Shown here: one piece after another, positions 1 to 64,000 of the stretch
How the letters are laid out: every line of letters begins with the position of its first letter
Position numbering within the stretch: the first letter of the stretch is position 1
NCBI GenBank assembly: GCA_025934695.1
Contig: JAICWS010000001.1
Span: 277,301 to 341,300, forward strand
DNA length: 64,000 nt
Direction: 5' to 3'
Source: Alphaproteobacteria bacterium
Lineage (GTDB): Bacteria > Pseudomonadota > Alphaproteobacteria > Micavibrionales > UBA2020
The notes under the pieces: generated by a model
Database searches by the model: none
The model's input: only the letters and a program-made list of their open reading frames with translations
Told to the model about the DNA's origin: nothing
Translations under genes and position numbers: made by a program

Positions 1-2
1 CC

Positions 3-173
3 GATGCGGTTTACACTGCGATCAGCCGCTTTGGCGTCGATGAAGATGCGTTTCGCGATACTTTCGGCCTGTCCAAGGGCGCGGTCGAGCGATGGACCAT
101 GCGCAAGAACCTGCCCCAGCCGGGCGTGCGTCCACGCGTCCTGGGTTGGATTCTGCAAAAACTTTCCGGTTGA
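3..173 (+). CDS. C-terminal end of a truncated CDS (…SRFGVDEDAFRDTFGLSKGAVERWTMRKNLPQPGVRPRVLGWILQKLSG*), HTH-like
   Basis: Open frame from window edge to TGA at 171-173; helix-turn-helix-like segment; 5' end outside window. Confidence 0.45.
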   Translation, partial: DAVYTAISRFGVDEDAFRDTFGLSKGAVERWTMRKNLPQPGVRPRVLGWILQKLSG

Positions 174-186
174 ATTACGGTAAAAG

Positions 187-1341
187 TCAGGCGGCCTTTT
201 TCTTCTTCTGCGGCACCAGCGGATAGAAGAACTGCTTCACGTAACCGAGCGGTACGGGATGGCCTTTGATGCCATATCCCTTCGGCCAGGCGCTTTCCGG
301 CATGTAGTGGGTTCCGAACAGCCTGTCGAGCAGCGGGAAATGGATCGCGAAATTCACGTCGATCGCCTCGCGCTCGATGCCGTGGTGCCAGTGGTGGAAC
401 CGCGGCGTCACCAGCCACTTCTCCAGCCATGCCGGAGAAAAACGGATGTTGGTATGGATGAAGGTCGAATAGGCGTAGACGATCAGGATATAGGCCTGCA
501 CCGCGATCTGCGCGTAACCCAGCGTCATCATCGGGATGACGGTAATGCCGCGCAGCAGCAGGATTTCGATGAAATGCATGCGCGCCCCCGCCATCCAGTC
601 CAGCGTCTTCGCAGAATGATGCACGGCGTGAAAGTTCCACAGGAACGGCAGTCGGTGGAAGCTACGGTGCACCCAGTATTGCACGAGATCCGTCAGCAGC
701 ATGATTTCAATCACCTGCAGCACGAGCGGCTGGCCACCGACGGTCGCGCGGAAATCCGTCCAGGCGGTATGCGCCAGGATCTGCTGTGAGGGCAGCAGCG
801 ACAGGAAGGCCAGCACCTGCACCATCAGGCTGCTGATGAAGTAGTAAAACAGGTCCTCGCGCCATTCCTCGCGGAACAGCGGCTGCGCCTTGTGGAGCGG
901 AAACAGGTTTTCGACAGGAATGAAAAGCGTTCCCGTGAACAGTACGTTCAGGATGAACCAATCGAGCCCGAAATAGACATGCCCCGCCTGCACCGCCGGA
1001 ACGTGCGACTGGAAATTGCCGATGAAATTGGTGGCAAGCACGATAAAGATCGCCGTGAAACCCATCACCTTCGCGCGGCGCAGGACGAGATTCAGCAGCG
1101 CCAGCGCAAAAGCGATCAGCATGCCTGCATGCACCAGCAGCAGCACGGGCAATTTGTCGTAGATGCCGGTCAATTGCGGCGTGGTCGTCAGCGATGGAAA
1201 CAAGATGCAAACGGTCGCGAAGAAGGAGGCCGTCGCGGTGATGAGGGCGGCGATGCCGCTGATCCAGCCGGTGCCGAACTTGCGGTCTTCCTCGGTGGTT
1301 TCAACTTCCTTGCGAAGATGCTTGCGGAGCTTTGATTTCAT
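187..1341 (-). CDS. Sterol desaturase / fatty acid hydroxylase family membrane protein
   Basis: Multiple TM segments and His clusters HRSFH, HAVHHS, FHHWHH; start chosen at MKSKLRKHL. Confidence 0.85.
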   Translation of the reverse strand: MKSKLRKHLRKEVETTEEDRKFGTGWISGIAALITATASFFATVCILFPSLTTTPQLTGIYDKLPVLLLVHAGMLIAFALALLNLVLRRAKVMGFTAIFIVLATNFIGNFQSHVPAVQAGHVYFGLDWFILNVLFTGTLFIPVENLFPLHKAQPLFREEWREDLFYYFISSLMVQVLAFLSLLPSQQILAHTAWTDFRATVGGQPLVLQVIEIMLLTDLVQYWVHRSFHRLPFLWNFHAVHHSAKTLDWMAGARMHFIEILLLRGITVIPMMTLGYAQIAVQAYILIVYAYSTFIHTNIRFSPAWLEKWLVTPRFHHWHHGIEREAIDVNFAIHFPLLDRLFGTHYMPESAWPKGYGIKGHPVPLGYVKQFFYPLVPQKKKKAA

Positions 1342-1492
1342 GAAAATTGACGACTGCCCTGAAAAGGTTGATAAGGATGGGATTGTATTCCCCATCGGGA
1401 TTTTGCCAGAAGTTATAACTGCTTACACGGATATAATAGACGCCGCCAATGAACGGTGTTATGTTAACGTAATTTCAAAAAGAACCGCTCCC

Positions 1493-2869
1493 ATGAAGAA
1501 GCACAACCCCCTGCTCTACCCTGCGCACGAAGCCCAGCGTTTCGGCCTGAAAGCCTATTTCAACGCCCTCTCGGCGGGGCTCGCGTTCCAGCAGGCGATG
1601 GTGAGTTGCGCGGAAGCTTATGGATTTGCGCCCAAACCCTATGCGGAGCTGACGAAGGACATTCTTTCCGCCTCGCACGAGATGTCGGAACGCTTCGCGA
1701 AGGACTACACGAAGCCTGCCTTCCACCTGGCCGAGACGGAAATCGGCGGGAAAGCCGTAAAGGTGACCGAGGAAATCATCGACGACAAGGCCTTCGGCTC
1801 GCTGCTCCATTTCAAGCGCGATACGGACCGCAACGATCCCAAGCTGCTTATCGTCGCGCCGATGTCGGGCCATTACGCGACGCTGCTGCGCGATACGGTG
1901 GCGGAAATGCTGCCGAACCACGATGTCTACATCACCGACTGGAAAGACGCGCGCGAAGTGCCGCTGTCGAAGGGTGACTTCGGCCTCGACGACTATATCG
2001 ACTACGTGAAAAGCTTTATCGAGAAAATCGGGCCCGGCGCTCATGTCATGGCGGTGTGCCAGCCGACGGTGGCGACGCTCGCCGCCATGTCCCTTCTCGC
2101 CGAAGAGAAATCGCCCTGCCAGCCGCTGTCCATGACGTTGATGGGCGGACCGCTCGATACCCGCGCCGCTGCGACCGAAGTGACCAAGCTTGCCGAAAGC
2201 AAACCGATTGAATGGTTCGAGGAAAACCTGATCGGTCAGGTGCCGGCCCATTACAAGGGCGCCGGCCGCCTCGTCTACCCGGGTTTCGTCCAGCTGTTCA
2301 GCTTCATGGCGATGCATCCCGAAAAGCACATTGAATCACACCAGGAACTGTTCCAGCATCTTCTTGCCGGCAAAACCGACAACGCGGAGAAGATCAAAGC
2401 CTTTTACGATGAATATCTTGCCGTCTGCGACCTGCCGGCGAAGTTTTATCTGGAGACGGTGCAGAAGGTTTTCATCGAGCAACAGCTGGCCAGAGGCACG
2501 CTGGAGCATGACGGAGAACGGATCAAGCCCGCCGCTATCCGGCACACCGCGCTCTTCACTGTCGAGGGCGAGAAGGACGATATCTCCGCTCCCGGTCAGA
2601 CGACCGCCGCGCACAAGATGTGCAAAGGGCTCGCGGCGGATCAGAAATTCCATTATCTTCAGCCCGGCGCAGGCCATTACGGCATCTTCAACGGCAAAGG
2701 CTGGCGCAGCGACATCGCGCCGCGCATTACCGGCTTCATCCGCGCGATGGGCGAAAAGAGCGGCATCGCCTACGACCCGGCATCCAAATCCATCGCGTCC
2801 GCACCCTTCGCGCCAGTGCAGGACAACGCGCCTCCCAAAGTCAAAAAAACGCCGAAATACGGGACTTAA
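1493..2869 (+). CDS. phaZ: Intracellular polyhydroxyalkanoate (PHB) depolymerase
   Basis: MKKHNPLLYPAHEAQRFGLKAYF…; VCQP nucleophile box typical of intracellular PhaZ; PHB_depo_C-like C-terminus. Confidence 0.85.
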   Translation: MKKHNPLLYPAHEAQRFGLKAYFNALSAGLAFQQAMVSCAEAYGFAPKPYAELTKDILSASHEMSERFAKDYTKPAFHLAETEIGGKAVKVTEEIIDDKAFGSLLHFKRDTDRNDPKLLIVAPMSGHYATLLRDTVAEMLPNHDVYITDWKDAREVPLSKGDFGLDDYIDYVKSFIEKIGPGAHVMAVCQPTVATLAAMSLLAEEKSPCQPLSMTLMGGPLDTRAAATEVTKLAESKPIEWFEENLIGQVPAHYKGAGRLVYPGFVQLFSFMAMHPEKHIESHQELFQHLLAGKTDNAEKIKAFYDEYLAVCDLPAKFYLETVQKVFIEQQLARGTLEHDGERIKPAAIRHTALFTVEGEKDDISAPGQTTAAHKMCKGLAADQKFHYLQPGAGHYGIFNGKGWRSDIAPRITGFIRAMGEKSGIAYDPASKSIASAPFAPVQDNAPPKVKKTPKYGT

Positions 2870-2979
2870 GCGGTTTTCGAGCATTAAAGTTCAACGATTT
2901 CAGTTAAATAGTTATATTTGACATAATAACTATGATTTGATATCTTCAAGCATCTCCTGAACAGGGTGTTGAAGCATTC

Positions 2980-3642
2980 ATGATTCCAATGACGGCGACT
3001 GAACAGCAGGAACAGGCCCGCGCGCTCGCAAAGCCGATTTACGAGATCATCAACCGCCTGGCAGAGCCGCCGACGGCACAGGAGTATGCGCGCATGCAGG
3101 AACTCATCAACCTCGGCGCCGATCTCGAAGTCCGCTACAATGACGGAAACAAGGAAACACTTCTCGAAATCTCGCTGGCGCGGGAATACTACGCAGCCTC
3201 GCTGTTCCTGCTGCGCAACGGCGCGGATCCTCTCGCGCGTTGCGTCCAGGACAGCACGCCTTTCACCTTCTGCGCGCTCAAGGGGAATGCGGAAGTGCTC
3301 CAGAGGATGCTGGATACGGGCAGGATCCCCCTCCTCGACCATATCTCCTACAACAGCCTCGGCGAGCGTAAAACCGCGCTGATGTGCGCGGCGCAGTTCA
3401 ATCACGCCGACTGCGCCGCCCTGCTGATCCGGCATGGCGCCGACATGAATTTCAAGAACAACGCAGGCAAAAGCGCCTTCGACTACGCTCTCAAAGAAGG
3501 ACACGCCGGCGTCATCGAGGCGATGCAACGTGAGACATCAATCATCGAGGCCGAAAAGATTCACCGCGGCGCGCAGCAGCCTGTCGGGGTCATGAAGCAA
3601 TTGCGGTTGAAGCCCGCGAAGCTGAATAAGAGGGCCAGATGA
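2980..3642 (+). CDS. Ankyrin repeat protein
   Basis: Ankyrin-like units (LGADLEVRYNDGNKETLLEISL, KTALMCAAQFNHADCAALLIRHGADMNFKNNAGKSAFDYAL). Confidence 0.8.
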   Translation: MIPMTATEQQEQARALAKPIYEIINRLAEPPTAQEYARMQELINLGADLEVRYNDGNKETLLEISLAREYYAASLFLLRNGADPLARCVQDSTPFTFCALKGNAEVLQRMLDTGRIPLLDHISYNSLGERKTALMCAAQFNHADCAALLIRHGADMNFKNNAGKSAFDYALKEGHAGVIEAMQRETSIIEAEKIHRGAQQPVGVMKQLRLKPAKLNKRAR

Positions 3643-4337
3643 CGGCCGGTGAAAGCTTCAATGCCGCCGCACAGGACCTCGACGGACCGCTTCTCCAGGA
3701 GGCCGCCGCCGAAACTCCCAATTTGCTGAAAATGAAGCAGCTGATCAACGCAGGCGCCAATCCTAACGTCCGCAATGCGCAACAGCATACCGTTCTTTTG
3801 GTGGCCATCGGCAAGGGCAATGCCGATGCCGCCGGCCTGCTGATCGACAACGGCGCCGACATGTACGCGAAAGTCGGCGATATGCGCTCAAGCGCGATGG
3901 CGCATGCCATCGCGCATTACAATCTCGACTGCGTCCGCGTCCTGCTGGACCGCGGCTTCGATCCCAACCGCGAGCCTTGCCACGGGGACATGATGCCGCT
4001 CATGTTCGCCGCGTGGCTCAAGCAGCTGGCCATCGCCGAGGAGCTAGCGCGCCGCGGGGCGGATATCCAGGCGAAGAATCCGAAAAACAACATGACGGCG
4101 ATGGATTACGCCGAGAACAACAACAAGCCGCATATTGCCGAGCGTCTGCGCTCGATCGACGCCGAAATGAAGGAACAGGCGCGCCGCGAGGCGCAGGCGG
4201 AGAAAGAGCGCGCCGAGCAGTTGCGGCGCGACGCCGCGCAGCGGGAATTCAACGCCGTTTGCGATGCGGGTTTGCCGGTCGAGCGTCAGGTCAAGACGCT
4301 GAAGCGGATTTCATTCAAGCAGCGGATGGCGCAGTGA
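3639..4337 (+). CDS. Ankyrin repeat protein
   Basis: INAGANPNVRNAQQHTVLLVAIGKGNADAAGLLIDNGADMYAK; ATGA overlap with the upstream gene. Confidence 0.8.
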   Translation: MTAGESFNAAAQDLDGPLLQEAAAETPNLLKMKQLINAGANPNVRNAQQHTVLLVAIGKGNADAAGLLIDNGADMYAKVGDMRSSAMAHAIAHYNLDCVRVLLDRGFDPNREPCHGDMMPLMFAAWLKQLAIAEELARRGADIQAKNPKNNMTAMDYAENNNKPHIAERLRSIDAEMKEQARREAQAEKERAEQLRRDAAQREFNAVCDAGLPVERQVKTLKRISFKQRMAQ

Positions 4338-4816
4338 GCGACGCATTCAACATTCCCGCCGCGGCGCCGCGGGAGCTGGGGCAGAAGATACTCGAAGAAA
4401 TCGGCCGCGAGACGCCGAGCCTGACCTTGCTTAATAAATACGTTATGGCCGGCGCGCACCTGGAGGAGAAGGATGCGGATGGCAATACTCCGCTGCTGCT
4501 CGCGGCGCTGCATGACCATACCGCCGCCGCGCTGCTGCTGATTGCCTCCGGGGCTGATGTTCACGCCATGGACAACCAGGGCAATCTGCCGTTCACGCAT
4601 GCCGACACGAAACACAATCTCGCGCTGATGAAGGAACTGATCGACCGCGATGCGGCGCGCCGGCCCGGCACCGGCGACGTCAGCTTTATCTCCAGCGAAA
4701 TGTGGGATCGCCACATGGAAAACCTGCGCGAAAAGATCGCGGACGCGGAAGCCGCCGAAGCGAAAATAACGCGCTTCACGGTCCTGCGCCCCCTCGCCCT
4801 TCGAAAGCTCGCCTGA
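4334..4816 (+). CDS. Ankyrin repeat protein (GTG start)
   Basis: VMAGAHLEEKDADGNTPLLLAALHDHTAAALLLIASGADVHAMDNQGNLP; GTGA overlap with the upstream stop. Confidence 0.75.
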   Translation: MSDAFNIPAAAPRELGQKILEEIGRETPSLTLLNKYVMAGAHLEEKDADGNTPLLLAALHDHTAAALLLIASGADVHAMDNQGNLPFTHADTKHNLALMKELIDRDAARRPGTGDVSFISSEMWDRHMENLREKIADAEAAEAKITRFTVLRPLALRKLA

Positions 4817-5992
<1,176 letters not shown>

Positions 5993-6006
5993 GTCAATAC
6001 TCCCGT

Positions 6007-6759
6007 TTACCTGAAAAATTTCTTAAGCCATCTATCGCGGCGCTCGCGCAGGCTTTGCGCGGCGTTCGGCTTGTCGACGTCGCCGAGGTCCTTCTTCGCG
6101 AGATGCGCGATCTCGTCCTTCAGCATGTTGAAGAAGGGCGACTTTGAAAAGTCGAGCTCGATCTGCTCGCCGTTCTTCTTGTTGGTGAGGACCGGATTGT
6201 CGACGACATCCTGGAACCATTTCGCCGTTACGGGCAGCGCCTCGATACCAAGGGCGTACCAGTCGTTGTCGGTCGCATGGCCATCGCTGACCGTTTTCTT
6301 CTTGGCCTCGAGCAGCGCTTCGGGCGGACCGTTTTCCATGCTGCGCCATCCGAGCTTCTTCGCGAGGTTCTGGACCGGCGTCGTTTCCATCTGCGCGACA
6401 AACATATTGTCAGGCGGCTCGACGAGAAAGGCGCGCAGGCTCTGCATCGCGATCATCGCGTCGAAAATGCCGCCGAAGCCATTCAGCACGCAGCGCGTGG
6501 TGCCGAGCTCCTGCCATTGCACGTGCTCGACCCCGTGCGCGTCCGTCGCTTTATGTGCATAGGTGATGCTGGAAGCGACGATCGTGCCCTTTTCGTCCTC
6601 GACCAGGACAACGGCGCCGTCCTCGGTCAGCTGCTTCATCAGGTCATGCTGGCGCTTGAGCACGTTCTTGTGCGAATTCAGGTCGTAGAAGTCGGAGATC
6701 TTGGCGAAATCCTCGGCGACCGAGAAACGGACGAAGTATTTCTTGAGTGCGTCTGTCAT
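6007..6759 (-). CDS. GNAT-like protein, tandem paralog 1
   Basis: Strong similarity to the next two ORFs; N-terminal acetyltransferase-like layout; start MTDALKKYFVRFS. Confidence 0.75.
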   Translation of the reverse strand: MTDALKKYFVRFSVAEDFAKISDFYDLNSHKNVLKRQHDLMKQLTEDGAVVLVEDEKGTIVASSITYAHKATDAHGVEHVQWQELGTTRCVLNGFGGIFDAMIAMQSLRAFLVEPPDNMFVAQMETTPVQNLAKKLGWRSMENGPPEALLEAKKKTVSDGHATDNDWYALGIEALPVTAKWFQDVVDNPVLTNKKNGEQIELDFSKSPFFNMLKDEIAHLAKKDLGDVDKPNAAQSLRERRDRWLKKFFR

Positions 6760-6852
6760 GCGGGACCCTTCGGGCAAATAACCGGAAATTCAATATGTAA
6801 TAGTTATATCTCAGCAGAATGAAGATATCCAGCCACTAGCGCAACAAAAGCA

Positions 6853-6976
6853 TTGTCATCCCCGCGAAAGCGGGGATCCAGTACCGTTGTCATCAAAACA
6901 GCGGACACGGCCAACTGCACCGCCAGCCGTTTTATAACTTACGGTACTGGATTCCCGCCTTCGCGGGAATGACGGC
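6853..6976. repeat. Intergenic palindromic repeat (GTCATCCCCGCGAAAGCGGGGATCCAGTACCG … CGGTACTGGATTCCCGCCTTCGCGGGAATGAC)
   Basis: Long imperfect inverted repeat with nested hairpins in a noncoding gap. Confidence 0.85.
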
Positions 6977-6994
6977 ATAAGGGAGAGACCCCTA

Positions 6995-7753
6995 TTACCG
7001 GAAGAAATCCTTCAGCCATCTGTCCCGCTTCCGGCGCACGCTTTGCTGCGCGTCGGGTTTTTCGACGTCGCCGTAGTCGCGTTTCGCAAGGTCGCGGATT
7101 TCGTCAGCGAACAGGCGGAAGAAAGTCGATTTTGAAAAATCCAGCTCAATCTTCTCCCCGGTCTTCTTGTTCTCGAGGACGGGGTTGTCGAGCGTCTTTT
7201 CCATCCACTTCGCCATGACGGGCAAGGCCTCGACGCCGCAGTGGAACCAGTTGTTCGTCGACAAGGCGGGCACATCGGCGGGATCGACGCTTCTGATTTT
7301 CGACTCCATCAGCCCTTCCGGCGCCTCGTCCATGCGCCGCCAGCCGAGTTTGCCGGCCATGCCCTGGACGGGCGCGGTGTGCATTTGCGCGACGAACACG
7401 CTTTCCGGCGGCTCGACAAGGAAGGCGCGCAGGGTCTGCATCGCGATCATCGCGTCGAAGAGGCCTGGATAGCCGTTCAGCACGCAGCGCGTGGTTCCCA
7501 GCTCCTGCCATTTGACGCGCTCGACGCCGTCCTTGTCCGCCACCTTGTGCGGATAGGTGATGCTGGAAGCGACGATCTTGCCGTCCTCATCCTCGATGAT
7601 GACGACGGCGCCGTCACGGACGAGCTTCTTCACCAGTTCCTGCTGGCGCTTGCGCACATTTTTGTGCGCGTTCAGGTCATAGAATTCGCAGACCTTGTCG
7701 AAGTCTTCCGCCTTCGAGAACCTGACGTAATATTTCTTCGGCTCGTCCGTCAC
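6995..7753 (-). CDS. GNAT-like protein, tandem paralog 2
   Basis: Paralogous to both neighbours (QELGTTRCVLNGYPGLFDAMIAMQTLRAFLVEPPES). Confidence 0.75.
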   Translation of the reverse strand: MTDEPKKYYVRFSKAEDFDKVCEFYDLNAHKNVRKRQQELVKKLVRDGAVVIIEDEDGKIVASSITYPHKVADKDGVERVKWQELGTTRCVLNGYPGLFDAMIAMQTLRAFLVEPPESVFVAQMHTAPVQGMAGKLGWRRMDEAPEGLMESKIRSVDPADVPALSTNNWFHCGVEALPVMAKWMEKTLDNPVLENKKTGEKIELDFSKSTFFRLFADEIRDLAKRDYGDVEKPDAQQSVRRKRDRWLKDFFR

Positions 7754-7762
7754 CAGGCGTTC

Positions 7763-8506
7763 CTATTTGAAGAACTTGTGCATCCATTCCTTGCGGTTCG
7801 CGGAGACGCTGGCCGCCGGGTTCGGCTGGTCCGGATTGCCGAGATCGCGCGTCGCGAGGTCGCGGATTTCCGGCTCGAACAGCTTGAAGAAGACCGACTT
7901 GCTGAAATCCAGCGTGATCTTGTCGCCCGTCTTCGGATTTTCGAGATAGGGCTTGTCGATGGCGTCGCGCATCAGCCGGGCAAGGACAGGCAGCGCCTCG
8001 GGGCCCGCGGAATACCAGTTTTCATAGCCGCAGGTTTCCGTGGCATCGACGGTCTTGTCCGAGACGCGCACCAGCTCGTCCGAGGGTTGCAACGGACGGA
8101 AGCCCAGTTTATGCGCCATTTTGCGTACGAGCGGGCTTTCCATCTGGCAGACGAAACGATCGTCGGGCGGCTCGACCAGGTAAGCGCGCAACGTCTGCAT
8201 GGCGATCATGACGTCGAACATGCCGGGATAGCCGTTGAGCACGATGCGGGTCGTGCCGATTTCCAGCCACTGCTGTTTCGACGGGTCTTTTTCGCTGGGG
8301 AGCGGATAGGAAATGGAAGCGCCGACGATCTCCCCTTTTTCGGTCTCGATCAGGATGACCGAGCCGTGGTCCGCCATCTTCTTCATCAGCTCTTCGTGGC
8401 GGTCGCTGACGTTGTCGTGCGGGTTCGCGCGGTAGAAGTCCATGATCTTGTCGTGGTCGTCGACGTTGGAAAATCTGACGTAGAGTTTCTTGGGCGTATC
8501 GGTCAC
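7763..8506 (-). CDS. GNAT-like protein, tandem paralog 3
   Basis: Paralogous to both neighbours (LEIGTTRIVLNGYPGMFDVMIAMQTLRAYLVEPPDD). Confidence 0.75.
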   Translation of the reverse strand: MTDTPKKLYVRFSNVDDHDKIMDFYRANPHDNVSDRHEELMKKMADHGSVILIETEKGEIVGASISYPLPSEKDPSKQQWLEIGTTRIVLNGYPGMFDVMIAMQTLRAYLVEPPDDRFVCQMESPLVRKMAHKLGFRPLQPSDELVRVSDKTVDATETCGYENWYSAGPEALPVLARLMRDAIDKPYLENPKTGDKITLDFSKSVFFKLFEPEIRDLATRDLGNPDQPNPAASVSANRKEWMHKFFK

Positions 8507-8762
8507 GGGCGTTCCTCGTTGTAAACTGTTACAACCCTGCGCCGCATGTGCGCGGCCCAGAGCAGTTTTTGTTCAAAAAGATGTTCGGTTGAGAAGTTTT
8601 ATATCGGACAATGGCACCTCTGGCTAGAGGCTTGATATGGCGAGTGAATTTATTACGTTAACTCCATTTTAAACGTTCTTATATATACTGTAATTGTAAT
8701 TCCAGAATTTTGACGAAGACAAATTTTCAGGAGCAGATTTTCGCATTGGGGGCGATGCGATT

Positions 8763-9332
8763 ATGGAACAAACCATAAACATCGGAGCAACACAAAGAGG
8801 ACCGCGTTTCATCGATACGTTTAAGATCCTGTTGCTTGTGGTTGTCGTGCTTTGCGTATCCGGCTGCATTCCCCAAGGCGATGAAACCGTCAATACCGAG
8901 TTGTTCAAGAACAAGCAGGAAGTAGCTCAGAAAGCGCATACGCTGCATGTGGGCATGAGCAAGCGCACCGTTTTCGCGAAGCTCAGGATCAATTCCGACC
9001 GTTTCGACCGCATGACAATTCAGGAAGTGCAGATGGCCGTCTACGGCAATTCGCAGGTCCACGGCACGCCCGAGCAGCTGGAGGCCTTCAAACAGCGCCT
9101 CTTGCATTACGAGGGCTATTCCCTGCCCTATCGTGATATCAAGGCCGACGGGACGCTGGGTTTCGGCAGCTTCAAGGTGACCAAGAAAGGCTGCGACTTG
9201 CATCTCGTGCTGGTCTTCGACCATGGGCATCTGATCCGCGCGACAGTGGAAGGCGCGCAATCGCTTAACCAGGTGAATGATGAAAACCTGTGGCCGGCGC
9301 TGATCCGGCGCGGCATCGGCTTCGCGCTTTGA
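8763..9332 (+). CDS. Putative lipoprotein of unknown function
   Basis: Hydrophobic segment followed by CVSGC lipobox-like sequence. Confidence 0.65.
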   Translation: MEQTINIGATQRGPRFIDTFKILLLVVVVLCVSGCIPQGDETVNTELFKNKQEVAQKAHTLHVGMSKRTVFAKLRINSDRFDRMTIQEVQMAVYGNSQVHGTPEQLEAFKQRLLHYEGYSLPYRDIKADGTLGFGSFKVTKKGCDLHLVLVFDHGHLIRATVEGAQSLNQVNDENLWPALIRRGIGFAL

Positions 9333-9363
9333 AATAATATTTCATTTAACGAAACGTTAAGGC

Positions 9364-9390
9364 AACCTTCGAAACAAACCGAAGGTTTTT
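9364..9390 (+). terminator. Intrinsic terminator downstream of the 8763 gene
   Basis: AACCTTCG-AAACAAAC-CGAAGGTT followed by a T run. Confidence 0.65.
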
Positions 9391-9464
9391 GCCTCCTTTT
9401 TGCGTATCATGATTAGGGGCAGACAATATTAAGCGACAACCGGGTACGGGAAAGGAATTTCACG

Positions 9465-9872
9465 ATGAAAAACATGTTTATTCTGGCGCTGCTCATGGCG
9501 TCGACGGCAGCTTACGCACAAACAGCACCGGGTTCGGTGGCGACGCCGCCGGGACAGGCGGGCGCGCAGAATGCCGGCGGCCAGGGACAAGGCCAGCCGG
9601 GCGAGCGATTTGAAGATCATAAGGCCAAAATACTTGCCCATATCCAGGAACGGATGACAAAACTTCAGGGGATACAATCCTGCGTCCAGGCCGCGACGAC
9701 GCGCGAAGCGCTCCACGCCTGCATGCCAGAGCGTGCCGAAGGCGGTCAAGGAGGCCAAGGAGGCGGCTGGAAGCGCGGCAACAACGGAAATGGCGGCGGC
9801 TTCGGCGGCGGACGCTTTCAGAACAACGGCAACGGCGGCAACCAGGGCGGCAATTCCGGCGGCCAGCAATAA
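9465..9872 (+). CDS. Exported Gly/Asn/Gln-rich protein
   Basis: MKNMFILALLMASTAAYAQ signal peptide; GGGWKRGNNGNGGGFGGGRFQNNGNGGNQGG tail. Confidence 0.7.
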   Translation: MKNMFILALLMASTAAYAQTAPGSVATPPGQAGAQNAGGQGQGQPGERFEDHKAKILAHIQERMTKLQGIQSCVQAATTREALHACMPERAEGGQGGQGGGWKRGNNGNGGGFGGGRFQNNGNGGNQGGNSGGQQ

Positions 9873-9902
9873 TATCGAAGCGCATACGCGCGCAGACAAT
9901 TG

Positions 9903-9940
9903 AGGCCCGCTTCGTCTGTGACGAGCGGGCCTTGCTGTTC
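9903..9940 (+). terminator. Intrinsic terminator
   Basis: AGGCCCGCT … AGCGGGCCT stem, then TGCTGTTCTTTTTT. Confidence 0.75.
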
Positions 9941-10044
9941 TTTTTTCAGCAGATGCAACCTCCTCCGGTTCACTCTCATTCAGGAACTATCGAGTTCCAT
10001 CCCCCGTTGGGATGAGTGAGATTGGATACCAAGGAGAGTCCGCC

Positions 10045-10566
10045 ATGAAAACAAGATTGCCTCTATTCGCCGCCACAGCCGCGATTGTCGTCCTGTGCGG
10101 CGCTTCGCTTCCCGCCCAAAGCGCGCAACGTATCGAAACGCTGACCCGACAGGTTCAGCCGCCTCCCGGCCAACGAATGCTCGACCTGCGGGTTTACGAC
10201 ACGAACGGCGACGGCAGGCTCGACCGGGGCGAAGTCGCCGAAATGATGTTCAACGCTTTCGACACCAACCTCAGCGGCACGCTGGAGCCCTCGGAATTCT
10301 ATAATCGCTCGCTCCAGACCGTCGTGCCCATGGAACGCGAAACGCGCGTGGCGAACGTCACCCGCCGCGGACGCCTGGTGTCGACACAGACCAGCCTGCA
10401 TACCTTCATGCAGGCGACGCCGCTCGCCGCCTTCGACCCCGGCGGGACTGGCTTGTCGCCGAATAAATTCATCGGGTTGCCCTTCAGCGCGATCGATACC
10501 AACGGCGATGGCCGGATCGATATCGACGAATGGCGCAACGCCTATATAAGGATGAGAGGCTTCTAA
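10045..10566 (+). CDS. Exported EF-hand protein
   Basis: Signal-like N-terminus; DTNGDGRLDRGE and DTNGDGRIDIDE loops. Confidence 0.85.
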   Translation: MKTRLPLFAATAAIVVLCGASLPAQSAQRIETLTRQVQPPPGQRMLDLRVYDTNGDGRLDRGEVAEMMFNAFDTNLSGTLEPSEFYNRSLQTVVPMERETRVANVTRRGRLVSTQTSLHTFMQATPLAAFDPGGTGLSPNKFIGLPFSAIDTNGDGRIDIDEWRNAYIRMRGF

Positions 10567-10605
10567 CGCCTTGAAAAGACGTCAGGACGCTGCCACAATG
10601 GCGGC

Positions 10606-11160
10606 ATGGCCGACAATCCGTTCAAAAAACCATCGCGCATCTTTCCGCCGTTCGAGCGGGAAGATGCGCTGGAATTTTGCGCTCTCGGCAAGGCGGGCGA
10701 CATCAAGAGTTTGCAAAAAATGCTCGACGAGTTCGGGCCCGCCATCCTGAACGAGCGCGACAGCGGTGGCGACACCGCGCTCACCTGGGCCGCCTGGCTC
10801 GGCCATTATGACACGGTGAAATTCCTGCTCGACAAAGGCGCCGGCCTCGAAAGTCCCGGCATGCAGGGCAAGTCGGCCCTTATCTGGGCCGCGCAGGGAA
10901 GCCGGACGGACGTGATCCGGATGCTTCTCGAGCGTGGCGCCAACGTTGACGCCAGGGATGATAACGGAAATACGGCGCTGAGCATCTGCGAGAGGAACGG
11001 CCAGACGGTCGCCGCAAAGCAGCTGAAGGATTGGATCGAGCAGCAAAAAGAACTGGCGCGCCTCAAGCGGCAGGAAGAAGAAACCCGCGCCCTGACCGCC
11101 GAACGGCTCAACGAGTTGAAGAAGAAAGCGCCGAAGATCAGGCTCGGCCCGCGTCCGTAA
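10606..11160 (+). CDS. Ankyrin repeat protein
   Basis: GDTALTWAAWLGHYDTVKFLLDKGAGLE; KSALIWAAQGSRTDVIRMLLERGANVDARDDNGNTAL. Confidence 0.9.
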   Translation: MADNPFKKPSRIFPPFEREDALEFCALGKAGDIKSLQKMLDEFGPAILNERDSGGDTALTWAAWLGHYDTVKFLLDKGAGLESPGMQGKSALIWAAQGSRTDVIRMLLERGANVDARDDNGNTALSICERNGQTVAAKQLKDWIEQQKELARLKRQEEETRALTAERLNELKKKAPKIRLGPRP

Positions 11161-12105
11161 TCAGGCTTTGCCGACTTCGAACCAGATCCGCCCTTTCAGC
11201 GTCTCGCCATCGTGCAGCATGATCGTGCCCGTATCCGGCACGCCGCGCTCATTCAGGTTGAAGCCGTCATTGACGTTCGTCACCGGCTCGGCGCAGAAGA
11301 ATTTCTGGCCCGATGGAATATAAATGACGAAGTTGCGGAACATCGGGTCCGCCTTCATCGTCAGGCGCACGCCCGCGTCGGGCCAGGTGATCTCCGCCAT
11401 CTGGTCCCAGCCGGAAAAGCAATGGTCGAGCAGGTCGGTGCCGAGGAAACCTTCCGACGGCGGATGGAAATGCGCGTCGGCGAGCGCGACGCCGGCGCTG
11501 AAATTCCACTTCGGCGGACTGTCGGCCAGTTTTTCCGGCACAAGCCTGCGGCTCTGCCAGACTTTCGGCAGCCGGGCTTTTAGCGTCGTTGCGTCGTTGC
11601 GGGGAAAATATGGATGATGCCCCAGCCCGAACGGCAGCGTAAAGCCCGAACGGTTGGTGATTTCCATGTCGATATCGAGGCGGCCGTTTTCAAGCGTGAA
11701 AGCCTGCCGGGCTTCATAGACATATGGCGTCCGCGTTGATTTTTTTGTTTCCAGCGTCAGGACGGCATGGTGCTGGCCGGCCTCCTCTATCGTCCATGGC
11801 AAAAGCCAGCCGTCGCCGTGAAGCTGGTGCGGCTCGGGCGCATGCAGCGGGCCGATATCGTAATTCTTTTCCTGGAACGCAAGCCGGCCGTTGATGATGC
11901 GGTTGGAATAAGGCGTGAGCGGAAAGCTCGCCATATTCAGCGGCGAGGCCGGTTGCGCGGCGTCATAGGGGCGGAACAGGTCGAAGGCATCGTTCGCCCG
12001 GCGCAACTGGAAGCGCCCGATGCTGCCGCCCGCCTCGGGGCGAAGCTCGAGCATCAGGGCGCCGTCCGGCGACGCGATATGCATGAATCCCTGTTTGAGC
12101 GTCAT
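11161..12105 (-). CDS. Aldose 1-epimerase family protein
   Basis: FPLTPYSNRIINGRLAF, HQLHGDGW, GLGHHPYF motifs; start at MTLKQGFMHI. Confidence 0.88.
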   Translation of the reverse strand: MTLKQGFMHIASPDGALMLELRPEAGGSIGRFQLRRANDAFDLFRPYDAAQPASPLNMASFPLTPYSNRIINGRLAFQEKNYDIGPLHAPEPHQLHGDGWLLPWTIEEAGQHHAVLTLETKKSTRTPYVYEARQAFTLENGRLDIDMEITNRSGFTLPFGLGHHPYFPRNDATTLKARLPKVWQSRRLVPEKLADSPPKWNFSAGVALADAHFHPPSEGFLGTDLLDHCFSGWDQMAEITWPDAGVRLTMKADPMFRNFVIYIPSGQKFFCAEPVTNVNDGFNLNERGVPDTGTIMLHDGETLKGRIWFEVGKA

Positions 12106-12202
12106 TTTCTGCTCCTGATTCGGCTGTGGAATCCCTGGCCGAATTATAGTAAACATTATACGGCCTGGGGGCGAAAAAAGACAACACGGCGGTAACAAGA
12201 TT

Positions 12203-14026
12203 ATGGGCGAAAATAAAGTCTTCCTGCGCAGCGATTACTGGTTCGGCCAGGCGGCCGCCGTCGACGTCCGCGCACACCATACCGGTAAGATGGTGAATTC
12301 CAAATTCACCCTCGAAGAACTCTGCGGCACGGATCACAAGCTGAGCCATATGACCCAGAGCGGCCGCCGCCCCGTGATCGGCGTCTGCAAATTCGGCGGC
12401 GACCTCAACCCGTGCCAGGCCATGCACGACCAGCATCTGGGGGACCGCGTCGCCGAAGGCGTCCGGGCGGCGGGCGGTATTCCTTTCCGTTTCGATATCG
12501 CACCGCCTTTGGGCGAGCCGCTCACGCGGCCCACCTCGATGTATATGCGCAATCTGACTGCGCTCTCACTCATCGAGACGATTATCGCGAACCCAATGGA
12601 CGGTCTCGTCCTCCTGACCGGCTGCGACAAAACCGTTCCTGCCGGGCTCATGGCGACCTTGTTGACCGACCTGCCGACGATCGTTGCGTCGGCGGGACCC
12701 ATGCTCAATGGTTATCACCACGGTGAGCCCTCCGTTTCCGGCGTGCACCTGTGGAAGAACCGGGAACTTCTGGCGGCGGGCAAGATCACCGAAGATGAAC
12801 TCATGGTGCGCTCCTGCGCGGCGCAGCCGAGCGCGGGACATTGCATGAGCATGGGCACGGCCTCGACGCTCAACAGCATGTCGGAAGCGCTGGGCCTGAC
12901 GCTGCTGGGCAGTTCCGCCATCCCCTCGCCCATGGCCGAGCGCGCGCATTACAGCTATCGCGCGGGCGCCATGGCGGTGGAGATGGTTCTCCACGACCGC
13001 CGCCCGAGCGGCTTCGTCACGCGCCAGTCGTTTTTGAACGCGGTTGCGGCGAATGCGGCCATCGGCGGCTCGACCAACGCGGTCGTGCACCTGCTGGCCA
13101 TCGCGAATATGGCCGGCATCGATTTCAAGATCGAGGACTGGCAGACCTATGGCGCCAACGTCCCGTTGCTCGTCAACGTCAAGCCGTCCGGCGAATATAT
13201 GATGGAAGAATATTTCCGCGCGGGTGGCCTGCCCGCCGTGCTGCGCGAACTGGCCGAGAACGGCATTATCAAGGCCGATGCCGGCTGGTGCACCGGCAAG
13301 ACGCTGGCCGAAGAACTCGCCGCGCGCGATCCTTATGTCGACCGCAAGATCATCCGCACCGTCAAGGAACCGCTGCAGCCCACCGGCGGCATCGTCATCT
13401 TGCGCGGCAACCTCTGTCCCGACGGTGCGGTCATCAAGGTTTCGGCGGTCGCCGATAAGGCGCTGCTCCAGCATCGCGGCAAGGCCGTCGTCTACGACAG
13501 CATCGAGGAATATCACAAGCGCATCGACGACCCGAAGGAAGGCGTGACGCCGGATAACGTGCTGATCCTGCGCAACTGCGGCCCCCTCGGCTATCCCGGC
13601 ATGCCCGAAGTCGGCAACGTGCGCCCGCCCGGATACCTGCTGGCCAAGGGCATCAAGGCGATGGTGACCGTGTCCGACGCGCGCATGAGCGGTACGGCCT
13701 ATGGCTGCCACGTCCTGCACGTCTCGCCGGAAGCGGCTGCGGGCGGGCCGCTGGCCCTCGTCAAAACCGGGGACTGGGTGAAGCTTGACGTCGCCAACCG
13801 TTCGCTCTCAATGGAAGTCGAGGGGGCCGAGCTGGAAAACCGCCGCAAGAGCCTCAAGATCACCCTGCCGCCCATTCACAGCCCCTGGGGCATCATCGCC
13901 CGCGATCCCGTGATCGGCACCCACCAGGCGCATGTCGGCGCCTATATGAAGATGTTCGACCGGCCCGACCTGTCGCGCGGCGAAATCGCCAAGCGCGTGC
14001 GCGAACGATTGAGGCCGCAGCATTGA
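12203..14026 (+). CDS. IlvD/Edd family dehydratase (sugar-acid dehydratase candidate)
   Basis: GCDKTVPAGLMA, GSTNAVVHLLAIA, RNCGPLGYPGMPEVGN, SDARMSGTAYGCHVLHVSPEA. Confidence 0.92.
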   Translation: MGENKVFLRSDYWFGQAAAVDVRAHHTGKMVNSKFTLEELCGTDHKLSHMTQSGRRPVIGVCKFGGDLNPCQAMHDQHLGDRVAEGVRAAGGIPFRFDIAPPLGEPLTRPTSMYMRNLTALSLIETIIANPMDGLVLLTGCDKTVPAGLMATLLTDLPTIVASAGPMLNGYHHGEPSVSGVHLWKNRELLAAGKITEDELMVRSCAAQPSAGHCMSMGTASTLNSMSEALGLTLLGSSAIPSPMAERAHYSYRAGAMAVEMVLHDRRPSGFVTRQSFLNAVAANAAIGGSTNAVVHLLAIANMAGIDFKIEDWQTYGANVPLLVNVKPSGEYMMEEYFRAGGLPAVLRELAENGIIKADAGWCTGKTLAEELAARDPYVDRKIIRTVKEPLQPTGGIVILRGNLCPDGAVIKVSAVADKALLQHRGKAVVYDSIEEYHKRIDDPKEGVTPDNVLILRNCGPLGYPGMPEVGNVRPPGYLLAKGIKAMVTVSDARMSGTAYGCHVLHVSPEAAAGGPLALVKTGDWVKLDVANRSLSMEVEGAELENRRKSLKITLPPIHSPWGIIARDPVIGTHQAHVGAYMKMFDRPDLSRGEIAKRVRERLRPQH

Positions 14027-14060
14027 CGCCATGTATTCTTTAAACGCAACAACACAAAAC

Positions 14061-14163
14061 GGCCCATCCCGGCGAAAGCCGGGATCCAGTTCATATGACT
14101 CCTATCTCATAAATCTCACGATAGAAGTTACATAAACTGGACCCCGACTTCCGTCGGGGTGGA
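14061..14163. repeat. Intergenic palindromic repeat (CATCCCGGCGAAAGCCGGGATCCAGTT … AACTGGACCCCGACTTCCGTCGGGGTGG)
   Basis: Two hairpins flanking GGATCCAGT / ACTGGACC; same architecture as 6853-6976. Confidence 0.8.
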
Positions 14164-14186
14164 AATTTATCCAAAACAGGTACAAC

Positions 14187-14819
14187 ATGACCGCCGTATC
14201 CGCCGAGAAGTACTTTACCGAAAGCCGCCTGATCGCCATTCTGCGCGGGTTGAAACCCGAGGAAGCGCCGGGCCACGGCGAGGCCATCATAGGCGCAGGC
14301 TGGCGCTGCCTCGAAGTGCCGCTGAATTCGCCCGAGCCTTTCAAAAGCATCGAAAGCCTCGTGAAGAAGTACGGCGACAAGGCGTTGATCGGCGCAGGCA
14401 CCGTCTTGACCGCCGAAGATGTGAAGAAGGTCGCCGATGTCGGCGGCAAGCTGATCGTGGCGCCAAATACCGATAAAGATGTGGTCGAAGCAGCGATGAA
14501 ACTCGGCTTGGTCATCATGCCCGGCGTCTATACCGCGACCGAAGCTTTCGCGGCCTACAAGATGGGCGTCCGCTACCTGAAGCTTTTCCCCGCGGATTCC
14601 GTCGGACCCGGTTACATCAAAGCGCTCAAAAGCGTGCTTCCGAAAGACGCGAAGGTCATCCCGACCGGCGGTGTCTCGGTCGATACGATCGCGGCGTTCC
14701 ACGAGGCCGGATGCCATGCCTTCGGCATCGGCACGCAGCTGTTCAAGCCCGGCATGACCGTGGACGAGGTCGCCAAGCGCGCGCAGGCGCTGGCGAAGGC
14801 AGCGGCAAATTTGAAATAA
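14187..14819 (+). CDS. dgoA: 2-dehydro-3-deoxy-6-phosphogalactonate / KDPG aldolase family
   Basis: RLIAILRGLKPEEA, IGAGTVLTAEDV, VIMPGVYTATEA, KLFPADSVGPGYIKALKSVLP. Confidence 0.88.
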   Translation: MTAVSAEKYFTESRLIAILRGLKPEEAPGHGEAIIGAGWRCLEVPLNSPEPFKSIESLVKKYGDKALIGAGTVLTAEDVKKVADVGGKLIVAPNTDKDVVEAAMKLGLVIMPGVYTATEAFAAYKMGVRYLKLFPADSVGPGYIKALKSVLPKDAKVIPTGGVSVDTIAAFHEAGCHAFGIGTQLFKPGMTVDEVAKRAQALAKAAANLK

Positions 14820-15755
14820 TCATTTAAGCGCCGCCAAGCCCTGGCAGACAGCCGTCTCGCTGTCCAGCTCGGCGCGGACTTTCCACTGGAAACGTTCGAA
14901 CGCCTGCCGATAGTAAAGGCGCTTCGGGCCTTCGTCGGCCAGCAGCACGACCGGCGGCTTGCTGGGAAAGAAACGCTCCATCTGCCGCAGCTCATGCCCC
15001 AGCAGGATGCCAGAGAAATAGGCGCGCAAGCTCGCGGGCGGCGTTTTCGCCCGCAGATGCTGCGCCCGCACCTGCCAGAGATCGGCCAGCAGGTCGTGTC
15101 CCTTCTCCGCCAGGTCCAGGCCGATGTCGAAGGAACCGAAATCCGCCCCTGTGTCGGGCGTGCCGCTGATGACGGCGGCAAGCGCGCCATGCGCGGACAT
15201 TAGCCCATATATTTCCCCCGCCATTGCCGTTTCGAAATGAACGATCTTGCGGTCGCGGATCTGCACCCATTTGTTATGCGTGCCGGGAATGCACAGCAGC
15301 GTATCCGTGAGATTCAGGTGCCGCGCGGCGCCGAGGCTTTTCACTTCTTCACTGCGCATGACGTCGTGGCGGCCGTCCTGGAAGGCGATGCAGCAGCCGG
15401 AGGCGACGTAAATGTCGAACCCGGACGCGGCACCGATCTGCGGCGCCTCGATCTTGTGGAGGTTGCGGCGCACATCGTCGATGCCGGCCGGAACTTCTGA
15501 ATATTTCGTCTCGACCCAGCCTTCGCGCCCCCCGACCGCGCCGCAAATGTAAACCGGAGATTTGTGCTTCTCAAGCCAGTCGCCCATCTGGTCCATGAAG
15601 AAGGCGCTGTACTCGCGCGCGCGGGTGACAGGCGTCGCCTTGGCGAAGTTTTTGAGCGTGCCGCCGTCGTTCGCGCTCTTGCGAGCGACGATCTTCGTTC
15701 CGTCGTGCAGAAAGGCGCGGAAGTTCGTGCTGCCCCAGTCGATAAATATATCCAT
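14820..15755 (-). CDS. dgoK: 2-dehydro-3-deoxygalactonokinase
   Basis: MDIFIDWGSTNFRAFLHDG; CIPGTHNKWVQIRDRKIVHFETAMAGEIYGLMSAHG. Confidence 0.9.
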   Translation of the reverse strand: MDIFIDWGSTNFRAFLHDGTKIVARKSANDGGTLKNFAKATPVTRAREYSAFFMDQMGDWLEKHKSPVYICGAVGGREGWVETKYSEVPAGIDDVRRNLHKIEAPQIGAASGFDIYVASGCCIAFQDGRHDVMRSEEVKSLGAARHLNLTDTLLCIPGTHNKWVQIRDRKIVHFETAMAGEIYGLMSAHGALAAVISGTPDTGADFGSFDIGLDLAEKGHDLLADLWQVRAQHLRAKTPPASLRAYFSGILLGHELRQMERFFPSKPPVVLLADEGPKRLYYRQAFERFQWKVRAELDSETAVCQGLAALK

Positions 15756-15757
15756 CT

Positions 15758-16633
15758 TTACCCCTTGAAGCGCGTTTCCGGCAGGCCCGGCGCATCCATG
15801 CGGACGGCGAACATCTGTCCCGAAAGAGGCGCTTCCTTCATCTTTTGAGAGCTGAGGCCGATCGAGGCCGTCGTGATGAACAGCGTTTTCAAGTCGTCGC
15901 CGCCAAAGGCGCAGCAGGAGACCTGCGGCGCCGCCACGTCGATTTTGCCGTCGACTTTTCCATCGGGCGTATAGATTTCGACGCGAAAACCCGACCACAG
16001 GGCGGTCAGCACCCGCCCCTGCGCATCCACGCACATGCCGTCGGGATAACCGTTATCCCCTGAAAATTTCACAAACGGGCGGCGATTGACGGCGGTGCCG
16101 GTCTCGATATCGTAATCATACATCCAGATCGTATCGGTGCGCGTATCGGTGTAATACATGATTTTGTTGTCCGGGCTCCAGCCCAAGCCATTGGAAATCC
16201 GGATGCCGGTTTCCTGCACATGCAGGCCGCGATTGTCGAAGCGATAGAAAGCGCCCGAGGGCTTGCTGTGATCGCGGTCATTCATCGTCCCCGCCCACAG
16301 GCGGCCGCGCCGGTCGCACTTGCCGTCGTTGAAGCGGTTATACTTGTCGGCATATTCTGGCCGCGCCAATGCTTTAAGCTCGCCGCCGTCGAATTTCACG
16401 CGATAAATGCCGTCCTGGAGACCGGCGATGTAATCGCCATTCTCCGCCAGCAGGGCGAAACCGACCGTCGAGGGAGTCTGGCATAACTCATGCTTTTTGG
16501 CCTGCGGATCATAGCGGTAGATGGTGCGACCCGTGATATCGACCCACGACAGCCGCTTTCCAGCGGCATCCCACCAGCAGCCTTCACCGAGGGTCGCGGC
16601 CGGCAGCGCCGGGTTAAGCAGTTCGGCCTTCAC
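15758..16633 (-). CDS. SMP-30/gluconolactonase/LRE family protein
   Basis: LGEGCWWDAAGKRLSWVDITGRTIYRYDP, NRFNDGKCDRRGRLWAGTMND, SNGLGWSPDNKIMYYTDT. Confidence 0.92.
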   Translation of the reverse strand: MKAELLNPALPAATLGEGCWWDAAGKRLSWVDITGRTIYRYDPQAKKHELCQTPSTVGFALLAENGDYIAGLQDGIYRVKFDGGELKALARPEYADKYNRFNDGKCDRRGRLWAGTMNDRDHSKPSGAFYRFDNRGLHVQETGIRISNGLGWSPDNKIMYYTDTRTDTIWMYDYDIETGTAVNRRPFVKFSGDNGYPDGMCVDAQGRVLTALWSGFRVEIYTPDGKVDGKIDVAAPQVSCCAFGGDDLKTLFITTASIGLSSQKMKEAPLSGQMFAVRMDAPGLPETRFKG

Positions 16634-17445
16634 GACGCGGCCTTCTTGCTGCCGCTTGTGACGGCGCTGGTCTTGATCTGGCCCTCGCCGCCGTCAAAAC
16701 GCAGCGTCGTTCCGCTGAGTAGACCCGCGTGCCTCGACAAGCCAAAGATAATTGAAGGAACGATGTCTTCCGGCTTCATGCCGGTGGGCACCAATTGCTC
16801 CTGCGCCGCATCCTCAAACTGCTGGGCCGAAAAGCGCACCTTTTGCGCCTCCGTCTGCACCCAGCCGGGGCAAAAGCCGAAGACGCGGATGATGCTGCCG
16901 GGCGCATTCCCCTCGCCCGCTTTCACCGCCAGCCGCTTGATGCCGCTGTCGAGCGCCGCTTTTGCAGCACCGTAACCGGTCATGTCGGGCTCAAAAATTT
17001 CCGACCCGTGGCGCGAGGTGAAGAGGCAGATCGCGCCGCCGCCGGCCTTGCGCATGGCCGGCATCATATCGCGCGCCGCGAACAAGGGCGCGAAGAAATT
17101 GACGCGCATCATCACTTCCGCCTGCTCCTGCGTCAGATTATCGAAGGCGACGCGTGTGTCATAGCCAAGCGTACTGACGAACGCCGACGGTGCGCCGACG
17201 GCGCGAATGGCCTCGTCAAGCGCCCGCTTGCGTTCGGCTTCGGCGGACAGATCACCCGTGATAGAAATGATGTCCTTTGTGGAGATTTTGTTTTTATCGA
17301 GAACGGCGACTTTGGCGCCCAGCCAGAGAAGCGCGTCGGCCAGCGCCGCGCCGATGCCTGCGGCGCCTCCGGCGATGATCGCGCCACGGCCCTTGAACTC
17401 GCCGAAATATTCGCGCGAAAGCCGGTTTTCCCAATCCTGTTTCAT
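16630..17445 (-). CDS. SDR family oxidoreductase (candidate galactose/sugar 1-dehydrogenase)
   Basis: Gly-rich GGAAGIGAALADALLWLGAKVAVLD and YGAAK active-site motif; ATGA overlap with the lactonase gene. Confidence 0.85.
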   Translation of the reverse strand: MKQDWENRLSREYFGEFKGRGAIIAGGAAGIGAALADALLWLGAKVAVLDKNKISTKDIISITGDLSAEAERKRALDEAIRAVGAPSAFVSTLGYDTRVAFDNLTQEQAEVMMRVNFFAPLFAARDMMPAMRKAGGGAICLFTSRHGSEIFEPDMTGYGAAKAALDSGIKRLAVKAGEGNAPGSIIRVFGFCPGWVQTEAQKVRFSAQQFEDAAQEQLVPTGMKPEDIVPSIIFGLSRHAGLLSGTTLRFDGGEGQIKTSAVTSGSKKAAS

Positions 17446-17635
17446 GAGCTCCGCCGTTAGGAAGTTTTTTGTTGTTATGATTATTCACACAGACGCTGAA
17501 ATATCAAGGAATCGCTGCAGGCCTCCGCCTTTATCGAAAATATTGCGGAAAACCTTGGCTCAGCGTTAGCCCGGGAGCCTTGTGCGAACGGATTTCATTA
17601 GGTACCCTCTAAATACAACATAAGCGAGTGAACAC

Positions 17636-19534
17636 ATGACTGTCATTCAGCTCCCCGACGATAACAAAAAGCCGCTGGCAGAGCGGCTGAAAGCCGTTCT
17701 CGACGGCGACATGGCGGATGCTCGCGACGCGGCCCGCCGCTTTATCTCCCGCCCCAGCATGGCGCCTGTCAGGCCCGACCTTCCCAAGGAAGAATACCGC
17801 GCCAAGACCTTGGAATGGATCGGCGACATGGTGAAGGAAGGTTTCACCTGCCTGCCCTACCCCGCGAAACAGGGCGGCACCGGCGAAGGCAAGAAATACA
17901 TCAATATCGTTGAAATCATCGCCCACCAGGACATGAGCCTCGCCGTCAAGCAGGGCGTCCAGTTCGGCCTGTTCGGCCTCAGCGTCACCAACCTCGGCAC
18001 GCAGAAGCATCACGATAAATACCTGCCCGACATCATGGCGGGCAAGCTGCTTGGCGGCTTCGCCATGACCGAAGTGGGCGGCGGCTCCGACGTCCAGGGC
18101 GTCACGACCGAAGCCGTTTACGATCACGCGACGCGTAGTTTCGTCATCAATACGCCCACCGACAGCGCCAAGAAGGCCTATATCGGCAATGCCGCGCTGC
18201 ATGGCGAGATGATGGTCGTTTTCGCGCAACTAAAGATGACCAAGGACGGCGAAAGCCAGGGCGTGCATGCCTTCCTCGTCCCCATCCGCGACAAGGCTGG
18301 GACTGTCGCGCCGGGCGTCACCGTCGAGGATTGCGGGCATAAAGTCGGACTGAATGGCGTCGACAACGGTTATTTGAGCTTCAAGGACGTAAAAGTGCCC
18401 TATGACGCGCTGCTCGACCGCTTCGCGAACATCGACATGGACGGCAAATACCAGAGCGACATCGAAAAGAAATCGAAGCGTTTCTTCAGGATGATCAGCA
18501 CGCTGGTCACGGGCCGCGTGTTCGTGTCGATGGTGTCTTTGAGCGGCGCAAAGAACGCGCTGGTCTCGGCCATCGACTTCGCCGACAGCCGCAAGGTCTT
18601 CGGCGACACCTTGCTCGACAAGCAGGCCACGCAGTCGCGGCTGTTCCCGCATCTCGCCAATGCCTATGCGCTGCATTTCGCCACGCGCCACCTGGCTGAC
18701 GAGCTGGAAAAAGGCACCAATCCCGATCTCGAAACCATGGCGGCCAGCATCAAGGCGAAATCGTCTGACGCCTCGGTCGAAGTCGTTGACGAAGCGCGCA
18801 AGCTGACGGGCGGCAAGGGTTATATGTCGAACGAGCGTTATGGTGCGCTCCGCAACGACATGGACGTTTTCCGCACTTTCGAGGGCGATAACACGGTCCT
18901 CCGCCTGCTGGTCGCGAAAAACCAGATGTCGCGCCTCGCGAAGAAATTCAGCGACGCCTCCGGGGTGCAGAAGATCGCGAAAAGCATCGCGCTGCAGCTC
19001 AAGGGCAAAATGGCACTGTTCAACGCCAGCTCGTCGAAGACGAACGATGCGCACCTGCTGAGCTCGCATTTCCAGCAGAATATCTTTGCCGCTCGCGAGC
19101 GCGCAATGATGTACGCGCTGAGCGAGAGATACATGGAAATCTCGAAAGCCGAAGGCTCCGCCGTCGCTGCCAACAAATGCCAGGACGATATGCTCGCCTA
19201 TTCCGATGCCTATGCGGAGCGGCTGATGCTGGAACGTTTCGTCAAGGCCTGGAAGGAGCAGCAGGATCCGGAAACGAAAAAGGTCCTCAAGCTCCTCTGT
19301 GACCTATATGCCGTCCATACCATGCGTCAGAACGCGCTGTGGTACGTGGAGAACGGCTTCATGAAGACGGACAAGACCAAGGCCCTGGTCGACCTCGAGC
19401 ACAAGCTGAGCGGGAAGATACGGCCCTATGCGAAGGACCTCGCCGCCGCCTTCGGCGTGCCGGAATCAGTCCTCTCAACGCCGGAGCCGGAGACCAAAAT
19501 CACCTCCGCCCCGAAACCGCCGAAAGCCGCGTGA
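17636..19534 (+). CDS. Acyl-CoA dehydrogenase family protein
   Basis: FAMTEVGGGSDVQGVTT, TGGKGYMSNERYGALRNDMDVFRTFEGDNTVLR. Confidence 0.92.
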   Translation: MTVIQLPDDNKKPLAERLKAVLDGDMADARDAARRFISRPSMAPVRPDLPKEEYRAKTLEWIGDMVKEGFTCLPYPAKQGGTGEGKKYINIVEIIAHQDMSLAVKQGVQFGLFGLSVTNLGTQKHHDKYLPDIMAGKLLGGFAMTEVGGGSDVQGVTTEAVYDHATRSFVINTPTDSAKKAYIGNAALHGEMMVVFAQLKMTKDGESQGVHAFLVPIRDKAGTVAPGVTVEDCGHKVGLNGVDNGYLSFKDVKVPYDALLDRFANIDMDGKYQSDIEKKSKRFFRMISTLVTGRVFVSMVSLSGAKNALVSAIDFADSRKVFGDTLLDKQATQSRLFPHLANAYALHFATRHLADELEKGTNPDLETMAASIKAKSSDASVEVVDEARKLTGGKGYMSNERYGALRNDMDVFRTFEGDNTVLRLLVAKNQMSRLAKKFSDASGVQKIAKSIALQLKGKMALFNASSSKTNDAHLLSSHFQQNIFAARERAMMYALSERYMEISKAEGSAVAANKCQDDMLAYSDAYAERLMLERFVKAWKEQQDPETKKVLKLLCDLYAVHTMRQNALWYVENGFMKTDKTKALVDLEHKLSGKIRPYAKDLAAAFGVPESVLSTPEPETKITSAPKPPKAA

Positions 19535-19674
19535 ACGCGCCGTCTCATTCTGACCCGCGCGTCCCGAATTGAAACCGGTCCGTGTGGTGTGTCCGCGGCG
19601 TAACCCCCTGAAAATAAACCAGATGAAACTGGCGCATCTCTTGCGATGTTTATCGGTATAGAGAGGTTGTTCCG

Positions 19675-19914
19675 ATGAAGGAATTTGTTCGTCAATATGG
19701 AATTATAACGTTCATGTCGGCGCTGACACTGACGATTTTAATCGTTGTGGTCGCGCATGCGGCCAACGTTCGCGTCGGAGCCACCGTTACGTTTATCCGG
19801 ACAGAGAAAATCTCCCTCCAGGGCAGGAGTTTCACCCTGGCAATGGACCAGCCGGGCGCGCCGGTGTATCAGGTCCGGCAAACCGGCAACGAAAAAATCA
19901 TCATCATCGAATGA
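19675..19914 (+). CDS. Small single-pass membrane/exported protein
   Basis: 79 aa with N-terminal TM segment (IITFMSALTLTILIVVVAHA). Confidence 0.5.
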   Translation: MKEFVRQYGIITFMSALTLTILIVVVAHAANVRVGATVTFIRTEKISLQGRSFTLAMDQPGAPVYQVRQTGNEKIIIIE

Positions 19915-19920
19915 CGGCCA

Positions 19921-21897
19921 TCACTTTCCATGCTTGCTCCGCCAGTAGCTTATATGCCCGCCGGCAAGGATATACTCACGCTCACGCGGCAACAGGTGCT
20001 GCCGGAACTTAAATGTCTTGCCGCCTGATTTTCCCTCGATGCAATCCTGCTCTTTCACCGCCTCCCGAAGATGATCGAAGGTGATGACCTGGCCCTTTTC
20101 AAGGCGGTCATAATCTTCTTCATGCGCGAATTCCAGCGGCAGGACGCCGAAGTTGGCAAGATTGCTCTTGTGAATGCGGGCATAGCTTTTGGCAATGACC
20201 ACGCGCAGTCCGGCAAAGCGCGGCGCCAGCGCGGCGTGCTCGCGGCTCGATCCCTGCCCGTAATTCTTTCCGCCGAGGATGATATGGCCAGCACCATCCC
20301 TGTCCTTCGCCTCGTCGAGCAACTCGTGAGCCCTACGGGCATATGTGGCGTCGATCGTTTCGAAAGCAAACTGGGATATCTTGGGAATATTCGAACGGTA
20401 CGGCAGCACGCGCGCGCCGGCCGGCAGGATTTCGTCCGTTGAAATATTATCGCCGACTTTCAGAAGGACGGGAATCTCCAGCCGGTCGGGCAGCGGCGCC
20501 GTCACGGGAAGCGAATCGATATTAGGTCCTTTGACGAGTTCGCTCTTTCGCGCCTTTTCAACCGGCGGGGGCGGCGTCAGCAGTCCCTTGTCGATGATGG
20601 GGCGTACTGGTTCGATATTGCCCGGCCACTCGATGCCAAGATTTTTCGCGACCGCGCGCGGGTCGGAAATCCTCCCCATCAGCGCGGACGCCGTCGCCGT
20701 TTCGGGGCTGCACAGGTATACGCTGTCTTCCTTCGTGCCACTGCGGCCCGGAAAATTGCGCGGTACGGTGCGCAGGCTGATGCGCCCGGTGGCGGGCGCC
20801 TGTCCCATGCCGATGCAGCCGTTACAGCCGGTCTGATGCAGCCGCGCGCCGGCCTCAATCAGGTCGACCAGCCGCCCGTCGGCCGTCAGCGTGGCGAGGA
20901 GCTGGCACGAGGTCGGATTGATGTCGAAAGATACAATATCCGGCATCCGGCGGCCCTTTACCATGTGCGCGCAGACGGCGAAGTCGCGATAGCCGGGATT
21001 GGCCGAGGAGCCGATATAGCTTTGGTATATCTCCTTCCCCGCCACCTCGTGCACCGGCACGACGTCGCCCGGGCTCGACGGCCGGGCGATGAGCGGCTCG
21101 AGCTTGCTCAAGTCGATTTCTTCGTGGCAATCGTATGTCGCATTCTCGTCCGGGAAAATTTCGCGCCAGTCGCCTTCGCGGCCTTCAGATTTGAGGAACT
21201 TTTTGATCTCGCCGTCCGACGGAAATACGGTGCTCGTCGCGCCGAGTTCCGTTCCCATGTTGGCGATCACGTGACGGTCCATCGCCGTCAGCTTCGCGAG
21301 CCCCGGCCCGTAATATTCGATGATACGGCCGACCGCGCCGTCAACATCGTGCCGCCGCAGCATTTCAAGGATGACGTCTTTCGCGCTGACCCAGGGCGGC
21401 AGCTCGCCCGTTAGCTTCACGCCCCAGAGTTGGGGCATGCGCAGGCGATAAGGCTCGCCCGCCATCGCCATCGCGACATCGAGACCGCCCGCGCCCATGG
21501 CCAGCATGCCGAGGCTGCCCGCCGCCGGCGTATGCGAGTCGGAGCCCAGCAGCGTCTTTCCCGGCGCGCCGAAGCGCTGCATGTGCAGCGGGTGCGAGAC
21601 GCCGTTGCCGGGGCGCGAAAACCATACGCCGTAGCGGCGGCAGGCGCTTTCGAGAAAAAGATGATCGTCGGCGTTTTTATTGTCGGCCTGTATCAGGTTA
21701 TGGTCGACATATTGCGCCGACAGTTCCGTTTTCACGCGGTCGAGTTCCAGGGCCTCGAGCGCGAGCATCACCATGGTGCCGGTGGCATCCTGCGTGAGGG
21801 TCTGGTCGATTTTCAGGGCGATATCCGCGCCGGGCTTCATCTCGCCTTCCACCAGGTGATCTTTGATAATTTTCTGTGCGACGTTCAGGCTGGTCAT
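19921..21897 (-). CDS. Aconitate hydratase (mitochondrial-like/short type)
   Basis: LGSDSHTPAAGSLGMLAMGAGGLDVA, GCNGCIGMGQAPA, GGKNYGQGSSREHAALAPR. Confidence 0.92.
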   Translation of the reverse strand: MTSLNVAQKIIKDHLVEGEMKPGADIALKIDQTLTQDATGTMVMLALEALELDRVKTELSAQYVDHNLIQADNKNADDHLFLESACRRYGVWFSRPGNGVSHPLHMQRFGAPGKTLLGSDSHTPAAGSLGMLAMGAGGLDVAMAMAGEPYRLRMPQLWGVKLTGELPPWVSAKDVILEMLRRHDVDGAVGRIIEYYGPGLAKLTAMDRHVIANMGTELGATSTVFPSDGEIKKFLKSEGREGDWREIFPDENATYDCHEEIDLSKLEPLIARPSSPGDVVPVHEVAGKEIYQSYIGSSANPGYRDFAVCAHMVKGRRMPDIVSFDINPTSCQLLATLTADGRLVDLIEAGARLHQTGCNGCIGMGQAPATGRISLRTVPRNFPGRSGTKEDSVYLCSPETATASALMGRISDPRAVAKNLGIEWPGNIEPVRPIIDKGLLTPPPPVEKARKSELVKGPNIDSLPVTAPLPDRLEIPVLLKVGDNISTDEILPAGARVLPYRSNIPKISQFAFETIDATYARRAHELLDEAKDRDGAGHIILGGKNYGQGSSREHAALAPRFAGLRVVIAKSYARIHKSNLANFGVLPLEFAHEEDYDRLEKGQVITFDHLREAVKEQDCIEGKSGGKTFKFRQHLLPREREYILAGGHISYWRSKHGK

Positions 21898-22022
21898 TTG
21901 CGATATTGCGCTTTCAAGCGCCCGTGGTTGGGCCCGCACTCAAACACGATGCGCCGCGATATGCTCCTGTCCCTGATGAGGGAGGGCAATAAAAAAGAGG
22001 GTGTTGCCTGCTGCGATCCGGC

Positions 22023-22799
22023 CTAGCCGAACTTTTTGCCTGGCGGCTTGATCTTCGGATCGGATTTCGGCGGCTGCTTTTCCCAGGCCTCGATGTCGTC
22101 CATCGACTTCTTGAAATCCGGATCATTGGCCATGTCGACGCCATGCGACTGGTACATGGCTTCCATGAAAGCCCTCACTGCGTCCGGGCCGGGATATTTC
22201 CCCGTCTTCGGGTGCGCATAGGCCATGAGCTTGAGGCCATCGCACTTGGGTGCGCCGGGCTGCAGCGGAGGCTGCACGTAGGAAACGGGAATGTCCTTCG
22301 CCCCCAGCCTGTGGGATACGGAGACGCGCGTGGCGGGATCGAAACTGTCCTGGTTGGCGGCGACCTTGGTGGGATCGTTGACCTCGATGAAAACGCCCTT
22401 GAGCACCCCGCCGTTTGCCTCGGCGCGCTCCAGCATCAGCTGCTTGACGCGATCGATCATCACGCGCGCGATGCCCTGGCCCTGCGCGTCCGGCTTGACG
22501 GCGTAATAGGACAAGAGGCCGACATCGGAAATAGAGAAGTAAACGCCGACGCAGATGCCCTTGATGACGGCCTTGTCGGGGTCGCCCAAGTTCTCGCCGA
22601 CGATGACGATATCGTCCTTGCCGCGTTTGAGCCGCGCGCACCATTGCTCCAGGCTTTCGCGTTCCGCGGCGATGGGAAAGGCCGGCAGGTACACTTCGTT
22701 GTAGGCGCGCTTCAGCAGCTTCGCCGACGCAGGATCATCGATGTCGTCAATGATCACGACTTCGTGCTTGCGCGATCTGGGATTGAATTTATCTTTCAC
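22023..22799 (-). CDS. GNAT-like acetyltransferase
   Basis: LSYYAVKPDAQGQGIARVMIDRVKQLML acetyl-CoA binding-like motif. Confidence 0.7.
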   Translation of the reverse strand: MKDKFNPRSRKHEVVIIDDIDDPASAKLLKRAYNEVYLPAFPIAAERESLEQWCARLKRGKDDIVIVGENLGDPDKAVIKGICVGVYFSISDVGLLSYYAVKPDAQGQGIARVMIDRVKQLMLERAEANGGVLKGVFIEVNDPTKVAANQDSFDPATRVSVSHRLGAKDIPVSYVQPPLQPGAPKCDGLKLMAYAHPKTGKYPGPDAVRAFMEAMYQSHGVDMANDPDFKKSMDDIEAWEKQPPKSDPKIKPPGKKFG

Positions 22800-22920
22800 C
22801 TAAGCACTCATGCAGATACATGGACGCCGACGCGAGAGGTTTTTCAAAGAATGAGGTGTATGTAATTTTTATATCGCTTATGCTACGCAGGGTCAATAAT
22901 GCGCCAGGCCCTGTTATGTT

Positions 22921-23601
22921 ATGGAGAGTCCGATGCACGCCAACGACGAGACCGTGACGCTGTCGATTTTTCCCGCGCTGCAGGGCAAGAAGGCCCGCTA
23001 CATCGACATGAATGACTGCGCGCGGCGCGGCAAAAAACAGCCGGCGCGCAGCCGCTACCTGAACGCCGACCTGACCGACCGCGCGCTGCAACGCCTGCAC
23101 CGCCGCTGGGGAGTCGCGACGTCGTTCGGCGGCTATCTGGAGGACCGGAAAGATTTATGGCGCGGCTCGTACCTGAAGCCTGACAGCGCCGTGCACCTCG
23201 CCATCGACATCAACGTCCGGGCCGGGACAGAACTGACGGTAAAATACCCTTCCCGCGTCGAGACGATGGTGCACGATCCCGAACAAAACGGCGGCTGGGG
23301 CGGCGTGGTTTTTTTCCGCCTCGACAAACCCATCGGGAAGATCACCCATTTCCTCTATGCCCACCTCGCCAAGGGTTCGGTCAGGGTCAAGGCGGGTGCT
23401 TCCGTCCATCCCGGAGACATCGTGGCGACGATCGGCCGCTGTCACGAGAATGGCGGCTGGTACGAACATCTTCACGTACAGGCCCTGACACAGGAAGCCT
23501 GGGACAAATTCGGCGGCGACTTGTCGAAGTTCGACGGCTATGGCGCGCAGCCGGCGGGGAAAGAACATCCATATTTCCCGGACCCGATGGGGTTGTTGTA
23601 A
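22921..23601 (+). CDS. M23 peptidase-like protein
   Basis: HLAIDINVRAGTELTVKYP … TVKAGASVHPGDIVATIG-like region (VRVKAGASVHPGDIVATIGRC) … EHLHVQ layout. Confidence 0.6.
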   Translation: MESPMHANDETVTLSIFPALQGKKARYIDMNDCARRGKKQPARSRYLNADLTDRALQRLHRRWGVATSFGGYLEDRKDLWRGSYLKPDSAVHLAIDINVRAGTELTVKYPSRVETMVHDPEQNGGWGGVVFFRLDKPIGKITHFLYAHLAKGSVRVKAGASVHPGDIVATIGRCHENGGWYEHLHVQALTQEAWDKFGGDLSKFDGYGAQPAGKEHPYFPDPMGLL

Positions 23602-23628
23602 AGCCAAGTTCGGGTTCCTGGTCCGACA

Positions 23629-24783
23629 ATGATAACAAAGATCGCCATTGCGGGTTATCGCTCCCTCCGGGACGTCCGGTTCGACCTGGAACGTCTCACC
23701 ATCATTACTGGGCCGAATGGAAGCGGTAAGTCCTCGCTCTACCGGGCGCTGCGCCTGCTCGCGGATGTTGCGCAGGGTCTTATCATCCAGTCATTGGCTG
23801 CCGAGGGCGGTCTCGGCTCGACCTTATGGGCTGGACCCGAAGCCTTCTCGCGCGCCATGAAAAAAGGCGGACAACCTGTACAGGGAACGCTGCGAAAAGA
23901 GCCGATCAGCCTGAAACTTGGCTTCGCCAGCGACGACTATGGCTATGCCATCGATCTCGGGCTCCCGATACCGAATGCGACATCGCTTTTCTCGCACGAT
24001 CCCCACATCAAGGCGGAAGCCCTTTGGGCCGGCCAGTCATTGTCGAGATCCAATGTCTTTGCGGAACGCCACGGACCCGTAGTCCGCATCCGGGATGCAA
24101 AGGGTGCCTGGAACAGCATCACCGGCAAGCTGGCCTCCTACGACAGCATGGTGACGACTTGCGCTGATCCGCGGAATGCCGTGGAATTACTGGCCCTGCG
24201 GGACCGCATGCGCGGCTGGCGTTTTTACGATCACCTGCGCACGGACGGCGACTCCCCCAGCCGGCGCGCGCAGGTCGGCACTTATACCCCGGTCCTGCAT
24301 GGCGATGGAGCGAATCTTGCGGCCGCCATGCAGACGATATTTGAGATCGGCTCTGCAGAGGACCTGGACAATGCAGTTGCCGATGCCTTTGACGGCGCCT
24401 CTGTAAGAGTGAGGGCTGCGGACGGCCTTTTCGAGCTGGAAATGATGCAGCACGGGCTGCTGCGCCCGCTAAAGGCAGCTGAACTGTCGGACGGTACGCT
24501 TCGATATCTTTTGCTGGGCGCCGCGCTGCTGTCACCGCGGCCGCCGGAGCTGATGATCCTGAACGAACCGGAAACCAGCCTGCACCCGGATCTTTTGCCC
24601 GCGCTTGCACGGCTGATTTCGAAAGCAGCGGAACATTCGCAGATTATTATCGTCTCCCACGCGCAGGCACTTGTGTCCGCCCTCGCCTCCCGGAAGGATT
24701 CCAAAACTCTTACCCTGCGAAAGGAACTGGGAGAAACGGTGCTGGACAATGACTATGTGGAATGGGCATGGCCCAAACGCTGA
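23629..24783 (+). CDS. AAA/SMC-like ATPase
   Basis: Walker A GPNGSGKSS; signature-like LSDGTLRYL; LMILNEPETSLHPDLL Walker B-like. Confidence 0.85.
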   Translation: MITKIAIAGYRSLRDVRFDLERLTIITGPNGSGKSSLYRALRLLADVAQGLIIQSLAAEGGLGSTLWAGPEAFSRAMKKGGQPVQGTLRKEPISLKLGFASDDYGYAIDLGLPIPNATSLFSHDPHIKAEALWAGQSLSRSNVFAERHGPVVRIRDAKGAWNSITGKLASYDSMVTTCADPRNAVELLALRDRMRGWRFYDHLRTDGDSPSRRAQVGTYTPVLHGDGANLAAAMQTIFEIGSAEDLDNAVADAFDGASVRVRAADGLFELEMMQHGLLRPLKAAELSDGTLRYLLLGAALLSPRPPELMILNEPETSLHPDLLPALARLISKAAEHSQIIIVSHAQALVSALASRKDSKTLTLRKELGETVLDNDYVEWAWPKR

Positions 24784-24799
24784 TCGAGCCAAGGCGCTT

Positions 24800-25834
24800 T
24801 TAGAAGGCGACGCGCACCCCAACCCTCAGGGGCTTCATGATTTTCGCCTTGCGCTGAAGGACGATGGTCGGCGCGAAAAGCTCTTTTACGCGTTGTTCCA
24901 TTTGCGGGCCGCCCGCGCGCGCGGCGGCATAAAGGTCGGGGCGCGAATGCCCCGGCTCGTCGTAGGCATGGCGTTCATACCGCACATGTGGCGTAAGCTC
25001 CGCGCCGCTGTCGACCAGCAGCTCAAGCGCTTCCGGATTGCCGCTTCCGGCCGCCGCCATCATCGGCGTCATATCACTGCGTGGGCACAGGATGCTGAGG
25101 TTTGAGCCGAGCGCGATCAGTTCCTTCATCATTGCCACGTCGCCTTTGCGCGCGGCCTGGAACAGCGGCGTGTCGAGGCCGAAATCCGCCAGCATGTCGG
25201 GCTTGAAACCCTTTGCCGCCAGCTCCTTCATTTTCGCGATGTCGCCGGTCTCACAAGCCGCCTCGATCTCTTTGGCTTCGGCGAGGCCCGGGCAATAAGG
25301 CGCAAGATAGGGATAGCGGTAAGCGGAAGGTTTTTCATCCGGGCCGATAGCCAGCCCCTTCGCGATCAGCATTTCGACGCAGGCGATCTTCTTTTCCTTG
25401 TCCTCCTGCCCGTTCACGCTGCCGCCGACCGCGGCGCCCATGATACTGGTGCTGAGGAACTTCTGGTCGAGACTATCGGCCCCGTGATCCAGCATGCACT
25501 TCAGCAGCGCCGCGTTGTTGTTCTGCACGGCGCCGGAGAGCGCTGTGCCGTGGCAGTTGTCCTTCAGGTTGATGTTCGCTCCCCGCTCGATCAGCGCGAT
25601 GGCGGGCAGCGTATAACCCCATATTGCGAGGCGCGTCAGGGCCGACCATCCCAGATGGTCCTGCGTGTCGATATCTGCGCCGCGATCGACAAAATTCAGG
25701 AGCGTTCTTGTCAGCTGCCTTTCGAAAGCCTCGCTATGGTCCCACTCGCGCGGAATGGCATTCAGGAACCCGGTGTTGAGTTCGCTGATGCTTGCTTGGC
25801 TGCGGCGGTTATAAAGCCTTGCTAAAAAAGACAT
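24800..25834 (-). CDS. Ankyrin repeat protein
   Basis: WSALTRLAIWGYTLPAIALIERGANINLKDNCHGTALSGAV and further units. Confidence 0.85.
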   Translation of the reverse strand: MSFLARLYNRRSQASISELNTGFLNAIPREWDHSEAFERQLTRTLLNFVDRGADIDTQDHLGWSALTRLAIWGYTLPAIALIERGANINLKDNCHGTALSGAVQNNNAALLKCMLDHGADSLDQKFLSTSIMGAAVGGSVNGQEDKEKKIACVEMLIAKGLAIGPDEKPSAYRYPYLAPYCPGLAEAKEIEAACETGDIAKMKELAAKGFKPDMLADFGLDTPLFQAARKGDVAMMKELIALGSNLSILCPRSDMTPMMAAAGSGNPEALELLVDSGAELTPHVRYERHAYDEPGHSRPDLYAAARAGGPQMEQRVKELFAPTIVLQRKAKIMKPLRVGVRVAF

Positions 25835-25931
25835 TTCTTTACACCCTCGAGCACGTTGAACCGCGCTTTTTGCACCCGGCAACTATAACAGTTCAAAAAT
25901 ATTATGTCAAATAAATAGATATAGCCCTATT

Positions 25932-27476
25932 TCAGGCTAAGGGGCCGCGTCCCGGCGTGGGCGGTGGAGCTTTTGTCACCGGGGCGACAGGGTCCGCCGC
26001 TGGGTTCAGATCGAAAGCATCGAGCGCCTTCTGGACCGCCTGCGGCGCCTTCGGGCCGAAATATTCGTCGGGAACGAGACTGATGCTGTCCGACACCAGG
26101 CCCTGCGCGCGGAAAACGCCATCGCGCATCGCGGCGTACATACCGAACTTGTCGTCGTCCGCCTGGAAGCCGTTCGGATCGTCGTAGATCTTCTTCAGGG
26201 TGGCGGCTTTGTAAGCGCGGCTCCAGTCCGGATCGCCGCCCGCCATCAGGTATCCGACGACCGCCCTGCCCCCGGCCTGCAGCGCTTGCGCCTGGCGCGC
26301 ATCCGCATCAGTCCCCATATTTTGCATGAGCGCGGCATTATACGCAGCGCTGAAAATCGCGCGCGTCTTTGGATTCTGCGCGGGCGACGCGTCGGTATAG
26401 CCCTGAATGGCATTGCCCGGCGCCGGTTCATAGAATTTGAAGCCGAGGTTTTCGGCTTCCTGCCGCGCCATGATCTCGTAAGCCACCGCGCTTGCTTCTT
26501 TCAGCATACTGGCGACGGCGGCATCGCGCACCTGCAGCGAATACATCGTAAACCGACCCTCGCTATTATCCTGCGTGGCCTTGAACAGTTCGTTGAAAGC
26601 AAGCGAGGTGCCGGTGCCGCGTCCGATGCGCACCATCCTGTCTTCGTAATGTCCCGCGATCGCCGGGTTCTGCGGCTCGGGAAACAGGCAGGTCTCGAGT
26701 GGAACAGGACTGTTCTGCGCCTTCAGGGAATTGTAAACGGCGTTCCCTGTCAGCGGCAGTTGCCGCATCAGGTCGAGGTCGCGCGCGAGACGGGGCGTTT
26801 GCGCGGAGATTTGGTCGAGATCGCTGTTGGTGATGCAGGCTTCCGGCTGGGCGGGATCTTCCTTGTCCAGCCCTTCCGCGTTCACCAGCGACGCCGGCGT
26901 CACCGGGCCCGCCGCCGGAAGGCGATCGGGAACAGGCCCCGGGTTCTGAACCGTGACAGGCACCGGTTGCGCCACCGGCGCGGGCAAATTGGGAACCGCA
27001 GGCATATCGTCCACCGGCTCTGCCATCACCACAGGCCTGCCATCGTCGACGACGCTGATATCCAGGATATTGCGATGAATGCCGAGATCATCCGCGGTCT
27101 TCGCCGCCGCGCGGGCGAAGGGGCCGGGCGGGATCTTATCCTGGATTTGCTGCGGCAACCGGCCATGCAGCCCGTAGTAATTCAGCCGCACGGTTTCGCC
27201 GGGTTTCAGCTGGTCTTCGATGGCCTGCGCATCGTCGGCGCTCTTCTTCCAGACGATGGCTGGCTTGTTGTAAAAAACGCCCTGATCAGTGTTGACGCGG
27301 TCGCCGCCCGGAATTTTCTCGACCGAGATCACTTTCGCATCCAGCTCGCCGCCGGTGCCGAAATAGTGATAGCCCGCCCCCGCCGCGCCGGCAAAGACGG
27401 CGCACAGCGTCAAATTGCCAAGAAAGCTTTTGACCTTGCGGCCAAATGATTTTTTGCGGGGGCGTTCATTATCCAT
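25932..27476 (-). CDS. Membrane-anchored protein of unknown function (514 aa)
   Basis: N-terminal TM (FLGNLTLCAVFAGAAGAGYHYF), Pro-rich linker, helical C-terminal domain. Confidence 0.6.
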   Translation of the reverse strand: MDNERPRKKSFGRKVKSFLGNLTLCAVFAGAAGAGYHYFGTGGELDAKVISVEKIPGGDRVNTDQGVFYNKPAIVWKKSADDAQAIEDQLKPGETVRLNYYGLHGRLPQQIQDKIPPGPFARAAAKTADDLGIHRNILDISVVDDGRPVVMAEPVDDMPAVPNLPAPVAQPVPVTVQNPGPVPDRLPAAGPVTPASLVNAEGLDKEDPAQPEACITNSDLDQISAQTPRLARDLDLMRQLPLTGNAVYNSLKAQNSPVPLETCLFPEPQNPAIAGHYEDRMVRIGRGTGTSLAFNELFKATQDNSEGRFTMYSLQVRDAAVASMLKEASAVAYEIMARQEAENLGFKFYEPAPGNAIQGYTDASPAQNPKTRAIFSAAYNAALMQNMGTDADARQAQALQAGGRAVVGYLMAGGDPDWSRAYKAATLKKIYDDPNGFQADDDKFGMYAAMRDGVFRAQGLVSDSISLVPDEYFGPKAPQAVQKALDAFDLNPAADPVAPVTKAPPPTPGRGPLA

Positions 27477-27584
27477 ACGTATCTCCCTTGAGGGACGCGG
27501 CCGGTGTGGAATTCAGTATGTGGGAGACTTTTTATAGCAAGCAATCAATCACGACGCCAGCGCCGGTCTTAAGGAAACTCACGC

Positions 27585-27947
27585 TCAAAATTTGTCCTTC
27601 AGATGCACGCGCTCGACCTTGTCGATCAGCCGTTCGATGACGGTCAGTTCGTTGAGCCAGTCCTCGGGATATTTCAATTTGTGGGTGGCGCGATATTCAA
27701 CTAAACCCGCATGCGCTGTCTTGAAACTTTCGTGAGCCTTCTCGTATTCGAGCAGCTTCAGGTAAGCCTCGCCGAGATCCTTGTGATAGAGGCAGACCAT
27801 GATATTCAGCCCCTTGGCCCGCGCATCCAGCGCGATGATATCCCGGCATGCCTGCGCCGCCGCCTCGTAATCCTTGCGCCGGACCGCGGTGTTCAACTGC
27901 TTGCGCAGGGCGTCGAGTTCGGCTTGTTGCTGGCGATTTTTGGTCAT
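27585..27947 (-). CDS. TPR-like helical protein
   Basis: DYEAAAQACRDIIALDARAKG … DLGEAYLKLLEYEKAHESFKTA helical pairs. Confidence 0.6.
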   Translation of the reverse strand: MTKNRQQQAELDALRKQLNTAVRRKDYEAAAQACRDIIALDARAKGLNIMVCLYHKDLGEAYLKLLEYEKAHESFKTAHAGLVEYRATHKLKYPEDWLNELTVIERLIDKVERVHLKDKF

Positions 27948-28111
27948 GAGAATTTCCGTTTCAAATCTATACAAACGCCCCGTCGAAGTCAAAAATGAAG
28001 GCGGCGTATAAGAAACAGTTATGTTGCCTTTACCGGCAAAGCAGGATAGTTATGCCGGACCTTTGGGAATGCCAACGTACCGGCGCCCTGCGTGCTCATG
28101 AGGGTTTTACT

Positions 28112-28567
28112 GTGAAGATATGGGTAGACGCCGATGCCTGCCCCAAGGCAATCAAGGAAATACTCTTTCGCGCATCTGAACGCACCGGCGTGGCCGTTAC
28201 GCTGGTCGCCAATCGCTTTACGCAGGCGCCCACGTCCCCTTTCGTCACACTGCTTCAGGTGCCGCAAGGGCCTGATGTGGCCGATGACGAAATCGCCGTC
28301 CGCTGCGGCGCAGGAGACCTGGTGGTGACTGCGGACATACCGCTCGCGGCGCGCATTGTGGAAAAAGGCGGCGTTGCGCTCGATCCGCGCGGACGCGTCT
28401 ACGATGCCGGCAATGTCCGGCAAGTACTGGCCATGCGTGATTTCATGGATTCAATGCGCGGCAGCGGCGAGCAAACCGGCGGTCCTTCCGCCTTCGGCGC
28501 GCGCGAGCGAGAAGCCTTCGCCAATGAATTGGACCGGCTTCTCGCCCGTGCTCGCAAAGACCGTTAG
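28112..28567 (+). CDS. YaiI/YqxD family (UPF0178) protein (GTG start)
   Basis: MKIWVDADACPKAIKEILFRA; VVTADIPLAARIVEKGG; DPRGRVYD. Confidence 0.92.
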   Translation: MKIWVDADACPKAIKEILFRASERTGVAVTLVANRFTQAPTSPFVTLLQVPQGPDVADDEIAVRCGAGDLVVTADIPLAARIVEKGGVALDPRGRVYDAGNVRQVLAMRDFMDSMRGSGEQTGGPSAFGAREREAFANELDRLLARARKDR

Positions 28568-28608
28568 CGGTAATGGAGTAGATTACCCCGTAATTCTCCG
28601 GGAAGCGC

Positions 28609-28974
28609 TTAAGAGAGCGCTGCCGACTTCAGCTTCTTCAGCGGACGGATCTTGACGCGGACCGACGCGGGTTTCGCGGCGGCTTTCATCATTTCGCCCG
28701 TGGCGGGGTTGCGGATCAGCGTCCCGGCCTTGCGGGCGGGCACTTTGCGCAGGGTGACTTTCATCAAGCCAGGCAGTACGAAGATGCCGGCGCCTTTGGG
28801 GTGCACGGAGCCCAAGAGCGTGTTCTCGAGGGTAACGAGGACGCCGCTCGCCTGCTTGCGCGTCAGACCATTTTGCTCGGCCAGCAGGTTAACGAGGCCG
28901 GATTTGGTCAGCTGCTGCTTGACGGGCTGCAGGGGCGCGGATGCCGATTTTTTGGCGGATTTCTTCTTAGCCAT
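28609..28974 (-). CDS. HU family DNA-binding protein with basic Lys/Ala extension
   Basis: LTKSGLVNLLAEQNGLTRKQASGVLVTLEN; RKAGTLIRNPATGE. Confidence 0.8.
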   Translation of the reverse strand: MAKKKSAKKSASAPLQPVKQQLTKSGLVNLLAEQNGLTRKQASGVLVTLENTLLGSVHPKGAGIFVLPGLMKVTLRKVPARKAGTLIRNPATGEMMKAAAKPASVRVKIRPLKKLKSAALS

Positions 28975-29201
28975 AGATTTTGACTCTCCTGTAAGGGTTA
29001 TTTAGTGTACCCAGTAAGTATAGGCCTTTTTGCAGGAAAGTCATAGGGGCTTTGTCAATGCACCTGTCTGAACGTCCCGCGACCCCCTTCTTCACTTGGG
29101 AACAGGGGCCCCGGATGCCGGCGCCGGGAATTTACCGCTTTCCCTTTGGAGACCGAGCCCCGCTGAATGGTTGATCAAAGATATCGGAGTAAGTTGGTTA
29201 T

Positions 29202-30653
29202 ATGAGCGAGAGCGTTCAAACCCTTGCCCGGCGCAAGTGGCCACCCGCGCGCATATCTATCCGCGATGCCTTGCGCATCACTCTTATTTCCCTGGCCTTG
29301 TTTCTTTTATCGCCGCCCGCGAGAGCGGAAATGAACAGCGCCGGGGTCAATGAAACGCCTTACCAGGCCGACGCCTTCGTTGATTCAATGGGCGTGAATG
29401 TCTGCTTCAACGCCGGCTGTTCGGTTGGCGATGCGGATACGATAAAAGGCCTTGAAGCCCTTGGCATCCGGCATGTCAGGAATGACTACAGCACCGATCC
29501 CAGATACCTGAAAGACATGCAGACGATCGGGCAAGCCGGCATTCGTCTCGATGTTATTATGCATCCCGGCATGACGGCTGCGCAAATAAGGGAATTCCCT
29601 GCGCTGGTGTCGCCGGCATTGGAGGCCTACGAAGGCCCGAATGAAACCGGCAGCCGCTGGGGCCGCCAATGGGTAGGCACCACCAGGACCTTCATGCAGC
29701 TGCTGTATGCCAATAAAGGCCCATATACGGTCTATGGGCCGACGCTGTACGCGCAGGCGGCAGCTGTCGTTGTCGGAGATATCTCGGCCCACATGGACTA
29801 CGGGAATATACATCCATACATCCCTCCGTTCTGGCCGGGCATTGTAACGGGCTGGGGCGGCTACGCAAAGGAATGCGGCACGCGGTTCCAGGCCAACGTC
29901 ATAAATTTCATCGAAAGCTGCGAGATCCCCATGAGCGGACCGGGTACTTTCGTTGAAAGCCCCTCTCTCAAAGGCATGTACCGGTTCATACCGGACAAGG
30001 GATCGAAGCCCATTGTCGCGACAGAAACCGGCTATGGCACCGCGTATCAGCAACTTCCGGGGATATTCAAAAACGAACTGGATTTTGCCACGCAGGCCAA
30101 ATACATCAGCCGCCTCTATTTCGATTATTATATGGCGGGGATTGCCCGCACATATGTTTTCACTTACGAAGACTGGCCCTGCACGGAAAAGCATTTTGAT
30201 TCCTGCTATGGACTGGTCAACGGATACAACTATAAGAAGCCGGCTTATTATGCGGTGCAGGGGCTGATCGCAGCGCTCAGCGATCCTGGCCCGTCATTCC
30301 CGACGACCCCCCTGGCGTACACGATAAGCAATAGCCCTGAAACTTTGGCGCACATGCTCTTCCAGAAAAGAAACGGCGAATATACGCTGGCGCTGTGGAA
30401 CGAAACCGCCAGCTGGAATGGCGCCGCCGGCGCGCATTGTCCAGGCAAGCCTCCCGTGTGCGGCGCCCCTGTGAAGGTCGCTCCGGTCCCGGTCACCGTT
30501 ACCTTGCCTTTTTCTCCCTTAAGCCTTGCGGTCAGGTCGTTCGACGACGAAGGAAAACTGCGAGCAATACCCGCGGCGGCCAACGGCAAAAGCGTGACCG
30601 TGGATGTGGACGATCACGTATCGCTTTTAAACTTTCGGCGCGAGACCAATTGA
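29202..30653 (+). CDS. Secreted clan GH-A-like glycosidase candidate
   Basis: Signal peptide; YEGPNE (acid/base-like NE) and VATETGYG (nucleophile-like E). Confidence 0.6.
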   Translation: MSESVQTLARRKWPPARISIRDALRITLISLALFLLSPPARAEMNSAGVNETPYQADAFVDSMGVNVCFNAGCSVGDADTIKGLEALGIRHVRNDYSTDPRYLKDMQTIGQAGIRLDVIMHPGMTAAQIREFPALVSPALEAYEGPNETGSRWGRQWVGTTRTFMQLLYANKGPYTVYGPTLYAQAAAVVVGDISAHMDYGNIHPYIPPFWPGIVTGWGGYAKECGTRFQANVINFIESCEIPMSGPGTFVESPSLKGMYRFIPDKGSKPIVATETGYGTAYQQLPGIFKNELDFATQAKYISRLYFDYYMAGIARTYVFTYEDWPCTEKHFDSCYGLVNGYNYKKPAYYAVQGLIAALSDPGPSFPTTPLAYTISNSPETLAHMLFQKRNGEYTLALWNETASWNGAAGAHCPGKPPVCGAPVKVAPVPVTVTLPFSPLSLAVRSFDDEGKLRAIPAAANGKSVTVDVDDHVSLLNFRRETN

Positions 30654-30686
30654 ATCTGGCGTAATTCAGGTCGTTCGAGTCCCTGA

Positions 30687-30971
30687 TCAGTTGCCACTTT
30701 TCGAGCGGCTTGAGCCGTAATTCTTCCGCGCGATGGCCAGCAGGATGAGCAGAAATGCCGCCAGCCGCACCACATAAATCGCCGAATGGGCTTCATTCGG
30801 CCGCTCCAGGTATAGCGTCACGATGCGATTGCAGCCCTCGAGGATAAATGAGGCCGAGAACAGCAGAAAGAAGGAATCCCGCGTGTCGCGCCAATATCTC
30901 AGAAAAAACAGACCCGCTGCGAAAGACGCGGTCGCTATAACACCGATCAGAAATGCTTCAATTGGCGTCAT
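30687..30971 (-). CDS. Small membrane protein (DUF5985-like)
   Basis: Three TM segments; similar in layout to the adjacent gene; ATGA overlap. Confidence 0.6.
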   Translation of the reverse strand: MTPIEAFLIGVIATASFAAGLFFLRYWRDTRDSFFLLFSASFILEGCNRIVTLYLERPNEAHSAIYVVRLAAFLLILLAIARKNYGSSRSKSGN

Positions 30972-31228
30972 CGTTGTTTCTCCCAGATCAGCCCGTAAAG
31001 TATAAAGGTCATCGACGCCGCGGCGGTTGCAAGCCGCCAGAGATAGAGGTCTGTTTCCGGAAGGATGATGAGGTCCAGAAATACGAGGGCGTTCGACACG
31101 GAGAGGCCGGAAAAGCAAATACCGCTCCAGAGAAGAAGCCGCATCTTTGTGCGGAAATACGCGCGGAAAAGAAGCACTGCGCATGCCAAACAAGTGAGTG
31201 TGCCAAGAATATAAACTGCGGGTTCCAT
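30968..31228 (-). CDS. Small membrane protein (DUF5985-like)
   Basis: Three TM segments; translationally coupled to the neighbour. Confidence 0.6.
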   Translation of the reverse strand: MEPAVYILGTLTCLACAVLLFRAYFRTKMRLLLWSGICFSGLSVSNALVFLDLIILPETDLYLWRLATAAASMTFILYGLIWEKQR

Positions 31229-31235
31229 CGTCTCG

Positions 31236-31634
31236 TCACTCCTTCTCGTCGTCTTTGGTGAAACGGAATGCGCGCGCAAAGGCAAGTGCGGCCGGCGGGC
31301 CCTTCGCGTGGATCATTCTGGTAATACGAACAAGGTCGCGCCGGTAAGCCGCATCAACGGCGGCAACGAGTAATTCCCGCTCGGGCGAACCTTCGGCATA
31401 ATAGAATTGCGCCGTAGATCCGGTCCCAGGATTTAGCAGGCCCTGCTGCACGAGGTCCAGCAGGACTCGTTTAGCCACTTCGGGCGCGATAAAAAGCGCA
31501 TGCGACATCTCCTCGACGGTTTTCGCCTGCGGACGGCTGTTCCACAACAGCAGAAATGCCTCGATATGCGGAATGCTGTCGATCCGCTCGCGGATGAACC
31601 TGTCCACTTCATCCTTTGTCTGGTTCTCATCCAT
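31236..31634 (-). CDS. Winged-helix-like small protein
   Basis: IEAFLLLWNSRPQAKTVEEMSHALFIAPEVAKRVLLDLVQQGLLN wHTH-like. Confidence 0.55.
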   Translation of the reverse strand: MDENQTKDEVDRFIRERIDSIPHIEAFLLLWNSRPQAKTVEEMSHALFIAPEVAKRVLLDLVQQGLLNPGTGSTAQFYYAEGSPERELLVAAVDAAYRRDLVRITRMIHAKGPPAALAFARAFRFTKDDEKE

Positions 31635-32082
31635 TGTGCTGGCCTGGTATGACTGTCTTCAGCTTCACAGCCTGAAAACCGCGTCGCAAAAATCCCCTAT
31701 GGGCAGCCCCAAATGAGGTGCCGTTAACCGGGGTGAAGAAGTTTGCCTTTCGTGCCTGTTCCAGTCAATGTCCCCATTTTGGATGAGAGATGGAGGGGCG
31801 CATTCATTGCCGCCGCTATCGCGGACTTCATTCTGGTATCTTCAACCGCATCTGCTTGCGCGAGAAGTTCATATGGAATAATGAATGAACACATATGAAA
31901 AGTTTCCGTAAAATTGGCGTGCCGGAGCGCTATTCCATTAGCTTGCTTCAGCGGATAGAGTGCAACCAGATCGCTGCGCCCTCACTTCGGCGCTAATCCG
32001 GCGTGGGCTCCGGTAGTTTGAATATAAATTCCGGGCCAACGGTGCTAGGTTGAGCGTCTGTCATAGACAACGACGCGCACAC

Positions 32083-33237
32083 ATGGCCAGGCCGGACTCC
32101 CCCTCCTACACGCTTCTGCAACTCGTAAAATACATGCTTCGCCTCGGCACCATTGGCTTCGGCGGGCCTGTCGCTCTCGTGAGCTATATGCATCGCGATC
32201 TGGTTGAGCAGCGCAAATGGATATCGGATGAAGATTACAAGGAAGGTCTGGCGCTCGCGCAGTTGGCGCCGGGACCGCTGGCGGCGCAATTGGCGATTTA
32301 CCTCGGGTACGTCCATTACCGGATCCTTGGCGCAACCCTTGCCGGAATTGCATTTGTCATTCCTTCTTTCCTGATGGTCGTCGCCCTCGGCTGGGCTTAT
32401 CTCCGGTACAACGGCCTTGAATGGATGCAGTCGGTCTTTTATGGCGTCGGCGCGGCTGTCATTGGCATTATCGTCATGAGCGCGAAAAAGCTGACCCAGA
32501 AGACCATCGGCAAGGACAAGTTGCTATGGGCGATTTTCCTGCTGCTTGCGGCGGTCACGATTATCACCCAAAGCGAAGTCGCCATGCTGTTCATCGCGGC
32601 GGGCATCGTCGTTTGGCTCTATCGTTGTCCTCCGAAGGCGCTTAGGCGCGGCAGAATGCTTTCACTTGCAGCCACCATTCCACTGGCCGCTGCTCCGCAG
32701 AACGGCGTCCTTTGGCAAATGGCCCTCTTCTTCGCCAAGGCCGGAGCCTTCGTCTTCGGCAGCGGGCTCGCCATCGTGCCGTTCCTCTATGGCGGCGTTG
32801 TGCACGAGCATCAATGGCTGACGGAACGCCAGTTCGTCGATGCGGTTGCGGTCGCCATGATCACGCCTGGGCCCGTCGTCATTACGGTTGGTTTTATCGG
32901 CTATCTGATAGCGGGGTTCAACGGCGCAGGCGTGGCGGCGCTCGCCACGTTCCTGCCGTGCTATTTGTTCACTGTTATTCCCGCGCCTTACATGAAAAAA
33001 TACGGCAAGGCGCCCGCGATCATTGCCTTCGTTGACGGCGTAACCGCCGCCGCCGTTGGCGCCATCGCAGGGTCTGTCATTGTTATCGCGCAGCGAGCCA
33101 TCGTGGACATCCCTACCGCCGCAATTGCAGTTGCCACCACCGCGCTGTTGTGGAAATTCAGGAAATTACAGGAGCCGCTCATTGTGGCTGGAGCAGCGGT
33201 TATCGGCTTGGTCATTTATCCCTTTGTTCACCCCTGA
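32083..33237 (+). CDS. chrA: Chromate transporter, two-CHR-domain type
   Basis: TIGFGGPVALVSYMHRDLVEQRKWISDEDYKEGLALAQLAPGPLAAQLAIYLG; second GAFVFGSGLAIVPFLYGGVV half. Confidence 0.92.
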   Translation: MARPDSPSYTLLQLVKYMLRLGTIGFGGPVALVSYMHRDLVEQRKWISDEDYKEGLALAQLAPGPLAAQLAIYLGYVHYRILGATLAGIAFVIPSFLMVVALGWAYLRYNGLEWMQSVFYGVGAAVIGIIVMSAKKLTQKTIGKDKLLWAIFLLLAAVTIITQSEVAMLFIAAGIVVWLYRCPPKALRRGRMLSLAATIPLAAAPQNGVLWQMALFFAKAGAFVFGSGLAIVPFLYGGVVHEHQWLTERQFVDAVAVAMITPGPVVITVGFIGYLIAGFNGAGVAALATFLPCYLFTVIPAPYMKKYGKAPAIIAFVDGVTAAAVGAIAGSVIVIAQRAIVDIPTAAIAVATTALLWKFRKLQEPLIVAGAAVIGLVIYPFVHP

Positions 33238-33314
33238 TCCTTCCAAGGGGAACGCCCGGCAAAGCTTCGAGTTTGAGAACTTTCAAAGGTTCGACAGTGG
33301 AACTCGGCACCATA

Positions 33315-34508
33315 ATGCAGCAAGCTGACGCACTGATATACCTCGAAAGGTATGTCGACGAGGGAGCCAGGACCTACAGCCGCTATTCGCAACGAAGCGA
33401 AACCGCGCCCCCATATAAACCCTCCGGAAAACAAAGCAGTTTTAAGCTTATCACCGCCCGCATCCCGGTTGACGAGGTCCAGATCGTCGAAGCCGCCCCG
33501 GATTCGCGTCTGCATAATTTTTATATTTGCGACGGAGAAGTGCGCTTTGCCCTCCATCCCGAAACCTGGGCCGCAGAAAATATTCCGTTTTTGGATGAAC
33601 TGCGAAAGTATCCGCAAGGCGATGCAATTGAAGTATCCCCAACAGCATCGACGCGAACGGTACTTGTCCGCAACGCGGATAATCTGCCCCCGCATTTTCT
33701 GAAACTTCATTATCCCAAATATGTTTCGCGATTCAATCGGCGGCTGCGGCGGCTTAATATATGTAACAGTGTTGCAGTTACGCGCGATATTAAAAATATC
33801 TGCCATCCGCGATTTGCCTATCTGCCTGACGAACTCGGTTTTATTTTTGGCACGGGAAGCGATGCATGGGGATTTTTAGTTCGTGAGGCGCATCCGCATC
33901 CGTTATTACAAGGTGGCTCCCTGATTCCCGGTTTTGCGCTTTACGGCGGTGACCTCATGCATCCCGACCATCCGCCGCTCCTCGTGCAAATGATCGCCCG
34001 TGCCAAAGCTGAGCCTGCTTCATTCGTTCTGGACAACATTATGATTCCGGTTGTCGAATGCTGGGCGAAGGCCGCAAGTGAGTGCGGATTCCTTCTTGAA
34101 TCTCACGGACAGAACACGTTGATCGAGGTGGGAGATGACCTGATGCCGCGCCGGATCGTACACCGCGACTTCGACGTATGGATCGACTTTGAGACGCGAA
34201 AACGGCTTGGGCTGGAAAATTCATTTCTCGGCGAGGGAATTTTTCAATACCCGGCAGAGCAATATTACAGTCTCGTCTATGACCACTTTGTGGGCCGGGA
34301 GTTCTTCGATTATCTCTTAAAAACGTTAAAGCGATTTTATAAAGTGGATGAGAGGAGTGTTCGAGAAAATGTGAAGCGGGCGTTTCTGAAGGCCTTTCCC
34401 GACAACGAGCGCCTGTTTCCTTCTGAAACCACTTACTATTTTTCAGATGCCGAAAATGGAAAGAAGTTTGCCTTTATCGACACGGGGAAGCCGCCTGAAT
34501 GGAGATAA
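33315..34508 (+). CDS. IucA/IucC-like (NIS synthetase-like) protein, short
   Basis: CGFLLESHGQNTLIEVGDDLMPRRIVHRDFD matches the IucA/IucC EAHGQN…RD core; FhuF-like C-terminus. Confidence 0.65.
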   Translation: MQQADALIYLERYVDEGARTYSRYSQRSETAPPYKPSGKQSSFKLITARIPVDEVQIVEAAPDSRLHNFYICDGEVRFALHPETWAAENIPFLDELRKYPQGDAIEVSPTASTRTVLVRNADNLPPHFLKLHYPKYVSRFNRRLRRLNICNSVAVTRDIKNICHPRFAYLPDELGFIFGTGSDAWGFLVREAHPHPLLQGGSLIPGFALYGGDLMHPDHPPLLVQMIARAKAEPASFVLDNIMIPVVECWAKAASECGFLLESHGQNTLIEVGDDLMPRRIVHRDFDVWIDFETRKRLGLENSFLGEGIFQYPAEQYYSLVYDHFVGREFFDYLLKTLKRFYKVDERSVRENVKRAFLKAFPDNERLFPSETTYYFSDAENGKKFAFIDTGKPPEWR

Positions 34509-34606
34509 TTCTTATACAAGTTTATGATAGGGACTTGCTCCTTTTGTTCATATTGACTTCATTGCCGGTACAAGCTGATTTCTGACTTCAGAAAAGGACC
34601 TAAAAA

Positions 34607-35488
34607 ATGAACAGCGTAATCCCGACTATAGCTCTTGCCGTGATGCTTTTCGGTTCTCCTGCCTTTGCGCAAACGCAGGATTGGTCAAAAGTAGATTTAG
34701 CCATTGGCAAAAAGGGCGCGGTACAAGCGGATGGCGTTTACAAAGTGAGCCTGCCGCGCACGGATCTCCACGTCACGCTGGATGGAGTTACCCTGAAACC
34801 CGGCTTCGCGCTGGGCTCCCATGTCGAGTTTATGCCGGCGGACGGCAGCGCCATGGTCATGGGCGATCTCGTCCTGACGGGAGAAGAAGTCGCGCCGGTC
34901 ATGAAAAAACTGCTCGATGGCGGCGTGGAAATTGCGGCCCTGCACAACCATCTGCTTCGCACGTCTCCGCCCATTTACTATATGCATGTCGGCGGCCATG
35001 GCGATGCGGAGAAGCTGGCCGCGGCCATCCACGCCGCGCTGCTCGAAAGTAAGACCCCCTTTGGAGATGCGCCCAAGGCTTCGCCCGCCAAGAGTGACGA
35101 CATCGATACCAAAGCGATTGATGACGCCCTCGGCCGCAGCGGCAAGATGAATAATGGCGTTTATCAGTTCAGCATTGCCCGCGCCGATACCGTCAAGGAA
35201 GGCGACATGACCATTCCTCCGGCAATGGGCATCGCCAATGGCATCAACTTTCAGGCCGCCGGCAATGGCAAAGTCGCAATAACGGGCGACTTCGCGCTAT
35301 TGGCGAATGAGGTGCCGCTCGTGATCGACGCATTAACAAAGAATGGAATCGAAGTTATGGCGCTCCACAGTCACATGCTGGACGATGACCCTCACCTATT
35401 CTTTCTTCACTTCTGGGCCAAAGGCGATGCAGCTTCGTTGGCAAAGGGGCTGAAAGCCGCTCTTGATCACATAAAAACCAAAAGCTAG
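34607..35488 (+). CDS. Exported DUF1259 (LppY/LpqO-like) protein with two repeated halves
   Basis: Signal peptide; VEIAALHNHLL and IEVMALHSHML in two homologous halves. Confidence 0.8.
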   Translation: MNSVIPTIALAVMLFGSPAFAQTQDWSKVDLAIGKKGAVQADGVYKVSLPRTDLHVTLDGVTLKPGFALGSHVEFMPADGSAMVMGDLVLTGEEVAPVMKKLLDGGVEIAALHNHLLRTSPPIYYMHVGGHGDAEKLAAAIHAALLESKTPFGDAPKASPAKSDDIDTKAIDDALGRSGKMNNGVYQFSIARADTVKEGDMTIPPAMGIANGINFQAAGNGKVAITGDFALLANEVPLVIDALTKNGIEVMALHSHMLDDDPHLFFLHFWAKGDAASLAKGLKAALDHIKTKS

Positions 35489-35489
35489 A

Positions 35490-35520
35490 CTGCCTTAACT
35501 TCGACAAGGCAGCAACTTTT
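35490..35520 (+). terminator. Possible intra-operon terminator/attenuator
   Basis: CTGCCTT-AACTTCGAC-AAGGCAG then CAACTTTT. Confidence 0.4.
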
Positions 35521-35548
35521 AACGCGCCTGAGAAACACGGAAGGAAAT

Positions 35549-35713
35549 ATGCCTGACGTTCTCAAAAGCACTGACGCTGCCGGGCCTATAAAAAGAATAT
35601 GGAAGCACCGTATTTGGGGGCCCATTATTCTTGTCCTCATCCTGGCAGGCGGGCTGGGTCTGTTCCTCCACTTTATCTCCTGCTGTGATCTGCTCGGTGA
35701 AATTTCAGAATGA
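35549..35713 (+). CDS. 54-aa single-pass membrane peptide (not in ORF track)
   Basis: MPDVLKSTDAAGPIKRIWKHRIWGPIILVLILAGGLGLFLHFISCCDLLGEISE; ATGA overlap with the next gene. Confidence 0.6.
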   Translation: MPDVLKSTDAAGPIKRIWKHRIWGPIILVLILAGGLGLFLHFISCCDLLGEISE

Positions 35714-36744
35714 GACTTAATAATGGAGTAGTTCGGCACGCCATCGGCGGCCTGTTTCTTATCATCAGTTTCAGCCTCGTTACACGTCAGGCACAGTCAC
35801 AGCCTGCGGCAGACGTTGATGTGCCATTGGTGTTGGAAAAAACTATTCCGCTCGCAGATGTATCAGGCCGCATCGATCATATGGCGCTTGATGTGCGCCG
35901 GAAGCGGCTGATCGTCGCTGAGCTGGGAAACAACTCCGTCGATGTTCTCGATATTGGAGCAGGCAAGGCGGAATTCCGCCTGACGGGACTGAATGAGCCG
36001 CAGGGCGTGGCTTACATTGCCAGCAAAGACACCATTCTTGTGTCGAATGGCGGCAGCGGAGATGCGCGCGTTTTTAAAGCAGAAGATGGCTCTCCCGTTG
36101 CGTCGATAATGCTGGGAGATGACGCTGACAATGTCCGTCTGGCGCCCGAAACCGATGCGGTCTTCATCGGCTATGGGAGCGGCGGTCTAGCTGCGCTCGA
36201 TACGGGCAAGTTGGCGAAGATCAAAGATATTCAATTGCCTGCACATCCCGAGGCGTTTGAAATCTCCCGCGATAGGCAAGTAGTTTTTGTCAATGTACCC
36301 GAGGCGGGTCAGATCGAAGTAGTTGATTTAAAGACCAATAAAATCAGGACGAGTTGGAAGACGGGCGAGCTGCGCTCCAACTTCCCGATGGCCCTCAACG
36401 CGAAGGGGACAACGCTGGCCGTCTCCTTTCGCCAGCCGCCACGGCTGCAGCTACTGGACGCAATGACAGGCCATAGCAAGCAGGTGCTGGGGACCTGTGA
36501 AGATGCCGACGACGTTTTCTTTGACGAGGGACGCGAAAGAATCTACGTCAGTTGCGGACGGGGCTCTGTCGACGTGTTTCAGAGAAAAGACGGTGATTAT
36601 CAATCCATTGCTCGGATTGCGACGGCGAGCGGTGCCAGAACATCATTATTCGTTCCGGAGTTAGATCGTCTTTTCGTCGCCGCCCCGGGCAGGCTTCTTA
36701 CCGGTGCGCGAATTCTGGTTTACAAAGCTGCACCCGGCAGATAA
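35710..36744 (+). CDS. Exported YncE-like beta-propeller protein
   Basis: Signal peptide; HMALDVRRKRLIVAELGNNSVDVLDIGAGK and similar blades. Confidence 0.8.
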   Translation: MRLNNGVVRHAIGGLFLIISFSLVTRQAQSQPAADVDVPLVLEKTIPLADVSGRIDHMALDVRRKRLIVAELGNNSVDVLDIGAGKAEFRLTGLNEPQGVAYIASKDTILVSNGGSGDARVFKAEDGSPVASIMLGDDADNVRLAPETDAVFIGYGSGGLAALDTGKLAKIKDIQLPAHPEAFEISRDRQVVFVNVPEAGQIEVVDLKTNKIRTSWKTGELRSNFPMALNAKGTTLAVSFRQPPRLQLLDAMTGHSKQVLGTCEDADDVFFDEGRERIYVSCGRGSVDVFQRKDGDYQSIARIATASGARTSLFVPELDRLFVAAPGRLLTGARILVYKAAPGR

Positions 36745-36769
36745 GGCTTTATGTTAGGAGGAGAATATT

Positions 36770-37198
36770 ATGAAGTGGATTACACGCGAACGTCCGAAGA
36801 TCGACCGCATTGCCTGCCCGTGGCTCGTGCAGAAGTTTGTCGATCCGCAGGCGGAATTCCTTTATGTGCCGAAAGAGGACGTCGTGAAGGTCGCGAAAGA
36901 ACAAAACGCCATTCCCTACGACGTTCCAGGCGTCGAGCTGACGCATGACGGGCCGCTTTGCAGTTTCGACGCGATTATCAAGAAATACAAAATCGCCGAT
37001 CCCGCCGTTCTCAGGCTGGCGGACATCGTGCGGGCGGCGGACACCGATACGCTCGACAGTTCACCGCAGGCTCCCGGGCTGCTGGCGATATCGAAAGGAC
37101 TCTCCGCAAATATCGCCAACGACCATGAAATGCTGAAGGTGGGAATGGTCATTTATGAAGCGCTCTATACCTGGTGCAAAAGCCAGAAAAATAGCTGA
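36770..37198 (+). CDS. chrB: ChrB-domain chromate resistance protein
   Basis: RIACPWLVQKFVDPQAEFLYVPKEDV … CSFDAIIKKYKI … ADIVRAADTD. Confidence 0.88.
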   Translation: MKWITRERPKIDRIACPWLVQKFVDPQAEFLYVPKEDVVKVAKEQNAIPYDVPGVELTHDGPLCSFDAIIKKYKIADPAVLRLADIVRAADTDTLDSSPQAPGLLAISKGLSANIANDHEMLKVGMVIYEALYTWCKSQKNS

Positions 37199-37418
37199 GT
37201 TTCCGGGGCTCGAAATATCATCGTCCTGCTTTTCGCAATTACGATTGCGCTGACCGGCGAACGGCAATGGCCTTTCCCGATTCTTGTGGACGCAAACATG
37301 ATCAAATACCAGAAAAACTATTATATAACAGGGATATAAACAATTTATTTTGCATATTAATTATATTTCTAATAGTTTACTTGTACGCTGAGCATCTACA
37401 TCAGAGGGATTTCCGCTT

Positions 37419-37486
37419 GTTTCTTCCCTGATGGTACAGCCCAGCTGAAACGGCATCGAATTGTTTTCAAGTTCCTGGCTGTTTGT
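37419..37486 (+). promoter_or_regulatory. Conserved upstream element, copy A
   Basis: GTTTCTTCCCTGATGGTACAGCCCAGCTGAAACGGC…TGGCTGTTT; aligns with copies B and C. Confidence 0.65.
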
Positions 37487-37543
37487 AAGCGGACCCCCCA
37501 ACAGACCGGCCCGAGGAACAACCTTAAACAAGGAGCCAAAGCC

Positions 37544-38068
37544 ATGACTTCGCGCAACACCGACCAAACGCTCGCCAAACCCGCCATTTTCATTACCACC
37601 GATTTTAACGAGCAGGCCGGCGCGGCCTACCCGCTCGACCGGACTTCGATCCGCGATTCCATTCATGAAACCGCCCTCTGGGCGATGAAGAACGGACATC
37701 GCATCATTGTGCGCGATGTTCCTGCGGTCAGCGGCATGCTCAGCTACATCTTCAAGGACGCGGCCGGCAGCACTGAAGACCTGTCGGTCGAGCCGGAGAG
37801 TGCCTCCGTGGCCGAGATCGTCGCCAAGCATCATCCGCGCGTGGCGGTACTGGCCGGCGGCTTCGCCCCGACCGCCGCCGACTTCGACGCACTTCAGAAG
37901 GAAGGCAACATCACGCTTATCCCCTTGCCCGAAACCGGCGGAGCGAGCCGCGCGATGTTCGAGCAGCACAAGGACACGTTGAAGCTCCCCGCCCCTGCCG
38001 TCGCGGCGCTGGAACAACGGACGTGGGGCGGACTGCGCCAGTCGCTGGAGAGCTGCAAGGGACCCTGA
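37544..38068 (+). CDS. Unknown Rossmann-like (SLOG-like?) protein
   Basis: Alternating strand/helix pattern with HPRVAVLAGGFAPTAADFDALQKEGNITLIPLPETGGASRAMF. Confidence 0.65.
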   Translation: MTSRNTDQTLAKPAIFITTDFNEQAGAAYPLDRTSIRDSIHETALWAMKNGHRIIVRDVPAVSGMLSYIFKDAAGSTEDLSVEPESASVAEIVAKHHPRVAVLAGGFAPTAADFDALQKEGNITLIPLPETGGASRAMFEQHKDTLKLPAPAVAALEQRTWGGLRQSLESCKGP

Positions 38069-38273
38069 TGCAGCGGACAAAAGAATTTGGGCCATAGCGC
38101 GCAATCTTGAAACTATCGGCCACCTTCGCTCGATAGCGCTCGAACAATCATCGTCCGCACCGACTTGGGGCAAGAGCGTTTACAGAAATGCTCTGCCATG
38201 ATGCACAGGCGTCTCTCTTCTGACCATCGCCGCAACCTTGCCGCCGCACGGCGAAAGAAAGCTGTTTCGATAG

Positions 38274-38299
38274 GGAACTGGCCTCGAAAACGAGTCGTT
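38274..38299 (+). promoter_or_regulatory. Candidate EcfG-type promoter GGAAC-N17-CGTT
   Basis: Exact match to the alphaproteobacterial EcfG -35/-10 consensus spacing, 70 bp upstream of 38369. Confidence 0.55.
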
Positions 38300-38368
38300 T
38301 TCTTGGGCTTAGAAAGACTTGGGCAGTGTTCGAAATATCTTCTGTAATTACATTGCGGGAACCATTAA

Positions 38369-39151
38369 ATGATAAAACTCTCAAACAAATACGTCGGGCC
38401 GGCATTTCTTGCAGCTTTTATAATCGTTCAATTTGCCGTCATCACGATCTCCGGGGCCGCCCATGCGGAGGATGCGGCATATCTTAATAGGTATTTCAAA
38501 GTAGAAGGCGACGATGCCATCGCGAATGCGAATGCCGGTGTATTAAGTTTCAGCGCCACCCGCTCGCGGTTTCAATCAGGTCACGGGCATGGCTGGCGCA
38601 ACGAGGCGAAAATACGCGAGCAGCTGCGTTTGCCCGCTGCCGAGACGCGGGAGATTTTTTCCACAACCGTGACGCCGCATCTTCCACCTTGGGCCAAAAC
38701 AATCGTGGCCCAGTATCATTTTGAAGGTTTGAACACCGCGGCGAAAGTGTTTGTCCAGGATACGAAAGAAAGCGGCGTGATGGACGGCGTTGCTGGAAAC
38801 GGCGTATTCGACATTTTGGCGCGTATCAAAGGTCCGGATGGAAAGGAAGTCACGACGCCGCTCGGCACCGTACGATCAGGCGAGTCTTTCGATCTTGACG
38901 TCAGTTTCAACGCCGGCGTTGTGAACGTGGCCGCGTCGACAAGGAAATGGGGCCGGAAGCAAACAGGCAATGTATCTCTCCCGGATACGTCGAGCATCGT
39001 CTATCTAAAGTTTGGGGATTATCTGCAGGCTTTAAATGCCGCCGGCGAGCACACGACTAACGAGAACGAATGGAAAGAATACTATGCGCAGCATCACATC
39101 GATAAGACCGAAGTGGATTTTTCGAATGTGCGGTTTGCGCGGCGGTCATAA
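38369..39151 (+). CDS. Exported PL7/alginate_lyase2-like jelly-roll protein candidate
   Basis: Signal peptide; RNEAKIREQL, TIVAQYHFE, IVYLKFGDYLQ correspond to PL7 R-x-E-x-x-R, Q-I-H and Y-x-K-x-G-x-Y-x-Q motifs. Confidence 0.6.
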   Translation: MIKLSNKYVGPAFLAAFIIVQFAVITISGAAHAEDAAYLNRYFKVEGDDAIANANAGVLSFSATRSRFQSGHGHGWRNEAKIREQLRLPAAETREIFSTTVTPHLPPWAKTIVAQYHFEGLNTAAKVFVQDTKESGVMDGVAGNGVFDILARIKGPDGKEVTTPLGTVRSGESFDLDVSFNAGVVNVAASTRKWGRKQTGNVSLPDTSSIVYLKFGDYLQALNAAGEHTTNENEWKEYYAQHHIDKTEVDFSNVRFARRS

Positions 39152-39226
39152 GCGCTTAGCGAACCAGCGGCCGAAAAGATAGCTACGGGCAATTAGTATA
39201 GCGTTCCTGGAATTCCGGAATCACGT

Positions 39227-39505
39227 TTAATCCGACATGGGTCTGTATTGAGCCACGAAGCTGTGCGGTGTGCGCAAGGATTTCGGCGCGTAGACCGCGA
39301 CGCCCTGGATCTTTGTGCCATCCTTGCGGCTGACGCCGGTAAATGCCGCGCGGTAATGGGGACGCGCGAGCCAGGGCGACGTTACGTCCGGCGGCGCGGT
39401 CTTGCCGCCTTTGTCGCGCGCCAGGGGGCCGAGTTCGACATTTTCAAGAAAGCCTTCCAGCTCTTTTTTCAACGACTTTTCCGCAAAATAACTTCTCAAA
39501 GACAT
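39227..39505 (-). CDS. Small protein of unknown function (92 aa)
   Basis: Good RBS (GAAGGAAAC) and conserved upstream element copy C. Confidence 0.55.
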   Translation of the reverse strand: MSLRSYFAEKSLKKELEGFLENVELGPLARDKGGKTAPPDVTSPWLARPHYRAAFTGVSRKDGTKIQGVAVYAPKSLRTPHSFVAQYRPMSD

Positions 39506-39601
39506 CGCTTGTTTCCTTCAGATTTGAACAACAGTTGCAGTTCGTCAGGAATCTGAAGGCGTTTTCGGATATTTCGCGCCGGAGGAAAAGCTTTCCCACC
39601 A

Positions 39602-39673
39602 CAAAACAGCCATGACGACGGCGTCAGAATTCCTTGGCTGTTTTACCTGTGCTGAAACCGGCGTGCGGGAAAC
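39602..39673 (-). promoter_or_regulatory. Conserved upstream element, copy C
   Basis: Minus strand GTTTCCCGCACGCCGGTTTCAGCACAGGTAAAACAGCCAAGGAATT…TGGCTGTTTT; 10-bp perfect stem AAAACAGCCA/TGGCTGTTTT. Confidence 0.7.
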
Positions 39674-39820
39674 GCTAAACACGCAAGCCGTGGTGGCGAG
39701 GCTTTGGATGTTATAGCAGATTAGGTTGCGTTATGTCAAGTCCATCAACGGCAAGGGCGCCCCCGCTCGCGAAGGAACTAAAGGCTGCCCTCGGTCAAAT
39801 AAACATCCAAAACGAGGTCG

Positions 39821-40927
39821 CTAGCTGGAAGCAGAAACTCTTTGGCCGCCCTGCTCACGTTTATTTGAGATTAGAGCGACGACCTGCTTCGCCAATGGTT
39901 CCGCTGCTGAATCGGGAAAGGGTGAAACGCTGCTGACATTTATCTCGCACAGCACGTAGGTGTCCTGCCCTGCGGCATCTTTGGGGCCGAACATAAAGTC
40001 GCAGTCCCATAGCATAGGAAGATCAGCCGTTTCAATTCCGAGAACTTTCTGCGCGGCTGGCACCCACTCGTTTTCGAGCATGTGCTTGAGATTTTGAAAC
40101 TCAGGCATTGTCGGAGGATGGTAGTGACGCTTTGTTGGCTGCGGCGCGGCTTCGGGCGAAGCGCCCGCAGGAGCGGGATGGAGCGCAACAATTTCCTGCC
40201 GTCCAAACCCTTCGACGCGGCCTTGAACCAAATAGCAGCGAACCATACCTTCGGGAAGGCGATCCTGATACGCTTGGTCGACCATGCGCCCCTGACCTCC
40301 GAGCGCGGCGAAGTAAGGAGCGCATCTCTCGTAAAATTCATCGAGCGTAATAACCTCCTCGGAACAGCCGGACTTGGCATGGCGTGCGCGCACAAGGGAA
40401 TTTCCCGTCAAGGGGCCCGAACCCGACTCGCGTTCGATGCGCCAAATGCCGTCGCCGCTATGTCCGCGATATTGTTTCAGCACACGCGCTTCTCCCCGAG
40501 TAAGTCGGTTAGGCAATTCGCGCTTCATTTTTTCGAGACTCGTATAGAGATGTATATCGCAGCCCCAGCCTATATCCTTGGTGCGAACCAATACCTCCTT
40601 GGTGCCGAGTTTAAGGATGATATCCGGGTGCGTGCTGACGAAAACGCCGCCCGCCGCCACCTCGCGCAACATTTTATCTAGCTTCGTACGGTCGCTTCCC
40701 CCTTCGATCGGATTTACCCATACGAGTACAGCGTCTACTTGAGAAATCTGCTGCTTCACCTCATCGCAAAAGTCGTCGTGGTAAATGGCGGGCTCGGCCC
40801 GCACACCCAAAGCCTGAAATGCGTCAAATACTTTTTGAAGACGGGCATTGGTCGATGCGATTTGTCTTCTGGCTTCTCGGTCACCCGGATAGAGAATAGC
40901 GACACGCCAAGAATTTGCTTGGGTCAT
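39821..40927 (-). CDS. Cj0069-like / ATP-grasp-like protein
   Basis: MTQANSWRVAILYPGDREAR…; VLKQYRGHSGDGIW and CDFMFGPKDAAGQDTYVLCEINVSSVSPFPDSA resemble ATP-grasp nucleotide/metal sites. Confidence 0.6.
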   Translation of the reverse strand: MTQANSWRVAILYPGDREARRQIASTNARLQKVFDAFQALGVRAEPAIYHDDFCDEVKQQISQVDAVLVWVNPIEGGSDRTKLDKMLREVAAGGVFVSTHPDIILKLGTKEVLVRTKDIGWGCDIHLYTSLEKMKRELPNRLTRGEARVLKQYRGHSGDGIWRIERESGSGPLTGNSLVRARHAKSGCSEEVITLDEFYERCAPYFAALGGQGRMVDQAYQDRLPEGMVRCYLVQGRVEGFGRQEIVALHPAPAGASPEAAPQPTKRHYHPPTMPEFQNLKHMLENEWVPAAQKVLGIETADLPMLWDCDFMFGPKDAAGQDTYVLCEINVSSVSPFPDSAAEPLAKQVVALISNKREQGGQRVSASS

Positions 40928-41016
40928 AAGACCTTCTCCATTGGAGGGCATTTTTACTGAGTGCAGAACCCGTTTAACGAAAGGATTTTTGAACAATTTT
41001 TTTAGCACAGTCCAAA

Positions 41017-41238
41017 TTATTTCTTCATCCGCTTCAAAGCTGACAATCCACGATGAATTTTGCTCGAACTAAGAGATTCAATATCTGCCGGCAAAGATGA
41101 AAGAATGAGACTCGCGAAATGTCGATGTTCCCGCGCACCATATCTTCCAATAGCAGATATTTTCAACGTCTTTTCAGGCAAAGATTCTATTTGACATAAT
41201 ACTATAGATCCGCTATGATTATATCCAAGCTCACGCAT
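41017..41238 (-). CDS. Short hypothetical protein (73 aa)
   Basis: Uncontested ORF in a noncoding gap; no recognised motif. Confidence 0.3.
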   Translation of the reverse strand: MRELGYNHSGSIVLCQIESLPEKTLKISAIGRYGAREHRHFASLILSSLPADIESLSSSKIHRGLSALKRMKK

Positions 41239-41258
41239 CCACGGCAGAACGGTTTAAC

Positions 41259-41322
41259 GTTTCTCGTCTGCCGGTACAGCACAGCTAAAACAGCCAGGAA
41301 CTAGGTGTTCAGGGCTGTTTAT
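41259..41322 (+). promoter_or_regulatory. Conserved upstream element, copy B
   Basis: GTTTCTCGTCTGCCGGTACAGCACAGCTAAAACAGCCAGGAACT…GGGCTGTTTAT; stem AAACAGCC/GGCTGTTT. Confidence 0.7.
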
Positions 41323-41391
41323 ATGCTGATCCTCCCCGATCACAGCATGGCCAGTCTTGTTCAACTGCAAAAGTTGATAAGGAGAAGAGCT

Positions 41392-41571
41392 ATGAGTTTA
41401 AGAACAGCCTTGAACAAAGCAGTTAAGATCACCTCCTTGGAAGGCGCGCCCTCGCATATCAAAGGCGGCTTTCCGGGGGTCACCCCGCCCGGCAGCTATA
41501 ATGAAATCACCTCTCTCGCCGCGGCCCCCAAGTCTGTCGGCAAGCCTGTGAATCTCTCGGCAAAACGATAA
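41392..41571 (+). CDS. Miniature LRR-like protein (59 aa)
   Basis: RBS AAGGAGAAGAGC; ITSLEGAPSHIKGGF and NEITSLAAAPKSVG match units of the downstream protein. Confidence 0.55.
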   Translation: MSLRTALNKAVKITSLEGAPSHIKGGFPGVTPPGSYNEITSLAAAPKSVGKPVNLSAKR

Positions 41572-41718
41572 ACATACCAACGTCAAATTTAAGGAGTAGT
41601 AAAATGGATAAGTTTCCATGCTTGGTAATCCATTTACCGCTTGGGCGGGTTCAAGGATTCGGCGAGATGTCGCAATGCGACTGCAAGCAGACCGTTCTTC
41701 TTTCAGGGAGCAATTAAT

Positions 41719-42498
41719 ATGCCGAAAGATTTTGATATTGGGAAACAATTCAATCGCGCCATGGGCAATGCTGTCGAAGCGGAGAAAGCACTTGCAGAAT
41801 GGGGTGTTCCCTTTCGCAGACAACCAAATGGCTCGCTTATAGTTGACGGAGATCTCGATATCTCCAGCAAGGGGCTGACCTCCCTGCCAGACCTTACGTC
41901 AGTCATCATCCAGGGAATGTTTCTCTGCAATTATAACAAGCTCACCTCGCTGCGTGGCGCGCCGCAAAACGTCGGGTCCTTCAGTTGCGAGGGCAACCAA
42001 CTCACAACTTTGGTAGGGGCACCGCAAAACGTCGGCGGGTCCTTCAACTGTTCCCACAACCAGCTCACGTCGCTAATTGGAGTGCCGCAGGTGATCGTCG
42101 AAAACTTCTACTGCACCTTCAATTTGTTGACTTCGCTGGAAGATGGCCCGTTGGCCGTGGGTCGCGATTTTCGCTGTGACTATAACCAGCTGACTTCCCT
42201 GAAGGGTGCTCCATCGTCATTTGTCGCGGGAGCTGTCACCTGCACGAATAATCCGCTGACATCTCTTGAGCATGCACCGCCGAAATTCCAGGTCCTGCAA
42301 AGCGACTTCGGCACCTTCAATTCATGGGACGACATACCCGAAAGACTGCGCACGTCCCCTGAAACGAAGGAACTGATAGAGCAGAGCCGTCGCGCAGCCG
42401 AAGAACATGCTATCGCGGAACGGGAAAGGTCAATCCATGATGCCACTGTTCTTGGCAGGCCAATCGGGGTTCAACGACCGCTTTCCTTCAAGGCATAA
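41719..42498 (+). CDS. LRR-like solenoid protein with LTSLxGAPxxVGxxFxCxxN repeats
   Basis: About 6-7 units of 20-22 aa. Confidence 0.8.
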   Translation: MPKDFDIGKQFNRAMGNAVEAEKALAEWGVPFRRQPNGSLIVDGDLDISSKGLTSLPDLTSVIIQGMFLCNYNKLTSLRGAPQNVGSFSCEGNQLTTLVGAPQNVGGSFNCSHNQLTSLIGVPQVIVENFYCTFNLLTSLEDGPLAVGRDFRCDYNQLTSLKGAPSSFVAGAVTCTNNPLTSLEHAPPKFQVLQSDFGTFNSWDDIPERLRTSPETKELIEQSRRAAEEHAIAERERSIHDATVLGRPIGVQRPLSFKA

Positions 42499-42797
42499 TA
42501 CAAATCAATTAGGTGTGTTCCACGATATTCTACGAGCCATGTCGAGGTTGAACGAGGCCTTCCTATCTGGAGTACGACCGCTTTGTAATTTGGTAGGTAG
42601 CTTTATCTACGATATATTCGACACTGCGACCAAGGCTAGCCCCGCCACCAAATCTGGAATTCCGGAAGGAATTCCGGGGACACAATACTTAATTCACGGT
42701 TACCATCATTCGATTCCCCGCCATTAGACTAACAAAAGTCACGACGACGAACACGCACCGTCTCGCTCTTTCTATCATCGAAACATTCAGTGAAACT

Positions 42798-42884
42798 TGG
42801 TGCCCCCGGTCGGGGTCGAACCGACACATCCTTGCGGATACAAGATTTTGAGTCTAGCGCGTCTGCCAATTCCGCCACAGGGGC
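42798..42884 (-). tRNA. tRNA-Leu (anticodon CAA), CCA encoded
   Basis: Minus strand GCCCCTGTGGCGGAATTGGCAGACGCGCTAGACTCAAAATCTTG…GTCGGTTCGACCCCGACCGGGGGCACCA; acceptor and T stems pair. Confidence 0.93.
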
Positions 42885-42993
42885 ACTGTAAACGTGGGCG
42901 CATCATATTACCCGCCTCGTCCCCGCCGTCAACCCATTTCTGACTTATGGCAATGTTGCGCGCGGCGCGCGCGGCGTGGTACACCAAGCCATC

Positions 42994-43584
42994 ATGGTGA
43001 AGCTTATCCGCAAAATTTATGACTGGACGATCCGCCTGTCCGAAACGAAACAGGCGGTCTGGGCGCTCGCCGGGGTCGCCTTCGTCGAAAGCTCGGTCTT
43101 TCCCCTGCCGCCCGACCTGCTGCTTATCCCCATGTGCGTGGCCGAGCGGCGGCGGTCATTCTTTTACGCGACCATCTGCACCGTGGCTTCCGTCATCGGC
43201 GGCCTCTTGGGCTATGCCATCGGCTATTACTTCTTCGAAACCTGGGGCAAGGACATCCTGTCTTTCTACGGCATGATGGGCAAATACGGCGCGCTGAAAG
43301 ATAAATACGACCAGTACGGCGGCTGGATCATCCTCGCCAAGGGCATGACGCCCATTCCTTTCAAGCTGCTGACCATCTTCAGCGGCGCGATGCATCTCGC
43401 CCTGCCCGTCTTCATCATTTCGTCCATCGGCGCGCGGGCGATGCGGTTTTACCTGGTTGCGGGATTGCTGTGGAAGTTCGGCGCGCCGGTGCGCACCTTT
43501 ATCGAAAAACACCTGACCTGGGTCGCGCTCGCCTTCCTCATCCTCTTGATCGGCGGCTTCTTCGCGATAAAATATATTATATGA
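42994..43584 (+). CDS. YqaA/DedA-type VTT-domain membrane protein
   Basis: FVESSVFPLPPDLLLIPM; GYAIGYYFFETWG; AKGMTPIPFKLLTIFSGAM. Confidence 0.88.
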   Translation: MVKLIRKIYDWTIRLSETKQAVWALAGVAFVESSVFPLPPDLLLIPMCVAERRRSFFYATICTVASVIGGLLGYAIGYYFFETWGKDILSFYGMMGKYGALKDKYDQYGGWIILAKGMTPIPFKLLTIFSGAMHLALPVFIISSIGARAMRFYLVAGLLWKFGAPVRTFIEKHLTWVALAFLILLIGGFFAIKYII

Positions 43585-44120
43585 AGAAGCTCTGCGATTT
43601 TTTCCTCGATTTCCGCCACCTCGCCCTGTTCGTGGCCGGCGTCAGCATTGCGGCCCTCGGCACCGCGCTGATCATGCAGTACGGCTTCAACATCCTGCCC
43701 TGTCACCTGTGCTATGAGCAGCGCAAGCCTTACTGGGCGACGATTGCGCTCGGGATTGTGGCGTTCTTCGTCAGTAAAAAATCGCCGCGCGCGGCTTTCG
43801 GGCTGCTGCTGCTGGCCGGTCTCGCCTTCCTTGCCAACATGGGCCTGTCGTTCTTCCATATCGGCGTCGAAAACAAATGGTGGAAGGGTCTCGAGGGCTG
43901 CGGTGGCGAAGGCGCTGATATCCCGCACGACCTGACGCCGAAGGAGCTGATGGAATGGTTCAAGAACCGCCCCATCGTCCGCTGCGACGTGCCGGGCTTC
44001 GTGCTCTTCGGCATATCGCTGACCGGCTATAACTTCCTGCTCTCGACCTTCCTTGCCTTCTTCACCTTCTTCCACGCCACCAAAGGATACAAACATGTCA
44101 AAGCAGCGCCGCAAGCTTAA
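43581..44120 (+). CDS. dsbB: Disulfide bond formation protein DsbB family
   Basis: ILPCHLCYEQRKPYW; four TM segments; ATGA overlap upstream. Confidence 0.87.
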   Translation: MKKLCDFFLDFRHLALFVAGVSIAALGTALIMQYGFNILPCHLCYEQRKPYWATIALGIVAFFVSKKSPRAAFGLLLLAGLAFLANMGLSFFHIGVENKWWKGLEGCGGEGADIPHDLTPKELMEWFKNRPIVRCDVPGFVLFGISLTGYNFLLSTFLAFFTFFHATKGYKHVKAAPQA

Positions 44121-44673
44121 GCGCACCCTGCCCGGCGACAAGGCGACGCTGAAACGCGCCGACGATGTCGCCAGCATGATCCGCGTCGACCATGCCGGCG
44201 AATACGGCGCGAAGCGGATTTACGAGGGCCAGATGGCAGCGCTCGGCGATCATCCGAAGGCGAAGAAGCTGATCGAGCATATGGCGAAGCAGGAACAGGC
44301 GCATCTTGACTACTTCGAGAAGGAAATCGTGCGCCGTGGCGTGCGGCCCACGGCGCTCCATCCGCTCTGGCATCTGGCGGGGTATGCCTTGGGGGCGCTG
44401 ACCGCGCGCCTCGGCCCCGAAGCCGCCATGGCCTGCACTGTCGCGGTCGAAGAGGTTATTTCCGACCATTACGCCGAACAGCTGGCCGCGCTCGACAAGC
44501 AGCCGGAGGAAAAAGACCTTCGCGCCGCCATCAAAAAATTCAAGGCCGAGGAAGAAGAGCACCGTGAAACCGGCCGTAACTCCCATGCCGACAAGGCTCC
44601 CGGATATCGGCTGCTGACCGCCGTCATCCGGACCGGCTCGAAACTGGCCATCGAGATCGCAAAAAGGGTTTAG
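44095..44673 (+). CDS. coq7: Demethoxyubiquinone hydroxylase (Coq7)
   Basis: MIRVDHAGEYGAKRIYEGQ, EQAHLDYFE, VEEVISDHYAEQ, EEEEHRE di-iron motifs. Confidence 0.93.
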   Translation: MSKQRRKLKRTLPGDKATLKRADDVASMIRVDHAGEYGAKRIYEGQMAALGDHPKAKKLIEHMAKQEQAHLDYFEKEIVRRGVRPTALHPLWHLAGYALGALTARLGPEAAMACTVAVEEVISDHYAEQLAALDKQPEEKDLRAAIKKFKAEEEEHRETGRNSHADKAPGYRLLTAVIRTGSKLAIEIAKRV

Positions 44674-44838
44674 CGTCACGCGCTCAGACGCTCGGGGAGC
44701 CCCTTCCCTGTTTTTGACGAATTTCTCCGCCTTTCCAAAGACGTATCTCTGCAAAAATCACTTGCGTTATGGAAATATACATGATAAAGTCCCTGCCAAA
44801 AGCGTTCAAATCGCAAGCGTCAGAAGGTGTGTATTTCC

Positions 44839-46119
44839 ATGGCAAACAAGATCGAAACTATCACGCGGGACATCGCGTCCGGCGAAACCTTCAGGCATAA
44901 AGGCTCGGTTGACCTCAAAGGCAATGTCGGTGCCGGCGCAACCATCGAGATCGAGGACGGCGGCATCCGCATCAGCGGCGATGTGGCCGACAAAGCCAGC
45001 GTCACGGCAAAGGGACCCAAGGGCTCCTACGCGTCCATCTCGAGCAAGAATGGCACTGTCATCATTCGCGGCAATTTCTCCGGCGACATCGTCGGTGGCC
45101 GGATTATCAACGGCGACGAAGACCTGACGGGCATCGAAGTCTCGGGCAAGACCGGCAACGGCGTGAAATATAAAACCGACGCCTCCGTCGAGCTCAAGGC
45201 CCCTGCGGGCGATGACGTCTCTCTCGCCGCGGGCAGCAGCAGCTCGATCATTTCAGCAGGCGCGCGTTTCAAGGCGAAGGTGGACAGCAGCCTCGACGCC
45301 GGAAACGTCGGCCCGAACGCCCAGATTGAAACCGGCAGCTCGTCGACCGTCAAGCAACTGGGCCCGAACTCCACCTTCGAATGTGACAGTTCCGTCACCA
45401 TTTCCATCGCCGCCGACAAATGCACCATCACCGCGGGCAGCAGCTCGAAGATCGGCACGCTTGGCAAGGACTGCACCGCGAAGTGCGACAGCACCCTGGA
45501 CATCGGGACATCGGGAAACAATTGCACTTACAGCGCGGGCAGCAGCTCGAAGATCGGCACGCTGGGCGCGAATTCCACGGCGAAATGCGGCAGCTCCCTC
45601 GATATCGGCGCGGTCGGCGATCATTGCGCTGTTTCCTGCTCCAGCTCGTCGGAATTCAAGTCGCTCGGCAATGACGTGACCATCGACTGCGACAGCTCGG
45701 TCGAGATCGGGAAAACCGGCCTTCGCTGCAACATTACTTCCAGCAGCAGTTCGGAAATCAAGGAGCTCGGCCACAATTCGACCGTCAAATGCGACAGCAG
45801 TCTCGACATCAAGAAGGTCGGGCATGACTGCGTGATCGAAGCCAGCAGCTCGTCGGATTTCGGCACGGTCGGTGCGCGCACGAAAATCAGCGTCGACAGT
45901 TCCGCGGACGTGCGCCTGGCGCATGAAACGGCGCGCATCACCGCCGAAGGCAGTCTCGATATCAGCCGCCGCAGCGCGAATGACGCCGATTTCGGCCTGA
46001 GCCTGGATTTCGGCCCCGCCGCCGCACCCGGCGTCACGCCGGCAACCGCGCCTGCTGCGCCATCGTCGCCCGGCGTTCCGGCCTCTCCAAAGCCGAAGAG
46101 CAAGTGGAAGTTTTGGTAA
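44839..46119 (+). CDS. Ser/Cys-rich repeat (beta-solenoid-like) protein
   Basis: 16 consecutive 17-aa units, e.g. CTITAGSSSKIGTLGKD / CTAKCDSTLDIGTSGNN. Confidence 0.8.
   Translation: MANKIETITRDIASGETFRHKGSVDLKGNVGAGATIEIEDGGIRISGDVADKASVTAKGPKGSYASISSKNGTVIIRGNFSGDIVGGRIINGDEDLTGIEVSGKTGNGVKYKTDASVELKAPAGDDVSLAAGSSSSIISAGARFKAKVDSSLDAGNVGPNAQIETGSSSTVKQLGPNSTFECDSSVTISIAADKCTITAGSSSKIGTLGKDCTAKCDSTLDIGTSGNNCTYSAGSSSKIGTLGANSTAKCGSSLDIGAVGDHCAVSCSSSSEFKSLGNDVTIDCDSSVEIGKTGLRCNITSSSSSEIKELGHNSTVKCDSSLDIKKVGHDCVIEASSSSDFGTVGARTKISVDSSADVRLAHETARITAEGSLDISRRSANDADFGLSLDFGPAAAPGVTPATAPAAPSSPGVPASPKPKSKWKFW
45166..45981 (+). repeat. 51-nt coding tandem repeat, 16 units
   Basis: Unit register checked against codons: 16 x 51 nt = 816 nt, in frame. 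Confidence 0.85.
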
Positions 46120-46251
46120 AAATCCCTTCGTCCGCTATTTATAAGCATCTGTGATTGCTTGTCTTTTTGACAAGAAATTAACTTTTCCTTTGCCGCCTCC
46201 CAAGGGAAGTGGTAATATGGATAATATAAAAAAGGATAGAGGGGGAATATC

Positions 46252-46752
46252 ATGGCGAAACTTGGCACCACCATTATTCTTGCGGGCGCGCTGACAGCCT
46301 CGGCCAACCAGGCTTTTGCGGACAACCGCCCTGCCCGGCCGCATCCGGCTCACAATGCGGCCATCGCCACCAACCCGGCCGACCGCCCCATCACCGGCAT
46401 CACCAAGGATGGCAAGCCGGTTCAGATCGAAATGTCCGTTCCTGTCCTGAACAAGGGCAACTATACCGACGATGGTTTCCAGCGCGCGCTCAAGGGCGGC
46501 GAGATGATGGCGGCGCTCCAGACCTTTTCGCAATACACCGAGGCCGAAATTCCCGGCAACATCGGCAAGATCCAGCAACAGATCACCGAAAAAATCGGCC
46601 CAATGATCCCGATGAACGGCGGCGGCAGCGCGAAGCCCGGCGTCAACTACGGCAACGCCACGGTCACGAAGATTACCGAAGTGATCGGCGGCAAGCCGGT
46701 TTTCCAGCAGGCTGCGCCCAAAGGCTCCGCGCCCAAAGCCCCCGGCAGTTAA
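46252..46752 (+). CDS. Exported protein of unknown function
   Basis: Signal peptide ending NQAFADN; strong RBS GAGGGGGAA. Confidence 0.65.
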   Translation: MAKLGTTIILAGALTASANQAFADNRPARPHPAHNAAIATNPADRPITGITKDGKPVQIEMSVPVLNKGNYTDDGFQRALKGGEMMAALQTFSQYTEAEIPGNIGKIQQQITEKIGPMIPMNGGGSAKPGVNYGNATVTKITEVIGGKPVFQQAAPKGSAPKAPGS

Positions 46753-47876
46753 ATCGCCTGTTTTTCCGGTTCCAGGTAGTGAAGGTTTTCCTCGCGTATC
46801 TTGCGCGCGGCCTCGTCGTAGAGAAACGGCAGGAAAGCGAAACGCTCGCCTTTCGTCACTTCGGTCACCTTGTGCAGCAGCGAGCATGAGAAGACGACAG
46901 CGCAGCCCGGCGGCGGCTTGAACGACCGCGGCCCGTACTCGGGGAAGCTCAGCTCTCCGCCTTCGAATTCATGATTGAGGTTGATGGTGACCGCAAAGCG
47001 CCGATGCGCCGTGCCCTTGGTCGTATCGTCACGATGCGCAGCGAAATGGCCCTTGTCCTCCGCCCGGTAACAGGCGACGATATGGCGCTCGATGCGCGTG
47101 ACCGTGAACTGGTGCACTTTCTTGATCTCGGGGTGGATGCAGCGAATGACGCGGCCGTTGATGCGCTTGAGAATATCTTCTTCGGTCAGAATGTAATCGC
47201 GCCGGCTTTTGCGGCCGTAGTCGCGCACTTCCACCGTCTTTCCGTCGACATCGCGCATAAAGCCTGAATCGGCGCCGCCGTGCTTGCGGTACAGGCCGAT
47301 CAGCTCTTCGCACAGTTCCGGCTCGAAAACATTCGGCAGATACAGCACCGGCGCCTGCAGTTCGATGCCCGCGAAACGCTGCGGCTGCGGGAGCGACTGC
47401 ATGAAGCCAATCAATTCGGCCCTGTCCCCGCCGTCCTGGCGGAAAGGAATGATTTTGAGGACACGCAAGGTCGGGTCCAGCACGATCCAGCGGCACAGCA
47501 GCGAGATCGGGCCGCCCGTCGGCTCCAGCGGCGCGACGCCATAGAGCTTGCCGATCGCAAGGTCTGTATCGAAAAAAAAGCGGATGCCGGGCAGGTTCGC
47601 GGTGACGCGTTTTTGCGCTTCGTCCTGCGCGTCCGCGGTGACGCCGAAGAAGGCGAATTTTTGCTCGTCGAACAGCGCCCTGTGTTTGACCAGCACCTCT
47701 GCGAACAGGGCTTGCGCCGACGGATCCTGGCTACCGCCGAAGAAACACAAAACGATATATCGCCCCGCCGCCGTGTCGAACACATAGCGCGGATTAGCCG
47801 TTTCGCGCGCGGTGAAATAAGGTGCCGGCTCCCCGACCGTGAGCCGTTTATATTTTGCAGTGGTGTTCGATGTCAT
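46749..47876 (-). CDS. Redoxin-like domain fused to a 2OG-Fe(II) oxygenase (prolyl 4-hydroxylase-like)
   Basis: GEPAPYFTA…YIVLCFFGGSQDPSAQA thioredoxin-fold N-terminus; HRDDTTKGTAHRRFAVTINLN … GGELSFPEYG … CSLLHKVTEVTKGERFAF. Confidence 0.85.
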   Translation of the reverse strand: MTSNTTAKYKRLTVGEPAPYFTARETANPRYVFDTAAGRYIVLCFFGGSQDPSAQALFAEVLVKHRALFDEQKFAFFGVTADAQDEAQKRVTANLPGIRFFFDTDLAIGKLYGVAPLEPTGGPISLLCRWIVLDPTLRVLKIIPFRQDGGDRAELIGFMQSLPQPQRFAGIELQAPVLYLPNVFEPELCEELIGLYRKHGGADSGFMRDVDGKTVEVRDYGRKSRRDYILTEEDILKRINGRVIRCIHPEIKKVHQFTVTRIERHIVACYRAEDKGHFAAHRDDTTKGTAHRRFAVTINLNHEFEGGELSFPEYGPRSFKPPPGCAVVFSCSLLHKVTEVTKGERFAFLPFLYDEAARKIREENLHYLEPEKQAI

Positions 47877-48019
47877 GGCAGGCTCCAGATTGCATCCACC
47901 CGAGAATATCAATTTCGGCCGCTTTGTCAGCGGCAACTTGCTTGATTTTTAACATAATTTTAGACCTCGGGAAACCAAGGGGCAAGACCGTCATTGGTCG
48001 CTGGAAGGGAGTTTCGACA

Positions 48020-48238
48020 ATGAAAAAGCTTTTAATTTCGGCGGCTATGCTGGCAATGATCCTTCCGCTGGTCGGCTGTTACACCGATTACGGACCCCCG
48101 AATTACGGCGAGGGAGTCTATGGCAGCGCCTATTACCCCTATTCCTATTACAATGGCACCTACGTCTCGGTCGGCGGTGGTTTCGGGTACCACCACCGCT
48201 ATTGGGACGAAGGCCACGACAACTATTATTGGCGCTGA
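48020..48238 (+). CDS. Small Tyr/Gly-rich lipoprotein
   Basis: MKKLLISAAMLAMILPLVGCYTDYG lipobox. Confidence 0.65.
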   Translation: MKKLLISAAMLAMILPLVGCYTDYGPPNYGEGVYGSAYYPYSYYNGTYVSVGGGFGYHHRYWDEGHDNYYWR

Positions 48239-48403
48239 CGTGAATTAAATGACGGCTAACGGCGCGGCGCCCGCAAAGGGGCCGCGCCCGCAGTCTTTTT
48301 TCATGTGCGGCTTACGCCTCGTCTCTTGAAATGGGCCGACCTTATAGGTTAAATGCCTGTACCTATCCACGCTGAGGCGTCGGCCCACATTCGGGAGAAT
48401 ATT

Positions 48404-48874
48404 ATGTCTACTCAATCCATCGGTGTTTCCATCACGCAGCTTCCCCACGCCAAGGGCCTGAACCTGCCCAAATATGCGACCGAACATTCTGCCGGCGTCG
48501 ATCTTGAAGCGGCCGTGGATGCACCCACCACGCTCAAACCGGGCGAGCGCCAGCTGATCCCGACCGGCCTCGCCATTGCGCTGCCGCCCGGATACGAGGC
48601 GCAGATCCGCCCCCGCTCCGGCCTCGCGCTGAAGAACGGCGTGACCGTCCTCAACTCGCCCGGCACTGTCGATGCCGACTATCGCGGCGAAATCAAGGTC
48701 ATCCTTGCGAACCTCGGCAATGAAGCCTTCACCGTCGAGCGCGGCATGCGCGTGGCGCAGATGGTCGTGGCGCGGCACGAGCATGTGGCCTGGCAGGTCG
48801 TCGATCAGCTCGATGAAACGGCGCGCGGCGCCGGCGGCTTCGGCTCGACCGGCGTTGCCCGCAAAGCTTCCTAA
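48404..48874 (+). CDS. dut: dUTP diphosphatase
   Basis: [40 protein letters not shown]-like and GGFGSTG motifs. Confidence 0.96.
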
Positions 48875-48887
48875 AAGAAAGCATCCC

Positions 48888-49871
48888 ATGTCCGCCGAAA
48901 CCTCGACTATGAAATCGCCCGCGCCTGAGGCGCAGCCGCGCATCTACAACCATATCTGGGAACTCATCGGCAACACGCCGCTTGTCCGCATACCAAAGCT
49001 GACGAAAGAATTTGGCGTGAAGGCGGACATCGTCGTGAAGCTCGAGTATTTCAATCCGCTCTCGAGCGTCAAGGACCGCCTCGCCATCGCGCTGATCGAA
49101 GCCGGCGAAAGCCAGGGCAAGATCACCAAGGATACTGTCATCATCGAGCCCACGTCGGGCAACACCGGCATCGGCCTTGCCTTCGTCTGCGCCTCCAAGG
49201 GCTATCGCTGCATCCTGACCATGCCGGAAAGCATGTCTTACGAGCGGCGCAAGATGCTGCGCCTCCTGGGCGCGGAGATCGTGCTGACGCCAGCCGACAA
49301 GGGCATGCGCGGCGCCATCGACAAGGCGCAGGAGCTGGCGAAAGAACACAAAAACAGCTGGATCCCCCAGCAGTTCGACAATCCCGCCAATCCCGACATC
49401 CATCGCCGCACGACGGCCGAGGAAATCTGGCGCGACACGGGCGGTCAGGCCGACGTGCTGATCGCGGGCGTGGGCACCGGCGGCACGCTGACCGGCGTCG
49501 CACAAGTGTTGAAGGCGCGCAAGCCCGGTTTCAAGGCCATCGCCGTAGAACCGGTCGACAGCGCCGTGCTGTCCGGCAAGCCGCCCGGCTCCCATAAGAT
49601 CCAGGGCATCGGCGCGGGGTTCATCCCTTCCATTCTCGATACCAAGCTCATCGACGAAATCGTGACGATCACGAACGAGGAAGCCTATGCGATGATGCGC
49701 CGCGTCTGCAAAAGCGAGGGCATCCCCGTCGGCGTCTCGTCGGGCGCCGCGATCCAGGCGGCGATCAACGTCGGCAAGCGTCCCGAGATGGCGGGCAAGA
49801 TGATCGTGACCATCGCGCCGTCGATGGCCGAGCGCTATTTGTCGCTGCCGCCTTTCAAGGATCTCGAATGA
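48888..49871 (+). CDS. cysK: Cysteine synthase A
   Basis: [44 protein letters not shown]. Confidence 0.95.
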
Positions 49872-50287
49872 TCGAGATCGATCTCTTCATCCCGGCGCCG
49901 CGCAACAACGTCTGGGAATTCCTGACCCAGAACGACCATATCCACAAATGGTGGGGCAAGGGCGTGCTGCTGCACAGCCGCCAGGGCGGCCAGTTCTACG
50001 AACCCTGGACCGACAAGCACGGCCGCAAGCACAACACTCGCGGCGTCGTGACGGCCATCGAGCCGCGCGTGCGCCTGCAATTCGACTGGCAGGACGAAAG
50101 CTGGCCGAAGCCCACGCGCGTCGAATTCCTGCTCAGCCAGGCGGACGGCGGCACGCGCATCTACATCCAGCATTCGGGCTGGGATATCTTTCCGGACGAC
50201 CAGCGCAAGGCGCTCGTCGACGACCACCGCGCGGGCTGGCGCGAGGTCATGGACAACTTCAGGGATTACTGCGTCAAGGTGAAATAA
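49868..50287 (+). CDS. SRPBCC/AHSA1-type domain protein
   Basis: [57 protein letters not shown]. Confidence 0.82.
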
Positions 50288-50289
50288 AC

Positions 50290-50895
50290 ATGGCCGCCAA
50301 GCTCAACAAAAGCCGCATGCTTCATACGCGGATCATCACCGGCATCACGATCCTGTTCGGGATCCTCGGCACCAGCCGCTTCGCGCCGGACGCGCTTCCG
50401 CACGAGCTGATGATTTTCGCCGGTTACGCGCTGCTCGCCTTCTGCGCGATGGGGCGGCTCTATTCGACGGCCTTCATCGGCGGCATCAAGAACAAGGATC
50501 TCGTCACCTGGGGCCCCTATTCGGTCTGCCGCAACCCGCTCTATTTCTTTTCCCTCTGCGGCGCGGCGGGTTTAGGATTCGCGACGGCGTCGCTGACGAT
50601 GACGGCCATCATCTTCTTCGGCTTCCTGACAGTTTATATTTTTCTCATTGGCCGCGAGGAAGAATTCCTGCAGAACAAGTTCGGCAAGGAGTTCTCGTCA
50701 TACAAGGCGAAGGTGCCGCGTCTCCTGCCCGATTTGTCGCGCTGGCATTGCCCGGCCGAGTTGACCTTCCAGCCGAAGTTCTTCAACTTCGCTTGGCGCG
50801 ACGCCGTCTGGTGGTTCGCGCCGCTGCCCGTTTTTGAGCTGGCGCGGCATCTCCAGGAAACCGGCGCCCTCAAACCCATCATCGCGCTGTTCTGA
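50290..50895 (+). CDS. Isoprenylcysteine carboxyl methyltransferase-like membrane protein
   Basis: GPYSVCRNPLYFFSLCGAAGLGF; GREEEFLQNKFGKEFSSYKAKVPRLLP. Confidence 0.85.
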   Translation: MAAKLNKSRMLHTRIITGITILFGILGTSRFAPDALPHELMIFAGYALLAFCAMGRLYSTAFIGGIKNKDLVTWGPYSVCRNPLYFFSLCGAAGLGFATASLTMTAIIFFGFLTVYIFLIGREEEFLQNKFGKEFSSYKAKVPRLLPDLSRWHCPAELTFQPKFFNFAWRDAVWWFAPLPVFELARHLQETGALKPIIALF

Positions 50896-50912
50896 ACCGG
50901 ACAAAAGAAAAG

Positions 50913-50950
50913 AGCCTCACCGCGTCCACAGTGAGGCCCCTCCTTTTAAA
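50913..50950. terminator. Bidirectional terminator between convergent genes
   Basis: GCCTCAC-CGCGTCCACA-GTGAGGC flanked by A/T-rich runs. Confidence 0.65.
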
Positions 50951-50973
50951 ATCTTCCCTTAACGGGAAAATCC

Positions 50974-51432
50974 TTACATTCCGAGAGCGGTCGGCTTCGG
51001 CGCTGGCTTGTTCTCGTTCGCGGTCACGGCCGGTTTCGCGCCGGATGCCGTGGCGTTGAACTCAGAACCGGCTGACTTGGAGGCGAGAGGCGATGTGCCT
51101 GCATCAGCTTCGGGAGCGGCGTTGCGCGCGGCTTCCTTGGCGCGCGCCCAGCCTTCCGCCTTGCGGAAACCATGCGCGAGGTTGGTGAAGGCGGCTTTGT
51201 ACGTCTTGCCCACGAAGGAGAAGAAGCCTTTCGCCTTTTCGCGGCGGCCTTCGTTGGTGGCGACATATGCGCCCGCGCCCGCAGCCGCTGCGCCCGCGAG
51301 GAGCAGGTGCCCGAACACGACCGGAAGAACGACCGGCAGCACGTAGAATGCTGCAACAGCGGTCCCTGCGAGGATCGCCGCGGAAGTCCAGCCGCTTTGC
51401 TTGTTGGAGTTTTCAGTATTGACGTCAGACAT
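50974..51432 (-). CDS. Membrane protein with Ala/Pro-rich tail (FN-tail protein 1)
   Basis: TM region LPVVLPVVFGHLLLAGAAAAG; tail SEFNATASGAKPAVTANENKPAPKP. Confidence 0.65.
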   Translation of the reverse strand: MSDVNTENSNKQSGWTSAAILAGTAVAAFYVLPVVLPVVFGHLLLAGAAAAGAGAYVATNEGRREKAKGFFSFVGKTYKAAFTNLAHGFRKAEGWARAKEAARNAAPEADAGTSPLASKSAGSEFNATASGAKPAVTANENKPAPKPTALGM

Positions 51433-51586
51433 CTGTGCCTCACTTTGTTGAAACTTTGCCCCTCTTTCCGGGGGTGATTGCATCATAGGAAGAAATCAAA
51501 AATATGTCAATTTATTTAACAGAGGTAAGTCAATTTATACCTTAAATATCAATAACTTAAATACATACTTAATGTATAGGAAATAA

Positions 51587-51616
51587 CAAAGGCGGGTCAT
51601 CGAAAACCCGCCTTTG
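51587..51616 (-). terminator. Strong hairpin downstream of the 51662-52153 gene
   Basis: CAAAGGCGGGT / ACCCGCCTTTG, 11-bp perfect stem. Confidence 0.7.
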
Positions 51617-51661
51617 CGATTCTTTTTAACGCATGTCAAAAAATGCGTTTTTTGTCCGTTT

Positions 51662-52153
51662 TTACGGTGCGGGAGGCTTCGGCGCTTCCGGCGCGGGCGT
51701 GAGGGCCTTGGGTTTCACATCGTCCGAAACGCCCGGCTTTGCCACGGTATTGAAATCCGGCGCGCTGACAGCCGGTTTGAAGTTCGACGGTGTCTCAGCG
51801 GCAGGCGCTTGGGGCGCGGCAGGTTGTGCCTTCGGTTTCGGCGCGGTGACGCGGTGCCACCATTTGCCGAGGCGGCCGACGTCTTCGCTCAAGTGCGACA
51901 TGAAATCATTGCCGAGATCGACGAGCTGATCGCCCAGTTTGCGCGCGAAGTTGCGGCCCCCGTCGGTCGCCGCCACGGCGATGCCGCCGCCGATCAGGAT
52001 CAGGCCCGGCAGGCTCAAAGGTGCATGCAGGACGATCGCAATCGCGGTAAGGCCCCAGGACAAGGCGCCGCTGGTGCCGAAATAGGTCGCGACCTTGCTC
52101 GCGCGGACATGGGTATGTTCGGTTTGATTTGTTTCAGTTGCAGGTTCTGCCAT
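51662..52153 (-). CDS. Membrane protein with Ala/Pro-rich tail (FN-tail protein 2)
   Basis: TM segments; tail APDFNTVAKPGVSDDVKPKALTPAPEAPKPPAP. Confidence 0.65.
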   Translation of the reverse strand: MAEPATETNQTEHTHVRASKVATYFGTSGALSWGLTAIAIVLHAPLSLPGLILIGGGIAVAATDGGRNFARKLGDQLVDLGNDFMSHLSEDVGRLGKWWHRVTAPKPKAQPAAPQAPAAETPSNFKPAVSAPDFNTVAKPGVSDDVKPKALTPAPEAPKPPAP

Positions 52154-52253
52154 GACACCCTCCTCTGGGAATTTATTGGCGTGTTTTTTTAAGCGCGCCA
52201 ATCATAGACCCGCGAAGGCTTATGTCAAGGTTGCCGAAAACACCCCTTTTTCC

Positions 52254-52411
52254 GCCCCGGACAAGTGAGGCCGCAGGCCGAACGCTGATCCGGGGTCCAG
52301 TATTTACTCGCGCCGCAAGGCGCTCGTTAGAGGCAAATTGCTGCGCAATTTGAACTAAATGCTGGATCCCGGATCAGCGTTCGCGCTCTGCGCTCACTTG
52401 TCCGGGATGAC
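52254..52411. repeat. Long intergenic palindromic repeat
   Basis: CCGGACAAGTGAG…GAACGCTGATCCGGGGTCCAGTATTTA … TAAATGCTGGATCCCGGATCAGCGTTCG…CTCACTTGTCCGG with nested CAAATTGCTGCGCAATTTG hairpin. Confidence 0.85.
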
Positions 52412-52419
52412 AAAGAAGG

Positions 52420-53790
52420 TTAAAGCGCGGGATTGCCCGGCTGCTTCGGCTTCTGGACCGTGGCCGCGGGCTGGGCGACGGAGTCGCTCTCCGGCTTGGT
52501 CTCGGCCTGCGGCGCGCGCGCGGCGGACTGGTTGAAATCGATCTCGGGCACCGGCTTTTCGGCGGTCGGCACGGGCGCCGCGGTCTTGTTGAATTCTTCC
52601 GTCGCGACGCCGGGTTTGGGCCCGTTCGCGGGTTTCACGGCATCATCGGTCGAGGGCTTCTGCAGCGGCAGCGTCGGCGCGGGACCGACGACGCGCTGCC
52701 AGTCTTCCTTGAGATATTTGGAGGCATCGACGTAGAAGGAGTTCACCTTGCCGACCTGTTTGAGCACCGGGGTCGTGAAGGACGATGCCGAACCCAGGAT
52801 GCCGCCGATGGCCGCGGTAACGATTGCCGGTGCATACAGGATAAGCCCCGCGCCGCCAATCACTGCCGCGGTGGCGATGGCCCAGGCCATCGGTTTGGAA
52901 ATGTGAAACGGCTGGTCTTCGCCTTCGACTTTCGCAGGCTGCGGCGGGGTCAGGCCGGGTTTTTCCGGCAATTCGAGCCCGTCGCGGACATGTTCTTCGG
53001 TGCGGTCATAAACATGGTTGACCTTCTTCACGAATTTCAGCGCGGGCGCGGTGTAGGAAATCGCGGAGCCGATAATCGTACCGGCCGCCGCCACGAGCAG
53101 CGACGGTGCCGCCAGCGTCAATAACGCGCCGGTGGCGAGCGCGCCTGCAAGGATCGCGTAGGTCGCCGGCTTGGAATATTTTTTCTTGCCGTCCAGCGGT
53201 GCATAGATGCTCTGGTCGATCTCGCTGTTGTTGTCCTGAACCAGCGGCTTCATGCGCACGGTCTTGGTCTTCGAGATATCGCCCTTCACGTAGTTATAAG
53301 TGTCGACATAAAGCTCGTTCACCTTCTGGACGAGGTCAATGACGGGCTTGGTGAAGGATGCGCCGGAAACGATGACGGAACCGAAGGTGGCCATCAGGAC
53401 CGTCGGAGCGTAAACTGCCAGCAACCCGGATGAAACCGTGGCCGCCGTCAGGACTCCGTAAGCCCTGGAGCGCGAAAATACCGGCTTGTGCTTGGCCAGC
53501 GCCTCGCGCTTCTCGGTCGATGGGGGGCCAAAGCGATGGCCGCGCACGCGCTCCCAGTCGGCGCCGAGGTACATCGAAATATCGGTGTACATGTCATTCA
53601 CGCTCTTGATGAAGCGCCAGACCGGCGTGACGAAGACGGCGGAGCTTGTGCCGACTGAACCAAGACCGGCCGCGAAAATCTGCGGCGAGGTCACGGCAAG
53701 CGCAGCTGTTCCGACGGCAGCCGTCGCGGTCAGACCGTAGGCGGCACGCTTGGTGAAGACAGCCTGATGCTGCTGAGCCGGCTCCGACAT
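52420..53790 (-). CDS. Four-repeat membrane protein with FN tail (FN-tail protein 3)
   Basis: Four homologous TM-pair units each ending in (I/L/V)xKVNxxYxD-like segment; tail EEFNKTAAPVP…IDFNQSAARAP. Confidence 0.75.
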   Translation of the reverse strand: MSEPAQQHQAVFTKRAAYGLTATAAVGTAALAVTSPQIFAAGLGSVGTSSAVFVTPVWRFIKSVNDMYTDISMYLGADWERVRGHRFGPPSTEKREALAKHKPVFSRSRAYGVLTAATVSSGLLAVYAPTVLMATFGSVIVSGASFTKPVIDLVQKVNELYVDTYNYVKGDISKTKTVRMKPLVQDNNSEIDQSIYAPLDGKKKYSKPATYAILAGALATGALLTLAAPSLLVAAAGTIIGSAISYTAPALKFVKKVNHVYDRTEEHVRDGLELPEKPGLTPPQPAKVEGEDQPFHISKPMAWAIATAAVIGGAGLILYAPAIVTAAIGGILGSASSFTTPVLKQVGKVNSFYVDASKYLKEDWQRVVGPAPTLPLQKPSTDDAVKPANGPKPGVATEEFNKTAAPVPTAEKPVPEIDFNQSAARAPQAETKPESDSVAQPAATVQKPKQPGNPAL

Positions 53791-54052
53791 TCACTCCCCT
53801 CAAGAGGTCCCGTAAAAGTTCGTTTACATCATAAAAGCCGCTATAGTTACGTCAAGTTCCAAGTGGTAAGCCATTAGAGATATTTGGAAATACCGTAACA
53901 TGCCGGGTCTTAAAACATCTTAATGCCATTTATTGCTCAAGCTGAGCATTTGCCATGAAAACCAAGCCCGTAAGTGGCTTTCTTCGCAAAGGTTAACAAG
54001 GGACGTGATTCCCTCATCCTTTGTTGCCTTGAGTTCCGAAAAATACTAAAAA

Positions 54053-56746
54053 ATGATAATGCAAACAAATACCGTCCCCGTCGCCGAAACCGCTCCCGAG
54101 ACGAGCGTCAATGTCACCCCCATGATGGCCCAGTACATGGCCGTCAAGGAACAGCACAAAGACTGCCTGCTGTTCTATCGCATGGGCGATTTTTATGAGC
54201 TGTTTTTCGACGATGCGGTCAAGGCCTCGGCCGCCCTCGACATCACGCTGACCAAGCGCGGCGCACACAAGGGCGAGGAAATCCCGATGTGCGGCGTGCC
54301 CTGGCACAGCCATGAAAGTTATCTCGCGCGTCTGATCCGGCAAGGCTACAAGGTCGCCATCTGCGAACAGGTGGAAAAGCCGGAGGAAGCCAAGCAGCGC
54401 GGCGGCTACAAGGCACTGGTCAGGCGCGATGTCATCCGCGTGGTCACGCGCGGCACACTGACCGAAGACACGCTGCTTGAAAAAACCGCCAACAATTACC
54501 TGGCCGCCTTGTCCGAAATCGGTGGCGCCATCGGCATCGCCTGGCTCGATCTGTCGACGGGGGATTTCACGCTGCAGCCGGTCCTCGTCCGCGACTTGGG
54601 CGCGGCACTCGAGCGCGTGGGCCCGAATGAAATCCTGCTGCCTGAAAAACTCGTGCAGAACGAAAACCTGTTCGATGTCTTCGCGGAATACAAGTCGCGC
54701 CTGACCATCCAGCCCAACAGCCGCTTCGACAGCGAAAATGCCCGCAAGCGGCTCGAAAAGCTTTTCGGCGTCGCGACGCTGGAAAGCTTCGGCGGTTTTT
54801 CGCGCGCCGAGATCGCCGCCGCCGGCGCGCTGATCGATTACGTTGAGCTGACGCAGAAGGGTAAATTTCCGCGCCTGTCCGCCCCACGCCAACTGCCGCT
54901 CGGCTCCGTCATGGAAATCGACGCGGCCACGCGCCGCAATCTCGAACTCACGCAGACGATGAGCGGCGAGCGCCAGGGCAGCCTGCTGAGCTCCATCGAC
55001 CGCACCGTGACGGGCGCGGGCGCGCGATTATTGGCGCGGCACCTGGCGATGCCCCTCACCCATCCCCGCGAGATCAACGATCGCCTCGACGTCGTCAGCT
55101 GGTTCGCCGATCATTCGGTCTTGCGCGACCAGACGCGCGGCTTTTTGCAGCAATGCGCGGATATCGAACGTTCTCTCGCGCGTCTCAGCCTCGACCGCGG
55201 CGGGCCGCGCGACCTGGCTGCCGTGCGCGACACGCTGATGCAGACGGTGCAGCTGCACCGCCTGATCGCCCAGAGCAAGACGGCGCTCGAAACCGGCCTG
55301 CCCAAAAATCTGCAATCCGCGCTCGATGCCCTCAAAATCTGGAGCGCGGAACATCCGCTGATCGACCAGTTGTCGCGCGCCCTCGCGCCGGAACTGCCCG
55401 CGCTGACCCGCGACGGCGGCTTTATCGCCCGCGGCTATTCTACAAAGCTAGATGAACTTAAAACCTTACGCGACGACAGCCGCCAGCATATCGCGCAGCT
55501 GCAGGCGCAATATGTGCAGATGACGGGCGTCAATACGCTCAAGATCAAGCACAACAATGTCATCGGCTATTACATCGAAGTGTCGACCGCCAATGGCGAC
55601 AAGCTGTTCGCCGCGACAGACACCTTCATCCATCGCCAGACCATGGCCAGCGCCGCGCGCTTTACCACGGTCGAACTGTCAGGCCTCGAGCGCAAGATTT
55701 CCGAAGCCGCGGAAAAATCGCTGGCCCTGGAACTGGAGCTTTTCGCCCAGCTGTCCCGCGAAGTGCTGGCGCAGGGCGAAACCATCGCCCGCACGGCCCA
55801 GTCACTCGCCTCCATCGATGTCGCCTCGTCGTTGGCCGAAATGGCGGCGCGCAGCGGCTATACGCGGCCCAAGGTCGACGACAGCCTGACCTTCGACATT
55901 AAGGGCGGCCGCCACCCGGTCGTCGAAAATGCGCTGAAAAAGCAGAACGCCGATTTCATCGCCAACGATTGCGAACTCGCCGAAACCTCGCGCCTTTGGC
56001 TGCTGACCGGGCCGAACATGGCCGGTAAATCGACTTTCCTGCGCCAGAACGCGCTGATCGTGCTGCTCGCGCAGATGGGTTCTTTCGTTCCTGCCCAGTC
56101 CGCGAATATCGGGGTGGTCGACCGCCTTTTCAGCCGCGTTGGCGCGGCCGATGATCTCGCACGCGGGCGTTCAACTTTCATGGTCGAAATGGTCGAGACG
56201 GCAACGATCCTCAACCAGGCGTCTTCGCGCTCGCTCGTCATTCTTGACGAAATCGGCCGCGGCACGGCGACCTTCGACGGCCTTTCGATCGCCTGGGCCT
56301 GCCTTGAATACCTGCACGAGGTCAATAAGTGCCGCGCGCTCTTCGCCACGCACTATCATGAGCTGACGAGCCTGACCGAAAAACTGCCGCGCCTCTCCTG
56401 CCACACCATGCGGGTCAAGGAATGGAAGGACAATATCGTCTTCCTGCACGAAGTCGCACCCGGCACCGCGGATCGTTCTTACGGCATCCATGTGGCGAAA
56501 CTGGCGGGTCTGCCCGCGCCGGTCATCGCCCGCGCGGAAGCGGTTCTGAAGACGCTCGAAAATCCGGCTGCCGGCGGCAAAAAGCCAGTGGCGGTCGGCG
56601 CGGGTCTGCCGCTCTTCAGTATTCCCGTTCCCGCAGCAAAACCCCCTTCAGCGGTGGAAGAGGCGCTGAAAGAGGTCGATCCCGACCGTCTTTCGCCGCG
56701 CGAGGCACTGGACGTGCTGTACCAGCTCAAGACGAAACTTAATTGA
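54053..56746 (+). CDS. mutS: DNA mismatch repair protein MutS
   Basis: [68 protein letters not shown]. Confidence 0.97.
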
Positions 56747-56854
56747 AACACCAGCAATTTCAAAGACAACCGGCTGGCAATTCCATAACTTGACGGCAGT
56801 CCCTTCACCTGCTATTTTCTCCCCGCTTTCAAAAGACACTCATGGGAACGGACC

Positions 56855-57631
56855 ATGCCTGCGAGCCTGACAAGCTACAAGACGACCTATCAGCTGACCG
56901 AGATCGATGCCCGCAACATCGAATATCTTGCCGCACAGACGGCGGTGTCGCAGTCCGTCGCGGTCCACCAGGCGATTTATTTCTGCCAGCTCGCCCTGCA
57001 ATACCGGGCGCAGGGTCAATGTACCGGCGTCCTTTACAAGAGCGGCGGTTATCGTCACACCGCGCATTCGATCGGCCACAATGAAGTCGCGCAGGCCTAT
57101 AACAATCGGCCGAAGAACGCGCAGCCGGTGAAGCTCGTCATCAACCGCCATACCGACGCCTTGCAGGCAATCCACGACATCAAGACCGCCATCAACACGC
57201 CCAAGGACGAGGTCGCTGTCGCCTACGCGCTCGAGTTCGCGGCGACGACAGTCAAACGCATCCGCTCCTGCAACCACGGCAAAAATGCGCGCATTCTGTT
57301 TTCCTATCGCAATTCGCCATCGGAAAGCGGCAGCATGCTCCGGTCGCATCCCTACGACCTGACGCTCGGAAACAAATTCCGCCGATCGGCGCGCCGAATG
57401 AAGAGCGCGATGGGCAAGATCAATCCATTCAAAAAGAAGCCGGCACCGGTCCAGGAACCAGCGCCCCAACCCGCGCCGGCTGCCGTCCCCAGCCCCGCCG
57501 CAGCGTCAGCTGATCAGGTGAAACAGGCGGTCGACCTCGAAATCCAGAAAATCCAGAACGGCACGCTCGAACCCGTCAAAACAATGCGGGCGGTCACCTT
57601 CCGCAAAAAGCGCCGCGGATTTATTTTTTAA
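56855..57631 (+). CDS. Protein of unknown function with two RHH-like segments
   Basis: VSQSVAVHQAIYFCQLALQYRAQG and TPKDEVAVAYALEFAATTVKRIRSC; Pro/Ala linker. Confidence 0.65.
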   Translation: MPASLTSYKTTYQLTEIDARNIEYLAAQTAVSQSVAVHQAIYFCQLALQYRAQGQCTGVLYKSGGYRHTAHSIGHNEVAQAYNNRPKNAQPVKLVINRHTDALQAIHDIKTAINTPKDEVAVAYALEFAATTVKRIRSCNHGKNARILFSYRNSPSESGSMLRSHPYDLTLGNKFRRSARRMKSAMGKINPFKKKPAPVQEPAPQPAPAAVPSPAAASADQVKQAVDLEIQKIQNGTLEPVKTMRAVTFRKKRRGFIF

Positions 57632-59438
57632 CGAAAAGATACGGCTTCGGTCCGGGCAGCTGCATGAACTGCAGGCCCGGCACCGGCGTCAGCCAGGCGG
57701 GATGATTGACCGGCGTCAGGTGGCGCATCCAGCTGTCCGGTTTTTCGAAAACGGGACAGATAAGCATGCTGTCGGCCTTGCGCGACTGCAGCAATTCCTT
57801 CGCGACGGCAGGATCCTTCGCGTTCTCTATCTCCGCCAGGGTTTTCAGCCCCTGCCCCTCGCGGTGATATTCGCCCGCGATGATGCGATAGGGCGTAAAG
57901 AACAGGACATCGCCGCCCACTTCCGCGGGCACATACAAAATACGCGGCTTGTCGCCGAGAAGCTTCTGCAGCTGCTGCGTCTGGATGATATAGCGCAGCT
58001 GCGACTGGCAGTTCCACAGGTACGGGTTTCCGCCCTTGCCGAAAGGCGCGCCGATCGCGACCATCAGCCCGCCCGCCAACAGCAGCGCCGCATAGGGGCG
58101 GAATGGACGGTCGATCTGCCGCCGCCACCATTTTGTCTTGAGCGCCATGCTCCAGCCGGGCAGCAGCCCGGCGATGGCGACAAGCGCGGGCGGTTGAAGG
58201 TAGTAGGTCCAGCGACCCTGGTTCAGCGTCATCAGCAGCGTGCCCGCCAGCATTGCACCCAGCGTCAGCACCTGGCGGCGGCGCAGCGGCAGCATGTTCC
58301 TTTTCCACGCCGCGAAAAGCAGCAGGGCGGCAAGCACCGGCTCCCACAGGTGCTGCAATATAATGTCGAACGGCTGTCCGAACAGCGGCTTCGATTCCAT
58401 GACGCGCGCGAAGAATTCATGGGTAATGAACGGGTCGGCATCGGCCAGTGGCCCCAGCAGCACGCGCGGGAACAGCGCGATCTCGATGCCAAGCGCGATT
58501 ACCGCCGCAATCCCCGCCGCAACAAAACGGCGGGCAAAGGACATGCGCGTCACCGCGGGGCAGGACAATAGGCATGTCGCGCAGGCAATCAACGTCAGCA
58601 GCATCACGTAAACAATGGAGAGCGTGTCGTTCTTCTGAAAGGTGAATATCTGGTCCGTCGGCACCTCGATCATCAGCCCGATGGCGGAAACGACCGCCGT
58701 CGCGAGAGTGACGAGGAAGAAGGTTTTCATCTCTTCCGACCGCCGCAGCGCCGCGATACCGAGAATAATCAGCGTCAGCGCATAGAGCATCAGCCCCTCG
58801 GTGCTGACCCAGATCATCAGGCCGGATAGTACCCCCGCGAGCACCGCCTCCCGCCGTGTCAGCGGCCGCATCAGCAGACAGACGATGCCGCTCCACAACA
58901 GCGACAAGAGCCCGTGATGGTCGCATTCACCGGGCGGGAAATAAGTCGGCAGCGGGCTTGCGAACAGCAGGAACAGGAAAACCCACACGACATGGATATT
59001 GTCAAAGACGCGGCGCGAAGCTTTCAGCAGCACGCCAAAGCAGATCAACCCCATGACCGGCGGCAGCCAGGTGGCCGACAGCAACAGGCGCTGCGTCATT
59101 GTTAAGGATTCCGGCGTCAGGTAGTAAAAGGCCGACAACAGAAAATCCATCGGCCGCGTCCAATGGATCGAGACGTTCCCGAAGGGCGCATTAGTATTGC
59201 GCACAGCGTGGTCGAAGAAATCATGCCCGGTCAGGAATTGCCGCACCTGCGCCAGGCGCAGCCAGACGTCGGAATCCGCCGGCCCCAGCTCCTGCGTCAG
59301 ATGAGGCCAGCGCAGGACCTCCGCCTGCCGCTGGAAGGCCCAGCGCAGCAGAATGCAGACCGGCGCCAGCCAGGCCAGAAGCCGGAAAACTCTTCTGCGC
59401 GAGAATGATCCTGCGGCGCTATGCTTCGCCTGTGCCAT
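57621..59438 (-). CDS. Multi-TM GT-C-like glycosyltransferase candidate
   Basis: DSDVWLRLAQVRQFL and NTNAPFGNVSIHWTRPMDFLL near N-terminus; about a dozen TM segments. Confidence 0.65.
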   Translation of the reverse strand: MAQAKHSAAGSFSRRRVFRLLAWLAPVCILLRWAFQRQAEVLRWPHLTQELGPADSDVWLRLAQVRQFLTGHDFFDHAVRNTNAPFGNVSIHWTRPMDFLLSAFYYLTPESLTMTQRLLLSATWLPPVMGLICFGVLLKASRRVFDNIHVVWVFLFLLFASPLPTYFPPGECDHHGLLSLLWSGIVCLLMRPLTRREAVLAGVLSGLMIWVSTEGLMLYALTLIILGIAALRRSEEMKTFFLVTLATAVVSAIGLMIEVPTDQIFTFQKNDTLSIVYVMLLTLIACATCLLSCPAVTRMSFARRFVAAGIAAVIALGIEIALFPRVLLGPLADADPFITHEFFARVMESKPLFGQPFDIILQHLWEPVLAALLLFAAWKRNMLPLRRRQVLTLGAMLAGTLLMTLNQGRWTYYLQPPALVAIAGLLPGWSMALKTKWWRRQIDRPFRPYAALLLAGGLMVAIGAPFGKGGNPYLWNCQSQLRYIIQTQQLQKLLGDKPRILYVPAEVGGDVLFFTPYRIIAGEYHREGQGLKTLAEIENAKDPAVAKELLQSRKADSMLICPVFEKPDSWMRHLTPVNHPAWLTPVPGLQFMQLPGPKPYLFVKK

Positions 59439-59513
59439 GAGACATAAAAACCCCGTCTTTACTGTGCGCCAGGACGGGCGGAAATGCAATAAACGAAGGC
59501 TTCGAAAAAAGCA

Positions 59514-59555
59514 GTCCGCCCCGCGGCGGACGGCAGGCCGCGGCGGGGCGGATAG
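59514..59555 (-). terminator. GC-rich terminator downstream of 59575 gene
   Basis: Minus strand: CCGCCCCGCCGCGG … CCGCCGCGGGGCGGAC TGCTTTTTTC. Confidence 0.6.
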
Positions 59556-59574
59556 TCCCCCTTGTTCAGCTCTG

Positions 59575-60174
59575 TCAGGCGACCGAAGGTCCGCCGCGCC
59601 GTGCAGGCGTATTATTGCGGGCCACTTCGATGTGGTCGTTGTCTTTGAACTTTTTCCAGTCCCCGCCCCACTGGATGTTATAGCCGAGGCGCTGGGCCGC
59701 GACCTTGAAGGCGTCGGCGACGCGATGGTATTGCGAGGCGCTGGCGGCGGCGTCGCCCGTCAAGTAACGGCCGTTCTGGTAGAGCGAATAATCGATGGCG
59801 CGGCCCGACTGGTGATTGGATTTAAAGCGATATCCGTCGCACTTGCTGGCGCCGCGTTCGTAGCAGTCATGCTGCTCGCTGGCGGTGCGCAAACCCTGCG
59901 TGACCTGCAGCTCGACACGAACGCCTTCCTGTCTCAAAACCCGACCCGTTTCCTCGACCAGCCGTTCCAGCCGGCCGTCAACGCGTTTGAGAAGATTGAT
60001 GGTGCGCGCATTGAAGCCTTCATTGTGCAGCTGCGTCTCGTCGACCGCATGTGCCGCGGGCGTGGCGGTCGTTGCGGATGCCGTGGAGTTGTTGTGGTGA
60101 TGATGGTGAAGCAGATGGTGAATGAAGTGCGAAAACCCGTGGTGTTTGTGGTGATGATGTCCATGACCCGACAT
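59575..60174 (-). CDS. M15-family peptidase-like protein with His-rich N-terminus
   Basis: SGRAIDYSLYQNGRY; WGGDWKKFKDNDHIEV; N-term MSGHGHHHHKHHGFSHFIHHLLHHHHHNN. Confidence 0.78.
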   Translation of the reverse strand: MSGHGHHHHKHHGFSHFIHHLLHHHHHNNSTASATTATPAAHAVDETQLHNEGFNARTINLLKRVDGRLERLVEETGRVLRQEGVRVELQVTQGLRTASEQHDCYERGASKCDGYRFKSNHQSGRAIDYSLYQNGRYLTGDAAASASQYHRVADAFKVAAQRLGYNIQWGGDWKKFKDNDHIEVARNNTPARRGGPSVA

Positions 60175-60356
60175 GTTACCAACCTCTAACCTAAATTAAG
60201 AATTTCTTACTTGTTATGTAAAATTCTATCCGATTTTGGTTAATGGTCCGTTAACGCTGCATTAATAATCAATATAATCAGCTGGTTACTTGATGACGAA
60301 TTGCTGCTTTCCCGCGCATCGAAGATAGCCGACTCGGCGTTCAAAAAAACCGCTAT

Positions 60357-60899
60357 TCAGCCCCGCGGACGAAGCACGATAGGTTTATTCACCCGGATGT
60401 CGTTCTGCAGCTCATAGACCGGCGTCTCGGGCGCAGACGTTCCCTGCCCGCTCGGAATGGGCGTCATCGTGCGCGAGTTGAAATGCCGGGACACGACCCA
60501 GGAGCCGGACACCCAGGGGCGCTTCAACAACAGGCGCAGGCGCTGCTGCCCATCGTCTTCGTCTTTGTCGGGAACGACGCGCACAATTTCCCATTCGCCG
60601 TTCCCGGCCTTGCGGAAGCGATCCTCGTTCTTGTTCTTCGACGGCGGATCCTTGCAAAAGATATGCGCGCCTTCGCGCAGGAATTCCGGCACCATGCCGG
60701 GGATTTCGCGGACGTGCCTTGCGTCATATTCCATTTTGGCGCCGCTTTTGAATTCAAGATAAAGGCATTGCCCGCTTCGCGCCGGCCTGCCGTTGATCAG
60801 CGGGGTCTGGAGGGAGAATTCCTTCACCGTCTCCTCGCGACCGTCAACGTCGACGATGGCGCCACGGAAGATGAACTCGGGAATGTCCTTCGCGCGCAT
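60357..60899 (-). CDS. Unknown protein (180 aa), C-terminal motif shared with next gene
   Basis: C-term HFNSRTM…LQNDIRVNKPIVLRPRG. Confidence 0.6.
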   Translation of the reverse strand: MRAKDIPEFIFRGAIVDVDGREETVKEFSLQTPLINGRPARSGQCLYLEFKSGAKMEYDARHVREIPGMVPEFLREGAHIFCKDPPSKNKNEDRFRKAGNGEWEIVRVVPDKDEDDGQQRLRLLLKRPWVSGSWVVSRHFNSRTMTPIPSGQGTSAPETPVYELQNDIRVNKPIVLRPRG

Positions 60900-60905
60900 G
60901 GAGAC

Positions 60906-61184
60906 TTACTTCCTCCTGAACTGCAGCGGCTTGCGCACGTTGATGTCGCGCGACAGACGGTCGGGCGGCTGATTTGACTGATGGCGCATCGTCTCGGCAT
61001 TGAAAATCGTTTTGAAATGCATGCTGCCACGGGAGAGGATAAGCTCGATGCGCTCGTCCCGGGCATCCTCGCGTTTCGCCCAGCGGGATTCCGTGACAGC
61101 CCAGGACCCGCCGACGCTGCCGCCCGTGATGAGGATTTTATCACCCCGATGGATGAAGGGTTCCTTTTCGCGGCGCGGCGCCAT
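60906..61184 (-). CDS. Unknown protein (92 aa), C-terminal motif shared with neighbour
   Basis: C-term IFNAETM…LSRDINVRKPLQFRRK. Confidence 0.6.
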   Translation of the reverse strand: MAPRREKEPFIHRGDKILITGGSVGGSWAVTESRWAKREDARDERIELILSRGSMHFKTIFNAETMRHQSNQPPDRLSRDINVRKPLQFRRK

Positions 61185-61194
61185 ATCAGACCTT

Positions 61195-62871
61195 TTAGGG
61201 CTTCGGCCCGTCGTTGACGGTTTTCTTCGGATCCGGAGGCGCAGGATCGTTCGTCGCCGGCGGCGCAGGCGACGGATCGGCCACGCGCGGCGCGCTCCTG
61301 TTGTCGTTGGCGGCGGATTTGAAGAACGGCTGGTATTCTTTTTCGAGCGCCGTGTAATAGAGCTTGAGCGATCTGACCTGGCTGTCCGTCACATCCTCCC
61401 ACCGCGACTTTTTCTCCGCGCGTTCCTGCTCGATCTCCTCCAGCTCCTTGCGCGCCCTGGCGATGGTCATCCAGGGCACATCGGTGTCGGGCGTCAGGAT
61501 ATGCGCGGCGATGAACGACTTCATCGCGCGCTGCTTTTCTTCGGACAGTTCTTCCGGCGCGTGTTCGTAAACGATGCGCCCGGCAAACTTCACATAGCGG
61601 CGGATGTCGGGCTCAGCTTCCAGCTCTTTCTCGAAGCGCTTGTAGAAATCGGTGACGAGCGCCGCCGCATCGCGCCACGAGGTCGTTTCGCGGAATTCCT
61701 TCATCCACTGGTCGAGCTTCGCTTTAACGGGCGCGCTCACCTCGCTGTCGATGAACTCCTCGGGCTGCTTGGTATGCGGCTTCGGCGGCTTCGTTTTGAT
61801 ATCGCGCGCCAGCTTTGCGGCTTCGGCCAGGTTCTTCTGGAATTGCGCGCTCGCCTTGATGGCGTCCGCGCGGGTCTCGGCCAGCTTGTCGTCGAAGCCG
61901 GCGGGAATGACGGCGTCGGAATGCTCGAGCGGCATCAGGATCGGCTGCGCGTCGCGTCGCGGGAAATAGAACGGCCGCGGCGGAGGCGCCCAGTTGGCCG
62001 GCGGATTTTTCGGCGGCTTCTTGTCCTGGTCGAGGATGACCCGCTTGAGCTGTTCGGCGCTCATCGACAAATACGGCGTGGGGTCAATGCTGAGGTCGAA
62101 CAGGATCTCGGTGCGCGGGTCGCCGTCGCGGCGCGTCACTTGCGTGCCGACGATGCTCTTGAGCTTGCCGAAGGAATAAACGGTGTGGGTGAAAACCTTG
62201 TTCTTTTTCAGGAAGTCGTCGACGCCATCGGTGGTCGAGAGCTCGATCATCTGTTCCCAGACTTGGGGGGCCACGGTCTTGAGCACCTTGGCGACGCCGA
62301 CCGTTGCCTTGATGTCATTCAGCGCATCATGCGCGTCGTCGTGGCCGAGGCTGACGCCGTTCTGCGAAGCGACGTTGATCAGCTTCAGGCTCGGATTGCC
62401 TTTCTCGCTCTTGATGTTGAGCTTAAGCGCGCCGGGGCTATAGGCCATGACCGCTTCGACCGCGATCATGATATCCATGCGGCCGTTGGGCTGGCCGGTC
62501 GAGGGGTTGCGCGCCTCGGTGACGCCGGGCTCCAGCAGGTTCATGTGGAAATTCTGCGCCATGACTTCTTCATCATAACCCAGCGAATTATAGCCGCCGA
62601 AGATCACCGGCCAATACTGCGAGCGCACCCACTGGTCGATCTCCTGCATCATCTCGAAATTGGAATTCTTGCTGTTCTTGAGGTCGTCGGGCGTGAAGCC
62701 GGTCGTCAGCAGCGCGCCCGGGGACGGCACCACCCAGGGAGAACGGCGGCAGTCGACCTTCTTGCTCGAGAGGATATTCAGGTTGTCGTCGGTGAAGACG
62801 AGCGCGATTTGCAGGATCTGGCTGAAATTTTTATCCAGCCCGGAAGTCTCGGTGTCATAAAAAATGTACAT
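61195..62871 (-). CDS. sbcB: Exodeoxyribonuclease I family
   Basis: MYIFYDTETSGLDKNFSQILQIALVFTD; GGYNSLGYDEEVMAQNFHMNLLEP; HDDAHDALNDIKAT. Confidence 0.85.
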   Translation of the reverse strand: MYIFYDTETSGLDKNFSQILQIALVFTDDNLNILSSKKVDCRRSPWVVPSPGALLTTGFTPDDLKNSKNSNFEMMQEIDQWVRSQYWPVIFGGYNSLGYDEEVMAQNFHMNLLEPGVTEARNPSTGQPNGRMDIMIAVEAVMAYSPGALKLNIKSEKGNPSLKLINVASQNGVSLGHDDAHDALNDIKATVGVAKVLKTVAPQVWEQMIELSTTDGVDDFLKKNKVFTHTVYSFGKLKSIVGTQVTRRDGDPRTEILFDLSIDPTPYLSMSAEQLKRVILDQDKKPPKNPPANWAPPPRPFYFPRRDAQPILMPLEHSDAVIPAGFDDKLAETRADAIKASAQFQKNLAEAAKLARDIKTKPPKPHTKQPEEFIDSEVSAPVKAKLDQWMKEFRETTSWRDAAALVTDFYKRFEKELEAEPDIRRYVKFAGRIVYEHAPEELSEEKQRAMKSFIAAHILTPDTDVPWMTIARARKELEEIEQERAEKKSRWEDVTDSQVRSLKLYYTALEKEYQPFFKSAANDNRSAPRVADPSPAPPATNDPAPPDPKKTVNDGPKP

Positions 62872-62995
62872 CTCCGCTCCTTCACGACCCTGCGACTGGC
62901 TGATTTTTGTTTTTTGTTAATTGAATATTGAATATCATCTTTATCAGCAAAGCGCACCACAAAATGCGGTTTAAGGAAATCCTTTCGCGGCCATC

Positions 62996-64000
62996 ATGAC
63001 CCCTGCTCCAAAATCTTCCGCCGCAAAAACTTCGTCCGAAAAACGGACTGAAATATCAAAGTTTATCAGTGGTATATTTGATTTTTTTAAAGTAAAGAAA
63101 GAACAGTTATCGAAACAGCTGTGCGAGTCCTCAGCTTCCTTCGATTTTCATAAAGAATACTCTGGATTAGTCGATGAGACGCTGGCGCAGACGGCAGAGG
63201 TGTTGGCGGAAGAGCTGAAGAAGCATCATCGCGGTGCGGGCTTTCCCTGCATCGTGGCGCTTGGCGGTTATGGGCGCGGCGAACTTGCGCCCTTTTCCGA
63301 TGTCGACATCCTGTTCCTGGCCGATGGCGAGCTTGGCCCATCCGGGCAGAAATTCATCGAGGAATTGAATGCCGCATTCTGGAATGCGGGCGTGAAGCTC
63401 GCCTACTCCGTCCGCACCCTGAAGGAATGCGAGGCCGCCATGCAGGCGGACCTGCATTTCCTGACTGGCCTCCTGGAACGCCGCTACATCTGGGGGCCCA
63501 AGGCGATCCTGAAGCATCTCGACAAAGGTTTCGCCGCCTTCCGCGAAGCTTCTCCGCCCGGTTCGTTCATCGCTGCCAAGCTGACCGAACAGGACGCCCG
63601 CCACCGCAAGCTCGGGGACAGCCGCTACCAGCTCCAGCCCAATGTGAAAGAAAGCAAGGGCGGTTTGCGGGACATCCAGACGCTGATGTGGCTGGCGACG
63701 TTCCTTTACGGCGTCACGACGCCCGACGGCCTCGTCGGCAAAGGCATCCTGACGAAACCGGAAGCGGACACGCTGACGCAAGCCCACCGTTTCTTCTGGA
63801 CCGTGCGCTGCCATTTGCACCTGCTGATGGATCGCGCCGTCGATAGGCTGTCCTTCGAAGTCCAGCCCGAAATCGCGCTGCGCATGGGTTATAAGCAACC
63901 GCAGCCGAACCTGCGCGCCGAAAGGTTCATGAAGGATTACTTCCTCATGGCAAAGGAAACCGGCCATCTGACGCGGGTTATTTGCGCGGACCTCGAAGCG
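62996..64000 (+). CDS. glnD: [Protein-PII] uridylyltransferase, 5' part (runs off window)
   Basis: ALGGYGRGELAPFSDVDILFL; NVKESKGGLRDIQTLMWLA; open to window end. Confidence 0.93.
   Translation, partial: MTPAPKSSAAKTSSEKRTEISKFISGIFDFFKVKKEQLSKQLCESSASFDFHKEYSGLVDETLAQTAEVLAEELKKHHRGAGFPCIVALGGYGRGELAPFSDVDILFLADGELGPSGQKFIEELNAAFWNAGVKLAYSVRTLKECEAAMQADLHFLTGLLERRYIWGPKAILKHLDKGFAAFREASPPGSFIAAKLTEQDARHRKLGDSRYQLQPNVKESKGGLRDIQTLMWLATFLYGVTTPDGLVGKGILTKPEADTLTQAHRFFWTVRCHLHLLMDRAVDRLSFEVQPEIALRMGYKQPQPNLRAERFMKDYFLMAKETGHLTRVICADLEA

Follow-up and report, generated by a model that had tools for sequence, protein, structure and literature searches.

A probable new family of cis-regulatory leader RNA with at least 55 copies in one alphaproteobacterial genome

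The window, a 64,000-nucleotide stretch of the genome of an Alphaproteobacteria bacterium (GCA_025934695.1; 4.13 Mb in 7 contigs), covers positions 277301-341300 of contig 3 and contains three copies of an element, designated A, B, and C, each followed by a short gene. Three helices (P0, P1, and P2) were recognized in the element, and a promoter lies upstream of it. The features of the region, numbered from the first base of the window, are as follows.

37350-37375, plus strand: promoter-like site of copy A, from the sequence and the family alignment, weaker than the family consensus (-35 TTGCAT 37350-37355, -10 TAATAG 37370-37375)
37384-37484, plus strand: whole structured leader of copy A (family-built model R3, E = 1.3e-15)
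37387-37393 and 37439-37445, plus strand: copy A P0, GCTGAGC/GCCCAGC
37399-37404 and 37428-37433, plus strand: copy A P1, CATCAG/CTGATG, loop TTT..GTTTC
37448-37454 and 37478-37484, plus strand: copy A P2, AAACGGC/GCTGTTT
37544-38068, plus strand: gene after copy A, 174 aa, with weak similarity, below the cut-offs, to SLOG-type and Thoeris ThcA-like nucleotide-binding folds
39710-39739, minus strand: promoter of copy C (-35 TTGACA 39739-39734, -10 TATAAC 39715-39710)
39604-39705, minus strand: whole structured leader of copy C (R3, E = 3.3e-9)
39690-39682 and 39667-39659, minus strand: copy C P1, CGGCTTGCG/CGCACGCCG
39643-39636 and 39611-39604, minus strand: copy C P2, AAACAGCC/GGCTGTTT
39227-39505, minus strand: gene after copy C, 92 aa, no family match
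41191-41219, plus strand: promoter of copy B (-35 TTGACA 41191-41196, -10 TATGAT 41214-41219)
41226-41320, plus strand: whole structured leader of copy B (R3, E = 4.9e-16)
41228-41230 and 41284-41286, plus strand: copy B P0, AGC/GCT
41242-41251 and 41265-41273, plus strand: copy B P1, CGGCAG-A-ACG/CGT-CTGCCG
41288-41295 and 41313-41320, plus strand: copy B P2, AAACAGCC/GGCTGTTT
41392-41571, plus strand: gene after copy B, 59 aa, LRR-family fragment, with an alternative in-frame 82-aa version from 41323, two bases past P2
41722-42498, plus strand: LRR protein gene, second after copy B

Adjoining copy A is a row of chromate transporter-like, DUF1259, beta-propeller, and ChrB C-terminal domain genes (32050-37198), and an Alginate lyase 2-like secreted protein is encoded between copies A and C (38369-39151). 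The gene at 39821-41008 (minus strand) encodes a Cj0069-family protein (DUF6815) whose closest relatives found were mostly from Burkholderiales, and it was possibly acquired horizontally. A tRNA gene (42801-42884, minus strand) lies shortly downstream of the LRR gene.

Direct reading of the sequence placed copies A, B, and C where the initial annotation had reported them and confirmed the stem AAACAGCC/GGCTGTTT in all three as it was described there. The window contains the core CAGCNCAGNTNAAACNGC exactly three times, a count of at least three being reached in 1 of 100 shuffles. The element is real as annotated, but the R3 model set its true start about 35 nt further upstream, and the annotated stem proved to be P2, the last of three helices, P1 and P0 having been missed. 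The distance to the start codons, given earlier as about 60 to 100 bp, was corrected to 58, 70, and 96 nt from the end of P2. In the sense orientation, R3 found nothing convincing in the window beyond these copies. The earlier statement that the element occurs nowhere else is thus true of the window only, as at least 55 copies were found in the genome.

A pattern search of the host genome recovered the three window copies and several more of the same layout. A covariance model built from ten copies (R1) returned 79 matches with E values of 10 or less, the best of which were read by eye; after antisense echoes of the palindromic P2 had been discarded, 52 copies were retained. A second covariance model (R2) added three (C3:1047066, C3:1112916, and C5:195798), bringing the host total to at least 55 on six contigs. 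Eighteen copies lie within 134 kb (C3:979-1113 kb), on the same contig as the window but elsewhere. Genes of that region (L220-L226, contig 3, 975-1115 kb) include two-component systems, Sel1, ankyrin, FIST, and a Tle1-like phospholipase-domain protein. A phage origin was considered and rejected, as none of the 20 viral contigs that matched a loose DNA pattern held the RNA and the top Pfam hits of the 18-copy cluster include ordinary chromosomal families.

Covariance-model searching, as proposed in the initial annotation, found further copies before genes in relatives as well as in the host. The element was present in 12 of 147 genomes of the order, host included, with 3 to 15 matches in each of six other genomes of the genus, one and three matches in two other genera of the family, and one match in each of three genomes from other families. 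Among 395 genomes sampled across the class, the host alone scored under strict filters with few candidates scored per genome, and absence outside the order is accordingly a soft conclusion. The window element and eight diverse loci gave no match above the gathering cut-off to any of the 4,227 families of Rfam 15, with lax thresholds also applied, and a text search covering part of the literature found no description of the element. The family appears to be new, as do its number of copies and its regulon of orphan genes, while the kind itself is that of a cis-regulatory leader RNA.

The leader is about 95 to 110 nt long. P0 closes P1, whose loop contains UUU...GUUUC, and an AAAAC link then leads to P2. 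These two single-stranded motifs are near-invariant. The sequence of P1, by comparison, has changed fully between the window copies and yet remains paired (CATCAG/CTGATG in A, CGGCAG/CTGCCG in B, and CGGCTTGCG/CGCACGCCG in C), and P0 takes forms such as GCCGGGC/GCCCGGC, TGCAC/GTGCA, TGTGC/GCACA, and GAGAG/CTCTC. Inserts in the P1 loop and between P0 and P1 are sometimes hairpin-like (e.g., GCCCGGT...ACCGGGC at C3:1005828), and a few copies are without the P2 3' arm (e.g., C2:1049212).

RNAalifold found no structure in a plain MAFFT alignment of the 52 copies, probably because of their varying lengths; anchor-based swap tests and covariance-model alignments were therefore used instead. In the swap test, the strands of each helix were located in the 52 copies by sequence-only anchors, and each copy's own strands were compared with strands exchanged between copies over 20,000 permutations. 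Own strands paired far better, with z values of -11.6 for P1, -7.0 for P0, and -9.3 for P2, an equally good result being obtained in 0 of 20,000 permutations for each, while control segments gave z from -2.4 to +1.4. Covariance-model alignments of 61 distinct sequences (a 32-sequence set was also counted) contained two-sided changes in 25 of 29 pairs and 210 double-change cells versus 61 in shuffles; in such alignments 87.6% of cells were paired, versus 31 to 40% when slid. These pair counts come from alignments fitted to the model and so lean towards structure, whereas the swap test does not. The element hence has what is expected of a riboswitch in this respect, a conserved secondary structure supported by covariation.

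The initial annotation had offered either RNA structure or a palindromic binding site. The former is borne out by the covariation of three helices, and the latter is not needed, the promoter being separate and upstream. An operator whose inverted repeats bind a transcription factor as DNA would suit a palindromic P2 adjoining a conserved promoter, but it is scarcely credible for three separate helices with long variable loops and sequences that differ from copy to copy; the helices covary as RNA pairs, G-U included, and no palindrome sequence is conserved. Two further pairings were examined. The 3' strand of P2 has weak extra pairing with downstream sequence (z = -4.2). Pairing of GUUU in the P1 loop with AAAC as a pseudoknot gave no covariation signal in the swap test; it is possible, on the strength of one compensatory change (L064, GCUU/AAGC), that this pseudoknot competes with P2 and loosens its foot.

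Upstream of the element, at a constant distance, is a promoter, TTGACATAAT-N-TATAAT. Its common form, TTGACATAA-N-TATAAT, is sigma-70-like with a spacing of mostly 17 to 18, and every base of TTGACA is retained in 49 to 51 of the 52 copies. Since the promoter was part of no model, its presence speaks independently for the weaker hits, and its fixed distance means that the mRNA is expected to begin with the element. Together with the same-orientation downstream gene, the sequence thus places the element in a 5' untranslated region. The exact pattern TTGACATA-N16-20-TATA was found 38 times in the genome versus 2 for the reversed control. Leader copies account for 22 of these sites, while the other 16 (L158-L173) have no recognisable leader; promoter and leader are therefore separable. 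Leaderless sites of this kind, at least 16 in all, include some before LRR (L164), ankyrin (L171), and small membrane-protein genes; expression of such genes thus does not require the leader.

The downstream genes, whose starts were called by a simple script rather than a gene finder, are mostly short and mostly unrelated to one another. Most of 50 had no Pfam match; eight were LRR-related by BLAST, four were ankyrin, one was MORN-like, and several were small membrane proteins. The window genes, initially described as unrelated, do not all stand apart from the rest of the set, since the 59-aa ORF of copy B resembles LRR proteins behind other copies. The copies that were read precede a gene in the same orientation, and homologs in different species (L140/L059, 67% identity; L144/L065, 35%; L151/L123, 38%) and in different genera (L183/L067, 45%) have retained the leader.

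Several of these observations bear on whether the similarity merely reflects recent mobility or duplication of a spreading repeat with no regulatory role. The high copy number, the uneven spread among genomes, and the LRR gene family among the hosts would all be in keeping with such a repeat. However, among 1,275 pairs of copies, similarity was found in the element in 269, in the downstream flank in 24, and in the upstream flank in 2, the strongest downstream pairs being mostly LRR coding sequence. A mobile or dispersed repeat would be expected to have defined ends and to share sequence beyond the element; the flanks are in general not alike, and the larger mobile repeat that the initial annotation had named as a possible refutation is thus not seen. 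With base pairing retained as the sequence diverges, same-orientation genes behind the copies read, and leaders retained at homologous genes between genera, this explanation is very improbable. A structured RNA leader defining a regulon, as first suggested, is instead supported by the copies in host and relatives, the covariation, the promoter placement, and the absence of a larger shared repeat. The regulon is not, as had been suggested, a small one in this accessory block but is genome-wide.

A C-terminal tail, K..RPL.FRK, is common to LRR proteins encoded after the leader and to one non-LRR protein encoded there (L053, L074, L116, and window 41722-42498), with the variants SPPLSFRK, SRPISFRK, FRPLRFRK, and QRPLSFKA; it could be a sorting tag. 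The idea that the downstream genes encode effectors was rejected, since neither a VirB4-type T4SS gene nor a T6SS sheath (VipB) gene was found in the host genome.

The spacing between P2 and the start codon is bimodal, at 1 to 4 nt in about one-fifth of copies and mostly 47 to 97 nt otherwise. Of 12 copies whose start codon is no more than 18 nt from P2, 10 carry an SD-like motif in the 3' strand of this helix, versus 16 of 40 others; at C2:874, for example, the SD is within this strand (CGGAGGTTGTC ACG ATG). Two members, L177 and L179, which belong to a different family of the same order, likewise have the start a few bases past P2 and the ribosome-binding site in its 3' strand, before secreted-protein-like genes, which suggests that this arrangement may be ancestral. 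Predicted SD pairing was 0.74 versus 0.75 for the two architectures and 0.67 for other genes, and with no contrast SD accessibility was rejected as a discriminator; in the spacer copies, SD pairing was not clearly above background. Just past P2, the spacer copies are enriched in CU-rich anti-SD-like sequence (60 versus 35.6 ± 6.6 in shuffles). An ATG lies 7 to 14 nt past P2 in 14 of 41 spacer copies, one control window giving 10 of 41, which is only suggestive of a short upstream ORF starting there.

At least five U residues follow P2 in 6 of 52 copies, so the GC-rich hairpin and U-run of an intrinsic terminator are present in those six but are not a family feature. A transcription attenuator or antiterminator, either an intrinsic-terminator switch or an element acting on RNA polymerase, would explain why the element directly follows the promoter, the A-tract/U-tract foot of P2, and its weak extra pairing downstream. 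It is nonetheless improbable, as most copies have four U or fewer, and in most immediate-start copies ribosome-binding-site sequence replaces the U-run. The put elements of phage HK022 are antiterminators of the second kind, which bind RNA polymerase and suppress termination, and consist of a pair of neighboring hairpins with which the transcript begins. The leader resembles them in this placement of two adjacent hairpins but differs in that P0-P1 is one long interrupted hairpin, and no phage context was found.

Alternatively, the element may serve as a binding platform for a protein or small RNA acting in trans, or as a hairpin governing mRNA stability, coordinating expression post-transcriptionally without an internal sensor-output switch. 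The invariant loop motifs and A-rich link would suit contact with a protein or with Hfq and an sRNA, and in most copies P2, at 47 to 97 nt from the start codon, is not available to mask the ribosome-binding site directly. No partner was found, however, the sequences of P0 and P1 are as free to vary as in an aptamer scaffold, and the ribosome-binding site is overlapped by P2 in immediate-start copies and distant members; a platform is on balance unlikely, though it deserves consideration.

The reading we favor, and consider likely, is a new family of cis-regulatory structured leader RNA at the 5' end of the mRNA, in which P0-P1 would be the sensor domain and P2 the output, holding back expression of the next gene. 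Where the start directly follows, P2 would hide the ribosome-binding site. In the spacer copies, the candidate outputs are a short upstream ORF, a downstream anti-SD arm, or, in the few copies with a U-run, termination. As to what P0-P1 binds, our guess gives a small molecule about an even chance and a protein or sRNA somewhat less, with temperature an outside possibility. More tentatively, and with considerable doubt, the leader may represent a new class of RNA that senses a ligand and controls, in one genome, at least 55 orphan accessory genes, with LRR, ankyrin, MORN-like, and small membrane proteins in its gene set; in one bacterial order, it would thus work as a global switch for that set, responding to a second messenger or metabolite.

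Translation-controlling leaders that sequester the SD, such as SAM-II, SAM-V, and RNA thermometers, use the 3' strand of a helix as the ribosome-binding site. P2 is alike in this, but the leader has a separate two-part P0-P1 domain upstream, and its overlap with the ribosome-binding site is limited to about one-fifth of copies. The c-di-GMP-I (GEMM) riboswitches recur from several to many times within a genome, ahead of genes of mixed function that form one regulon. The leader shares this copy number and mixture of genes, but its sequence and architecture differ and it gave no Rfam hit. With orphan riboswitch candidates, classes known from comparative genomics (PMC7266159, PMC11109978), it shares the position in the 5' untranslated region, covarying helices, near-invariant loop nucleotides, and, in some copies, a ribosome-binding site inside the last helix. 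Unlike them, it is represented in one genome by 55 copies or more, and because the genes behind these are mostly unrelated and lack a known function, gene context does not suggest a ligand; within the genomes searched it is also limited to one order, and it matches nothing in Rfam.

The leader provides a handle on dozens of genes without an assigned function, as whatever switches it should show when these genes are brought into use by the organism. Its number of copies in each genome, and its two arrangements, with the start directly after P2 or 47 to 97 nt off, make a good natural series in which to test how one RNA domain adapts to many genes. One pair of copies is alike beyond the element itself: in copy B (41321-41391) and C2:495945 (L116), about 57 nt of the 5' untranslated region after P2 are 86% identical (...CATGGCCAG..TTGATAAGGAG), which is unusual.

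Follow-up and report, generated by a model that had tools for sequence, protein, structure and literature searches.

The gene at 44839-46119 of the window (the whole stretch of 64,000 nucleotides analysed) encodes a member of an unnamed bacterial family related to MinC and FapA. The protein is built mainly of tandem 17-residue units, and the turn residue at column 7 of these units is nearly invariant within a protein and varies between proteins (14 members, registered units). The gene and its parts are arranged as follows:

44839..46119, + strand: repeat-protein gene, 426 aa, with the same start codon as in same-genus relatives
44822-44827, + strand: AGAAGG, a Shine-Dalgarno-like sequence upstream of the repeat-protein gene
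44860..45012, + strand: MinC_C-like head, residues 8-58 (hhalign, Foldseek and profile search)
45013..45216, + strand: Gly/Ser-rich insertion, followed by another segment of the head that contains the first degenerate 17-aa unit (pLDDT and alignment)
45166-45216, + strand: first degenerate 17-aa unit, KYKTDASVELKAPAGDD, within the second head segment
45217..45930, + strand: core array of 14 units of 17 aa, residues 127-364, column 7 being Ser in 14/14
45931..45981, + strand: degenerate C-terminal cap unit, ARITAEGSLDISRRSAN, with the Gly of column 7 retained
45982..46116, + strand: disordered tail with an Ala/Pro-rich middle part and a terminal KSKWKFW
44664..46174, no strand: segment carrying the repeat-protein gene and missing from the sister genome G001 (blastn of the flanks, intergenic reading and gene order)

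The original prediction, made from the sequence alone, placed sixteen uninterrupted 17-aa repeats at 45166-45981, and these coordinates were exact: the region spans 816 nt, or 16 x 17 codons free of indels, inside the ORF 44839-46119, and comprises 14 clear units plus one degenerate unit at each end. Self-identity of the array was 0.289 at lag 17, 0.385 at lag 34, and 0.40 at lag 68, with peaks at lags 17, 34, 51, 68, 85, and 102 and higher values at even multiples; none of 2000 shuffles of the same residues gave more than 0.17 at lags 5 to 59. The super-period of 34 aa, also predicted, was confirmed by these lags and by permutation of the unit order (p = 0.0004), odd units approximating GSSSxI or SSSSxI and even units DSSLDI, so that GSSS-type and DSSL-type units alternate. 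Mean DNA identity between units was 0.48, and Tandem Repeats Finder detected no repeat in the array DNA because the units are not repetitive enough at this level. Higher values were found for units 5 and 7 (82%) and units 6 and 8 (67%); the 34-aa block of units 5-6 and 7-8 looks recently duplicated, units 5 and 7 being the sole such pair. Unit 14, just before the C-terminal cap unit, carries an AH that is conserved in the family.

Modeling of the window protein with AlphaFold2 (3-sequence alignment) returned a confident beta-solenoid with two strands per coil, the fold that had been proposed for the repeats with an AlphaFold model as its check. In the model pLDDT was mostly 90-98 in the core array and mostly >90 over residues 141-340, low at residues 60-72 and 88-95, and <50 in the tail from residue 378 onward. 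Each unit was predicted to have one strand at columns 2-5 and another at 8/9-14, with turns at 6-7 and 15-1. A relative with 45% identity and 7 units, likewise modelled from only 3 sequences, gave the same solenoid picture. AlphaFold2 is prone to overprediction, producing confident yet unrealistic solenoids for near-perfect repeats (PMC11795689); since the window units are divergent and not near-perfect, this caveat is lessened, not removed. Hydrophobic columns 3, 11, and 14 and small residues at column 5 fit a core, and charged residues lie mainly in outward or turn columns. On the basis of the models, the array is very likely a beta-solenoid. No solved structure matched at E <= 0.001 in Foldseek; the high-probability matches were short, of about 52-54 columns, and were to MinC C-terminal domains.

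The head is homologous to the C-terminal beta-helix of MinC. Comparison of the head with MinC_C by hhalign gave a probability of 70 and 38% identity over 42 columns, head residues 11-53 aligning to the first half of MinC_C in a partial match of about 45 residues. Foldseek probabilities against MinC were 0.85-0.89 (0.89 for 4v02_D), and the predicted head superposes on MinC at 1.7-2.3 A over 52-54 columns. On the window protein MinC_C (PF03775) scored 12.4 bits, below the Pfam cut-off of 33.2, and MinC_N had no Pfam match; among genuine MinC matches in other genomes MinC_N was mostly present. MinC_C is the dimerisation and MinD-binding domain (PMC6771821, PMC6803595), and MinC binds MinD through an RSGQ motif (PMC6803595). 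This motif is not kept, as the window protein reads IASGE and the aligned site AxGE or AxGQ, with the Gly preserved and the Arg lost. Because the RSGQ residues are missing, a MinD-like partner is a lead only. The window protein thus shares the beta-helix core of MinC_C, but differs from MinC in having no MinC_N, a replaced RSGQ, and a long solenoid behind the head.

The repeats are closest to FapA (PF03961, DUF342-type), which was the best Pfam match of the window protein at 26.1 bits (cut-off 31), strongest over residues 155-239. PF03961 was matched by 6/13 family members, and hhalign of the repeats against FapA gave a probability of 80 over 33 columns. However, true FapA proteins have FapA_N, which had no Pfam match on the window protein, and their repeats are irregular while the window units are exact 17-mers. 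A Pfam match to a characterised repeat family over the whole region, which would have spoken against an undescribed family, did not turn up, the sub-threshold FapA match being the nearest; none of the family models of Pfam, NCBIfam, and PHROGs covers the window protein. The proposal of an undescribed family therefore holds as far as family models go, but the fold is not isolated, given a head homologous to MinC_C and repeats that come closest to FapA. Of the affinities suggested for an HHpred-type profile check, FapA was recovered by hhalign and bactofilin was not (probability 0.5), MinC_C being found as well.

Profile and sequence searches recovered full-length or near-full-length relatives, both within the genus and throughout the order (family profile E 2.2e-84), with about 17 other repeat-bearing members in the same order. 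The family architecture, as present in the window protein, consists of a head, tandem 17-mers with the turn motif at columns 6-8, an AH cap unit, and a flexible tail. The window protein has 14-16 units, its nearest relatives and genus 6-7. Profile matches were obtained in 30/142 genomes of the order, 4/385 of a class sample, and 9/399 of a phylum sample, the own genome being counted in each; the phylum search matched 8 genomes besides the own, and the 6 matches checked with Pfam were MinC (4) and FapA (2). Two same-genus relatives (SCTB01000048.1 and JADYYV010000125.1, from metagenome-assembled ‘Alphaproteobacteria bacterium’ genomes; L054 and L055) were found by a genome-contig scan with the same-genus alignment, and the same type of scan with the window protein alone as query found no relative. 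Three scans of viral contigs found none either, and a phage origin was rejected, with a single weak PHROG match (E 0.0032). A search of 135 genomes of the order gave no MinC_C. The family contributes a domain architecture of MinC/FapA type to this order, in which MinC went undetected.

The tree of heads was weakly resolved (2/17 branches starred), with moderate support (82/90) for pairing the window gene with that of G001. Head-only, lipoprotein-like relatives are more widespread than repeat-bearing members. Two are encoded in the own genome (G000:C2:293992-294381 and G000:C3:1086783-1087148; L064 and L065), each sharing only the MinC_C-like head and, behind a hydrophobic leader, a Cys; comparable proteins are present throughout the family (L016, L017, L022). 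Outside the order, a 594-aa protein of the same class (L057, G151) combines a head-like stretch with AGK-type coils such as GDNANINAGKLTAESVG and is a distant relative.

Column 7, the turn residue, is nearly constant within proteins and is the position at which members differ as blocks; the original prediction had not picked it out as a ladder. It is Ser in all 14 core units of the window protein, Gly in G001 and G003, His in G033, G036, G030, and most of G133, Asn in G022a and G027, and Arg in G130a; it alternates between His and Leu in G129 and G130b and between His and Phe in G128, and is mixed in G002 (G,G,G,G,S,T,G). In a ten-member set the within-protein identity at column 7 was 0.82 versus a shuffled null of 0.18 +- 0.03 (z = 20), the unit registers being hand-anchored on the turn motif, which sets the frame and does not itself yield uniformity at this column. 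Column 8 came next with z = 8, every other column stayed at or below about 5, and columns 1-3, 11, and 13-17 showed no within-protein excess. In one genome (G130) two family genes lie side by side (L115:6288-7979), one with the Arg and one with the alternating His/Leu ladder; the ladder residue is therefore set per protein, not per cell. Another genome also holds two adjoining family genes, one regular and one irregular (L118:6296-7798, G022).

Two histories could explain this uniformity. Identity at four-fold sites between units was about that expected from composition in most members, i.e., synonymous sites are near saturation, and simple DNA homogenisation, recent duplication, or gene conversion is therefore not the explanation. 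Recent copying of whole units is likewise disfavoured, because the excess is not common to all columns and synonymous sites. Repeat turnover, in which unequal crossing-over regenerated the array of each lineage from one or two founder units and ordinary purifying selection at the turn then preserved column 7, would make the uniformity a by-product, and we regard it as possible though doubtful. It agrees with the 82% identity of units 5 and 7, with four-fold identity above expectation in the window gene (0.54 vs 0.41) and G003, and with the different array lengths of members. However, it does not sit well with the lack of excess at the columns listed above or with the mixed column 7 of G002. 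In addition, unit 2 of the window protein, FKAKVDSSLDAGNVGPN (LDAGNVGPN, DSS), and unit 2 of G001, LKANSGGSLEAGNIGPN (LEAGNIGPN, GGS), are, by their sequences, clear positional counterparts with different ladder residues. The Ser codons at column 7 of the window gene are all AGY, one transition away from Gly GGY. Because the excess is limited to few columns, the unit 2 counterparts differ, G002 is mixed, and the codons are so related, we prefer repeated substitution at column 7 over replacement of the array. Coordinated substitution and older turnover with purifying selection are not cleanly separable, and both may have acted.

The window gene sits between coq7 and a gene for an exported protein. 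In the sister genome G001 these two are adjacent, about 110 nt apart, while the homologous flanks in the window are about 1.5 kb apart with the window gene inside. The own genome contains a second family member of 220 aa at a distance of 150 kb (L107:6915-7577, G000:C3), whose neighbours, named by sequence inspection, are small heat-shock protein, NUDIX-type, and ABC exporter genes. As these neighbours match those of the family gene in G002 and G003, the site of the 220-aa paralog is taken as the ancestral locus. Its turns read GHD, AGS, KGS, EGL, and DFF, the uniform ladder at column 7 is lost, and the paralog is possibly relaxed or repurposed. Since the site in G001 is empty, the paralog occupies the ancestral locus, and relatives have 6-7 units versus 14-16, the window gene is an extra copy, moved or inserted behind coq7, whose array grew to about twice the usual length. 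No shared partner gene was found in the neighbourhoods of the family.

The explanation that accounts best for these results, and in which we have middling confidence as a whole, is a solenoid rod or scaffold with a swappable ladder; we infer its fold, location, assembly, and purpose. The protein would form a rod-shaped beta-solenoid of about 16 coils, each of 17 residues and two strands, with a MinC_C/FapA-type beta-helix head as N-terminal cap and, at the C-terminal end, a flexible tail bearing a short basic-aromatic motif. It is probably cytoplasmic, as no signal peptide is visible. Molecules might dimerise or join end to end via their heads and associate laterally along the rod, and the tail may dock the rod to a partner or membrane, giving a scaffold. 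The turn residues at column 7 would stack as an axial ladder of a single residue type, whose uniformity would be maintained by selection acting on stacking or self-association. Parallel substitutions affecting most units (Gly to Ser in the window gene), together with some array duplication, would have swapped the ladder chemistry between lineages. Gly ladders, which have no side chains to stack, are present in close relatives, and the rationale of side-chain stacking is weakened for this reason. A MinC_C-type head, a long rod, a flexible tail, and no visible signal peptide together suit an intracellular, self-associating rod, scaffold, or filament best, and this is our best guess; in view of the lack of a conserved partner gene, the scaffold role rests on analogy.

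An exported or surface protein (an adhesin, an ice-active protein, or a type I secretion substrate), with the C-terminal tail as export signal, appears unlikely. In most relatives the tail ends in a basic plus aromatic or hydrophobic motif (KPGFNL, PKRGFTL, KNRFDIF, RNFDIM), and this conserved-looking end would suit such a signal, as would the lipoprotein-like appearance of the head-only relatives, ABC exporter genes within about 7 kb in three lineages, and PDB fold matches to ice-binding proteins and adhesins, all of them weak. However, the tail is basic and no signal peptide was visible by eye in the N-terminus MANKIETITRDIASGETF, in agreement with the original prediction. The recurring ABC exporters are different genes in different lineages (31-48% identity), with none at the window gene, and the 12 Cys of the array suggest a reducing compartment. 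Thr occupies both columns 2 and 4, in the TxT style of ice-active proteins, in one unit only. An ice-nucleation protein was rejected since TxT is not present on each coil. Bacterial ice-nucleation proteins are 16-residue beta-solenoids that resemble the window protein in a long regular array with outward repeated side chains (PMC9418140), but the latter has 17 residues per unit, no TxT array, and different ends.

Within the rod reading, column 7 might also act as a self-recognition code, such that a rod pairs only with rods of like ladder. Lineages, or neighbouring paralogs such as those of G130, would then switch code by coordinated substitution across the array, which would allow orthogonal filaments in one cell; this is a speculative extension to which we assign little probability. 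The family represents a natural set with closely similar heads and coils, in which a single stacked position has been exchanged as a block and is now Ser, Gly, His, Asn, Arg, or an alternating pair. It therefore allows a direct test of the role of a residue ladder in the stability, assembly, and specificity of a solenoid, and lets one ask how a repeat protein alters the same residue in every repeat.

A metal-binding ladder formed by the Cys columns, suggested on the ground that Cys recurs at fixed positions 1 and 5, is improbable. All 12 Cys of the window protein do lie in the array, and some are in adjacent coils (column 5 of units 8-10, column 1 of units 5-7). However, Cys occupies each column in 6 units only (elsewhere S/V/T/A/F at column 1, A/V/T/S at column 5), and at column 5 it is nearly confined to even units. 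Columns 1 and 5 alternate with the outward columns 2 and 4 and are therefore predicted to face the core. Relatives have 0-6 Cys, the near relatives G001, G003, and G005 0-1. The metal ladder is thus not supported, because the Cys columns are predicted to be core-facing, their residues are exchangeable, and relatives contain few Cys.

Even less credible is a bactofilin or bactofilin-derived cytoskeletal polymer. The style is similar, as bactofilin (PF04519) is a short-coil beta-helix with disordered ends and no signal peptide, and the own genome encodes a separate bactofilin, so the lineage uses such polymers. The profiles show no similarity, however: the hhalign match covered 7 columns, PF04519 had no Pfam match on the window protein, and no bactofilin was among the 50 best PDB fold matches listed. 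The link made in the original prediction is, at the level of profile comparison, largely refuted. As bactofilin is present in 121/135 genomes of the order and the profile comparison gave a probability of 0.5, the family is an addition to bactofilin and not a version of it. DNA mimicry is known for beta-helices of comparable size, as in the pentapeptide-repeat family, but no result here points to mimicry of the kind seen in its gyrase inhibitors, the array is near neutral (32 acidic and 26 basic residues) and lacks a pentapeptide period, and this reading can practically be dismissed.

Like the family described here, the Knotted Solenoid of Brevundimonas is a lineage-restricted beta-solenoid with function unassigned (PMC13123833). 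Going by the published description, we judged the two to be different groups, the nearest unknotted kin of the Knotted Solenoid being pentapeptide-repeat proteins (PMC13123833). A further repeat protein, with no Pfam match at E 0.01, is encoded elsewhere in the window (41716-42498, + strand) and has leucine-rich-like units of about 21 aa, LTSLxGAPxxVGxxFxCxxN.
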